NCBI RefSeq assembly: GCF_000002865.3
Contig: NW_001865040.1
Span: 974,939 to 1,038,938 of the forward strand
DNA from: Monosiga brevicollis MX1
Taxonomy: Eukaryota > Opisthokonta > Choanoflagellata > Craspedida > Salpingoecidae
DNA length: 64,000 bases
Direction of reading: 5' to 3'
The position numbers and the translations under genes are program-made. Shown here one piece after another: positions 1-64,000 of the stretch (position 1 is its first letter; the number at the start of each line of letters is the position of its first letter). The notes under the pieces are model-generated. The model had not been told where the DNA came from, did not search any database, and saw only the letters and a list, made by a program, of their open reading frames with translations.

Positions 1-2569
1 TTGGGCGCGCATAAAAGTAAGGGTGGTCACCTCCGTGGCGTCGACGATCGACAAGGGGTGAAAAGACGCTCTCGCCCGTATCACTGCCAGTCCAGCCGGG
101 TAAGCTGCTACTGCTGACCATGGGGGTCAGGCGGGTGGAGGCGTGGGGTGACCGATGCTCTGCGGTATCGTCCCGGGCTTGCCAGCGGAAGATGACAGCA
201 TCGTGGGCGCGTCGCTCAGCCAGGCACACGAGGTCACAACCAATGCCGTTGTCGCAAATACGCTGCTGGGATAGCTTGAGCAGCTCGGGTGACGACTAAG
301 GAGTGGCAAAGATGGGTGTGATGAAAAGCAGCGTCCGCCCATCATTGACATTGCAATGTCATGGGGGGTGGAGCACCGAGCCACACGGGGGAGGGGAGAA
401 AAAGAAAAAAAAAGTCCACACACATCACGTCTAGGATATGGAGAAAGTGCCAAGACAAAGAACGTGTTGCACCTGCCATTGCAGCGATTTGCAAGTGGAG
501 CGCACCTCGAACAGCCCGCCGCCTGGGGAGATGATGAGAACGCCGAGTCCAGTGCGTTGAAAGACGCGATCCAGGTGATGTCGATCAAACACGTTGAGAG
601 AGAGATTGACAGCCTCAAGCACGTTACCATGCAAGGCGCGGCTCAAGTGGCCGCGTGGCATTGAAGTTCTGTGAAGGGTGACATGACCCGAGGATAGCGG
701 CAGCAGAGGCAAGGATAGGCGCTGAGAATAAGTCGCGAGCCAAAGCTTTGCACAAGAACCGACAGGTGATAGCCACCGTGACTTTGTGAGATCGATGTAC
801 GCACTCGAGTAGTTCGATCTTGTCAAGAAAATTGTTGAGGTAACCTCGAATGGTCGTGAGTTGCAGAAGAAGATCGACGCCGACTTCGTTCTGCAGAATC
901 ACCTGGTATAAGTCTTGGCATAATCGCCCGGTGCATGTACGTTGCAAGCGCTCTGCAATCGCACACGATGAAGCTCGTGAGTGTAAGTCGCGAGGATAGG
1001 TAGACTACCAGAAAGCGCGCACGAGCTGCCGCCTGTTGGCCTGTGCTCGAGCCGGTGCAGGAGCGAGGGTCGCAGATAGAGAATGGAGTGTCCTGTGGAG
1101 CAGCTGACTGGCACGTACGTTGGATGTGCGGCGGGAAGGCATCCACATCCGTTTCGTCGTAGAGAATGCGCGCAAAGAGGGTCACTGAGAGTTGATGCGC
1201 AGTTTTATGGTCGCGCCATTGCCCAAAGAGGTCGGATAAAAAGCGAAAGGTGCGTTCAATGTACTGATCCCCACTCCAATCGAATTCTTGCATTTCTGCG
1301 TGTAACGATAGGCAAGGATATGGATAGGACGGAACAGTGGCAGGCGCAGTAGCAAAATCCACCCGTTCATTGTCGCAAAGCCATCCGATGTCAATCGCCC
1401 ATGATTGTGTGCGAGAAGAACATGAGCGTGCAAGAACATGAGGAGCAACTGGGGCCGAGAAGCTCGAGGCAACTGACCGGCTGACATTTGAATGAGCATG
1501 TGAATTTGGCATGCACTGGATCGATACACCACTTTGGTGCTGGCCGTGGCGTAGCCGCTCGCGACCTGTAGGGAGGGTGCCGATCCCAATAGATATGTGA
1601 TGAATGGGGGTGGCGGGGGTGGCGGAAGGAGACGATCATGAGGATCTCCAGCAGCGATGGATAAGTGCAGTGGCGTTGGCGAGACTACCTCCTTGCCGTT
1701 GCTCTTGAGCCACAGCTGGCTGATCTGGCAACGAATGCCGCCCACTTGCACAGATCGCCCAACGTAGAGGCACTGTTGTTTGAGGCTGGAGGTGAGACGA
1801 AACATGTCGTTTCGCCCGATGTATTGGCCTAGTGAGGTAACAGTCGTTGTGAGCAGATTGCTGCAAGCGTTCGAGGCAACAGATTGCCAGTCCGGGTGCA
1901 AGACCTAGACTAACCCCGAAAGGTAATTTCGACGACGTCAAGAGCCACGGCTTCGGGCGCGACCTTAACAACATGAACCTCACGCAAATTGTCCAGCTTG
2001 AAGAGCTAGCCAGAGAAACACGCGCACAAGGCAAGAGGACAGGCGGGTGATGGATACGGCGACAGTCGAGTACAGCTGCCCAACGCACACAGTGTCGATC
2101 CGTACAGAAGCGATGCTGCCATGCAGACTGATCTGTCCCCCCGATGCCAGGCTGAGCTGCTCCTTTTGCGTGGGAATCTATGTGCAGACACGGACAAGAG
2201 GCGGTCTCAAGCCATGAGGATAAGGTGAACATCACAAACACCGGGCGTGCTCGAGTTTGTTCACCTTAACAACGATATGGCAATCCAGTTGCGATGAGGG
2301 TTGGTGCAGATCCACCAAATCTCCCTAAGATTGTTTGCAGATGGGTGTCGGCGGCCAAGAGCATGTCAGCGGGCCAAGACCGACCAGTCGCACACCGCTG
2401 GCAGCTTTGCGTGGGGGCATGGAACGAACAGGATGTAAATCGTGGAGGGCTGAAAGGTGCACATGACATCAGGCGCGTGCTCGTTGCCATCCGTGTCATG
2501 CACCCAGAGACGGTAGGAGTGATAGTTGGACAAACTGCCACTGCCATGGCTCAAGCCGGTGGTGGCCAT
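1..2569 (-). CDS. DEPDC5: DEPDC5/Iml1 (GATOR1 subunit), N-terminal part, cut by the left edge
   Basis: Catalytic-side subunit of GATOR1, the Rag GTPase-activating complex that restrains TORC1 at the lysosome when amino acids are low (family knowledge). The joined exons follow animal DEPDC5 almost residue for residue: YRLWVH, then GDLVDL, LREVHVVKVAPEAVALD, QYIGRNDMFRL, GGIRCQISQLW, FDWSGDQYIERTF, SVTLFARILYDET and LNVFDRHHLDRVFQRTG. Exons I can place: 2324-2265, a 27-nt one at 2132-2106, 2005-1915, 1828-1689, 1565-1478, 1295-1119, 952-805, 668-506 and 295-1, with matching phases. The first exon probably starts at the ATG at 2569; its donor, and possibly one small exon before 2324, are unresolved. 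Only the N-terminal and SABA-like regions are present; DEP and C-terminal domains lie outside the window. Confidence 0.9.
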
Positions 2570-2757
2570 CCTGCTTGGTCTGAGATGGAGCGGCCAGATT
2601 CCGCACTCGAGCACAAGTCGGCACGCACACACTTGCACACACCCTCACACGCCTTTACACACACACATGAATACCCTCTTTGATGTGGCCGAAAGCCACG
2701 ACGGTTTCCCCGATGATCCCTTTACTGCCGCGGCGGCTGGTCAATGTCGCTGAGGCA

Positions 2758-2761
<4 letters not shown>

Positions 2762-2848
<87 letters not shown>
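2762..2848. repeat. (GA)n microsatellite
   Basis: About 43 uninterrupted GA units in the divergent gap between the DEPDC5 and oxygenase genes. Open frames across it encode only Arg-Glu repeats and are not genes. Apart from this repeat and a CA-rich stretch around 2620-2665, I see nothing in 2570-3028. Confidence 0.97.
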
Positions 2849-2849
<1 letters not shown>

Positions 2850-3028
2850 AAGTGTCCAAGAGAAAGTGTGTCAATTTTCACTGTATCTCTTACGAGGATT
2901 TTTTCGGTTTTTTTTTTACACGTTCAAAAAACTCAACTTGTGGGGTGTCTGTGGCACTGGGGTCAGCTGTACAACAGGGCCGAGGAGATCCGTCAGCCAT
3001 ATCTCGGGAGGAGTTGTCGGTGGTGGGG

Positions 3029-5338
3029 ATGCAGCGCATACTTGACTATGCAATTGTGGCAGCTGCAGCTGCCATCGTGGCGGTGCACATTGATCGGTCT
3101 CTCCTGACCTCCCCACCCGCTACGGCGGATCGTGAGGTGGTTGATTTCAACTGGCAGGGGAAGCCTCTTGGCAATGGTCAGTTTTGTCAGGCTGGTCAGC
3201 TGCGGGGAGGGGAGCGATGGCGTTCTGGCGTGCGGCAATTGGCCTGCTTGTGACACTGGTGCGGCTGGGCCTCACGTTGGGTGTGTCATCGTGGCGTGGC
3301 TCAGATCGAGGAGATGGGGCGCAGCTGCCCCCCTTTGGTGTCATGCGAATGGAGTGGCAGACACCGATTTATCGGTGCGTGTGGCAAGACATGGCACATG
3401 CTGCGTACGCAACGAGATGAAGCGTGTCTTGCTGGCTGGTACACTCACTTGATTTACTCTACTGTGTTCTTTTGGGCAGCGTCAACTTTGCCAATTTTGA
3501 GCCAGGGGCGCATGACCTACTCCAGTCTGTTGCGGCTAGCATTGAAGAGAGTTTTGCTGCGTTTCGTGCGGCCAATCCAACGCTGCCCGAAGTATCATAT
3601 ACTCGGTGCGTGACCAACCAGCCAGCACCTGTTGAGCTTGTCTGAATCTGGGAAGAACGCGCGCCCTTGTCCCGGAAGACTAATGAACCAATCGTCACAC
3701 CCAATGCGTAGGGAGGGCATCAATGAAGCTTTCTTCCAGTGGCAAAGCCAAGGTGGTTGGGCTGGCATGCGGCGAAGTAGCCATGGTATCCGCAAGTTGG
3801 AATCATGGTTCAATTTCATGACGGACGTCTTTCTGAATCAAGTCGGCATGCACGAGGTGTGTCGCGTCCCCTGTGATGAGACCGGGGTGCTTCCCCCCAA
3901 AGGGGGCGTGCGTTGTCTGGTGTTGCCCCTTAATAAAGTGTTCTCTGAATTTGCCGCGCTTTGCGTGCCCTTGTTCGACCTGTTCAGTTATTGACGTGTT
4001 GGTATGAATGCGTAGACTGAAATTGCGAGCCGGAACCGAACACTCCACGCTTGGGCAACATATTTGCGGGCTTGTAACAGCCATGCGCTGCATACCCATC
4101 CAAACCATCTTGTGTCCGGCGTGCTTTACTTGCAGGTGCCAGAGGGAGCGGGGCCTCTTCAGTTTCATGATCCCCGGTTGGTGCGGAGCACACTTGGAGC
4201 GAGGGTCGTTGGGTGCTGCGCCTGCCGTGTGCCGCGTGTGGTCTGAGACAAACAGTCATGACCGATGCTTTTGTCGTTGATGTAGGGGACCATTGCCCCC
4301 CTTTGATGGAGTGGTGACCATCCAGCCTGAGGTGGGCGACTTGATCCTTTTTCCTTCGTGGCTGCCGCATCAAGTCGTGGCCAGCAGCAATGTTGATCTT
4401 GCGCGCATCTCCATCGCCTTTAATACCGCCGGTGAGTTGAGCGCGCAGCCTGGCTGCACGGTGTTGGACGTTGACGGCCACCATGACCAGTTGTCTGTCA
4501 CTCGGGCTGGGCTGGTCGTGCACACCCTCGTGCCCCCCTTGTTTTCCCCTCTCTACCCAACCAAAACAAAACCCCCCGACCTGCCCGCTCGTGCTGAGGT
4601 GCGGCCACCACTTCTTCTTGAGTTGGTGTGGGTCATCAGGGAGAAGGGGTAATGAAGGGGATGCTCGAGCTGGTGTCTTGACTAGACAAGTCAACTGTCG
4701 TGCCGCGTCGGGCGTTGTGGCATTCTTGTGTGCTCTGGTGCTTTCCGGGTCCTTACTATCTGTCGAGCCTCTTACCCCACACTTTTATTTTATTACGTGT
4801 TTGTATTGAAAGGCGACTGGGCAGCGACTGGCTCCATCTCCGTCTCGTTTCCGTTGGAGCAGACCTGAGGCCGAGCCAATAGGTTGTCTCAGCTTGGGGC
4901 CAGAGTAAGGCTCGGCAAGTCGACAAGGGGTCGGAGCCAGGTGCACGGACGGCCATCGAGCACGTTATTGGGTTTCTTCCGTTTCACCTGTCAAATTCAT
5001 AGCGTTCTGACGATCAAGAAGAATGAATGGTCATCTTGTGGGTCTTGTGGGATATTTTGGGTTTCTCGTGGAATGTACGGTTGCTCACTTCCATCAGCTT
5101 GGGCAATGGTGCCGCTGGCACGGAACCTGCGCACAAGCCTGTGCGTCACAATGGCGGTGTGCCCTGCAGCGTGCCACCAGGCGCGCAACGGATGCAAGAG
5201 GCGTCAAACGCTAGTGGACGGCGTTTTAAGCCCTGGTTTTCGTTTTTACCTTCAAATACGCCGCCCAAGTTGCTTCAGGCTACGCTACGGCTCCAGCTGG
5301 AACGTTGGGGCGGGGAGGAGGAGCAAGTGATTGGTTGA
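3029..5338 (+). CDS. 2OG-Fe(II) oxygenase-like protein with N-terminal membrane anchor; exon model incomplete
   Basis: Probable 2-oxoglutarate/iron dioxygenase of the putative family with the C-terminal RISIxFN signature (PF13759-like). Visible pieces: a start at 3029 with an Ala/Val-rich hydrophobic segment (signal or anchor); an exon around 3478-3600 (NFANFEPGAHDLLQS); one around 3798-3857 (ESWFNFMTDVFLNQ); one around 4080-4200 with HTHPNHLVSGVLYLQVPEG then FHDPR; and one around 4286-4430 with GDLILFPSWLPHQV and ARISIAFN ending at a GTGAGT donor. The first His, the later LPH His and the Arg fit the metal and 2OG ligands. An open tract at 5100-5338 ending in a stop may be the last exon, but I could not link it in phase. 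The first junction is also unresolved. 4431-5090 otherwise shows no clear coding. Confidence 0.7.
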
Positions 5339-5614
5339 GCTAGGTTCGGCTTATTGTTGCTCATGGCCTGGCAAAGCAAGAGCGGCTGGTGTGGGCACCA
5401 GGCACGTTGCCATTCCCAAGCATGATCTTTTTGGGGGGCCCCGAACCATCCTTTTGGTTACTAATGGCTCCTGATGGGCAGAAGGCAGGTGCAGGGGTCT
5501 TCTCAAGCTTTAAGGTCGTTCCCGAAGTCAATGCGTGGCGTCAATGCGCGTTTGGCGGTTGCGCCTCAGATTTCTTTTTTTTTTGGCTGCTGTTTCCATA
5601 TGGGGCTTGCCTTG

Positions 5615-6419
5615 TCAAGTCCTGTGCAGCTTGATGTCCCACCACTTGGTGTTGGTGTTGGTGCCAATCGTGCAGGAGCAGCCAAAGTACGCTGACACGA
5701 CAGACTGTCCGTACGAGTCGGGGATGGTCAAAGCCCCCAAACCGGGCACGCGCTTGCCGCTTCCGCAGTAAAGCATCGAAAACATGGGGTTTCTCTGCAA
5801 TGCATGACGTGTCGACGGTACGTCGTCAATCAAAAGATACCTTCCACCCTGGGTAGAATCTTTGGCACCCAAGATCACGGAGCCACTTGGTATCCCACAT
5901 CAACAGTACAACGGCAGGTGGGTAGTGGGGCAAGCTCATGAGAGATGGCTAGGCGTCCCAAACGCCACCCCCTTGAACGCGTGGTCGGCTCGAAAGTCAT
6001 GTCAAACGCGCGAGCGCCAAGCGCTTGGAAGAGTCTCGCAGCACTAACACCACGTAAACTCACTTTGGTGTGGTTTGGTGCTGTTGCAAAACGAGGGAAA
6101 GAAAAGGCACCGATCGACGCACAGTCGGAAGTAATCGAAAGGATTTCATCTGAAAAGGTGGAGCCCCACCACGCCGTTTCAAAATAGGATACCCATGACG
6201 TCAGGAGCAATCGTACGGTGCATGGCTGTAATGTCAGAACGTCAAGTTGTGATGTTTTGTGAGAAATCATGGGTCTGTGGGATTTTTGACTCTGGCTAAA
6301 TGTTGATGAAGTGCAGGCGATACGGTCAACGCCAACACCAGGCCGCCCTACGCTTGGCGGTGTGGGTCACCTTGCCGTTGACCAAAGCGTCGAGTGGGCG
6401 GAACCATTCATCATTACTT
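5615..6419 (-). CDS. Unrecognised protein, at least two or three exons
   Basis: Not recognised. Two exons join in phase: 6227-5969 (acceptor uncertain) and 5885-5615, the latter ending in a stop. The product is about 180 residues, rich in Ser, Gly, Thr and aromatic residues, with a Cys-containing C-terminal half (MLYCGSGKR, FGCSCTIGTNTN). A short upstream tract (6419-6371, DEWFRPLDALVNGK before a GTGACC donor) may be an earlier exon. No start codon was fixed. No membrane segment is obvious. It lies opposite the oxygenase, probably with converging 3' ends. It could also be part of a longer gene whose first exon I did not find. Confidence 0.5.
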
Positions 6420-7442
6420 ACGTACGTGGGGGTTTTTTTTTATGACGAGGCTCGACGGGCCGAGTCACACCCCTGATGAGGCAAGGTCAGGTCTCGAATT
6501 GAGGTGGCGCGGGACTGCACCTTACCCACCCACCCCTATTATTGATTGCTTCACATCATCATGTCCTGGATCTGGAGAAGGACAGGAAAGCAAGAACGCG
6601 AGCCTGTGTGGATGACGGAGATGTCAGAATCAGCAAACCCTCTTGCACGCCTCATCGTCATCATCAGCTATTCTCACCCGTCAAAAAGCACGCGGACCGG
6701 GCACACTCGGCGCAGCTCGGCGCAGCTCGGCGCCATCAAGATGAAGAAGACACATCGCCTGCGCCTGGCTCTCTTCGTCGCTTGCTGGGCACTGGGGCAA
6801 CTCAGTCAACAGCTGTCAAAGCACCTCGTCGTGCCCTCCTTGCTCCATGAAGACAAGGACTTGAGAGTTTGTGACGACTCTCTTCACCCAAGACCCGGAG
6901 GCAGCCAGCCACCCAAACCACGACCTCCCCAACAAGACGTGCCGAAGGGGTATAAGCAAGCAAGGTGGGGGGGTGTTCGACACGCGCGTGCTTACAAACC
7001 CCTGCTTCCCCCACACCCCTCCACCCCTTCTTGCGGTCCTTGCATATCTTCCCCTTCTGTACCTTCTTCATCTTTCTTCTTCGTGTTGTTCATGTGCTTT
7101 TGTTCTTCATCCACCTCGAGTGACCTCACCAACCCCCCAATCCACACCCATCAACCCACATTCCACCCACAATATTTTGTGGATGCATGCACACCAGTCA
7201 TCATCACTTGGTATATCCACACCACACCCTCAAAACTCATCCAACAACCACTCGCGGCAACCACCCACCACCACCTCCTCTCCATAGCATTACAGTTCCG
7301 GTTTCGTGTCGAGTGGTATTTTTTTTCCACCCTTTCTACGTTTTCACAAATACCGTTTACTTCCCTTGTTCGTGGTGTTGTGAGCATTTTTTTGCTTGCA
7401 GCTCCGACCACATCCACTTTGACACACACACACACCACGAGC
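6420..7442. other. Gap between unknown gene and kinase
   Basis: C- and T-rich sequence with no conserved protein signal. A frame in phase with the downstream kinase stays open for about 900 bases upstream, but its translation is Ser/Pro/His-rich low complexity, so I treat it as 5' flank or UTR of the kinase. Confidence 0.6.
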
Positions 7443-8342
7443 ATGGACCTGCAGCTGTTAGCAGACCGCTACCTCTTGCAAGAGGAGGTCGGCTTTGGTG
7501 CGACTGCGCGTGTGTTCCGGGCCTTTGATCTCTCCTCGGGTGAACCAGTGGCCATCAAGGCCATGACCGCTGACGCGGCCGACGCTGCCAACCACGAGTA
7601 CACTGCCATGCAGCTCATGTTTGGTACACCCAATGTCGCCAACGTCCGCGATGCCTTTGTCGAGGGCAACAAATGCTATCTCGTCCTCAAGTACATGCCC
7701 AATGGCACCTTGTACCAGCGCATCAAGCCCTGTGCTGAATCTTCCGTGGCCAGCCTATACGACCTCCAGCGCTGGTTTCGCCAGCTGGTCGGTGCCGTCG
7801 AAGCCTTTCACCAGCGTTGCCTCATCCACGGTGACATCAAGCCTGAGAACTGCCTCATTGACGAACAAGAGAACCTTGTCCTTCACGACTTGGGCACGAC
7901 AGCAGCCGTTGGTCACGTGCATAGTGGGCGTCTGATTCCCGGCACTGAGTACTACATGGCCCCCGAACTCTTGCAACGGGCTCCCTGTGCCCCGGAGCAA
8001 GATGTTTGGTCCCTCGGCATTGTGCTGCACGCCATTCTTCTCTCGGATCTGCCTTGGCGTCGTGCTGATCCTTCGGATCCAGCGTTTGCCGCCTATCTCA
8101 AATCGGGCCGCCTGGCCCTTGGACCCCGCGCTTCTTTGCTGAGCCATGAGCTCCGCGAGCTTCTTGGCCGCATGTTGGAACCGGAGCCTCGTCACCGTGC
8201 CTCTCTGCTGCAAGTGGCTCTCTTTCTGGATGCCGGTGTGCCTTGGTTTGAACACGAAACTTCTCGTGTTCTCGTCAACAAGCCCAGCCCGATTCCCATC
8301 CACCTCAACCCCGCTCACTGTGTTCGTGGCCTTGTTCTCTGA
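7443..8342 (+). CDS. Intronless protein kinase, Ser/Thr type
   Basis: A 299-residue, single-exon protein kinase domain with almost nothing else. In order: glycine loop VGFGATARVF, VAIK lysine, alpha-C Glu in NHEYTAM, catalytic loop HGDIKPENCL, metal motif DLG, GTEYYMAPEL and the DVWSLGI region. The catalytic Asp, the Asn and the DxG Asp are kept, so activity is plausible; HRD is changed to HGD and DFG to DLG. The start at 7443 begins the conserved fold about 9 residues before the glycine loop; the frame stays open upstream but looks non-coding. Being intronless is unusual here, where all other genes have introns; it could be a retrocopy or a naturally single-exon gene. Substrate unknown. Confidence 0.93.
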   Translation: MDLQLLADRYLLQEEVGFGATARVFRAFDLSSGEPVAIKAMTADAADAANHEYTAMQLMFGTPNVANVRDAFVEGNKCYLVLKYMPNGTLYQRIKPCAESSVASLYDLQRWFRQLVGAVEAFHQRCLIHGDIKPENCLIDEQENLVLHDLGTTAAVGHVHSGRLIPGTEYYMAPELLQRAPCAPEQDVWSLGIVLHAILLSDLPWRRADPSDPAFAAYLKSGRLALGPRASLLSHELRELLGRMLEPEPRHRASLLQVALFLDAGVPWFEHETSRVLVNKPSPIPIHLNPAHCVRGLVL

Positions 8343-9459
8343 GACCAAGGCCCAGTGAGACGAGGCTATTATTATTATATGGGTCATGGTCTTCGCGGCA
8401 TGACCTTTTTTCTTTCTTTTTCTTCAGGCTCGTTTTCTGTACATAGCCTACGCTAGCTGATTTTGCCCGGCGCCCCGTCTTCTGTTCAAAACAGATGGTG
8501 GAGCGTTGTAGCTGATTGACCAACAAGGCATACCTTGCCCTTGTAGTTTGCTCTAGTTTTTTTTATCACCTTCTATAAATGTTCCATTGCTTTCCAAACT
8601 GGAACGGACTCTCCGACCCTCAGTAATTCTGATCGATCTCATGCGCTCTTAGTGCGCATCTGCGACTGCGTCGCCCTACTCTCTCCTTTTTTTTTTTTTT
8701 CTTTTTTTTTCTTTTTTTTTCTTTGGTTTGACTAATCTAATCGAAAGCCAACACCAACATTTTCCTCTCTTCTTCTTTCTCTTTTTGTCATCCTCGAATC
8801 CGATGTCAGACAAATAGTCGGATTGGGCAGTGGGCGAGCGCAGTGAAGTTCGTACATTCAGCCAAGTCAAACAAGCAAACCGTTCGTGTTCGTGTTGTTG
8901 TTGTTGTTTGGGGACACACTCTGCTTCTGCCACATAATCTTGTGCGGGCCCGCTCTCTCGAACGCGCCCCTTATGCTCCTTCACTCCCTCTTGTCAATGA
9001 GGAAAACACAACACCATATCCTGCCAATTCATACTTCACCCCTCTCCTTCTCTTGAAATTTTACCCGCACACAGCATCCTTCTCAGATTCGGATCCCTTC
9101 TCTGCCCCATTGGATTGGCCCCGTCCCGTCTGTTTTTCGGACAGCGCCGACCGTTTGAAGGGCAGCTCGCATGACGGGGACACGCAACGACTTGCTTCCG
9201 ACTCGCCGCGGGGCGGAGTGCGAGCCCCTTTCGGGACAAGGGAGAAAGACCTGCCAACTCTTTTTTCACCCCTCTCGCGCACGGCATCGAACCTGCATCC
9301 GCTCCCAGGGTCCGGCGTGAGCATCAGGGCGCCAAACCGCTTGACGCTCATGCCCCGACCCAGAGGATAATCACGCCCTTGGACGCATATCGCCGAGTAC
9401 ACATCTGCCCAGCGCCTGGCAAGGTTGTCTTATTTCCGCGCCGTGCGCGACCCTGAGCC
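8343..9459. other. Gap between kinase and CH-domain gene
   Basis: Contains the 3' flank of the kinase, T-rich runs around 8685-8722 and a C/T-rich stretch before the next start. No conserved coding signal seen on either strand. Confidence 0.6.
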
Positions 9460-12400
9460 ATGGCTTCGCGACGCTCGTCCCGGTCTTCCATACGGGTATG
9501 TGCCCTATTTCAAAATCGCCCGCTCCCGAACCGACGCCCACCCCCTCGGTCGATCGACCGAGTCCGCCCTTCTACCCTGTCGTCCTCGCACGTCTGGCAT
9601 GAATTGAATTCAGTCCTGCTCACACACGCACACTTTTTTCCTTCCTGTCGACTCTCCTTTGCAATCTCGCCCTTGCCTCAGCACCGAGCTTCCTTGCGCC
9701 TGTCCAAGGATGAGAAGAGAACAGGCCTTGCTTTAGACCGCATGCGCGACAATGCTCGCGCCTATGAGTATCTTTGCCACCTCGAAGAAACCCGACAATG
9801 GATGGGTGCCATCTTTGACGACGAACTGCCTCCAGCCGATGAGCTGAGCCACCGCTTCGCCAACGGTGTCGTCCTGGCCAAGGTACGCTCGTGCTCCCCC
9901 TCGCTCTCTCGCACCCACTCTCAATGACCACCAACCACTCCGTGCATCCCCTTCCTTACGCACTGCCATGGCACCACCCACTGCATGCACCCCTCCACCG
10001 CAACAGCTCGCAGCTGCCATCTGTGAAAAGGGCAACCTGACCCGGCGCATACGCATTTTCGACCGTTCCGAAGAAACATACCATGTTTGTCTCAAATCCG
10101 CGACATAGCCGTGCGCTGCACCACTGTCCCGCTCTTCTTCTACTCGTCGTTTGTGCACCTCGCCAAGAGTGCATTCCGTTGGCTCGGTGGTGCAGCGGAA
10201 AAAAAAGTCTTGGCTTAACAGGACCCCGCCCCGTTTTTTCTCTTGCTTTTCTCCTCCTTTTGGCTTCTGACAGGAACAAGGTCTCAACTTTCGACATGCT
10301 GATAACACGCTCCGCTTCCTGCAAACCCTGAAGGATCTCAAATTTCCAGAGGTTCGAGCTTCATTCTCCCCGCTCACACTTTGCTAGCTTCATGCGGTGT
10401 GTGCCCAGAAAGTATATCGATCCAACTCACGCCCACTACCGCCATAGACCTGGCAACCCGAAATTACCGATGTGTATGATCGGAAGAACATTCCCAAACT
10501 CGTTTACTGTCTTCATGCCCTCAGGTATGGTCAAAATTTCTTCTTCTTCACCCCGTCGACAGCCGGCGAACTGGCTCCCTCCCCCTCCCCCCCCCCCTTC
10601 TTCTCCCTTCTGGGCACGATACCGCTGTGGAAAAGTCGTTCATGCCCAAACCTGCCCTTCATTTTTGCCAATACTTGTGGCCTCTGCGGCCTGGCTGTTC
10701 CACGACTATTTAGCCTCTTTTTGTTTGAAATGGGCCTGGCCCCCGCGATGCCGGACCTGATGGGCGTGGCCGAGTTCTCTGACGAACAACTGCAAGCAGC
10801 GGATAAAGAAATCGAGCAGGCCGGCCCTCGCATGCCTTCTTTCGGCAAGCTGGGAAAAGCACCCTCAACGGCTTCCTCCGCATCTGCCCCAGCGCCACCG
10901 CTCACCATCATGGAAGAACCGGCCACGGCCCACACCAGCGACACAACCCCTCCCATTGGCTATCACATCACCTGGCCTTTTCTCGTCGACGATTGGACCC
11001 ATGCCCCGGACACCGCCTCCCAAAACACCGCCTCCCAAGACTGGATTGAACAAACGGCGCAAATTCAAACCCACAAACCAGACTTTGGTGTACGTCAAAC
11101 CGGACCGTGTGCCACTCAACAACGCTTTTGCGCGCTTGGCCTCATCGCCATGCTCCGTGCCACTTTTTTTTTAGCGTGTTGCTCAGGAAGCCCGTGAGCA
11201 AGCCCAGGAAGAGGCACTTGCCCAGTTTGATATGCTTTCCATTCTAGATGACCTTCCTGCGATACAAGCCAAGGTTTGAAAGCCCCCACTCACTCGCCGC
11301 TTTGCATCTGTACCTTGATGTGACGCACCGCGAGCCTAGCCCTACACACCGCGCGCCTGTCCTCATGCTTTGAGTGCCCGTCTTCATCGCACCAATCCTT
11401 TGACAGCTGAGAGAATGCTTGAACACCCCGAGCGCACAAGAACCAGAGCTTTCCATGGCAGATGAACAAACGTACCTGTACGTGCCACTCACTCCCCTCC
11501 GCCCCCAACCCTTTTTCTCGTCTACATTCGCGGCATTAAAGCAACCCTGCTCGAATGACCAGCAAAGCGTACATCGTGCCTGGAGACCCACACTCAGCTT
11601 GCTGAGCCACAGCTAGCCGCACACACAACCTCCCGACCTCCCGGCTTCTCTCACCGGTGCCCCTTGTCTGCGCAAAATACACTCGTGCGCGCGCGCGTAG
11701 CGAGGCCCGGGCTGCCTATGACCAATTTTCGAGAGACCACTTTTGGGACTCCTGCTATGCAGGAGTGCCTCGTCCGTACCGCGTTGAATGGCCCTTTTAT
11801 CTTGAGGTAAGTTTTTTGTGAGACCTGTTCCCTTCTTTTCCGCCACGTCTGATGCCATTCCGATCTTGCTCGCCTTTCATTTCTCTGCCGTGGCTTCGTG
11901 GCTTCATTGGCACACAAACGCCAGGACGTGGTTCTGCCCAAAGATCAAAAGGAGGTAGCGTTTTATGATCAGTTGTACCAAGCCAGTCTGCAACGTCTTG
12001 CCGACCAGACCATGGCACTCTTACATGCTGTCAATGCTGAGCATACAGACGTGGTGCGTGCGTGCAACAGCCTGCAACCAACGTGCTGTCCTCGTTTCCT
12101 GGCTGGTTTTTTTTTTTTTTTTTCTTTTTTTTTTTTCCCTATTCGATCCGTCTACCTTTCTCTGCTTTTTCCATCTCACGAAGCTGCTATTGAAATTCGT
12201 GAATGAACTTTTATCGCTCATGCCCCTGTTTGTTCTCTCTCTCGCGCGCACGCGCGCTCTTATCTATCCCTTTTCTTTCCTCCTTTCTTTAGAAAGTGCT
12301 CGAGGCCACAACATTTGATGAGCTGGTCGCCGCAGCCTTTCCAGACCTATTTGAGCGCTTCACTGAACCTGGCGACACCGCTGATCCCGTGGAACCATGG

Positions 12401-13567
12401 GACATTGAAGTTGAGGTCGAGGCTGATCTTCTCGAGGAAGATGACTTTTTGAACGCTGATGAGTTTTTCAGCACCTTTGTGGAGAACCCAGGTGGGTCTG
12501 TCGTCAATCTGCGCATCGGATAGCCCAACAAGCACGACGGTTGATCCACCGCCTGAACACTCCACATTGATGCGACGTGAACACGCTCATCGCACCTTTC
12601 CTTCCTCTCCGCCCACAACCCCCCTTTTCCTCTCCCGAGAACAGAGTATGAGTGGTGTGACGATCTGTCAGCGCAGGACCTGAGTTCAAGTCGGCTCTTC
12701 GACTTTTCGCGACGCTTAGAGTTTGTCGTCCCTAAAAAGCGCCGCCAACTGCCCGCTGTCATTGAGCGCCATCGCACCGTCTGCGTCGCGCTGGCCGAGC
12801 GAGCGCGGGCCATGCGTGAAGCCATACGCCCTCGTGCAAACAGCACCGGTAGACTACTCGAGTCTCGTCGGCGCTCTGGAAGCTTCTCAGATGTGTTGCG
12901 CACGTTACGCTTGGAAGCCAATCCGCAACTGCTGAGCGTGCAGCAATCCTCGCCATGGTTGCGGCGCAAGAGCGAGCTCCAGCAAGAGCAACGACAACAA
13001 GCCCAAGACCTCTCTCGCGCCGCAGCCACCATAGTCAAGCAATCACCCCGCCAGTCCTTGGCTGATGAAACACGCACACCTGCGCATGCAGCCTCAGCAT
13101 CTACCTCATCCCCCACAGCCCCATCCACTCCTCAGCCTCGCTCAGATGATAACACTACGACTCCGCGCCGTCGGCTCCCCAATGCTCCCTCGATTCCACC
13201 CAAACCCAACCCCCCGACTGGGTCTGCAACAGCCGAAGACCCCGATTCGAACACGCCGCATTCAGAGAAAGGCGTGTCTGTGACCAAGGCACCCATCGTG
13301 CCTCGTCGCCGCCTGCCCGACGCAAGACGGAAACAGCTGCCTCAGCCCAAGCAGCTGGCAAGCGCCTCAATCGTGACTCCACGTGCACCCAGCCCTGGCC
13401 AACTGATGGAGCAGAACACAATTCATGCCACGCCAGCTGAATCGACAACCCCGGTGGCCCCCGTGCGCAACGGACTTGTTATTCCTTCCAATAACGTCTG
13501 CCACGAGCCTTTGAGTTCACCATTGGTCCAAGGTCGCGGCGACCATGTCACTGTCGGCGACTCTTAG
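9460..13567 (+). CDS. IQGAP-type calponin-homology protein lacking IQ and GRD regions
   Basis: Probable actin-binding protein of about 790 residues. The N-terminal CH domain (residues about 30-190) tracks IQGAP closely: RAYEYLCHLEETRQWM, LPPADELSHRFANGVVLAK, GLNFRHADNTLRFL, EITDVYDRKNIPKLVYCL and HALSLFLFEMGLAP. Twelve exons: 9460-9495, 9682-9882, 10007-10084, 10274-10351, 10448-10524, 10714-11089, 11175-11273, 11407-11477, 11701-11806, 11925-12053, 12293-12491 and 12645-13567. Phases agree and the total is 2373 nt. Everything after the CH domain is unlike IQGAP: acidic and charged stretches, then a Pro/Ser/Arg-rich low-complexity tail with repeated RRRLP-like motifs. No IQ motif, RasGAP-like domain or RGCT was seen. 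The first 12 codons sit alone on exon 1 behind a CGG|GTATGT donor. Confidence 0.9.
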
Positions 13568-13899
13568 GCCCTGACCCGGGTTCAGATCTTGCAAGTCTGA
13601 CAACTTTTTATCCTTGGCATCGCCTCTTGTTGAAGCGTAGGACCTGGCGTTTGCCCTTGCCTTTCTTCTTGAGTTTTTATTGTCGTTGCTGTTGCATCAA
13701 GCATATCCAGCAGGGCCCGTGCGTGACTAGACTGCAAACGGCAACGTCTCTTCCGTCTCTTTTCTGACCACGAGGAATTGATCAGAGGCAGACACAGTCA
13801 ATTTTTCCTTCACATGGTGATACCAATCATGTTCTGTTTTCAAGTGTCTTGACTTTCCTGCCGCACAGCGGCGACACCTCTGTACTTTTCCAGCCAGCT
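13568..13899. other. Convergent gap between CH protein and TTC23
   Basis: Holds the two 3' flanks. No coding, repeat or RNA signal seen. Confidence 0.6.
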
Positions 13900-16161
13900 T
13901 TAAGAACGCTGCACAGCAAGACCATCCACTAATTGTCGCAGCTCAATGGTTTCGGCATGGCTCTTGCCTACGTCGTGCAATTCATCCATGTGAGCAGCGC
14001 GCTGAAGGAACACACTTAACATGCCCGCCGCTGATATACCACGACGCCCAGTGAGCGCCACGTCTTTGCCCCACCTTGTGCGCGCAGAGAGTTTTGAAAA
14101 GCGGTTTCAAGCGCCTCGCGCGCTTCTTTGATTTGACCCTACACCACCAAGCAACCGCGCGCTTCATGAATACAGGAAAGTCATTCGCGCGCTTCGCCTG
14201 CTTGTGGCTTCCTGACGGTATCATTCTCTTTTGAGTCCAGAACGGCGATTCCTTGCCTTGGCCAAGAGAGCCAGGCCTCGAAGCTTGTAGAGACGGCCCA
14301 CTATGACACTGGGTGTCCCCAAGGCATCTTCGGCCTTAACAACTAGGGCCTCTAGCTGCTGCAGAGCAGCATTGTGTTGCTTGCTTCGGAGAGCAAGCCG
14401 CACCTGCTCCTCCTGGGTCACATAGTGCGGATCCGCAAAAGACCATGAGGTGTGAGTGCCAGGGTCACATCCCGTCAACTAACTACCCTCGTCCCAAATG
14501 GTACCTCGATTTGAAGACTGGCGTCAATGTTGTTCACGGCCTCGAAATACTAACAATTACAGCAAGTAAGCACACTCAGCTCGGCAAAAGACGCACGGGG
14601 CTGGCATGACAGAAAAGGAGCTGAAAGCTGTCACGAGCATTACCTCCAAGGCTTGGTTCAAATGTGGGAGTGCCCGTGTGGATGATTCCGTCTTCATGAG
14701 GGCTTTGGCAAGCATCAGGTGACACTCGGCGGCGACGTGTGCGTTTTCCTCGTCTGTCAGCCCGGCCTAATCACAGTGTCACGGTTAGGAGGAGCAGCAC
14801 AATAGCAATGCGAGATGAACAAGAGCCAAGGTCTGTGATCCGAGTCAATGAAACATATGAGTGCAAGCGACGCCTACCTCAGCCAATTCATCTAGAGCCT
14901 GCTGGTAAGTACGACAAGCTCGCTCAACCTGCCCCATTGCCACCAGAACGTCACCTGAAGTTCGAGTCAGCGGGGATCGAAGCACGTGTGAAATAAATGC
15001 ACAAACGCGGGTGGCTGGAAACGAGACATTTCCACCTACCAAGCTGGCATTGCATCAAGACGGCGGCTTGACCCCAGCGAAAAGCCTCGGGCGAGCGCTC
15101 CAGATGCTCGTCCTGGTTCAAGGGTCGTGACGTACGAGCGGGAGTTGCAGATGTTGTCGACGTAGACTTTGCTCGAGCTGGCCTGACCACTGGCGCAGTG
15201 CCGGTCGAGGCTGTGGATCCATGCGCAACGTCGCCTTTTGCCTGGGTAGCGCTAACAACAGTGGCCCGATGCAACAACACGGCATTTGGTGATTGTCGCT
15301 CTGAACTTAGCCTCCGTTCCCCCGCGCCCCCCCCCTCGCCACCCCCACCTATATAGCAAATCACGCACCCGCCTTGTGCAATGGCCAACGCCCGCTCTGC
15401 CAGCTGCAGCGCTGCGTCATGCTGACCGTCGCGCAGGGATAGCTGGCTCAGTGCTTGCGCCACGTGGTAGTCCCAGAGGCGTGCCTGTGATGATGACGAA
15501 TCAAGTTCATTCTGCGACCTGCGACGCTCCTCCATCATGAGAAAGCAGGCTTTGGCATCGGTATACTGCTTGGCGTTCAGGTGAGCCCGGCCCAGGGTAC
15601 AGAGCACGCTGATTTCGAGTACCATGAGCTCGTGAGAAGAACTTTGTGATGACGGCTGGGTGGTGCTCGGGGTGGGCGCTTGCTCTTCGCGTGTCATGCT
15701 GTCGCGAATGCGCGCCACGTCCTGCCGTGCAAGTTCGGCATGGCGAATGGCAGACGCACCCTGGTTCAACAGATCGAGATAGCCCCGAGCAATGGATTCT
15801 GACGCACGCGCCAACTCGACACTTCCATCTCCCACCACCAATCGCAACATCGCTCGTCGTGCCACGAGCACGCGAACGGCATCTGCATAGCGTCGTTGTT
15901 GAAGAAGCCGCACGTATTCCTATGGCATGGCCAACAAAACGCGGGTCAGCCCACACCTGTCAGGCACTCAATCGTCCATACTACGGTGCGGACCCATTCA
16001 AGCAGTGCACACTATTGGTTGACTTTTCAAGAGTTGAGCGCACAATCCCATCCACATGTACGAACCTGTTCAGCTGCTGCCAAGCGCACATGGGGCGGGC
16101 GCATGTCAAGTTCACGGCCACTCTGGGGGTCCATCAGGTGGTCCTCGAGGTCATCGGGCAT
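13900..16161 (-). CDS. TTC23: TTC23-like tetratricopeptide protein (ciliary EvC zone)
   Basis: TPR protein of about 502 residues. In animals TTC23 sits in the EvC zone at the base of the primary cilium and acts in Hedgehog signalling; a flagellar-base role here is inference. Similarity is clearest in the second exon: PPHVRLAAAEQ then EYVRLLQQRRYADAVRVL, VVGDGSVELARASESIARGYLDL and LGRAHLNAKQYTDAKACF, matching the VALTRIxYGDSHWKLAEA and GRAxLSLQKFKxAAE blocks of TTC23. Nine exons: 16161-16066, 15919-15369, 15305-15040, 14954-14878, 14766-14644, 14549-14505, 14412-14257, 14138-14075 and 14030-13900; total 1509 nt. The 63-nt gap 15368-15306 is in frame and could be retained. The exon ending at 14257 uses a GC donor. 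Start at 16161 is the first Met in the open exon; an upstream exon joining at 16199 is possible. Confidence 0.85.
14139..14256 (-). other. GC-AG intron in TTC23
   Basis: Exon ends GCCAAG and the intron begins GCAAGG; the acceptor is TGTAG before GGTCAAATC. No phase-compatible GT donor is nearby, and both joined exons encode TPR helices in phase 0. Confidence 0.7.
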
Positions 16162-16199
16162 CCGATGACCATTCTCCAACAGCTGGGTCAAAATTTGAG

Positions 16200-16791
16200 C
16201 TACATGTACAAGCACATCGGCCCGTCAGCATCAAGCCAGGCCAGCATTGCAGTTCATACACACACCGTGAAACCGTCAGCTTCAGATGCGAGCTGTGACG
16301 TACAAGCCATTGTGTCGTTGCCTCCAGTTCAAACAGACAGCTGGTCAACAATGTGTCAGCCAGGCGGACCATCCAAGCCCAAGCAACAGCAACATGCACA
16401 CCGATCCCTCTTGAAATCGTTGTCGACCACCCTTCATGTGCATGTCCATTCAAAAAAAATTAAATTTTTATTTTCACTTCTGTGTGCTGACCAAACAAAC
16501 AAACAAATGATGACATTTTGATTGTCTGACAAATGTTCTCCAAACCCAATTCATCTCTCTCTCGCTCTCGCTCTCCCTCTCTCAATGTGTTTGACGCGCA
16601 CGGCGGTGGCGGGACGAGCGACGTTTTCGCCGGTCCCACTGGATGTGCGAGCCGTAAAAGCCCCGTGTTGAGCACAGGCGGTCTTGGATCTGACTGGTAG
16701 CTGGTGTAATTCGTTGCATTTTAGCGCCTCGCATTTGGAACTGGTTCGATCCAATAAGCAAGCCCCAGCACGTGGTCAATCACCATCGACA
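16200..16791. promoter_or_regulatory. Divergent TTC23/PEX19 intergenic region
   Basis: The two genes start head-to-head, so this stretch probably holds both promoters (inference from layout; no motif identified). It contains a CT-rich tract at 16553-16584. An upstream non-coding or small coding exon of TTC23 may also lie here. Confidence 0.4.
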
Positions 16792-18423
16792 ATGAGCCAA
16801 GGTGACGATGACTTTAACGACTTGCTGTCCGGTGAGTAACGATCAACGCTGCCATATCCTGAACGATGCGTCCGTCCCAATTGGGCATGTGCGCTCCGGG
16901 CTTCATTTTCTTCGTTCGTTTTTTTGTCCTTTGAGTGTCGACTGGCTGCACTGGATGCTACGGTTCTCTCACCCGTCTTTGCGTCGCGTAGATGTCCTTG
17001 AGGACTATTCGCGACGTGAGGAGGCAGCACGATCTGAAAAGCAAGAGCAAGCGCACACTGCCGCCTCCGACTCGACAGGCGCCTCGTCTTCGGCTGGTAG
17101 CGCCGGTGCACCCAAGGGGGATCTTGATGCCTTGGCGGATCAGTTAGCCGATGACTTCCTTCGAGACCTGCAGGTCATGGGTGATGGCGAGGCTGATGTG
17201 GAGACAATGGTGCAGCGCCTCATGACCTCACTCGGCCAGATCAACCCCGACATCGATTCCTCAGCACCGGTACCCGAGAAGTCAGCCTCATCTCCGAACA
17301 CACCCGCTACACGGTCGGCCCCGTCCAACGCACCGAGGGCAGCTTCAGAGCCAGCTGCGTCGGCAAGACCTGGTCCTGAAGCGCAAGAACCCGATTCGTT
17401 TGCCAGCTTGCTTCAGGATTTGAACGCAGCGAGCTCGGTCCGTATGTGCAGCGTTGTAATGCTGCACTTTTGGTGGGCAGGGCTGGTATCGCTCATGTGA
17501 CGGCGTTTGCTATTGTATTTCTGTGCCAATGATAGGCCGATCAGCCAGACTTGGGGGAGTTGGATCACCTTGTGCAGTCCCTCCTGTCCCAGCTTGGTGG
17601 CGACGCGTCTGCTGATGCTGTTGATCCTGCCGCTGCCTCCACCTCCGCTGCTTCCGCCGCGGGTGGTGATTCCTCGAGTTCGGATGATGGTGCGTCGGCA
17701 TTGTCAACCTCGTGTTTCGCGTGGGTTTTCTCTTCAGCTTTGCTTGAGACTAAGGCAGTGATGTCGCGCTTATCACTCTATCTGAATGCGGGGCTGTGTC
17801 GAATAGATGGTGTTGCTGGCATGTTTAATGCTCTAGTGTCCAAGGACGTACTGTATCCTAGCATCCAAGAACTGTGTGACAAGGTGCGAATGTAACCAAG
17901 CTCCGTTACACGCGCCTGCGCTCGCGCTCGTTGCCTTGCGTTCTTCTCACTTGCCTGCTCCGGCTGATTCTGCGTGCTGTACACATATGCTCCTTGTGTC
18001 TAGTACCCCGAGTGGCTGGCTACCCGTGGAAAGGACTTGGAGGCCAAGGACCGTGGTCGTTATGAGCACCAGCATTCGTTGCTTTGCCGCGCCCGTGTGA
18101 TCTTCGACGATCCCAAGCAGACCGGCAATGACGAGGCACAGCAGGTCTTCGTTGTCCTTACCCAGGTGTGGCTTCTCGTTGGTTTACCACCTGCTCCTGT
18201 TGCGTGGCTGCCTGCGTGCTTGTTCGTATTGGTGGTATCCGCCTCTTGATCACGTCTTACCGCTCGCGTGGCCTCTGTCTACTTTCAGATGGCGGAGACT
18301 GGCCCACCACCACGGGACCTTGTCGAGGAACTTGGGTTGGAACTTGGGGAAGATGATCAGCCAAAATTACCGGGTGACTTGGCCAATCTTTTGAACGCCA
18401 GCGGCTCGTGTAGCGTCATGTGA
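16792..18423 (+). CDS. PEX19: Peroxin-19, peroxisomal membrane protein receptor
   Basis: Cytosolic chaperone and import receptor for peroxisomal membrane proteins. Predicted 337 residues (human about 299). The N-terminus is short and acidic (DDDFNDLLSD, the PEX3-binding region in the family), the middle is Ser/Ala-rich with amphipathic helices (LADQLADDFLRDL, LDHLVQSLLSQL), and the diagnostic block is FNALVSKDVLYPSIQELCDK followed by YPEWLATRGKDL. It ends CSVM, a CaaX box, as PEX19 is farnesylated. Six exons with matching phases: 16792-16831, 16992-17437, 17536-17689, 17807-17883, 18004-18165 and 18289-18423; total 1014 nt. The donor after 17437 (GTCCGT) is weak. Confidence 0.96.
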
Positions 18424-19070
18424 TGATTTGTCGTGTTTTCTTGTCCGTGTTCGGTCATGCCAGAGTGACACGTTCCGTTGGTGCCGGCTGCGCCGTCATA
18501 TGTATGGTATGCTTCAAAAATTGATATGATCGTATTATCGCATGCCTCGTGCGTCAATGGCTTCCTGAGCGACAACCTCGTCTGAGGCTTCTCGCGTTCT
18601 CTCGTGTCGAGCCTTGAAGTGTATGTGTGAGCGTGCGTCGCCGCACAAGTGCTCTAATTCAGTTTCTGACAGAGCTCACACATTTCGCTCATTTTGTCGG
18701 CGCTATGAACTCATGTCATCGGTTTTGAGCATCAAACATGCTACGTTGGCGGAACGCGTCGAATAACTGGTGTTCATCGAATCGAGTTGGACCATTTGTG
18801 CTACTCACCCGAGGCAGTGAGATGCAAATCCACTATCAAGCCCACCACCGGCGCACATGAAGGCAACAACGACAACCACAACGAACGCAAAAGGCACTCT
18901 TCTCGAATCGCTTTTTTTCTTCAAAAATTCAATTAAAAATAACGAGAAAAGGAGACAAAATTCAGTCGAAATTCAGATTAATTGATGTCGTCCCACAAGT
19001 CAGTTACTGTACAACCTTTCTAAGTCATTGTGTCACGGCACTGCATCATGCACAAAAAGTTCAAACTGCT
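18424..19070. other. Convergent gap between PEX19 and DOLK
   Basis: 647 bases with an AT-richer patch near 18905-18985. No conserved coding signal, repeat or structured RNA recognised. Confidence 0.6.
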
Positions 19071-21323
19071 CTAACCTGTCCAAGAAGACAGTGCGGCCAC
19101 AACAAACGCCACGGGCAGCACGAGATTGTCAATCTGAGTGGTCGAGAGCTCAAGTCCAGCCACTGTCACGCAGGCAACCAGAGCCCGATGCCAAGGCACA
19201 CCGTCTATTAGGCCACCCCAGTTCTACACCACAAAAAGCAAGGCGAGCACACAGGTCGTGACGGAACAATGCAGTGCATGCAGCAACGCAGTAGCCCGCG
19301 CTCAGGGCCAGGCACATACCAAGAGCCACAAGGCAACCAGCTGCGAAACAACGCAAGCCAAAAAACCTTCAAGGCTTTTCTCTACCACTGGGAGGCGCCA
19401 GCGACCATATCTATCCAGAGAAGTTCAACAATGTGGGTTTTGCGGCACTCCAAAGCACACACAAATTTTGAAAGTTGCGCGTTGCAGAACAAGTCCGCAG
19501 CCAAGCAGGGGCACAGCAGGGTAGGCGAGCTGTACCGACCAACAACGTACCGTCGCCCAACGAGCGATGCAAAGGTATCACCGATGCCCACGGCCAGCAC
19601 ACCACCATAGGCCGCCCAAAAACGAGCGCGCGGAAGGCACCAGAATGGAGCCAGAGTGCCAAGCAGTAGATACAGTGGCGTGACGGTCAGGAATCCCTGA
19701 TCGCGCGCATCGCGCAGCTGGGCCTGCACCAATTCAACTAAGCAGCCCGAGAATAAGGGGGTGGTGGTGAGTTACCAGAGCCAGACTAGAACACCCGAAG
19801 GCCAAAGACGGGCGCAGGAGACCACTCAAAGGCATACCCCATGTCGCAACTGGCTCGATACCGCAAGCTCGCACAAGTTCCAGGGAGACATAAAGCGCAA
19901 CCGCACCAGCTCCCGTCACGATGAAGACATCAGAGTGCCACGCCATCAACTAAAGGCAATCACATCAAGAGTTAACCAAAGTCACACAGCATGAGCGCCG
20001 GACACCAGGTCCGAGTGGAGGCACGAGCCAGAGTCAAAGCGTACAGGAGCTAGTAGAAGAGCTGCGGCCACGTGATAAACTTTGCGAAGCTCAATCTGCC
20101 GGAGCCCACTGCTGGCGTGAAAGCTCAAGAACGTGGCCAAGCCTACTGCAACTCCAGTGAAGAGCAGGGCCATGGCAAATATCGGCCACTCACGCAGGAC
20201 CAACCGGAGCAGGTACAACAGTAGATCCTGCACACATGACACACGCGCTATGAGAGGGCGAGCCAATGATCGACGACGGTGAGAATCAAGAGCATGCAGA
20301 TGAGCTGAGAGCAAACCTGCTGCATCAGACTCGTGGCCACCACATAGCCAAGAGCGGCATGACCAGCAACCAGACCCGAGAGGACAGTCGGCAGCGTCAC
20401 CGGGGGCAGCCAACGGCGTGCAGCCCCCGCACAAAAGAGCAAGGCCATGATAACCCCAAGGACAGCCTGTTAGAACCAGCGAATCACTCGGCCACCGTGA
20501 GCAGAGGCATTGCATAGGAAGAGCAAGCATGCCCCGTCCATGGATCAGCACCATCTCACCAGTAGCACTGCCCAGGGAGCGGCCACAGGCTCAGTCGACT
20601 GGGCGGCCTGAGCCAAAGCCAAGAGGGCAGCCTGCCAGCCTAACCACGACAACAAGCACCGATCCGTAAGACATGGCGTGCTCTGGACTGAAGCGCGAAT
20701 AAACAACCGTGGGCTGCTGGTGCGCTCGGCGCACCTGTTGTCAGAAGGAAACTTTCACCGCGCGTGAATGATGCTGGGGCACACCATCGCAGCAGGGCAG
20801 CAAGGACCACGGCTATAGCACTGTTTACAAGCGAGCTCGCACTGGGAACATGGTACGCATAGACTGGTAGTAAAAGGAGCCAGGCGCAGGCGATCTGCGG
20901 CTCCCAGACACGCCATGGAAGTCCGAGAAGCAGAAGCGTGACAACGCTGTCTGGAGCGAGCGAGCGCCACGCTGGCGGTGCCACGTGGCTCCAAAGCGGC
21001 TCTACAAGCAGAGTCGAGAGAAGGCCAGCCCCTGCCAACGGTCGTTCCCAGGATGACCTCTGTGCCGGCTCCCAGAAAGCACCTCGTTCCAAGAGGATGG
21101 CGGCACTTACTACAACCCCCATCAAAGTGAGGACAGGCCGTTTCAGTGAGGCCTGTGACGTTGATATAAAGCGCGAGAAATCTACCAGATGTTGCATACC
21201 TAAAGTGCCAGATAGCACCACGCCGATCCAGTTGGCTGGACCTTGCACAGTGCTCAGGATGGCCCAGGTGGCCAAACCTTCCAGGCTCGCCCTCAACCCG
21301 AACACGGGTCGAGGTGACATCAT
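19071..21323 (-). CDS. DOLK: Dolichol kinase
   Basis: CTP-dependent dolichol kinase of the ER membrane, which makes dolichyl phosphate, the carrier for N-glycans, GPI anchors and O-mannose. Predicted 514 residues (human 538), multi-spanning. Family signatures appear in order: FTRGESFLLTTG, ELRKVYHVAAALLL, ALYVSLELVRACGIEP, TPLYLLLGTLAPFW, YGGVLAVGIGDTFASLVGRR (CTP-binding region), VEKSLEGFLACVVSQ and the C-terminal LSTTQIDNLVLPV. Eight exons with matching phases: 21323-20735, 20639-20560, 20466-20317, 20227-20045, 19949-19838, 19737-19551, 19410-19320 and 19223-19071; total 1545 nt. Two ATGs lie in tandem at 21323 and 21320. The last hydrophobic tail ends SSWTG. Confidence 0.96.
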
Positions 21324-21690
21324 GTCGTCTCGTGTGCAAACAGCAGTCAAACGTCTGACAACAACAAGAACCCCGATTTGCCTTTGAAATTTTGGTCGTG
21401 TTGACGATGAGTGGTGGCTCTGTGTGCGTTTGACGCCTTTTTGTTTTCTTTGGAAGGGTCATGCGCATTCGGTTGATGGTGGAATGAATGATCGACAAAA
21501 GGAATCAAATACATGCGGATGTATCAAAAAGCCAACGCTCTGGGCACCTGTCCCGAAGAGCGCACAAGCACGACAAAAAAAACAAAACAAACAACGACAA
21601 ACCAAAAAGAGGACAGCCAAGGTGCCATGGTCAAGATGGTGGTCGAACATTCAATAGTTCGTCGGTGCTCCCTAAGGGCGACACCTCTAT
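21324..21690. other. Gap between DOLK and kinesin-FYVE
   Basis: Holds the DOLK 5' flank and the kinesin 3' flank, both minus-strand. A-rich around 21575-21610. Nothing else seen. Confidence 0.6.
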
Positions 21691-24600
21691 TTACTCATAA
21701 GCAATAAAAGTGGCCGAGGCCATATCAGAGGCTTGTTGAGCCTGTTCCATGCCCTCCCCCAATGAAGCCAAATCCCGCTCTACAATGCTCAAAAAGGCGT
21801 GACACTCGGCACAGGCGCGGACCGGCCGCTTGGAAGAGCCCGTGGTCACCCGATCGGCACAGCAGTTGCCGCAAAAGGCCTGTCCGCAGATTCGACAATG
21901 ATGGCGCCGGTTAGTCAGCGTGGTGAAGGTGGCGCTACACGCTTGACAGGTTGCTGACGCTGCATCCCATTTGGTCAAAAATTTGCTGCGGAAAAATTCG
22001 AGCTCTTGGCGCCACTTGGCCATGAGCTCCTCCAGCTCCTTATCCTTCTCTGCCATGGCCTTTTTCAATGCTAGAATTTGCTCATCGCGTTCATCCAGTT
22101 CTTGCTTGCGGCGCGCGAGTGTGGCTTCGTAGGTATGTCGCGCTTGAGCAAGCGTGTTTTGCTGATTTTCCAGACTAGTTCGCAGACGAAGCGCATCGGC
22201 TTCAGCTTGGGCTTGGGTTTCTGCCAAGCGGGCCTCCAGGCGAGCCACCTGCTCCTCAAGATGCTTCACCTGAACCTCCATGGTGCGCTGGAGCGTGGAC
22301 ATGTCACCCTCCCGAGCCGCTAGCTCCGTGTCGTGCTGAAACTCGAGCTGTTGAATGCGCGCGCGTTGCTGCAATGTTGTTTCCTCGAGAACGGTGGCCC
22401 GTGCTGTTGCTCGGGCCAGCTCTGTTTCAACCTCCTGCAAACGAGAAACGAGGTGTGCTTGTTCATCTGCGCTTTTACCAGCTGAAGCTGTGAGCTGCTC
22501 CTGCAAAAGTCCAAGTTGTCGCTCCAAGTCAGCGGCGTTCTTGCGCTGTTGCTCCAGATGAGCATCGCGATCAGCAATCTGCTTGCGCAGATCATCAAGC
22601 TGAGACGTAAAAGCGGTGCCATCATCCGTGGCCTGGGCTCGGGCCTGCTCCAGCGCGCCACGCAGTTCAGTTATTTCCTTCTCCAGCTCCGCAGCATTTG
22701 CAAGCGCCGCCTCACGCTCTGCCTGAGCAAATTTTAAATCCGCCAGTACGTCGCTTTCAGACGGGATGGAAATGCCTTCCATGGTCACCGTCACCAACTT
22801 CGGGCGCTCCGTCTGCGTGCCAAAGTGAGTCTGATCCACCACGGGACTGAGTTGCAGAGTTCAAGCGACAGCGTGAGTCCCACAGACGGGCAAGGATCAA
22901 TACAGATAAAGTTTGGGCTGCACCATCAATGTCTCGCATAATCACAGCAAGACGAACAACGCTATATTATATTTCAACAGAAAACGGCAAAGACTGCACG
23001 CAACAGTTGTCCGTACCGCTGTCCACGACTGCGTTTGAGAGCCGCCTCCAGCCTGTGGCGTGGTCGGAACCCGACCAACAATGCCAAGGTGAATTGTGTG
23101 GGGAGAAAGATACGAAAAAAGGCAGATGAGGTGAGAGTCATGCATCATCTGACGACTCGCAGCCCACATCGGCTACGAACGACATGATACTGACCTTGCC
23201 ACCTCAGCTCGAAGAGAGTTCATTTCTTCAGATGAGCGGACCACGTTCACGACAGGGCGGGTGACAATGCGCTTGGCCCGGTCAGCTGTCGTTCAGTTGA
23301 GCAGTGACGCGGTGCATAGTCCAAGGAAGTAATAGAAAGAGCGGAGACACGGAGAGGGAGACGGAGGTGTTGGAAGTGAGGGCTCTGAAGCAGGTGGAGA
23401 TGATCATCTCTTGGAAGCACGAGTTTGAACAGACATACCATATTGCAAAGTGCTGAAGGTTTCGCGAAGGGATGAAGCGGTTGGGCTTACGGTGCCAATC
23501 ATGTAAGTTTTTGCGTTGCCTCCCAAGGAGTCCTTGAGCAACCACGTCAGCTGAGAGTCACGGTATGGCACGTGCTCCTGAATTGGTGGGTCAACAAGAG
23601 GAAGAGCGGGAAGGCATGAGGAGTTGGCGATACGAATGGTGGCCACAGTGCAGAAGTAAAATATTGTGATGCCAAGACTGGCTCAACTCATGATGACTTT
23701 GTGGGCCAACATCGGAAGAGCGCACTGACCTTGTTCGATTTTTTTGTGGAGGCCGAAGAGGACGAGGCAGAGGAAGTCGGCTTTGCATTCTCAGCCAAAG
23801 AGCTGAGGCAACGACCAAAGAAGACGAGGGACTTGTTGGTGATGCCGCCTTCCTGGATGCGAGCCTCGTTGAGGGAGTCTGTTGCGCTGATGCGCTCAAA
23901 GCCAGCCAAGTCGACGAGATTGATGCGGCTAGTAGTTTGAACTTCCAAGCCGTTTTTGACGGTAAACTGGCGTAAGACGAGAGTGAAGATGGCATGACCG
24001 CGGTTGGAACTGTCGTTCAGATCCACGCTAGCTGTTCGACGGTGTTGCTGGCCCCGAAACACGAGATGCCGTATATTCTCTGCAGTACTAGCGTCATGCT
24101 GTGATAGATTCTCCACAAAAGGCCCCTCTGTCGGATGCTCGCGGATTCGCAGCTGTGGCCGCTCCTCGGCGGGGGAGTGCAGGAGATCGCGCACTTTCTC
24201 ATTGTAAAGCTCGAGGTAGGAGGCGGTCAGAGAAATCTCTCGGCCTTCCAATCGTGCACGCTCAATCAAGGCTTCGCAAACCGTGATAATCAGCCCTGGC
24301 TCCTGCTCTGTGCCGACCATGGTGAAGGTCTTGCCCGAGCCAATCTGACCAAAAGCAAAAAGGCAAACGTCTAGAAGCGAGCATAACAGCAATGCCATGG
24401 CAAGGGGAGGCAAGCCTTAAGAACTGCAGCCCCAAGGAAGTTACTCAAAGAGGCCAGAGGGGGAAAGAGGAACATACTGAAGCCATGAAGGGCATCTTCA
24501 ACGATGCTGGGGCCTACGGCATCAAAGCACCGGGTTTGATTACCCGGATCAGCCTCTTCATCAACAAAGGCATTATTATAGCGGTACGTCTTCACGTCCT

Positions 24601-24871
24601 GAACCCCCGACGTGTTCTGTTTGCATCAGAGGCCGGCAGGTGACCACAGCGAAAGGTGAGTGCAAGGCGGCTTGTGCCGGGTCGTGTGACTTGTTGTGCC
24701 AACCATGTGGGTACTTGGGTGTTTGCATGGCCATGCAGGACGCCGCACCGTGTATGCGACACAGAGTCGGTCCTCGAGGGCCTGAATGGCAACATCCTCG
24801 TCGTCATTGTCATGGGCATTGGGAGGACGCACACGTACAGCCACGTGAACATTGCCTCGCAAGTCACTCAT
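21691..24871 (-). CDS. Kinesin motor with coiled coil and C-terminal FYVE finger
   Basis: Predicted 756-residue kinesin with a motor (1-365), a long coiled coil (about 385-660) and a FYVE zinc finger (665-724), suggesting plus-end transport of PI3P-positive endosomes (inference, by analogy with PX-bearing KIF16B). Motor motifs: VAVRVRPP, P-loop [33 protein letters not shown] and neck [21 protein letters not shown] motifs: RRHHCRICG with eight Cys/His ligands and a final ACAEC. Six exons with matching phases: 24871-24749, 24598-24478, 24370-23730, 23577-23439, 23285-23195 and 22846-21691; total 2271 nt. The junction between neck and coiled coil (donor GTCAGT at 23194) is what makes it one gene. 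Switch I reads NDSSNRGH rather than NxxSSRSH. Confidence 0.9.
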
Positions 24872-25446
24872 GGCCCGATGGTGATGGCTGGCTAGGAGCA
24901 CCGCTGCACCTCAGGATAATTGCTCCTGTTAATTGAATAGGACTGATTTCTTGCCTCAGTGAGCTAAGTGAGGAGCAGCCACCCGCCAAAGGGTGAGAGC
25001 CATGAAAGAATATTGCACGTTGGAGCTCACCCAGCTCGGACCAAGCCCCATGTTCGGCCAAATGCGAGCTGGCGGATTATCGATGCTGCCAGCCTCAAGC
25101 ACGTGCTCGCCAGCTTCAGCTGTAGGCTCAGACAGCAAACAACCGCCCGCTCCACCGCGCTTTGAACAACACCACAACCCCTCTCTCACCTGAATTGGAA
25201 TTGAAGCGCTGCCGCCCCAAAAATCAAAGACAATGATCAACCCAAAGCAAAATAAGCAGGAAGGGTGGGGGAAAAGTGAGTCCAAGTCACAACAACTGCC
25301 TCACAACACAACACAACACATCACAACACAAGAGAGATATGTATAAGTAAAATACTTACGTTTAAACCGCGTTGGTCGCTTGTCAGATGAAAATTTAAAA
25401 TGTTGGTGGTGGTGAGTCACAGTTTCACCACCGACACCTGCTCACC
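24872..25446. promoter_or_regulatory. Divergent kinesin/helicase intergenic region
   Basis: Head-to-head gap that probably holds both promoters (inference). Contains imperfect CACAA repeats at 25295-25330. No motif identified. Confidence 0.4.
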
Positions 25447-28400
25447 ATGGGGCGACGAAAGCAGGGACGGCACATCCAGAACAGGTTGGTGGTGGTGGTG
25501 GGGGGAAGGGGGGAAGGGGGTGCCTGCATGCCTCGGTGGCCATCTGGGGTGGGATTAAGGCAGAGTCGTTCAACATGCTGGGATTTTGGCTGATGATTCA
25601 TCTTTGATTTGCCACTACCCTTAGCGGTAATGCTGGGAACAGCAAGAAAGCGTCCAAGGATGAGGTGAAACAGCTCCAGGCGACACTGAAGAAGCAAGGT
25701 GAGGCCAGCCTTGGTAGCTATTGCCGTGCCCTGGCCGCTCGCCATCACACGCTCACTTGCTATCCCAAATTCTGGCATGCTTGCTTCAGCCGATGAGCGC
25801 CGCGAGGCAGTTGAGGCTGCCAAAGCCGAAAAAGCAGGTACCCGTTCCTGCCTGCCGCCATGGTTTTCTTGGCCCCTGCTCTTCTCATCCTATCTTCTGC
25901 CTCATCTCCCCAGCTCGTTATGGCGGGGCATCCAGTGCCCCTAAACAGGGCGCCGCTTCTTCGGCCACCGGCTCTGGTTCAGGTCATCCAGGGTTAGTGC
26001 CGTGGCCCGTCGCTCCTCCGTCCCATCTGTTCTCTCACTGAAGCGATCAACTGTCAATCTGGTGTTCGTGTGTGCCTCCAACTTTTGACCACACCAACCT
26101 TCCTTCAATCGTGACAACCAATGCAGACGAGGACGTCAACCAGATGCTTACGCTGCTGCCCATGTTGCTGCAGCCAGCCGCTCTGCCGGTAAGCCCTATG
26201 GAGAACCCATATGCTGGCGGAAGCTTTCGAGGATACATCTCTAACACCTGCTGCCCGCCGTTGCCGCCGAAACCCACCGCTACCTATTAAATAGCGTCTG
26301 CACCAAAGAACGCAAGTGCCAGTGACCACGCATCTGCTGTGCCAGACAATGTTGCCGGTAGCCCTTTGCAAACGCACCTCGTTTCGGTACGTACCGGCCC
26401 AACCAAAGTCCGCATGTTTGTCTGCTGCTTGCCTTGTTATGCTCACTTCCTCCCTCTGCTCCGCTTGCTGATGATTCAGTCGGACTGTGACTTGACCAAA
26501 TGGACAGGCAAAACGCCATCACAGTTGCTGTACGACCACTGCCGCAAGAAAAAATGGCTCAAACCTGGATTTTCGGTGAGCCTCATCCTCCCGGTGGTAT
26601 GCGGCCAGATCGAGCCGAGACCCGAACCTGATGCCGAGGCGATAACGGCTCATCACACATCTGCCATGTTTCACTCTTTTCTCATGACCTGTCTGGTCTT
26701 GAATAGATCAAGAGCGCAAAGGGTGGTAGTGTTGTCACCGTACGTGGCCATCAACTGCATGTGAATGGCGCATCAAGACAATTGCTTGAAAGTTGTGCAG
26801 TCATCTCACCCTTCGCCTTGCATAACTCAACCAGGTCTTTTTGAATCGCGAAGATGAAAAAACCAAGGAGCGCAAGACCATCGTTTGCAAAGATCCTCGA
26901 ATTTACGTCGACAGTACCGAGGCCAAGAATTTTGGTGCCGTATACGCTTTGCATCGCGTTGCTTATGATCTGGTAGGCCTCATTTCCATGCTTATTTCAG
27001 CGTCCACTGGCCTCGGTGTCCTCTTTGTCTTCTTGCCCTTCTGCTGACATCGCCCTGCCTTTGTGCATCCCAATCGGTCGCTGCGCCTTCTCAGCAAATC
27101 AATCTTGTGCTGCCACCGGGCTATCGCGATTACTGGAAACAACTCGAGGCTGAGCGAAAAGAGCATCCAACCCGAGGCAAGACATCCTGCCCGACAGATC
27201 CCTTCACGGTTCAAGAAGATCATGTGAGTGCTTCCTTGCCAGCCAAAAAGCGGTTTCCCCAGCTTCTGTTGGCTTGCAGCGTCATGCTCAGCTTGCCTTT
27301 TTCTTATGACACGTAGGAGCGTGAGCGTCAAGCGCGGGATGCTGAGCGTAAACGCCGACAGCGTGCCAAAGAAGTGCGTACTGAGGTCCATCGACCCGAC
27401 AACCCCCCCCCCCTTTTTTTTTTTTTTTTTTGCCTTGCTCGTACTTAATCTTACTATCTCAACTCTATGTCAGCTCAACCCCAAGTACCAGCACGAAACC
27501 GTGATTATGGAGGACGCTCATCGCCAAGACGCTGAGGTGCGATGCGACCATGGTTTTCTCATGTGTCCAAGCCCTCTTGAGCTTGGCTTCTCTTGTTCTC
27601 TTTTTTTGCTCGTCCAGGCTCGTTTGCATTAATATGAACGTTATGCTTCCGCGAGGTGCAGGAGGCCATCAAGTCTTGCATGGTTTACGCCTCCACCTTT
27701 GGCATAGGGGGCACCCGAACCAGTGGCAAAGATCAAACCATTTTGCCGAGCTTGTGTCGCAAAGGCTTTTTAAAAGCACATGTCAAGGAGGCCATGCAGT
27801 ATACTCACACCGAGTGCGTATCACAAATCGCTGTTTGCGCGTGCTTATTCGCAGAGTTGGTCTGCCCTCTAACTTCTCTTTGCTCATCTCTCACAGGAAA
27901 GAGGCGCAGTCGTGGTTGCTCTTGCACTTGCCGGAGCGCGATCTTCCAAAGCAATTTCAACACGTTCACTCTGGTGTATCCGTCGGCAGCTCCACACAGG
28001 TTGGTTGGCCGAGTATGTGGGCCGTCCCTTTCTGCGCAATGGCAACCACATGCTGGGTCACCACACGTAGGACTGCCATGGGTTGAAGGACTTGTCTCAC
28101 ACATGTTCAATGCCGTCTTAGGCTGAGCTTAGCCGAATTTACAAGGCTGACAAGCTGGCCGAGTATGGGTTTGCCCATCATGTCATTGTGCAGTACGTTG
28201 TTGCGGCGTGGTGATCGCGAGCTCGCGTGCCCTTGATGCTCTTGTTTTCTGCTGTGGCAAGCTCAAAACTTTTGTTCCCTCTTCACATCACAGGGAACTC
28301 GAGCGCAACGGTGACAATGTGTTTGCAGCGCTCGTCACGTTGGTCATGGACCTGCTCGATCAGAAGGATGCCAGCTCATATTTGTACGTGTGTGTGCGCC

Positions 28401-31400
28401 CACAACGCAGGGTGAACTGCGGTGCGCAGTCGTAGGTTGCGACTGACTTTGAACATATTTCCTGTTTGATTGCTAGAACGCCGGCCGAGGATGAAGCAAG
28501 ACACCGTGATTGCTTGGAAATTCGCAAAAGCGAGCGCGAGGTGCTCTCAAGCGTAAATCCTGATGCTTTTCAAAGCAACGTGGAGGAAGGCTGCTGCTGG
28601 TTGCAGATTGCGGTCGACATTGAGGTGAGCCTTCACATCCCAACTAACGCTAGGTATCTCTAGCTGCTTCATCCTGGGAGTCACATGGCGTTCTTTATGT
28701 TGCACCGGTGTAGGGTCTGGCCGAGCCCATTACCATGGTGGTGCTTTATGATCAGCGCAGTGCCTATCCTCATTCACCGCCGTTGGTACTGGTGAGTCTG
28801 CGTCGTCAGTCATGATGCGCTCAGTGACTTGCTGCACGTCTCACATCTAGGCGCCCCCTCCGACATTTCCACTTGACAGACCAAACATGACAGCTTGCCA
28901 GGTGTTATACTTCTTGGTATCACGAAGCACCTCAACAAGTTTGCGCTGCAGCACACGTTTGAAGACGGCGTATGTTATTGTTCGAGCCCTCCTTCACCTG
29001 GGTCGTGGTTGCCTCGACCGACTGGACCTTTGACCTTTCGAATCATGCATCATTGTGTTGGATAGGCCATCTTTGAGCTGCAAATGGAAATTCAAGATGC
29101 GCTTCCAAAATTGTTGGCCAATCCACCGCCTTTGGCTTCACTGCACCTGCAGGTTTGTCGTCACTTGCATTGCTGTGCGCAACCTTGGAGGTGGCTGAGC
29201 CCTTGCAGCACACACTTTGTCACGTGCGTTTACGTGAGAAATCATCCGCTCTTGCATGTGGTATTGGACACATAGAAAGATAAGGATGCAGCGGCCGGCC
29301 CTGTATCAGTCCGTTTGGGACAAAAACTAGGTGAAGAAGACTTGCTCGCTGCCTCCGCAGCAGACCGTCAAGGAAAAAAAGGGCGTAGCAAAGGCAGCGC
29401 TATGCCTGCTCTCCGCGACAACACCGGGGTCAACGCCAAGCTGCAGGCCTCAGAGACGGCACTCGTCGCTAAAAATGCCTACCAAAAGGTGGGTTGTTCA
29501 ACCTGCTTCAGTACAAAATGGGTCACATCTAACACTCATCAGATATTGGGACGCTTGTCAATGGTAATCGGGGCTGCTCAATCGTGATAGATGTTGGGCA
29601 AGCGTCAGAAATTACCCAGCTACAAGGAGCGTGCCGAAATCCTGCGCTTGGTGCAGAGCAATCAGGCAGGTCTCAGGTCTCAGCGCTTTTACACCTTTGG
29701 ACGCAGCACTTGTTTGTCACCAAACCACAGCTGACCATCTTGCTGGGTCGTCCAGACCGTCATTATTGCTGGAGAGACGGGTTGTGGCAAGACAACTCAA
29801 GTTCCTCAGTTTATCTTGGAGGATCTACTCGCCAGTGGCAATGGGAGCGCGTGCCACATTTATTGCACTCAGGTGAGGCATCCCGGGGCAAGCTGTTTGA
29901 TGGTCAAGTGTCTGAATGACTAGACTGACATTACCGCATACTTCTGAGCGGCTTGGCAAACCTCACCGCATCACGCCCTCTTTCTCAACTTGCGTAGCCA
30001 CGTCGGTTGTCAGCCATCGCCATCGCGCAGCGTGTGTCCGACGAGCGCACCGAGTCTGTCGGCAGCACCGTGGGGTACTCTGTGCGGCTCGAGCGCAAGT
30101 CAGTGGCAGCGGCATGATTGCATCCTTCCATGTGATCTAACAATCCGAAAAAGTCTCCAACTCACATTCCGGCGTGGGCGGACGGCGTTGCACCGTTGTA
30201 GAGCGTCTGCAGCCACTCGCCTGACATTTTGCACCACAGGCATCCTCTTGCGGCAGCTTCAGAGTGATAAGAGCCTGGCTCACATTTCGCACGTAGTGGT
30301 GGATGAGGTTTGTGGATTGCAATGGTTGCCAAGCGCTGAACGGATTTGATAACAGGGGCGCCGAGTATCATTGAATTCACTTATCGCTCTGTTCTCCCAA
30401 CCTCTTCACCCAAGGTGCACGAGCGAAGCTTGGACAGCGACGTGCTCCTGGCTCTTCTGAAGGACGTCCTACGCTCACGTCGCGACCTCAAGGTATCGAC
30501 ATGAGTGCAATACGCTTCGCTTTTGGTGCACAGTTGGGCGTCTGCTTCTGCGCATGAAGGCCCCATGAAGACTTAAACTTGTTCTTTGCTGGCGGGTGGC
30601 TTAGGTGATTCTCATGTCGGCCACGCTTGATGCTGACAAATTTTCACGCTACTTTGGAGGTGGGTGGTAGCTAAATGCTTTGGATGGCATCGTAATGTCC
30701 GAAAGCTCGGCTATTTCTCTCGTAAAAAGCTCATGTCTCAGAGTCCTGATACTCGTGTCACTGTAGGTGCACCAGTGTTGAACATCCCAGGATTTACGCA
30801 TCCCGTCAGTGAGCTCTATTTGGAGGATTTGATTGAGCTGACGGGCTATCAGCCCAATCTGAGCTCGCTCAAAAAAGTGCCAGCAGATGACCCAACACTC
30901 AAGGCGACGTTGGAAGAGCGAGCACAATATCGCCGCAGTACCATCAGTGCAGATCCGTATCAGTCTCTGGACAATTGGGAGTCAATCGATGAAGAATCAA
31001 AGACCTCAGCTCACGTGAGTTGGCAGCCGCCAGAGCTGATACCACTCTACCCACTCCAACTCGACCAACGACGTCTCTATGAACACTTCTGCATTTTCTT
31101 GGCTGTGCCTTACTTTTCTGCACTTGGTCTCTTGCGGGGTTTTCCGTGTGCCCGTGTAGCTGGTAGATGACGAGCGCTTTCAAGTGTACCAGCAGTTATC
31201 CATCAGCGACGAGATCTCTTATCGCATGGTCGCTGCTGTGGTGGATCACATTTGTGCCAGTGACAGTGATGATGGCGCCATCCTAGTATTCATGCCAGGT
31301 ATCAACTTGAAGTCTCATGCCTGCACCCCAGCCGCCAGTTTCTGAAGGCACTGTTCTCAAATGCTGGTGGCTTGGTGATGATACACTCGGCAGGCATGTA

Positions 31401-34400
31401 TGAGATTAGGCGTACCATGCGTGCCCTCAGCGAATGCAGCGCATCAGCATCGCTCCATGTGTTGCCCTTACACAGCTCGCTTACGCCGCAAGAGCAAAAC
31501 CGCATTTTTCAGCGCGTGTGTATTTTGGCTCTACCATCGGCTCGTCTCAAGGCCTTTGCGGCTGTTTCACGTCTTGGAGGCATCGCGCTCATACATAGGC
31601 GCCCAAGGGGTCACGCAAGGTTGTTGTCTCGACGAACGTGGCTGAAACATCCATCACCATCGATGACGTTACCCACGTGATTGACGCCGGCAAACTCAAG
31701 GAGAATCAGGTGTGCCATCGCTGTAGCCTTGGGCTGCTTTCATAGCTCAGCAAGGTGATAGAGCTGTCTGGGGCGAAGAGGTTTGAGGCACATACCTTAT
31801 GCGTTCACATCATGGGGGAGCGCAGTTTGATCCAGCAGCCCGCATGTCCATGTTGGTCACCACTTGGACGAGCAAAGCCGCGGCAAAGCAGCGGCGCGGT
31901 CGCGCCGGTCGTGTCAAGCCCGGCACGTGTTATCGGTGCGTGTTCGCTACGGGCTTGCTGCCAGATGCTCTTGAGAATCATCGCAGCATCTCAGGCATTG
32001 TCAAGACTTGTTGTGTGCCCTCTCTGATATTTCTGTCGTTGTTTCGTGCTGTGATTGGCCGCGATTGGCACGCGTGGGGTTGTTTCCGACTGGTGCAGCT
32101 TGTATACGCGAGCTCGATTTGCTTCCATGCTGGACCATCAAACACCTGAGATACAGCGAGTGCCGTTGGAGCAGCTTTGTCTGCAGATCAAAGATGCGGG
32201 CCATGATGATGTCGCTCAAGTTTGTTCTTCTCATGTTATTGGCCTCGTTCTTCTCGTTTATTTATTTGCAATGAGATGCAGGCAAAACTGATAGAGCGGG
32301 CATCGGCACTCAATGGCTGCTTGTCATCCTCTGACACATTTGTTTATGGCACAGTTTCTGGGCACCTTTCTGGATGCACCTCAAGGACAAAGCGTCGAAG
32401 CTTCGCTTGATGCACTGCGGGACATTAGCGCGTTATCTGCCAACGGCAAGCTCACAGGTGAGGTCGATTGAAGCCCTTTCAGTAATCTTTGTGACACCAA
32501 AAGTTTTGACTGCCCTCACGTTCATCACTTCTCCTCTCTAGCGCTGGGTGCGCATCTGGCTCAGCTACCCATTGGTATGTGGCAACTGCCATCATCAATC
32601 CGATCCACCACTGTCTTGTCCTTGCTGCATGGCTTACAGTCTGTCAACTCCGTAGATGTGCGGTTGGGCAAAATGCTCATTTTTGGGGCCATGCTCCGTT
32701 GCGTCGATCCCGTGCTGACCGTCGCTGCGGCAATGGTACGGGTGCATACATCGTAGCCCTCCTCTTCTACCAATCCAAGCCTTCGTCCTGTTTTGCGCTG
32801 AACCAGTTCGGCTAGCAAGCCGGCGTGGTTGAGTTCTCGGAGAACCTTTAGCCCTGCTTATCTTTTGAGGCTTGGCTTAGTCATGCGTGGATCGTGTCAC
32901 TGTTTTAGGGGTACAAGAGCTTCTTCGTGGCACCCATGGCTGAGCGCGATGCTGCACGAGCTGCTCACCAAAAGTTTTACAAAGAGCGCAGTGACCATCT
33001 CATGTTTGCCGAGTACGCAGACTTGTCATTTGCTTGTCTCGATCACATTTTTGGTACCTCTTGAGAAACTTACGGCTTGCGTTTCGTGGGTCATGCGCGC
33101 CTTGCATGCCTTTGCATGATCAGAGCTTTCAATGAATACCAAAAGATGGCTCAAGTGGGACGGGGCGCGGCGCATGCCTTTTGCGAGACAAACTTTCTGT
33201 CCCGCAACGTGTTGAGCGAGGTCAAGGATCTTCGACTTCAGGTTTGTTTGTGCTGGCGTGTGCTGAATTCGAGGCTCGTCCATCATGCCTGATGCTGCGA
33301 GTGCATCTGTATTCTGGACCGCAGTACTACGGTGTTTTGCAAGAAATGGGCTTTGTTCCTGCACTGGAACGCAATCATCGTGGGCCACTTGGGTGAGAGA
33401 GAATTTCATGTTGCTTTCACTTGTTCTTTGATTCATCCGACGCTTCATCCATCAAAACCCACTCTTCGAAGCTGCTTGTGCGGATGCTGATGGATGAATT
33501 TTACTGGTGTTCCCGCAGCGGCGATCAACTCAATGCCAACGCCGAGCAGTATAATGTGGTCAAGGCCGTCTTGGCTGCCGGCCTGTACCCCAACGTGATC
33601 CGCATTGTGTTGCCTCAAGCAACCTTTACTAAGGTAAGCGGGGCTTGATCCCAGATCTGCATGGTCACGGGGCGGGCGGTCACACCTTACTTGGTCGCGA
33701 TGATTGGTCACGTAGGTGGAGGGTGGCGCAGTTCAAAATGCCCACAACTCAAAGGACATTCGCTTCTTTCCCAAAGAACCCGGGCGTGTATTTCTTCATC
33801 CCAGCTCGGCGCTCTTTTTGGAGAATAGGTCCGTCATTTGCCTGGACCTCAACTCAGGGATGCACGCCCTACGTTGCGTCAAGAGTTGCTATCTGTTTTG
33901 TTGATGGCTCTTACCTACCTCGCCCTTTGTGTAGCTATGATCACGAGTATGCGGTATACTTTGATAAGGGTAGCTCGCACGCTGGCAAGACATTTGTGCG
34001 GGAGGTAACCGTCATCAGCCCTTATGCTCTGATGCTCTTTGGTACGATCATGTTGCCACACTTGCTGACTGAGGGACATGCAAGTCTGTGCTCATGTCTT
34101 TTCTTGTCTTCTGACATGTCTTTTTGGGACTTGCTCTGCCTGCCTGTTATGATCGGCAACAGGGGGTAAGCTCGCGTCGCACGCCGAGAGCAACATGATC
34201 ACGGTCGATGATTGGTGAGTACCTCTTGCAACGCCGTTCTGAGGGAGTGGTTTGGCACCAGGGCGTCCATCATCCGCAAAGTCAGCCTTCGATTTATTGA
34301 CGCATTTCTTTGCTGCGCCGGCGAGAGCAGGATCAAATTCAAGAGCAGCCCACGTGTGGCGGTGCTGATTGACAACTTGCGTGATGGGCTCGACCAGCTC

Positions 34401-34499
34401 TTGCGAGTCAAGCTGCAGAATCCCGGCGAGCCCATCGATGATCACGCCCTGCTTCGCTGCATCGATCGCCTGCTCCAGACCGACGGGCGCCGGTTCTGA
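25447..34499 (+). CDS. DEAH-box RNA helicase of the DHX29/DHX57 group, about 35 exons
   Basis: Probable ATP-dependent RNA helicase. Start at 25447 with exon joins 25447-25484, 25625-25698 and 25790 onward in phase. N-terminal Lys-rich helix; [19 protein letters not shown] near 26500 and [13 protein letters not shown] near 27110, both as in DHX29; a UBA-like block near 28140-28385 ([19 protein letters not shown]); and an RWD-like region at 28480-29155, as in DHX57. Helicase motifs: [10 protein letters not shown] (29774), VVVDE/VHERS (30296-30430), [15 protein letters not shown] (30613), AETSITIDD (31640), [16 protein letters not shown] (31890) and the HA2 block [15 protein letters not shown] (32152), then an OB fold near 33620-34170 ending LMLFGG. 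Stop at 34497. Individual middle exons were not all fixed; introns are mostly 60-130 bases. Confidence 0.88.
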
Positions 34500-34843
34500 T
34501 TTTTGACGATCAAACAAACGAGCTTGGGCTTCAGCGTGTCTTCGGGCCCGTTGACCAACCACGCTCCAGAGTAGGATGGGGCATAATATAAACATGTCGT
34601 CGAAACACGCACAAAAAGTTTTGTCTGACAATCGAAGAAACAACAACAACAGCAAGAACTCACAATTCATCCTTTCCCTTCGCACTCCTCTCATCGGCTC
34701 AACTCTTCCCCGTCGACCTTGTCACCGTGCCCTTGTGGTTCTTCGCCTCGTTGATGTCGTCCTGATAGCACCCGCCTGTCTGCTAGTGGGACGGCAGGGG
34801 GAGGGGAGGTTGTGGTTTGCTGGTGATCACCCGTGGTCCAGGC
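34500..34843. other. Gap between helicase and kelch receptor kinase
   Basis: Same-strand gap. Contains a CAA-rich patch near 34638-34655. No coding signal seen on the plus strand; minus-strand open frames are shadows of the helicase end. Confidence 0.6.
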
Positions 34844-37800
34844 ATGGGCCGCGCGCCTCTGATCATGGCGGTTTCTCCACATGTCGGGCTGGCAAAGCAC
34901 TTGGTTGTCCTGGCTGTGCTTCTGCAAATAGCACTGGGAAGCCAAAACTTCAACGTCTGGACCGGGGCAGTACCAACCATTCATGCTCCCTCGGCGCGTG
35001 TGGGCGCCGTCTTGGTTGAACTAGACGGGTCGGTGGTTCTCCTGGGCGGTATGGCAGGTCCATTGGCCGACAACGACCTGGCTCTTATGAGACCGGAGGG
35101 TGATCAATGGTCCCTCGCCTCGTCTTTACAGGGCTCTTGGCGGTTTGTCCAGGCCCATGCCGGTTTGAATAGAGCCTTCCACGCGTGCACACAGTGGCAC
35201 CCAGGTCGTGAGAGCATTGCCTGTTTTGGTGGTCTATCCCTTGACCCACTCACCCAGACCATCCGCGCACTCGACTCAACCGTTGTGGTCGGCCTGACTG
35301 CGGATATCGCTGTGGTGGAAATCAATGCTAGCCGAGTTAACGCACCTCTTGCTCGCTTTGGGCACGGTCTAACACGTCTCAACGCACCAAACACGGACGC
35401 CAGCAATGCTGCAGATGGTTCAGAGGACAGTGGAAGCTGCTTGGTTGTATCCGGCGGTCTCGACCTGCAGAGTAACGGCCAACAAGTGTTGCCCAGCCGC
35501 TCCTTCGAACTTCAATGTGGCTCCATCTTTGCCCCATGGCATCCCCTGATCGCCTCTGGGGGAACTGAGCCCGCACCACGCTTTGCACACGTCGCGCAAG
35601 CACTGAACGGCACGCACATGGTTGTCATGGGCGGGTGCGACCAGACTAGCTATCATTGTCAAGCCGCCAACTTTCGTGCGGACGTCTGGGTCTTACGTCT
35701 ACAAGCTTCCACTGCTGGAAGCCCTCCTCTAGGGCTCTGGCATCGGCTCAGTCTGACCATTCCAGCAGCAGGCGGGCAGCTTTTTTCCCATTTCTGGGCT
35801 TTTGATGCTGAATTGGAGCAGCTTTACTTGCTGGACAATTCGGATGAGGATTTGATTGATTTCCGTGTCCTCACCTTCCATGGCTCAGACGCCAGCGCCC
35901 AGACCATGACAGCGGCCCCTTCCAGCATGCGGCCTGCTGCTCGTCAAGGGTTTGCGTCGGTCTTTTTTCAAGACAACTTCCTGGTACGAATGGCGCCATA
36001 TTTAGCAGCCGCCGTGACAGCCCATTCCTGCTCACACTTGCGCGTGCTGGGTCGGATCGCCGGCATCTGCAGTTGTTTGGCGGCTATAGCGGCCTCAGCT
36101 ACTTGAAAGATGCTCTTGCCTTTGCGCCTCAGGGGCGATTTTGGGTAACGGCCATCGATGAAAGCGTTCCAGGCGTGCAGGTGTGTTCTTTGTTCTCAGA
36201 GCGCCTTTATGTACCAAAACGTAGCATGATAGCATGATAGCATGATAGCATGATAGCATGATAGCAGGATAGCAGGATAGCAGGATAATGTGCTATTGCC
36301 AGGCTCGCCCTCGCTCGCTCTGTTCTGTCCTCATGTGAGTGTCATTGTCCATGCTCTTGCTATGCCTTAGGCCATCGGTGCCGCCGTTACGCTGCATCCG
36401 GATCGAAGGACCATGACGCTGATTGGGGGGCGACAAGACGATGGGCGGGCCGTGAATGGGCTCTGGGAACTTGCCGTTAACGATATGGTGTGGACATTGG
36501 CTGCACCTTCTTTGCAAAGCAGTATGGGCGAGGATCTGTCCTCCACTTCGACCTCTTTGGTGGACAGCGACCACTTTCTTCTGTTTGGAGGCATGAATAC
36601 GTCCTGGGACGTAGTCAAGCCTCACTCATCCCTGCTTCTGGTTCATTTCAGCGGTGCTAATGTGACTGAGGTGCATTTCGACGAAGGGCCTTCCGGACGC
36701 GCTGGTCATCAGATGGCCCTTTTGGGTCCTCAAGGACAACGGCAGTTGGTCATTGCCGGCGGGTGGCAGTATCTCGACCAGCTCAACCTCAACGCCAGCC
36801 TAGTTCATGACGACGCCTGGGTGGCTTCCTGGCCGCCCACAGACCAGGCCGTCACTTTTGAGCGCCTACCCGACTGTTCATGGGGAGGGCTTGCGAGTGG
36901 TGCTGGTCAGTGACCGTGTTGTGCGCGTGACCGGCGCCCGTAAATCCGGTTCCCATCCTAGCCGACTCTGGCTCTGTGTGTATCCACTCATGGTATCCCT
37001 TTGTCACTCAGCGCTGGAGTTGAACATCAACGTTACAGGTCTATTGCTCTTTGGAGGCTATTCGCGAAGATTGGGCCGTATCGACACGGAAGGACGCCTG
37101 CTGTTGTCAACCAATGGTGCTTGGACTTGCGAGACCATCAGCACAAGTGTGGCACGGTACGTTTCTGGCTGCCAACTATTCAAGGGCTTGCCATACCTCT
37201 TGCCTTGTTTTTAAGGTAGGCATTTGTTCATCTGACTTTCATCGTTTCGCACCGGGGTGGCCCAATAGCCCGCAAGTGTTCTTCTCTGCGTCGGCTCAGA
37301 CGGCCAGTGAGAAGCTGATGGTGTATGGCGGTCTTCGGCTGGCTGAAGACGGAGCGTGGGAGACGGTGAGGCTGCAAAAAACACTTTGCTCGAAGCAAAC
37401 CACAGTTTGCTGTTGCTCTGCCTCACGTGGGCACGAATGTTCTCATCCCATGACTCGGCTTTTGTTGGGCCTTGGACCCTAGAGTTCTGAATTGTGGTTG
37501 GGCGAGTATGATCATGGCACCAAATTTCTTCGTTGGCTCCTCATCTCTGAGTCGGCCCTTGCCGGTCACTTTGGTTCGACCGCGACTGTTGCAAGGTCAG
37601 CTGCTTTGGCCATCATTGTAATTGCATGTGTGGCATTGATTGGGTCGCGTTCTCACGGGCATGGGCCGATGCATCACTTGCTGAACGGCCAGTCTCGGAT
37701 CTTACGATGTATTCCTGCTCTTCGGCGGCGGAACCGTTGCCAAGGACCGCGTTTCCATGGATATGGTTGGTGCACTCTGGCACACCTTCTCTGTCAGCCC

Positions 37801-40112
37801 ATCATCCAATATGACCAACTGCGACGTTTTGACGAGGTTGTTTTTTTTTTTTTGAAAAATTCCCCCCCCCCCAGGTGCAAGCCCGGTTGACATTGGGTTG
37901 CCCTTCTGGCTATTTTGCCGAGGACTTCCAAAAAGACAGATGTCTTCCCTGTCCAGAGGGAACCTATGCTTCAGAAGCTGGTATGTCTCTTTCAGGCAGT
38001 ATGCGCTCGTGTGGACCTTGTCCCGTCAGCTCAACAACATTTGTGGCTGGGTTAGGGTCGATGGCTTGTAGGCGATGTCCCCGTGACAGTTGGACCGATG
38101 GCACGGCTGCCACCAATCAGACGGTGTGCAGCGTGTGCCGGCCAGGCTTTTGCAAGCATGGAGATTGTGTTCTGAATGCCGAGTTTCATGGAGCCTGCAC
38201 CTGTCACAAAGGCTTTTCTGGCAAGCATTGCCAGTTGAGCGTGACTGCGGTGATTGTCGGGACTCTTCTTGGTCTTGCAGTCCTCGCCACGATCGGGGCC
38301 TGGCTGTATTTCCGTGTGCACCATCGCTTTTCGAGCTTGATCTCCGTCCAGGAATTGCAAGAGCGACTCATTGAAGAATCTAACCTCCAACTCGACGAGT
38401 TGAAGCGCGCCTGGGAAATCAAGTAGGTTCCAAGCGCGATGGTCGTCTTGCTGAACCCCCTCCCCGAGCCACCTTGTTTTTTTTTTTTCTTTTTGCGAAC
38501 TTGAGACTCATCTGCGAATCATTTGGGGCTGCATGGATAGGGCGGAGGATATTCACTTTCTCGACAGTCTTGATCAGGGCTCCTACGGTGAAGTTTGGCG
38601 AGCACAGTGGCAGGTTCGTGGCACTCAGCTTTTTGTGCGATAAATCACACTTTGGCGGGGGGGGGGGTATGCGTGCCTTGCCCATTCTGTTCAATCGTGC
38701 AATTGCGAGTAGGATCGTATTGTGGCTGTCAAAAAGCTGAAGCATTCCGTCATGATGATGGATTCGGCGGCCGTCAAAATGTTCAACGAAGAGGTGCATC
38801 TGATGCGGTCTATTCGCAATGTCAACGGTGCGTTGCGTGATGGCATGCCTGGGCTGTTGTCTGCCCAAGTAGCATGCTGCAATTCTCAAAAATTTTCCTG
38901 CACATGTAGTGGTGTTTTTCTACGGCGCTGGCTTGTTGGGAGATTCACCCTTCTTGGTTACCGAGTACTTGGCACGTGGCTCACTGCAAAGCGTTTTGGC
39001 GGTATGTCTTCGCTTACACCTTCACATCAAAGCGTTCTTCACGTCTCACTTTTCATTCATGGTTGGATACGTAGAGTGATATGCCCATTACCTGGCAACG
39101 GCGCTTGAAATTGCTGCACGACACCGCATCGGGCATGGTGTACTTACATGCCCTCAAGCCACGACGCATTCATCGAGATCTCAAGGTGCACAAGCATTTC
39201 ATCATTGTTTGCCTGGTTGCCTGATTCCCCGCCTGATTCCCGCGGATGTAATGTATTCATAAGATATGGCCGGGAAAGCAAAAGAGCTCGCTCTCGGCAA
39301 CAAAGTCGTGTTCATTTGCTCAGCTCACGATCCTCCATGACTGACTAGAGTGCTAATTTACTGATTTCCGATACTTGGCGGTGCAAAGTAGCCGGTAGGT
39401 GCTGCCCCTTTGTTGATCACCTTGGACAACACGCCAGTGTGTTTGCCAGTGGGTGCTCATGAAGCGCACGAACGGGCTCAGATTTTGGAACAGCACGCTT
39501 AATGAGCAGCACTTCCGACCGCCCCAGATCAAACTCAGCATCAAGCCTGTCTGCCTTTTCCTTGATAACCATGGACGACGCGCAGTCTGAGCGCGTGGGC
39601 ACACTTGCTTGGTGTGCCCCTGAAATTCTTGAGAATCTGCCATATGGCGCCCCATGTGACGTGTACAGGTAAAAACCATCCCATTTGCCCATTTGGATCA
39701 ACCCTTTGTGCCCAGCCACACGGGTCTTGAACAGCCCTACTGATATTAGCTTGGATCGCACGTCTTTGATTTGCAATTTGACTGGTATTTTTCTTCGCCT
39801 GGTGTGGTGCTGCCTTGTAGTTTTGCTATCGTCCTGTACGAGGTTTTGACAAGAAAACTACCATACTATGATAACAACATGCGCATGCACACGTTGCAAA
39901 AGGCCATTTGCGAGGGGCTGCGTCCCACCATTCCGCCGGAAGACAGCGAGACCTCTTTCACGGCACTCATGATTTCATGCTGGAATGCCAATGCCCAGCT
40001 TCGGCCCACTTTTGAGCAGATCAAGTCCGTCATTGAGACATTAATGATGGAGCAGAGCGCTAGTGACCGCCAAGAGCAACGAGTAGCCTCGATGTATGAA
40101 GCTGACGCTTGA
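34844..40112 (+). CDS. Receptor kinase with kelch ectodomain, Cys-rich/EGF stalk and TKL-type kinase
   Basis: Predicted 1235-residue single-pass receptor. Signal peptide (hydrophobic run ending IALGSQN); kelch-type beta-propeller repeats marked by VVLLGGM, LVVSGGL, MVVMGGC, LFGGYSGL, TLIGGRQ, LFGGM, LFGGYSRR, MVYGGL and LLFGGG; a GCC2/GCC3-like CxPCPxGTY module; an EGF-like module (CRPGFCKHGDC...CTCHKGFSGKHC); a membrane span at about 870-896; then a kinase at about 933-1210 with DQGSYGEVW, VAVKKL, IHRDLKSANLLI, DFGTARL and CAPEIL. HRDLKSAN points to the TKL group, not tyrosine kinases. Fifteen exons with matching phases: 34844-35983, 36073-36180, 36371-36905, 37039-37156, 37269-37365, 37483-37595, 37693-37825, 37875-38422, 38541-38613, 38713-38827, 38910-39001, 39075-39185, 39349-39394, 39482-39668 and 39821-40112. 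An alternative in-frame start is at 34865. Confidence 0.92.
36223..36288. repeat. 8-bp tandem repeat in intron
   Basis: About eight copies of an AGCATGAT-type unit; the last few change to AGCAGGAT. It lies wholly in the second intron of the kelch receptor kinase (36181-36370). Confidence 0.9.
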
Positions 40113-40444
40113 TGAGCTGAGGCTGTGAGCCGCACCGACCAGACACATTCATTTTACTTGACTTTGAAAATGCACACATTCCTTTGCATAAGTCAACCTT
40201 TCTTTACGCAAATGGTGGGGCGGGGGAAGAAAATGTCAACAATTCATTGCGATGGCGTGGAATACACGTTAGTGATCAGCGCAAAATGCACTGGGGGAAA
40301 AAGGAGCAGTCAGCTCAGAAGTCCATAGCTTTGAGCTCAATTGTACATGGGTGTTATTTCACATATGATCAAACAGAATGCCAACGCATACTCGATGGAA
40401 ACGTCAGTTGACGGGCTGAAGTTGCATAGGTAAGAAGGTAGGGT
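40113..40444. other. Convergent gap between receptor kinase and MRCK
   Basis: Holds two 3' flanks. Nothing else recognised. Confidence 0.6.
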
Positions 40445-47593
<7,149 letters not shown>

Positions 47594-48269
47594 GATGCAG
47601 GGTCTGTTCAATGGTGGTCAGGGGAAGTATGATCGAGTGGCTGGCCGACCGGCCCTTGGCGCTGGTTGTGTATGGAGCGGAATGATCCCCACCAACAGAA
47701 GCGCCCAGATGTGCACGGCCAAAGGGTGCCGCAGAGGGGTCAGCGTTCTGCAGACGGACCACTACCGAACGACATGGTTTAGTCGTGTCCCCCTTTTCCA
47801 GCCGATGAAAAAAAACGACAACGCCGGTGGACCCGGAAGGCATAGGAGGGCGGGGTTGGGCGCAAGCGAGAACTCGACGCGAAGTCACACAAGGTAGCAG
47901 CAACAGTAAGGTTGTCTTGAGGTGCTAAACGGTTTGCCAGAGAGGTACCCAGAGGTATGGATTGCATGAGGCTCGAGTGCAAATCGGTCACAAGGCGGTG
48001 GGTCAAGGGCAAAACACGCGTCGCTCTCGCCCGCACCTAACTGCTGGAAGGCAGGTTCACAATCAACCTGTCATCACGATTAGCAAAGCGGTCGTTTGTT
48101 GACAGTAAGTTTGCACGCAACCGACTCGAGTTGCACTCGTGTACGAGGGGGTCGCCCCACCCCCAAAAACAAAACAAAATAAAACACGGCGGATGGGACT
48201 GTCTTACTTCAGAGCCACCGCCACTTCAAATCCGCCTTGAAAAGCAAAGGCAAGAGCAAGTGAGCAAGT

Positions 48270-48300
<31 letters not shown>

Positions 48301-48862
48301 CATCCGAAAAAAAAAAGCAAAAAAAAAAAAAAGCGGACGGAACGGACACGGGATCACAATGATTGGCATCCACCCGAGCAGTGCCACCCCACAACATGCA
48401 TTTGGATGATGTACAAAAATGTCAGAGCGACGAAATAAAGTAAAATACTTTATGGTGGACAAAAGTCAGACGAATCGCTTTTCCAGAGAGGAAGAGAACG
48501 TGGGCAGGTCAGTGGTGAGTGATCCGCGGAGCTTGATAGCCACCGGCTCGGAGGCATAAGTACGTGTGGTGGTGGTGGTGGTGGCGCACGTTGCCCTTGC
48601 CGGCTTCTCTTGGGTTTTGGTGGCCGATCCAACCAAGACTTTTGGGGGGGTTATTTTCCATTATCTATGCATGCCCAAGGCTCTTCTTTCGTTTATTTTT
48701 ACCTTATCCCACACTTTCTTGTGTTGTACGCCACAGTCCGGGACTTGTGGCGGGTTGAATTTCAGGTCCGGCCAGACTGTCACACGTGCAGCTCTGGCAA
48801 ATTGCAAGCACCACGGACTACGGCTTTCACATCGCGACTTGAGAGCATTCAACGCGGTCATC
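47594..48862. promoter_or_regulatory. Divergent MRCK/AAA intergenic region
   Basis: 1.27-kb head-to-head gap, probably holding both promoters (inference). It contains (GA)n at 48269-48297, A-runs at 48307-48333, and (GGT)n at 48565-48584. The frame of the AAA start stays open upstream to 48566 but encodes low-complexity hydrophobic sequence and is taken as non-coding. Confidence 0.4.
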
Positions 48863-51800
48863 ATGGCGTTGGAGCTGGTGCGCGACAGTTTTGCCGGGGT
48901 TCGACCCCTGGACCCCACCTTGCCATGGGAGTCGGAAAACAGCTTTTGGACCTCCTTTGAGCTCCTCGCCTGTCTTTTGAACCTTCAAACGCGGTCGGCG
49001 GGGAGTGCCTTTTCCACCCACCTACGCGGCACAGATTTGGCCTCCCAGCAAGTTCGCCGCGCAAACACCATCGATCAGGAGCTACAGCAACACAGCTCGT
49101 TCCATGCCAGCAAGACCCAGTTGTCAAGCGAACGAACTGATGGAGGATTTGTGCCGGCTCTTATCAAGGTGGCGGCTGCCTACCGCCTTTCTGCAGATGA
49201 GACCCATCTGCTCAGCCTCATGACCATCAACCTGTGTCACATCAAACCTGTCTCGCGAGCCCTGCTGTACGAGACCAACTCAGACCTGCCCTCTTCTCTC
49301 ACGTTGTACAACATACCGCAGCTGGTGGTCGAGGAGTTTTTGGACGACAAGCGAGCCCACGTCAAGGTGCGACGAGGAAACCACCCTCACCCCTGAAGCT
49401 CAATCTCTGCCGATGCTACTCCTCACGTCTTGTCCTTGCATTTTGGTGCCATGTTAGGACGGCCTCATTCTTTTGGACAACCGTTATGACGCCACGTCCG
49501 ACCCTCAATTCAAGCTGACGGTCGCGGCTGCGCGCGCTATCCGTGGTCTCCCACTCCAGTCAACCGACAGGCTCAAACTGGCTGGCACCAAACTAGCCGA
49601 TGTATTGGATTTGACCATGAACGGATCCTCCGGCCGCGCAATGAGTAATTCAGCAGACGGGCTTGCCGACCAACACATTGGTGACGATGACGACGAGCCA
49701 CATCAAGGCAGCGACGCCGAGGACTGTGATGCCATGTCTGGCAGTGGTGATGCTGATGATGGCGAGCTACGCACGCTGCTACAGTCTGTGGCAGCTACCC
49801 AAGCAAAGGTTGCCGCTGCGCACCAGGAGCTGAGTAACTCGGCACCCAAGAGTCCTGCCTCAGGAGAAGACGCTGCGGACGCCGCTTTGCAACCCTACGA
49901 AGACTCGCTCGCATATATGGAGGACCAGTTTGAGCGCATCATGCAATTCATCAAACTGAGCAAAGCCTCAATCTCTCAAGATTTGCAGGAACTCAATGAG
50001 GCCTCTTACTGGGATCGCGGCAATGCACCCAAGCACGTGAACACCCACGAATTCCACGCTACGCTCAAGGCCATTGACGCCAAGATTGCCTTGCGGTGAG
50101 CCCCATCCAAACGCCGTGTTGTTGATTTGCATGTTGTATCTGCGCCACCAATCAATTTGTCATGCTGTCCTCAGCCCTCCAACCAAGCCAGCGCACACTT
50201 GGGTGCCTCTGTTTCGCTTCATACCTGACAATTTCCTTTCACTTCCGATTGCCCAACACGTAGCTTAAAAATGACAAGCGATGCAGGCCACCAACTGCCC
50301 CGCTTGGAGCTCCTGCGCACCACTTTGAAGCTGCAACCCTTTGAATGTGATGTTTTGGCACTCTTGACTGGCCACTTGTTGTCGCCGGTCATTGGCAAGG
50401 CCCTTGCATCTGATGATGGCATGCGGTCACTCAAGGTTAGTGCCTACGATGATGAACAAGCTTGGCAAGCTTTGAAGGAAAATGGCCCATCGCGACGACT
50501 TGATTGTCTTTGTCGTCAATACACCGCATCGATCATTCTCATGATGGATCGTCGCGCGCTGTAGGTGGATGCTATCATTCACACGTTCTCAGTTCGTTTC
50601 CAAGATCAAATCTTCTACCGAAAATACTTTCACAAAAGCAGCAGCCTCGTTCGTCGCGGTACGAACCGCCCGATGCGGCCAGCCACTCGCTCCCAAGTCA
50701 TGCTGCAGCTCCAAAGCATAACTCACGGCAAATTTGTGACAATGCGGGCTAGGCATGATCAACGTTCTTAGCCTCCATTGGGATCGGTCAAACACGCCCT
50801 ACGTCCTCATCGACCGACGCCTCTGTGACTGGCTTGTTGGGTTGGACACGGATATTAGCGAAATCAACGAAGGATTGAATTTGTACACACCAACGGTGCG
50901 TTATGCCCAAGTGCTTCTCGCGCCTCTTTCTTTCCTTCACATGGCTCCGGTCGCACCGGTTCAACACTTGCTATGCCGCCAGTATGACCAATCTCATTCA
51001 TCTTCCACGCCAGGCCGACCTCGATGCTGTTATTCTGCCTGAGGGTACCAAGGAGAGCATTTTGGAGCAAGTATCCCAACATGCTAAATTTCAACGATAC
51101 TTGCGTCGCCACAAGCTTGATGCGTCGCCAACTACGACTAGCGGCCTTGTGCTTTTGTTTTATGGGCCTTCAGGTGCTTGCTTACTTTGAGCTTTGAGGC
51201 GGCGACGACCTTTTGTTCTGTTTCGCAGCCTCATTTAAGTCCGATTAATGGCCTGGCGAATGCTCATTTCATGACTCATTGCTTCGTCACCTCCTCACTA
51301 ACCAGGCACGGGCAAGACTCTAATGGTGAATGCAGTCGCAAAGTCCATGAAGAAAAAGTAAGGGGGCTCTACCTAGCACATGCTAGAGCAGGATCACAGT
51401 ATATACTCAAACTACACATTCTGCGCTTGCTGGGCTAATGTTTCGTCACCTAACGAGCGTGCCGGCGCGGGTTTGCAGGGTTTTGCTGATCAACTTTGCG
51501 GATATGCTAGCGCACTCAGCGGAAAAGAAAGGCAGTTTATCGCAAGCCTTGTTTCGCGAGGCCGACATGAGCAATGCTGTTGTGTTTTTTGATGAATGCG
51601 AAAGGTCTGAGAACTTGTGGGCCTTTGCTGCGATCATCTCTGGCACACCAACTGACCGTTTGCTTGTTGATTCTCTTATCTCGCTAAAAGCATGTTCGCC
51701 AAGCGCGAGAGCGGCGGAAGCAACATCTTGACCGAATTGTTGACCGAAGTAAATCTTCTTCACTCTTCTTTTTTCGGGGGCGGGGAAGAGAGGCAACGAT

Positions 51801-53880
51801 GGCGAGCAAGTCCTCACGCAAATTGTCTTGCTTGGCTTTGGATGGAGTCAGATTGAGCGTTATCCGGGCGTTGTATTTCTGGCCACAAACCGGGCCCAGG
51901 ACCTGGACGAGGCCATGTATGGCACACCCTTGGCATGACATTATTATGCAAGCTGTGTGGTCATTTGCCTGTCTGGCGCGATTGTGCCTCACCACCGACT
52001 CTGGCTTGAACACTCATCGGACCTCGTAGGTATCGGCGGATTCATGCCGTGTACAACTTTTCTCGGCCTTCACACTTGCAACGCCGCTTGATCTGGAACA
52101 TTCATACAGAGCCGGAAGGTAAGCGCAAAGGACCGAACAAGCAGCGTTATTATGGAAAACGAAGATATGGCTAGCTCATGCTATGTTGGAATCAACAGGC
52201 ATCCAGGTTGCAGCGGATGTTGATTGGGCAGAGATCTCTTTCAAATATGACCTTTCTGGTGGGTTCATCAAGAACGCCGTTGGCTCCGCGTTGGGCATGG
52301 CTATCGCCCGAGATGGCGAGGAGGCGCCTGTGATCCAGGCCGAGGACATCCACCGTGGTGAGTTTTTGCCTGCTTCTGTTGTACTTTTGGTGCACTCACG
52401 CTGGCAATCCTAACACAAATGTCATGTCTGCTTTGCCATGCCAATCCAGCTTGTCGCCTTCAAATGCGTGGTCATATGGCCATGGATAGCTTCGTCGAGC
52501 TCAGAGTTCCCAAGGTGCGAGGCACACATGACCTCAAGCAGAGCGCACGCATTAGTCACGGGCCTGTTCACGCAGCTTTTCTCAATCTCGCTGTCCTTTT
52601 TTCCTTACTTTTACCATCCCATGCGTCTCCAGTCTGGTCTTTCAAATGTGGTTCTGACGCCGCAGCAAGAACGTGAAGTGGAAGAACTTATCCTACTAGA
52701 GAAAGCGCGGAGCGTGCTGTTTGCCGATTGGGGCTTTGGTGAAGCTCAGCGGCACTTGCAGAGTACCACCGCTCTCTTTTGGGGTCGAATCGGCACGGGC
52801 AAGGTTTGTCCGGAGGCTTGGTTTAAATGTCGGCATATCGGCGCGGCCAACCCCTTTGCCTCTCTCTGATGAACCCGAGCTTGCATTCTCACAAACCTTC
52901 TGTTTGGGTGCGCATGAATGGTTGGATATGCGTGCACACACGCGGGGTGCTGTTCATTTGGCGTCAGTCGGTGCTGGCTGAAGCAGTCGGCTTTGAGCTG
53001 GGCCGCCCCATCAAGCTGATCAACGTTGCTGAATTGTTGCGTAACGCGTCGGGGTTTCAGATCTCCAGTTCCAAATCCAAGGCTAAAAAGAGCGTTTTAG
53101 CTCAGGCGTTTGCTGACGCTGCCATGGCCAACGCCGTCATTGTGCTGGACAACTTTGGCGCGCTGCTGAGCGTTGTTGGCGAACGGCATTTGGAAGCAGA
53201 TGCCTTGATGCAGGACGTTCTGTTCCAGGTGCAATCCTATGAGGGCATGGTCTTTGTCCTGGTGACGTCGAGCTCAGCATTCTCTTCGGTTGCCCATCGC
53301 TTTGAAAGTGACCTTTTTGCGACCTTTAAAGTACGGCCCTTTGCCGCGCCAGACTGCAAGCCTCGTTTGCCCAGCTCCCCGGGCTGGTGTGCCTGGCTTC
53401 TTCCTGTCCTTCGTCTAGCCAGTGGTCGTTTATTGTCGTTTACACGGGTCCGAATCGTGTGAAACTAGGCAATTGTCGAGTTTGACATTCCACCAGCTGA
53501 CATTCGAGAGCGTCTCTGGCAAAAGCTCATCCCAGATCCAGTTCCTGGCAAGCAGACCCTTGATTGGAGTCAATTAGCACGGGCGCACGACCTCTCAGGC
53601 GGTAGGATTATACCCTTATCATTGTCGGGTATCTTCTGCGCTTCGTCGTTGACGTGATCTGCATGGCTCGCAGGTCAAATTTCAGGCATCGTCTACCGAA
53701 CCTGTGCCAAGGTGGCATTAAAACCCGATGGCCAGGTGAGCGTTTCTTATTCGATCTTTTGACGCCTTTGCAAAGGATCATGTTAATGTGTTCTGGCCCG
53801 TTTTTGCGTGTCTTGAGAAAGTCGATTTCCATGTGCAGGGCTCCAGTCTCACCTTGACACCACATTGTGTGATTGCCTGA
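48863..53880 (+). CDS. Tandem AAA+ ATPase of bacterial-type architecture
   Basis: Predicted 1031 residues in 18 phase-consistent exons: 48863-49366, 49458-50095, 50264-50435, 50565-50658, 50753-50895, 51014-51173, 51306-51357, 51479-51604, 51691-51748, 51852-51916, 52030-52118, 52199-52357, 52450-52514, 52633-52803, 52968-53330, 53469-53601, 53674-53735 and 53839-53880; total 3096 nt. The N-terminal half is helical with an acidic insert (DDDDEP); residues about 380-510 carry LKLQPFECDVLALL and IDRRLCDWLVGLD, patterns I associate with winged-helix N-regions of bacterial AAA ATPases. AAA-1: GPSGTGKT (567-574), VVFFDECE (621-628), VFLATNRAQDLDEAM. AAA-2: GRIGTGKS (826-833), VIVLDN (890-895), so the Walker B Glu is replaced by Asn. 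Function unknown; remodelling ATPase is the safe call. No signal or membrane segment. Confidence 0.88.
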
Positions 53881-54442
53881 TAGCTTACCACTTCCACCCT
53901 GATTGAGGAGTGCACGCGAGAGAAAGAGCGTGGTGCTGGCGCTCTGGGCCTGGTTATGAAGCATTTGTTTCTGTGATATGTGGGTTCGTTGGGTTGCTCT
54001 GACTTCACAAAACAAACAAATGAATTGATTGGCCAATAACGACCGCATCTTTCTGGCTTCTTTCTATCGGTTTCTTTTCGCCACGTTTATAACAGAAGCC
54101 GGTCGGCTTGGCTGCTGACACATTGTCGAGCTGGGAATCTTCTGCATGCATATGCATGCGCATCGGCACATGACACGCCGACACAAAGACATGCACAAGC
54201 ACACAAAGGTATACACAAGAGCATGACACACCCAACACTGTGCATTGCACAGTCCTCTTTGAATGGAGCCATTTACAATCTTGACACAAAAAGCAGACGA
54301 ATAGCCACTAACATGCACATGGACACAACACACATGGACCAAGCAAATGCTCACACGCACGGGTTTCGATCGTTCAGCGCACGGGAGCCGGGCAATTTCA
54401 TTGCGCACACATGGCACGTAGGTCACCATCAAAGTTTTCAAT
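53881..54442. other. Convergent gap between AAA gene and NUF2
   Basis: 562 bases of 3' flanks with CA-rich patches near 54180-54220. No coding or RNA signal recognised. Confidence 0.6.
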
Positions 54443-57022
54443 CTAGCAATTGGTGAGCAAGGCCAATACACTTGAGATGGCGGCAACGCAGACTGGCATG
54501 TTGTTTGTGAAAAGGAAACGTTTGGGTCTCAAGAAGGGGATCCGGTGGACTCCAGCTTTTGCACGCACCACAGAAACAATTTCATTGAAGTTGGCCTTTT
54601 GCTCGAGGGTCACCTGCTCGTGTTCTTTTTGCAGCTCACTGAGCAAGAGCTCCAGATCCTCGCACTCTTCAACGAGGCGCTCAATCTGGGTCTGTTGGGG
54701 CACCAACATTGAGGCAGGTGAGGAGTATCGAGGGCCGAGAAGAGTTTGTCATTTGCAAGTCAACGCCCTCAATCCGCTACTGCTTCTATTGTTTACCTGA
54801 TTTTCTTTCTCTTCCATTTCCAATGCCTCACGCTCAGCGCGCACTTGCGAGAGTGAGTGATCATTCTGGTTCCGTTTTTGACTCTGCAAAAGCTCAAGTT
54901 CATGTGAGCAACACCTTGGCGTTGCGGCGGGTGGTTGCAAGCTGCCGAGCGCGTGGTGTGAGCGCACCTGTTGCTTTGATAGGCGACTGAAGCGTTCCTT
55001 GGCCATTTGCACTTGACGTTGCAGCTGTTGCTCGTTGTTGTGCAGGCTCTGTAGCAAGCCCTTCTGCGCTAGCGCCTGAGATTCAAGCTGCGCCACGGCG
55101 CTGAGATCAAGCAAAGCAAGATGTTAGACGGCAAGATTAATAAGCAGAGTTCATGACCCAATTCTTCGAGCAAAAAACCAAAAAACAAACAAACAAAAAC
55201 AAAAATAAAAAAGAAACCCCGCGTTTGATTGACTTTGTCCAATCTGTGGGGGTGCACGTACTCAGCACTCATGGTCGAAGCCCGCTTGTATTTGAGTCCT
55301 TCATTGAGCTGGCGTGTAACATTCTCCAAGGCCTTAAATGCAGATTCAACAGGTTCAAGTGTCATTCGTGAGCATCACAGAACAGTGAACAGTTGCGGGT
55401 GGCCAGGATCACCGACTCGGCTTTAGACATGACTTGTGCGCGGTTACCTGCTTGCAGTCCTGAAATGATTCTGTTTTGTTGCGCAGCAGCTTAAGCTTGT
55501 TTTGATGTGCAGTGACACGTTCTGCGATTCACAAGAGCACAGATGAGTTGATCCAAAAGTTTCAAGCCAAATTACACTCTGCGCCGCCTGGCTCGAGCTA
55601 CTGTCAAACGTACGCTTCATGTCCTGCAGCATTTTTTCCTTGTCCACGATTTGGCGCTTGATGCGATCGGGGGACCCGACAATCTGTGACTGCACAACAT
55701 TGCGCTCTTGAAATTGGGTTTCAGCTTCAAAGGAAAGCTTTGAAAGCTTATCCGTGGCTTCGGCAGCCTCGCGCTTTTGCTCCTTGATCCGGGCTTGAAT
55801 TTGGTTTTGCTCGTCGTTGAGCGACATGATCTCTTCGAGAAGCCGCTTGACTTCAGCCTCTACCTCACGAAACTGAGTTGCCTCTCGGTCACGGCGAGCT
55901 GCCACCTGCGTGATCTTCTGTTCAATCCCCTCAATCTCATCTCGTAGTTTTTCGATATCCTCCACTGTTGTTTCTTGCTCTTGTTGCAAGCTCTGAAGTG
56001 ACAATTTGGGCAAACGCACGTGATGTCAACCATAGCAGCAATCTTATCAGCAGCCGTTCTCGTTGAGCGAGGGTACGCGTGTTGATGAGGTACGCACGTC
56101 AGCTTCATCGCGGATGGTCAAGAAATACTTGAAGAAGTTGAGCAGGGCCGAAAGATGGGTTTTGACGCGTTTGAAGGTCGGGTGTTGAATGTCACTGAGG
56201 GAAAAATCTTCCGCACCAATCTTGTGCATCACCTTGATCCTGTGCAAGCGCGGCTCGGAAGGTCAGCCGAGAGCGGCCAAACCGCCATTTCACTTTCCTG
56301 CTCATCACTGACTTGAGAACGATTTGGGAAAAAGGCACCAAGACTTACAGTGCGCTGTCCCACAGAAAGCCATGGATGGCACCGTCGTAGAGTTCAGGGT
56401 GCTCAAACGCCTCGGTGGCTGTAAAGGGAAGCTAAACCGCATCGTTCACGTGAGATCGCACCGATATTTGGGTTTTACTCGGCGCGCATGATGAGGCAGA
56501 GGCGAGGTCATGAGCAACGGTGGCTTGGCTAACCTGATTGCCGAGGCCGTCGGTGGGTTGAAGACGCCACATGTCCTCAAGGATGGCCTTGTAGATATTG
56601 CGAATTTGCATGGGCTGGGGCGGGGGGGATAGGGCGCAGAGGGGCCAATTTGGCCGTGGGCAATGCGGCACGAATCAGAATCGTGAGATGGGCGATTTTT
56701 ACACTATAAGGAGTAGACTAAGAAGTCGTATCATCGAGGCGTGGCGTCAACCATCGCCGCGGCTCGTTGCAACGAAACGATCTGCTGTCACCCCGAGCGG
56801 TGGGTTTGGTGCTGCTGCCTTCACTTTCTTCCTGCAGTGTTTCACTTTCTTGGCTGGCATTCGATGGTTCGTGCTGTCGCCGACAAACGCTGTTGCCTGG
56901 ATGCTGCCACTTACATTCGGCTCCTTGATCTCCGATGCCTTGACATGGATGTTCATCTGCGCCAGGAGCTGGACGATGTCCTGCACCTTGAGCTGCGGGA
57001 AGGTCAAGCCGTCTGAAGCCAT
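54443..57022 (-). CDS. NUF2: Kinetochore protein NUF2 (Ndc80 complex)
   Basis: Subunit of the Ndc80 complex that couples kinetochores to spindle microtubules. Predicted 480 residues (human 464). The N-terminal CH-like domain begins MASDGLTFPQLKVQDIVQLL and continues IRNIYKAILEDMW, AFEHPELYDGAIHGF and FKRVKTHLSALLNFFKYF; the rest is coiled coil, including the family block QIVGSPDRIKRQIVDKEKML. Ten exons with matching phases: 57022-56915, 56614-56534, 56431-56349, 56239-56098, 55992-55578, 55521-55448, 55332-55262, 55100-54968, 54883-54797 and 54691-54443; total 1443 nt. The joins near 56000 and 55335 are the least certain, and the last about 25 residues (hydrophobic, ending LLTNC) are unlike known NUF2, so the terminal exon may be mispredicted. 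Confidence 0.9.
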
Positions 57023-57627
57023 TTTCAAGTTTTGGCGCGAAAAAATGCCAAAAACCAACCGGGTAAAACAACGCACGAAACAATACACAATTCGCTCCCA
57101 ACCATCATCATCAAGGAAAAGAACAAAAGGATGTTTTAAGGGCGAAATGAAGAATAAAATTATTTGTCAGATGAAATTTGGGCGAGAACACTAAGAAGCA
57201 CGAAGGGAACAAAAGACAAGAAGAAGAAGGAGATAACGGATGAGAGACATGTGCTTGAAACAAGCATTTTCACTGACAAGTTGCGTCGTCGTGACGGCGA
57301 CGGTGACGACGACGGCAGACGACACCGTTTCGGTTCGAGCATTCAACCCGCCCCCAGTCGGGTCGAGGGGTTGGAAACTCGGGGCAACGGCGAGTGTGGA
57401 ATCGAGGTAGGGAAGCTGGTCTGGTTCCTTCGCTTGTCAGAACAGGTTACACGCAACGAAGAACAAGGGTTGTCACGAGCTGGCTGGTCCGCGTGGTGTG
57501 CTGCTCACACTCACTCGTTGCGATTGCCATGCTTCAATCATGCATGAACCCTTCCCATCTGTCCTGGTCTGCAGTTTGCGACCGGACCAGAAAGGCTGTG
57601 GTATTTGGCTCGAAACCCCTACCAGCC
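57023..57627. promoter_or_regulatory. Divergent NUF2/nucleoporin intergenic region
   Basis: Head-to-head gap, likely promoter-bearing by layout only. A run of GACGACG-like triplets lies near 57290-57325. No coding signal seen. Confidence 0.4.
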
Positions 57628-60600
57628 ATGGCAAGGTTCGACTTGCTGCTCGAGCAGAGGCTGCGCGAGGCCTGTGCCTTGCGCGACTTCGAGTTGCACC
57701 GGGCCCTTGAAGAGATTGCCAAGTAAGCAGCAGGTTTTGACTGGTTGTGTCAACCCAGTCGCCCGGCTTGAATTCTACAAGCGTAGCTGCACGCCAATCG
57801 CAGCTAACCGTCGGGATTTCATCACTATCCATCCCTGTTCAGAGTACATTATGCAGCTACTGGTCGCTTGAAACTGCTCGCAGAGGCAGAGCTGCGATAC
57901 ACCAATGTACGCGCTCTTACTCGCGAGCCCGAATTACTCGGTGAAAACCGAAATAAAAATAAAAAAAAAACACTGAGCATTGACAATGTGGCTCTTTCAC
58001 GCTCACCGACTCTCGACGCCTTATTGCGCTCGCTCACTTGTGCTGTTGGGCTGGCCTTCGTAGATCCTCTCGCATCTGGAGAACGAAGATGTTTCAGCCG
58101 CTGAGGTTAGTTGTGACTCGGCTCGAGAGACAGGTGACACACAAGTGCAATATGCACATGGATTGACAGGTGGCTTTTATCGTTTCAACAGAGTGAGCTT
58201 CAGCTATTAGCTCAGCTGGAAGACCTACCAGTAGTTCATCTGCGCCGTTCAGAACGTGCGATCCTAAGCTTTGTGTCAGAGGCCAGCCCTCTTGACCAAC
58301 TCCGCCTATTTCAACTGGATGCCGTACGTACTCAGGCCCGTCAATTTTTTTCTCGAATTCATTCCGCTCAGTTTACAAATTGCGCTTGTTCACGCCTTTC
58401 CGCTCCGGCGTGCTGTCTCGCATTCTTTGATCGCGATGTGGCGTGCGTCGCGGACTCTTCGGGATAGGCCGATAGTCCTCTGGACATGAGCGCACTTGAA
58501 GACATGATACAGGCTTCATGTGACTATTGTGCACAGCAACCCGTTGAGCAGCAACCGGCCATCGTTTCTGAAACCCTCGATATCTGCATGGATCATCTTG
58601 TACAAGTGACGAGCTTCGTGCGTTCTCCATGGCGCGATTGTGCATGTTTTGCGCGGGTTGTCAATTTCATGCTCTCGGACAAGGCCTAATGCCTTTCATT
58701 TATCGTGCATGCTTTCCTACCACAGCTTGATGCCACTGTCTTTGATGGGATTGATCAAGCCTTGACCAAGTTACAGACGTTGTGCCGATCCAACACCGAC
58801 GAAGCCGTGGAACTCGCGCAATTTCAGCGTCAGACACAGCATTGCGCCGCTGTCTGGGCTTCGGCCCTTGGCACTCTACCATTGATCAGGTGCGAGCGGA
58901 CCTCTCGCCAAATTGTGCGACGTTGTGCGTAGACTCAACTCATCCAGTGTCGTGTTTCTTATCCTGGCGCTCAGGGCTCTGGAGACTCTGCAGGGTGCTC
59001 CCGTGGGCGATGTGGCATTCGTAGTTGGTAAGTTCAGGCCGTATAAAGTTTTGTAATGACTCGACTGCTCTGTGCGACACGTGTGACACATTTATCCGTT
59101 TCTTCTCATTGAGGCTTGCTCTTTTGTGCTGTTTCATTTTTCTCCTTTTAGCGCTACAGGCATTGGCGATGAGCGAGGAAGGCAGCAAACCGGCTTGGAT
59201 TCGATCTCTGCTTTCCATTGCAGCCGGTGCGTTTGCTGAAACTCGCATTCTGTGATACAAAGGCACAATCTCTGATTTACCACAATCTCCCCTGAGCTCA
59301 TTTGGTTGCTGCTCGACCTCGTAGACATTGACGCTTTGCCCGCATTTCGACGCTTTGCCGCTGCTGCTCAGGTTTGAGCGAGTTGATATCACCATCCTCT
59401 CATGTTCAGCTTTCAAAAAAATACCAAAAACAAACACAAAGAAACATTGCATTTACTTGCCTTGCTTGGTTGATCAAATCGGGACTCATTTCTGCTTGTG
59501 CTGGGATGTTCTTGCGTATGCTTTATGTGGCTGCAGCTGCAAATGCAAATGCGTGATTTGCGACGCTCTGAAGCCTCGCGTTTGTTGCGGGCGTTCACCT
59601 TTGCTGACACAGTTGCCACTTCCAACGCGAACATCATCAACGCTGATATCGTGAGCAGCTTTCTGGGCGTCGACTCAAACTTAGTCTCACTCGTTCACGG
59701 TCTCGGTCAGCGTCGAGTGACTTGGAGAAGCACCGACACCGAAAGTGTGCTTTCGTTTGCAAAGTGGTGCCCGCAGCTCTTTGTTACTCTGGCCAGCAAT
59801 GATTCACCGCCGAATGCGGGGTAAGCAGAGGCGGCGCAAGAGCATTTCATACCCCTCGCTCAATAATTGCCTAATGAGGCAAGCCCCGATTCTTGTCTCA
59901 CAATGTATACCCTGCTCTGTATATCTTAGGCACTTTTTCGATGTGCTTTCCAGCTGCCTTCTGCGGCCAGCTACATCTTCAGAAGCCTTTGCTCTGGTCT
60001 GTCGCGTGTAGGCATCTTGGCTCGCTTATCCATGGCTGCTGCTCACGCAGTTGCACCCTGTTCCTTGCCATTTGTTGAATTGTCGCCCGATGCATAAATC
60101 TGGGGCCGGATCAGGCATCTTTGAGCCTGAGTGCAAGCTTGATGCAGGCAGCACAGGCAGCACGCGAAGAGTCGCCGGTAAATTTTGCAGCTGCTCGCTC
60201 AACAAGGATGTATCAGACCGGTTGGCTCAACGATCCTCTTGTTGCTGTTTGCTCGATTTCAGCTTTTATCCAGTAAAGACCCTCTTACTTCCATCGACAG
60301 AAGCTTGTGGCACAGCCTCCTTCTCAACTTTTTGTCGTATGACGCCTCGGTGTGTTGCATTGCTTTGCAAACCTGACGCGCAAGAGGAATATACCCTGGC
60401 TCTGTTAGGAAACTCATTCTGCTGGAAATCAACTGCCCATGGGTGCTCATACAGGTCTTCAATCCAGCGCGCACCAATATCTTGACATCCCGCTGCATCA
60501 GGGCGCTGGTGAATATGGTGCAGCAACTTCAAGCAGTCAAACCAATCTTGCGCTTTTACGAACTGCTTTCATCTTCGAATTTGGTAAGCGGGGGCGGTTG

Positions 60601-63600
60601 TTTTTGCTTTCGGCTTGAAAGCAAAAAAAAAAAAAAACCATATCACTGGATGGCATCTAACCTTGTCTTCCTTCTCAGCTGCAAGTGCCAGATATCTTGA
60701 GGCTTTTCCAGGAATGTGTGCTTCAGCTCACGCACACATGTCCTGAGGTATGTTTGGCCGTCTGGATCACTGTACCCGACTTGAAGAAGCGAACACGGCA
60801 TTTGAAACGGCCTTTTTCCATTTCGTAGGCAAAGGCCGACCTGCTGCAAGCCTTGGCTTCGGCGTTTTCTCAACTTGGCCAGGACCAAGAGATTATGGCC
60901 TTGGATTTGCAGTCCAACAACGCCAACCACCTGCTTTTGCGTGGATATGCCAGCTTCAATCTCCTGCAGAAGTTGCACGCGAATCGCCAGGTCAGATTTC
61001 TTTTTGAAAGTCTGCTGCGCCTATCTCAAGTTGGGTACTTACCGCCAATGTTCGTTAACTTAGGCTTCGAAGCGAGCCAAGGGCAAGCTGATTGAGCAAG
61101 TGCGTGAATCAACGTTGCAATTGTCACAGCTACGCCTGAGTCTGAAGCAACAGCAGAGCTACGAGGTCTTGCGAGCACGCCTCAAAGAGGCCGAGGTGAT
61201 TGACATGAACACGTCAATTTCTTCACCCGCGCCAAGAAGTCCAGCGGTTTCAATGGCAAATTCTCCTCGACTTCAGAGTTTACAAAGGCGTCAAAACGAA
61301 TTGCGCAAAAGGCTGCCAACAGGTGACTTAGTCACAACAACCCCATCGCCTGGCAGAGCTGCTGTTCCTCATGGTGCCCTCAGTCCGTTGAGCCTGTCGT
61401 TTGCTGTGGATCAGAGTGACATGGAAGGTCAAGGGTCAAGTGGCAGCTTTCCGACCCAAAAAAGCTTTGACAAGTCCTTGTCAGGCGCCGCTGAAGGTGG
61501 TTCTGGACAACCCACCGCCTCAACGACGGTGGCTTCCACGATGCTGTCTCCAGCAGGCAGTCCGGTTGCCACTCGTGGCCAAATTTCGGCACCTGATGCC
61601 GCAACTGGCTTTGGTGGCCCTGTGAGCAAGCCTGTGACCACGCCTCAAGCTTCTTCAGCGTTGGCGTTCGGTGAACCTACAGCTACGTCTATAAAGGAGT
61701 CAACTGCAGCCTCAGGGCTCAGTTTTGGCAAGCCTGCCACGCCTGCAGCAACTCCGGCCACTAGTTTTGGCAAGCCTGCCACGCCTGCAGCAACTCCGGC
61801 CACTAGTTTTGGCAAGCCTGCCACGCCTGCAGCAACTCCGGCGGCCGGTTTTGGCAAGCCTACAGCAGCCAGCCCCGGAACAACAACTGCAGGAGCGTCA
61901 ACTGCAGCCTTAGGGTTCAGTTTTGGCAAGCCTGCCACGCCTGCAGCAACTCCAGCTGCCAGTTTTGGCAAGCCTGCCACGCCTGCAGCAACTCCAGCTG
62001 CCAGTTTTGGCAAGCCTGCCACGCCTGCAGCAACTCCAGCTGCCAGTTTTGGCAAGCCTGCCACGCCTGCAGCAACGCCCGCCACTAGTTTTGGCAAGCC
62101 TGCCACGCCTGCAGCAACTCCGGCGGCCGGTTTTGGCAAGCCTGCCACGCCTGGAGCAACGCCCGCCACTAGTTTTGGCAAGCCTGCCACGCCTGCAGCA
62201 ACGCCCGCCACTAGTTTTGGCAAGCCTGCCACGCCTGCAGCAACGCCCGCCACTAGTTTTGGCAAGCCTGCCACGCCTGCAGCAACTCCGGCTACTAGTT
62301 TTGGCAAGCCTGCCACGCCTGCAGCAACGCCCGCCACTAGTTTTGGCAAGCCTCGACATCAAGCCTGCAGACACTCCACTGGGCTTAAGCAAGCCGCGAC
62401 GCTTTGACTCAATCGTCTTCAACGGCTTCGACAAGTCACAGTCCATTTGCACCATCTGAGTTTCACGAGTCACATCAACAGGTCTCAGCTGTGGGACCAT
62501 CGGGGTCCAAACTTCTTCAATCGCTTCATGCTGAGATGGCGAAAAGTCCATACACCACCCCTTCAGAAGAGATTATCGGTTTGTGTACTTGCACTTGCAT
62601 GCGCCCACTTTAGAACGATGACATAACCATACAGAAAACATCTCACTTGATTTGGTGCTTAACAGAATATTTTCAGCCAACTGCAGAGCAGCTTGCACAC
62701 GCGGAACGATTGTACCTTCCAAAGGACTTTTTTGCTGACAGCCCGAAGAAGAAAACGGATGTTGTACACATCGATGGCGAAGAAGAAGCAGCAGAATCGC
62801 GCAAGACAAACATCATCAAGAACGTGTATGGACGAGAAAAAGCCGCATCATTCAACACGAGCGAAAAAAATGTTCAAGATTTTGCACAAACAGAGCATAA
62901 GAGAAGCTTTGCTGGATTTAGCGGTGTGAGTGGTTTTGGAGGCTTTGGTGCTTCTAGCGGCTTTGGCGGCTTTGGTTCGCTGGCCAAGCAGAGCGGCACC
63001 AGCTCTGGCTGGGGCAACAAGAGCGGCGGCGGTGACGCCGGGGGCCTGAGCTTTGGCAAGGTTCCGAGCCCACTATTCGGTAGCATCTGCGCGATGGGCA
63101 GAGTGGCCGCGTGCGATTTGTGATGCGCCGGGACCAGACGGGCCGCTTGGCGGCGAATCATTGGCTGCGTCATGACAGCGAGGTGAAGGGCTTGTCGAAC
63201 AATGACAAGACGTTGTCGTGGAGTGCGTTTGATGATGTGGACGACGAGGAGGCGGAGAAGCGAATCCACTCGTTTTGCATCCGGTTTAAGACTGCGGAGA
63301 TCCGGGAGGAGTTTGAGACTGCGCTGAAGGAGGCGTTGTCAAAGGCCCCACAGGATGCGGCTGTTGTGTCAGAGGGGTCTGACGCTGCCAAGGCAAGCGG
63401 CACCAGTGCGGGCGTGAGTGCGAGCGGTGCCAGTGCGGGTGCCAGTGCGGGTGGCTTTGGCAACGGTGGCAAGAGCCTGGCGGCCCTGAGTGCTGAGACG
63501 AAGCAGCAAGGGGGCACGTCTGGTTTTGCTGGGTTCAGTTTTGGCAGCGCACAGGGTGCTGCGTTTGGTGTGTCTGACCAGAAGAAGGCCGCTGCCGATG

Positions 63601-64000
63601 AGGCGGATGAAGCGGACGAGGGCGAGGACGAAGGCGCCGGTGCTGTGGATGACGGCGCGGGCGCGAGTGCTGCTTCGGGCGGTGACAGTCCAACCTCGAG
63701 CAAGGCGGTGCCGAGCGGTGTGAGTGGTTTTGGAGGCTTTGGTGCTTCTAGCGGCTTTGGCGGCTTTGGTTCGCTGGCCAAGCAGAGCGGCACCAGCTCT
63801 GGCTGGGGCAACAAGAGCGGCGGCGGTGACGCCGGGGGCCTGAGCTTTGGCAAGGTTCCGAGCCCACTATTCGGTAGCAAGGGCGGCGATGGCGCGTCGA
63901 CTGCTGCTGACAGCAAGGATGGCGCGAGTGCTGCGGCGGAGGATCCCGAGGCGGAGATGCCGGGACTCGAGTTCAAGCCTGTTGTACAGCTTCCGGACGC
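57628..64000 (+). CDS. Nucleoporin-like protein: helical N-terminus, FG repeats, Ran-binding domains; cut by right edge
   Basis: A series of short helical exons from the ATG at 57628 joins in phase to an FG-rich region: 57628-57722, 57843-57906, 58064-58105, 58192-58323, 58468-58605, 58726-58889, 58975-59027, 59152-59226, 59325-59371, 59537-59820, then (after unresolved exons at about 60000-60280) 60455-60583, 60679-60747, 60829-60990 and 61064 onward. The helical part (Leu/Ala-rich, e.g. LLQALASAFSQLGQD) is not recognised. The FG part has 14-residue units with SFGKP. Further exons at 62403-62575 and 62669-63085 lead to GFGGFGASS repeats. 63104-63345 encodes the second half of a Ran-binding domain (GRVRFVMRRDQTG...ANHW) and 63930-64000 begins another (FKPVVQLPD). 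This suggests a RanBP2/Nup50-like nuclear pore protein. The coding path is broken near 62340 and 63086. Confidence 0.8.
61720..62352 (+). repeat. 42-bp coding tandem array (SFGKPATPAATPA units)
   Basis: Thirteen full copies plus a partial one of a 42-bp unit encoding SFGKPATPAATPA(T/A), three before and ten after a divergent spacer at 61852-61917. Copies are nearly identical at the DNA level. The last copy stops after SFGKP, where the frame runs into a stop at 62404. Confidence 0.95.
62920..63085 (+). repeat. 166-bp perfect direct repeat, copy 1
   Basis: Identical by eye to 63714-63879, 794 bases further on. It encodes a GFGGFGASSGFGGFG-type segment ending FGS. After this copy the sequence diverges, the frame is lost, and a half Ran-binding domain follows. 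Confidence 0.93.
63714..63879 (+). repeat. 166-bp perfect direct repeat, copy 2
   Basis: Second copy of the 62920-63085 repeat. Here the frame continues through an acidic Ala/Asp-rich linker into the start of a Ran-binding domain at the window edge. Confidence 0.93.

Follow-up and report, generated by a model that had tools for sequence, protein, structure and literature searches.

KIF16B is a kinesin-3 whose PX domain pairs with PI3P, according to the accessible text of PMC9845747. A sequence-only reading of a 64,000-nucleotide stretch of the Monosiga brevicollis MX1 genome (contig NW_001865040.1, positions 974,939 to 1,038,938; hereafter the window) proposed that one gene in it joins a kinesin motor to a FYVE finger, as an independent solution to the task of KIF16B. 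The locus raises the questions of whether motor and finger form one protein, to which kinesin class the motor belongs, and whether such a protein could connect PI3P membranes to microtubules.

Gene structure of the FYVE kinesin

Spliced translation of the minus strand gave a single reading frame from 24871 to 21691 that crosses seven exons and six GT-AG introns of 107-170 bases. Its coding sequence of 2307 bases specifies a 768-residue protein with the order kinesin motor, neck, linker, coiled coil and FYVE finger, bearing out the proposed in-frame union of these parts. The start ATG lies at 24871, with an in-frame stop upstream at 24913. Six exons had been counted and a direct 23195/22846 junction assumed; this junction skips a 36-base exon at 23052-23017, which encodes the end of the neck and had been overlooked. 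Profile searches agreed with both domain calls, giving Pfam scores above cut-off for Kinesin (298.6 bits, cut-off 29.3) and FYVE (PF01363, residues 678-734; 53.7 bits, cut-off 27.8). The features of the gene are listed below.

24749..24871 (-), exon 1: start codon and first strand of the motor; donor GT, in frame; in-frame stop upstream
24478..24598 (-), exon 2: N-terminal motor; in-frame splicing
23730..24370 (-), exon 3: core of the motor, comprising the P-loop (GQIGSGKT), switch I (NDSSNRGH), switch II (DLAGFE) and the start of loop 12
C55:998722-999309, kinesin profile match of exon 3
23439..23577 (-), exon 4: end of the motor; kinesin match C55:998363-998518
23195..23285 (-), exon 5: ADRAKRIV and the N-terminal half of the neck
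23017..23052 (-), exon 6: 36 bases, end of the neck; preceded by AG and followed by GT, with the frame kept
21691..22846 (-), exon 7: linker, coiled coil and FYVE finger, closed by the stop codon
22810..22821 (-), GTQT motif, possible LC8 site: residues 393-396; the second gene, described below, has it at residues 500-503
21796..21966 (-), FYVE zinc finger: residues 678-734; four CxxC pairs, NRRHHCR; Pfam PF01363

The sequence of exon 6 has its counterpart in the neck of the second gene, where an intron of the same alignment column and phase lies just before it, followed by LKKELKK. The introns on either side of exon 5 likewise share column and phase with introns of that gene. As both introns flanking exon 6 are in phase 2 and skipping it preserves the frame, this exon could be alternatively spliced. 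Neither AATAAA nor ATTAAA occurs on the minus strand between 20500 and 25500, so that polyadenylation signals did not help to define the gene ends, and the exon models of both FYVE kinesins were picked by hand with kinesin and FYVE homology in view. Judged from its coding sequence, the kinesin-FYVE gene in the window is real.

Directly downstream of it, a hydrophobic open frame at 20643-21458 (-) has no Pfam match at E 0.001. Elsewhere in the window, a protein kinase domain (151.8 bits) occupies a single open frame at 6546-8339 (+), a Kelch-like beta-propeller frame with matches below cut-off lies at 34787-36103 (+), and a regular array of SFGKPATPAATPA repeats, which matches nucleoporin FG weakly and also below cut-off, extends over 61064-62404 (+). 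Two adjacent long frames at 40448-45005 (-), one a coiled coil (43269-45005) and the other with PH_MRCK and CNH domains (40448-42577), resemble the C-terminal portion of a citron/MRCK-type kinase.

A second gene of the same architecture

Profile searches of the assembly (39.5 Mb in 57 contigs, one genome) yielded 131 kinesin hits. Sorted manually, these represent 39 loci, the minimum number of kinesin genes. A FYVE match lies about 1.4-1.6 kb downstream on the same strand at two of the 39: the window gene and locus L039 (C56:2872734-2875601), the only other place in these searches with both domains on one strand. The L039 model has twelve exons and encodes 863 aa, with Pfam scores of 283.5 bits for Kinesin and 51.9 bits for FYVE (cut-offs 29.3 and 27.8).

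The two proteins can be aligned across their entire common length in the same domain order, with identities of 156/348 (45%) in the motor, 18/52 in the neck and linker, 70/222 in the coil and 38/78 (49%) around the FYVE finger. Three of the six window introns match L039 introns in alignment column and phase, and for two more an intron of equal phase lies 9-10 columns off, in gapped parts of the alignment; no L039 intron lies near the last one, before exon 7. This likeness in sequence, order and introns indicates that the fusion of motor and FYVE finger most likely predates the duplication that produced the pair.

It also bears on whether a kinesin gene and an adjacent gene for a FYVE coiled-coil protein were wrongly joined. 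An in-frame ATG in good context (GTGACCATGG) does exist at 22782, within exon 7 before the FYVE part, as a separate start for the FYVE portion would demand, and both gene models were joined by hand from genomic sequence. However, L039 keeps the motor-to-FYVE order and encodes the GTQT linker in the same exon as the last part of the neck, and a neighbouring pair would have had to be duplicated as a unit. The internal start is disfavoured, and with L039 of the same order we reject two separate genes as very improbable.

Two sets of candidates for a third FYVE kinesin were discarded. The FYVE hits at C56:2770342, C55:1462874 and C55:1463269 lie less than 10 kb from kinesin loci on the opposite strand. 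Locus L050 (C54:342542) groups weakly with the FYVE pair in the motor tree (support 19.9/33), and a pattern search of the 6 kb downstream of it found no FYVE-like motif. Among other families, the assembly gave 150 scored cadherin-repeat hits, as befits a choanoflagellate; one of 14 control genomes, an archaeon, also matches.

Kinesin class of the motor

For the 37 loci other than the FYVE pair, exon pieces were stitched onto a motor profile built from four sequences, the FYVE pair among them, which leaves these sequences approximate at exon ends. A tree of 39 rows was calculated from 35 of these loci, the two FYVE kinesins and the solved motors of KIF13B and KIF14; L074 and L077, with fewer than 190 columns each, were left out. 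The FYVE kinesins are sisters (support 99.6/100) and fall in a clade with KIF13B, KIF14 and nine other genes (98/98). Consistent with this placement, the closest solved motors among the matches listed are KIF13B and KIF14 for the window gene, and KIF1A and KIF13B for L039. Assignment of the window motor to the kinesin-3 class is thus supported by its sequence. The tails of KIF13B, KIF1A and KIF14 are not known to carry a FYVE finger.

An FHA domain after the neck is common in kinesin-3 proteins and is not universal among them. Pfam detected none in either FYVE kinesin, and none of the nine FHA hits in the genome lies at these loci. We did not treat its absence as defining for membership of the class.

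An altered ATPase site

In the kinesin switch I motif NxxSSR the second serine coordinates Mg2+, as described in the accessible part of PMC5498027. Switch I reads NDSSNR in the window gene and HPTSHR in L039, placing Asn and His at this position; among the other genes it is Ser in 34 of 35 and Thr in one (35 recovered of 37 examined). Switch II reads DLAGFE and DMAGIE, respectively, with Phe or Ile where all 34 other genes recovered (37 examined) have Ser. The canonical motifs NxxSSR and DLAGSE are therefore absent from both FYVE kinesins, whereas KIF13B and KIF14, the two solved motors compared, carry canonical SSRSH and DLAGSE. Change at the same positions in both genes argues against sequencing error. 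The P-loop Lys, the switch I Arg and the switch II Asp, Gly and Glu are retained in both. The gene with Thr at the Mg2+ position (NMASTRSH) is a separate kinesin, L071 (C45:352900-355500).

Replacement of this serine has been characterized in human Kif5A, in which change at the position causes disease (PMC5498027). In the data available from that study, the Ser to Cys mutant glides about 30-fold more slowly (15.4 instead of 486 nm/s), shows a larger microtubule-bound fraction in ATP, and retains 2.00 vs 6.77 ATP/head/s with 23.5-fold microtubule stimulation; the residue tested there was Cys, and the FYVE kinesins carry Asn or His. With the Mg2+ serine missing in both genes, slow movement or tight binding would be expected, and by analogy with Kif5A, which became slower and more microtubule-bound, we infer a slow or clamping motor. 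Taken alone, we put this at slightly less than an even chance. Asn or His may still hold Mg2+, and the Kif5A mutant retains ATPase activity; slow movement is accordingly a forecast.

The same residues can be read in other ways. The switch changes might be tolerated, with PI3P endosomes carried much as by KIF16B in ordinary fast transport. Retention in both genes of the neck, the P-loop Lys, the switch I Arg and the switch II Asp, Gly and Glu would fit such a motor, as would the fact that both motor frames stay open at 45% identity. It is harder to reconcile with the near-invariance of both serines in the other genes recovered (Mg2+ serine, Ser 34/35 and Thr 1/35; switch II, Ser 34/34) and with the roughly 30-fold loss of gliding speed in Kif5A (PMC5498027), and we consider fast transport possible, if on balance doubtful. 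At the other extreme, the heads could anchor endosomes as a microtubule-binding scaffold without a productive ATPase cycle, a reading in line with the changes in switch I and II, which fall on matching positions in the two genes. Yet a dead motor need not keep the P-loop Lys, the switch I Arg and the switch II Asp and Glu, and the Kif5A mutant at the Mg2+ serine is slowed, not dead, in the data available (PMC5498027). An inactive motor is improbable on these grounds, and a slow or clamping one is the reading that we carry forward.

FYVE finger, coiled coil and linker

The CxxC pairs of the window finger read CQAC, CRIC, CGNC and CAEC, and all eight zinc ligands are present in both genes. FYVE domains that bind PI3P have the motifs WxxD, RRHHCR and RVC. 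The basic motif is RRHHCR in the window gene and RPHHCR in L039; in both, the WxxD element is two residues short with its W kept, and RVC reads RAC. Binding to PI3P may be weak or altered as a consequence of these changes. They would also suit a finger that is FYVE-like and binds another lipid or a protein instead. Against this stand the complete zinc ligands of both genes, the intact RRHHCR of the window gene and its nearest solved FYVE domain, which among the matches listed is that of EEA1; we regard a finger that does not read PI3P as unlikely, and PI3P remains the ligand that we favour. As in EEA1, where FYVE terminates a long coiled coil according to the accessible text of PMC9492833, the finger follows a coil; unlike EEA1, the window protein has a kinesin motor in place of the Rab5-binding zinc finger, and a shortened WxxD.

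A single-sequence AlphaFold2 model of exon 7 predicted an almost unbroken helix over exon residues 30-312, with block pLDDT dropping from 71 to 46. The helix overruns into the FYVE part, which begins near exon residue 294 and did not form its fold, and the first 25 residues, holding GTQT, have pLDDT below 50. The model is informative for the helix only and poor for the FYVE part.

GTQT lies between neck and coil in both FYVE kinesins. TQT is the core of LC8 (DYNLL) binding sites, and we take GTQT in the two linkers to be an LC8-type motif; the genome encodes a dynein light chain assigned to the LC8 Pfam family. When both linkers were shuffled 20,000 times, a shared 4-mer of any kind appeared in 2.6% of trials and TQT occurred in both linkers in about 0.1%; the linker borders had been set after GTQT was seen. 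An LC8 site at GTQT is for this reason suggestive only.

PX kinesins and the route to PI3P

KIF16B and Klp98A carry their PX domain at the C terminus, after the coiled coil. Neither FYVE kinesin has a Pfam PX match, and all 30 PX hits in the genome (E up to 10) are more than 43 kb away from each of the 39 kinesin loci. On this basis no KIF16B-type gene was found, in a search by exon pieces of one assembly that can miss short exons and may be incomplete; a KIF16B ortholog with a hidden PX domain was set aside on the same count. The absence of the PX design and the presence of two FYVE designs are weakly consistent with replacement of one by the other.

The window gene resembles KIF16B and Klp98A in combining a kinesin-3 motor with a PI3P-type lipid domain (PMC9845747, in the text accessible), and differs in having FYVE instead of PX, no Pfam FHA, altered switch I and II and a GTQT linker. 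The earlier proposal of an independent solution stands in part: with a kinesin-3 motor, FYVE in place of PX and no PX kinesin found, an independent FYVE-based route to PI3P is plausible. In view of the short WxxD, the RAC and the lost switch I and II serines, we only infer that the task is the same as that of KIF16B. PI3/PI4-kinase family genes are present in the genome. At C35:543933-545662, one such domain has a PX domain 0.9 kb beyond it, in the same orientation, and we take this to be perhaps a class II PI3-kinase.

Discussion

These features suggest a protein of the kinesin-3 class that probably links PI3P endosomes to microtubules. The coiled coil would dimerize it, perhaps stapled by LC8 at GTQT, and the paired FYVE fingers would hold the dimer on PI3P-rich early endosomes or phagosomes while the kinesin-3 heads bind microtubules. 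With FYVE on the membrane and the heads on the microtubule, the organelles would be linked without an adaptor. Slow movement or tight binding would make the protein an anchor or slow transporter rather than a fast one. FYCO1 and protrudin also couple PI3P membranes to kinesin, as FYVE proteins that recruit kinesin-1 according to the accessible part of PMC9845747; there, motor and FYVE are separate proteins, whereas the window gene would place them in one polypeptide.

We did not find a kinesin-FYVE fusion described in the accessible parts of the FYVE, PX and kinesin-family literature searched; domain-architecture databases may well show one. In a 2010 survey of FYVE and PX proteins that covers Monosiga brevicollis, the main text uses the term kinesin a single time, in the PX column of its Table 1 (PMC2837644). 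The main text of a kinesin survey has no FYVE, and its supplement of 105 architectures may list the fusion (PMC2867816).

The window gene would thus be a kinesin-3 in which the PI3P-type lipid reader is a different one and the active site is unusual. A more far-reaching and rather unlikely scenario is that the lineage swapped a PX endosomal kinesin for a FYVE kinesin without the canonical Mg2+ serine. Such a protein would be a PI3P-gated microtubule clamp, or a motor adapted to another metal, and would keep endosomes or phagosomes parked along microtubules. If the proposed function is correct, a kinesin-3 would be coupled directly to PI3P membranes through another kind of lipid reader, in a unicellular organism closely related to animals. 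The pair would also offer a natural test of a kinesin with Asn or His at the Mg2+ serine, the position of human disease in Kif5A according to the available text of PMC5498027.
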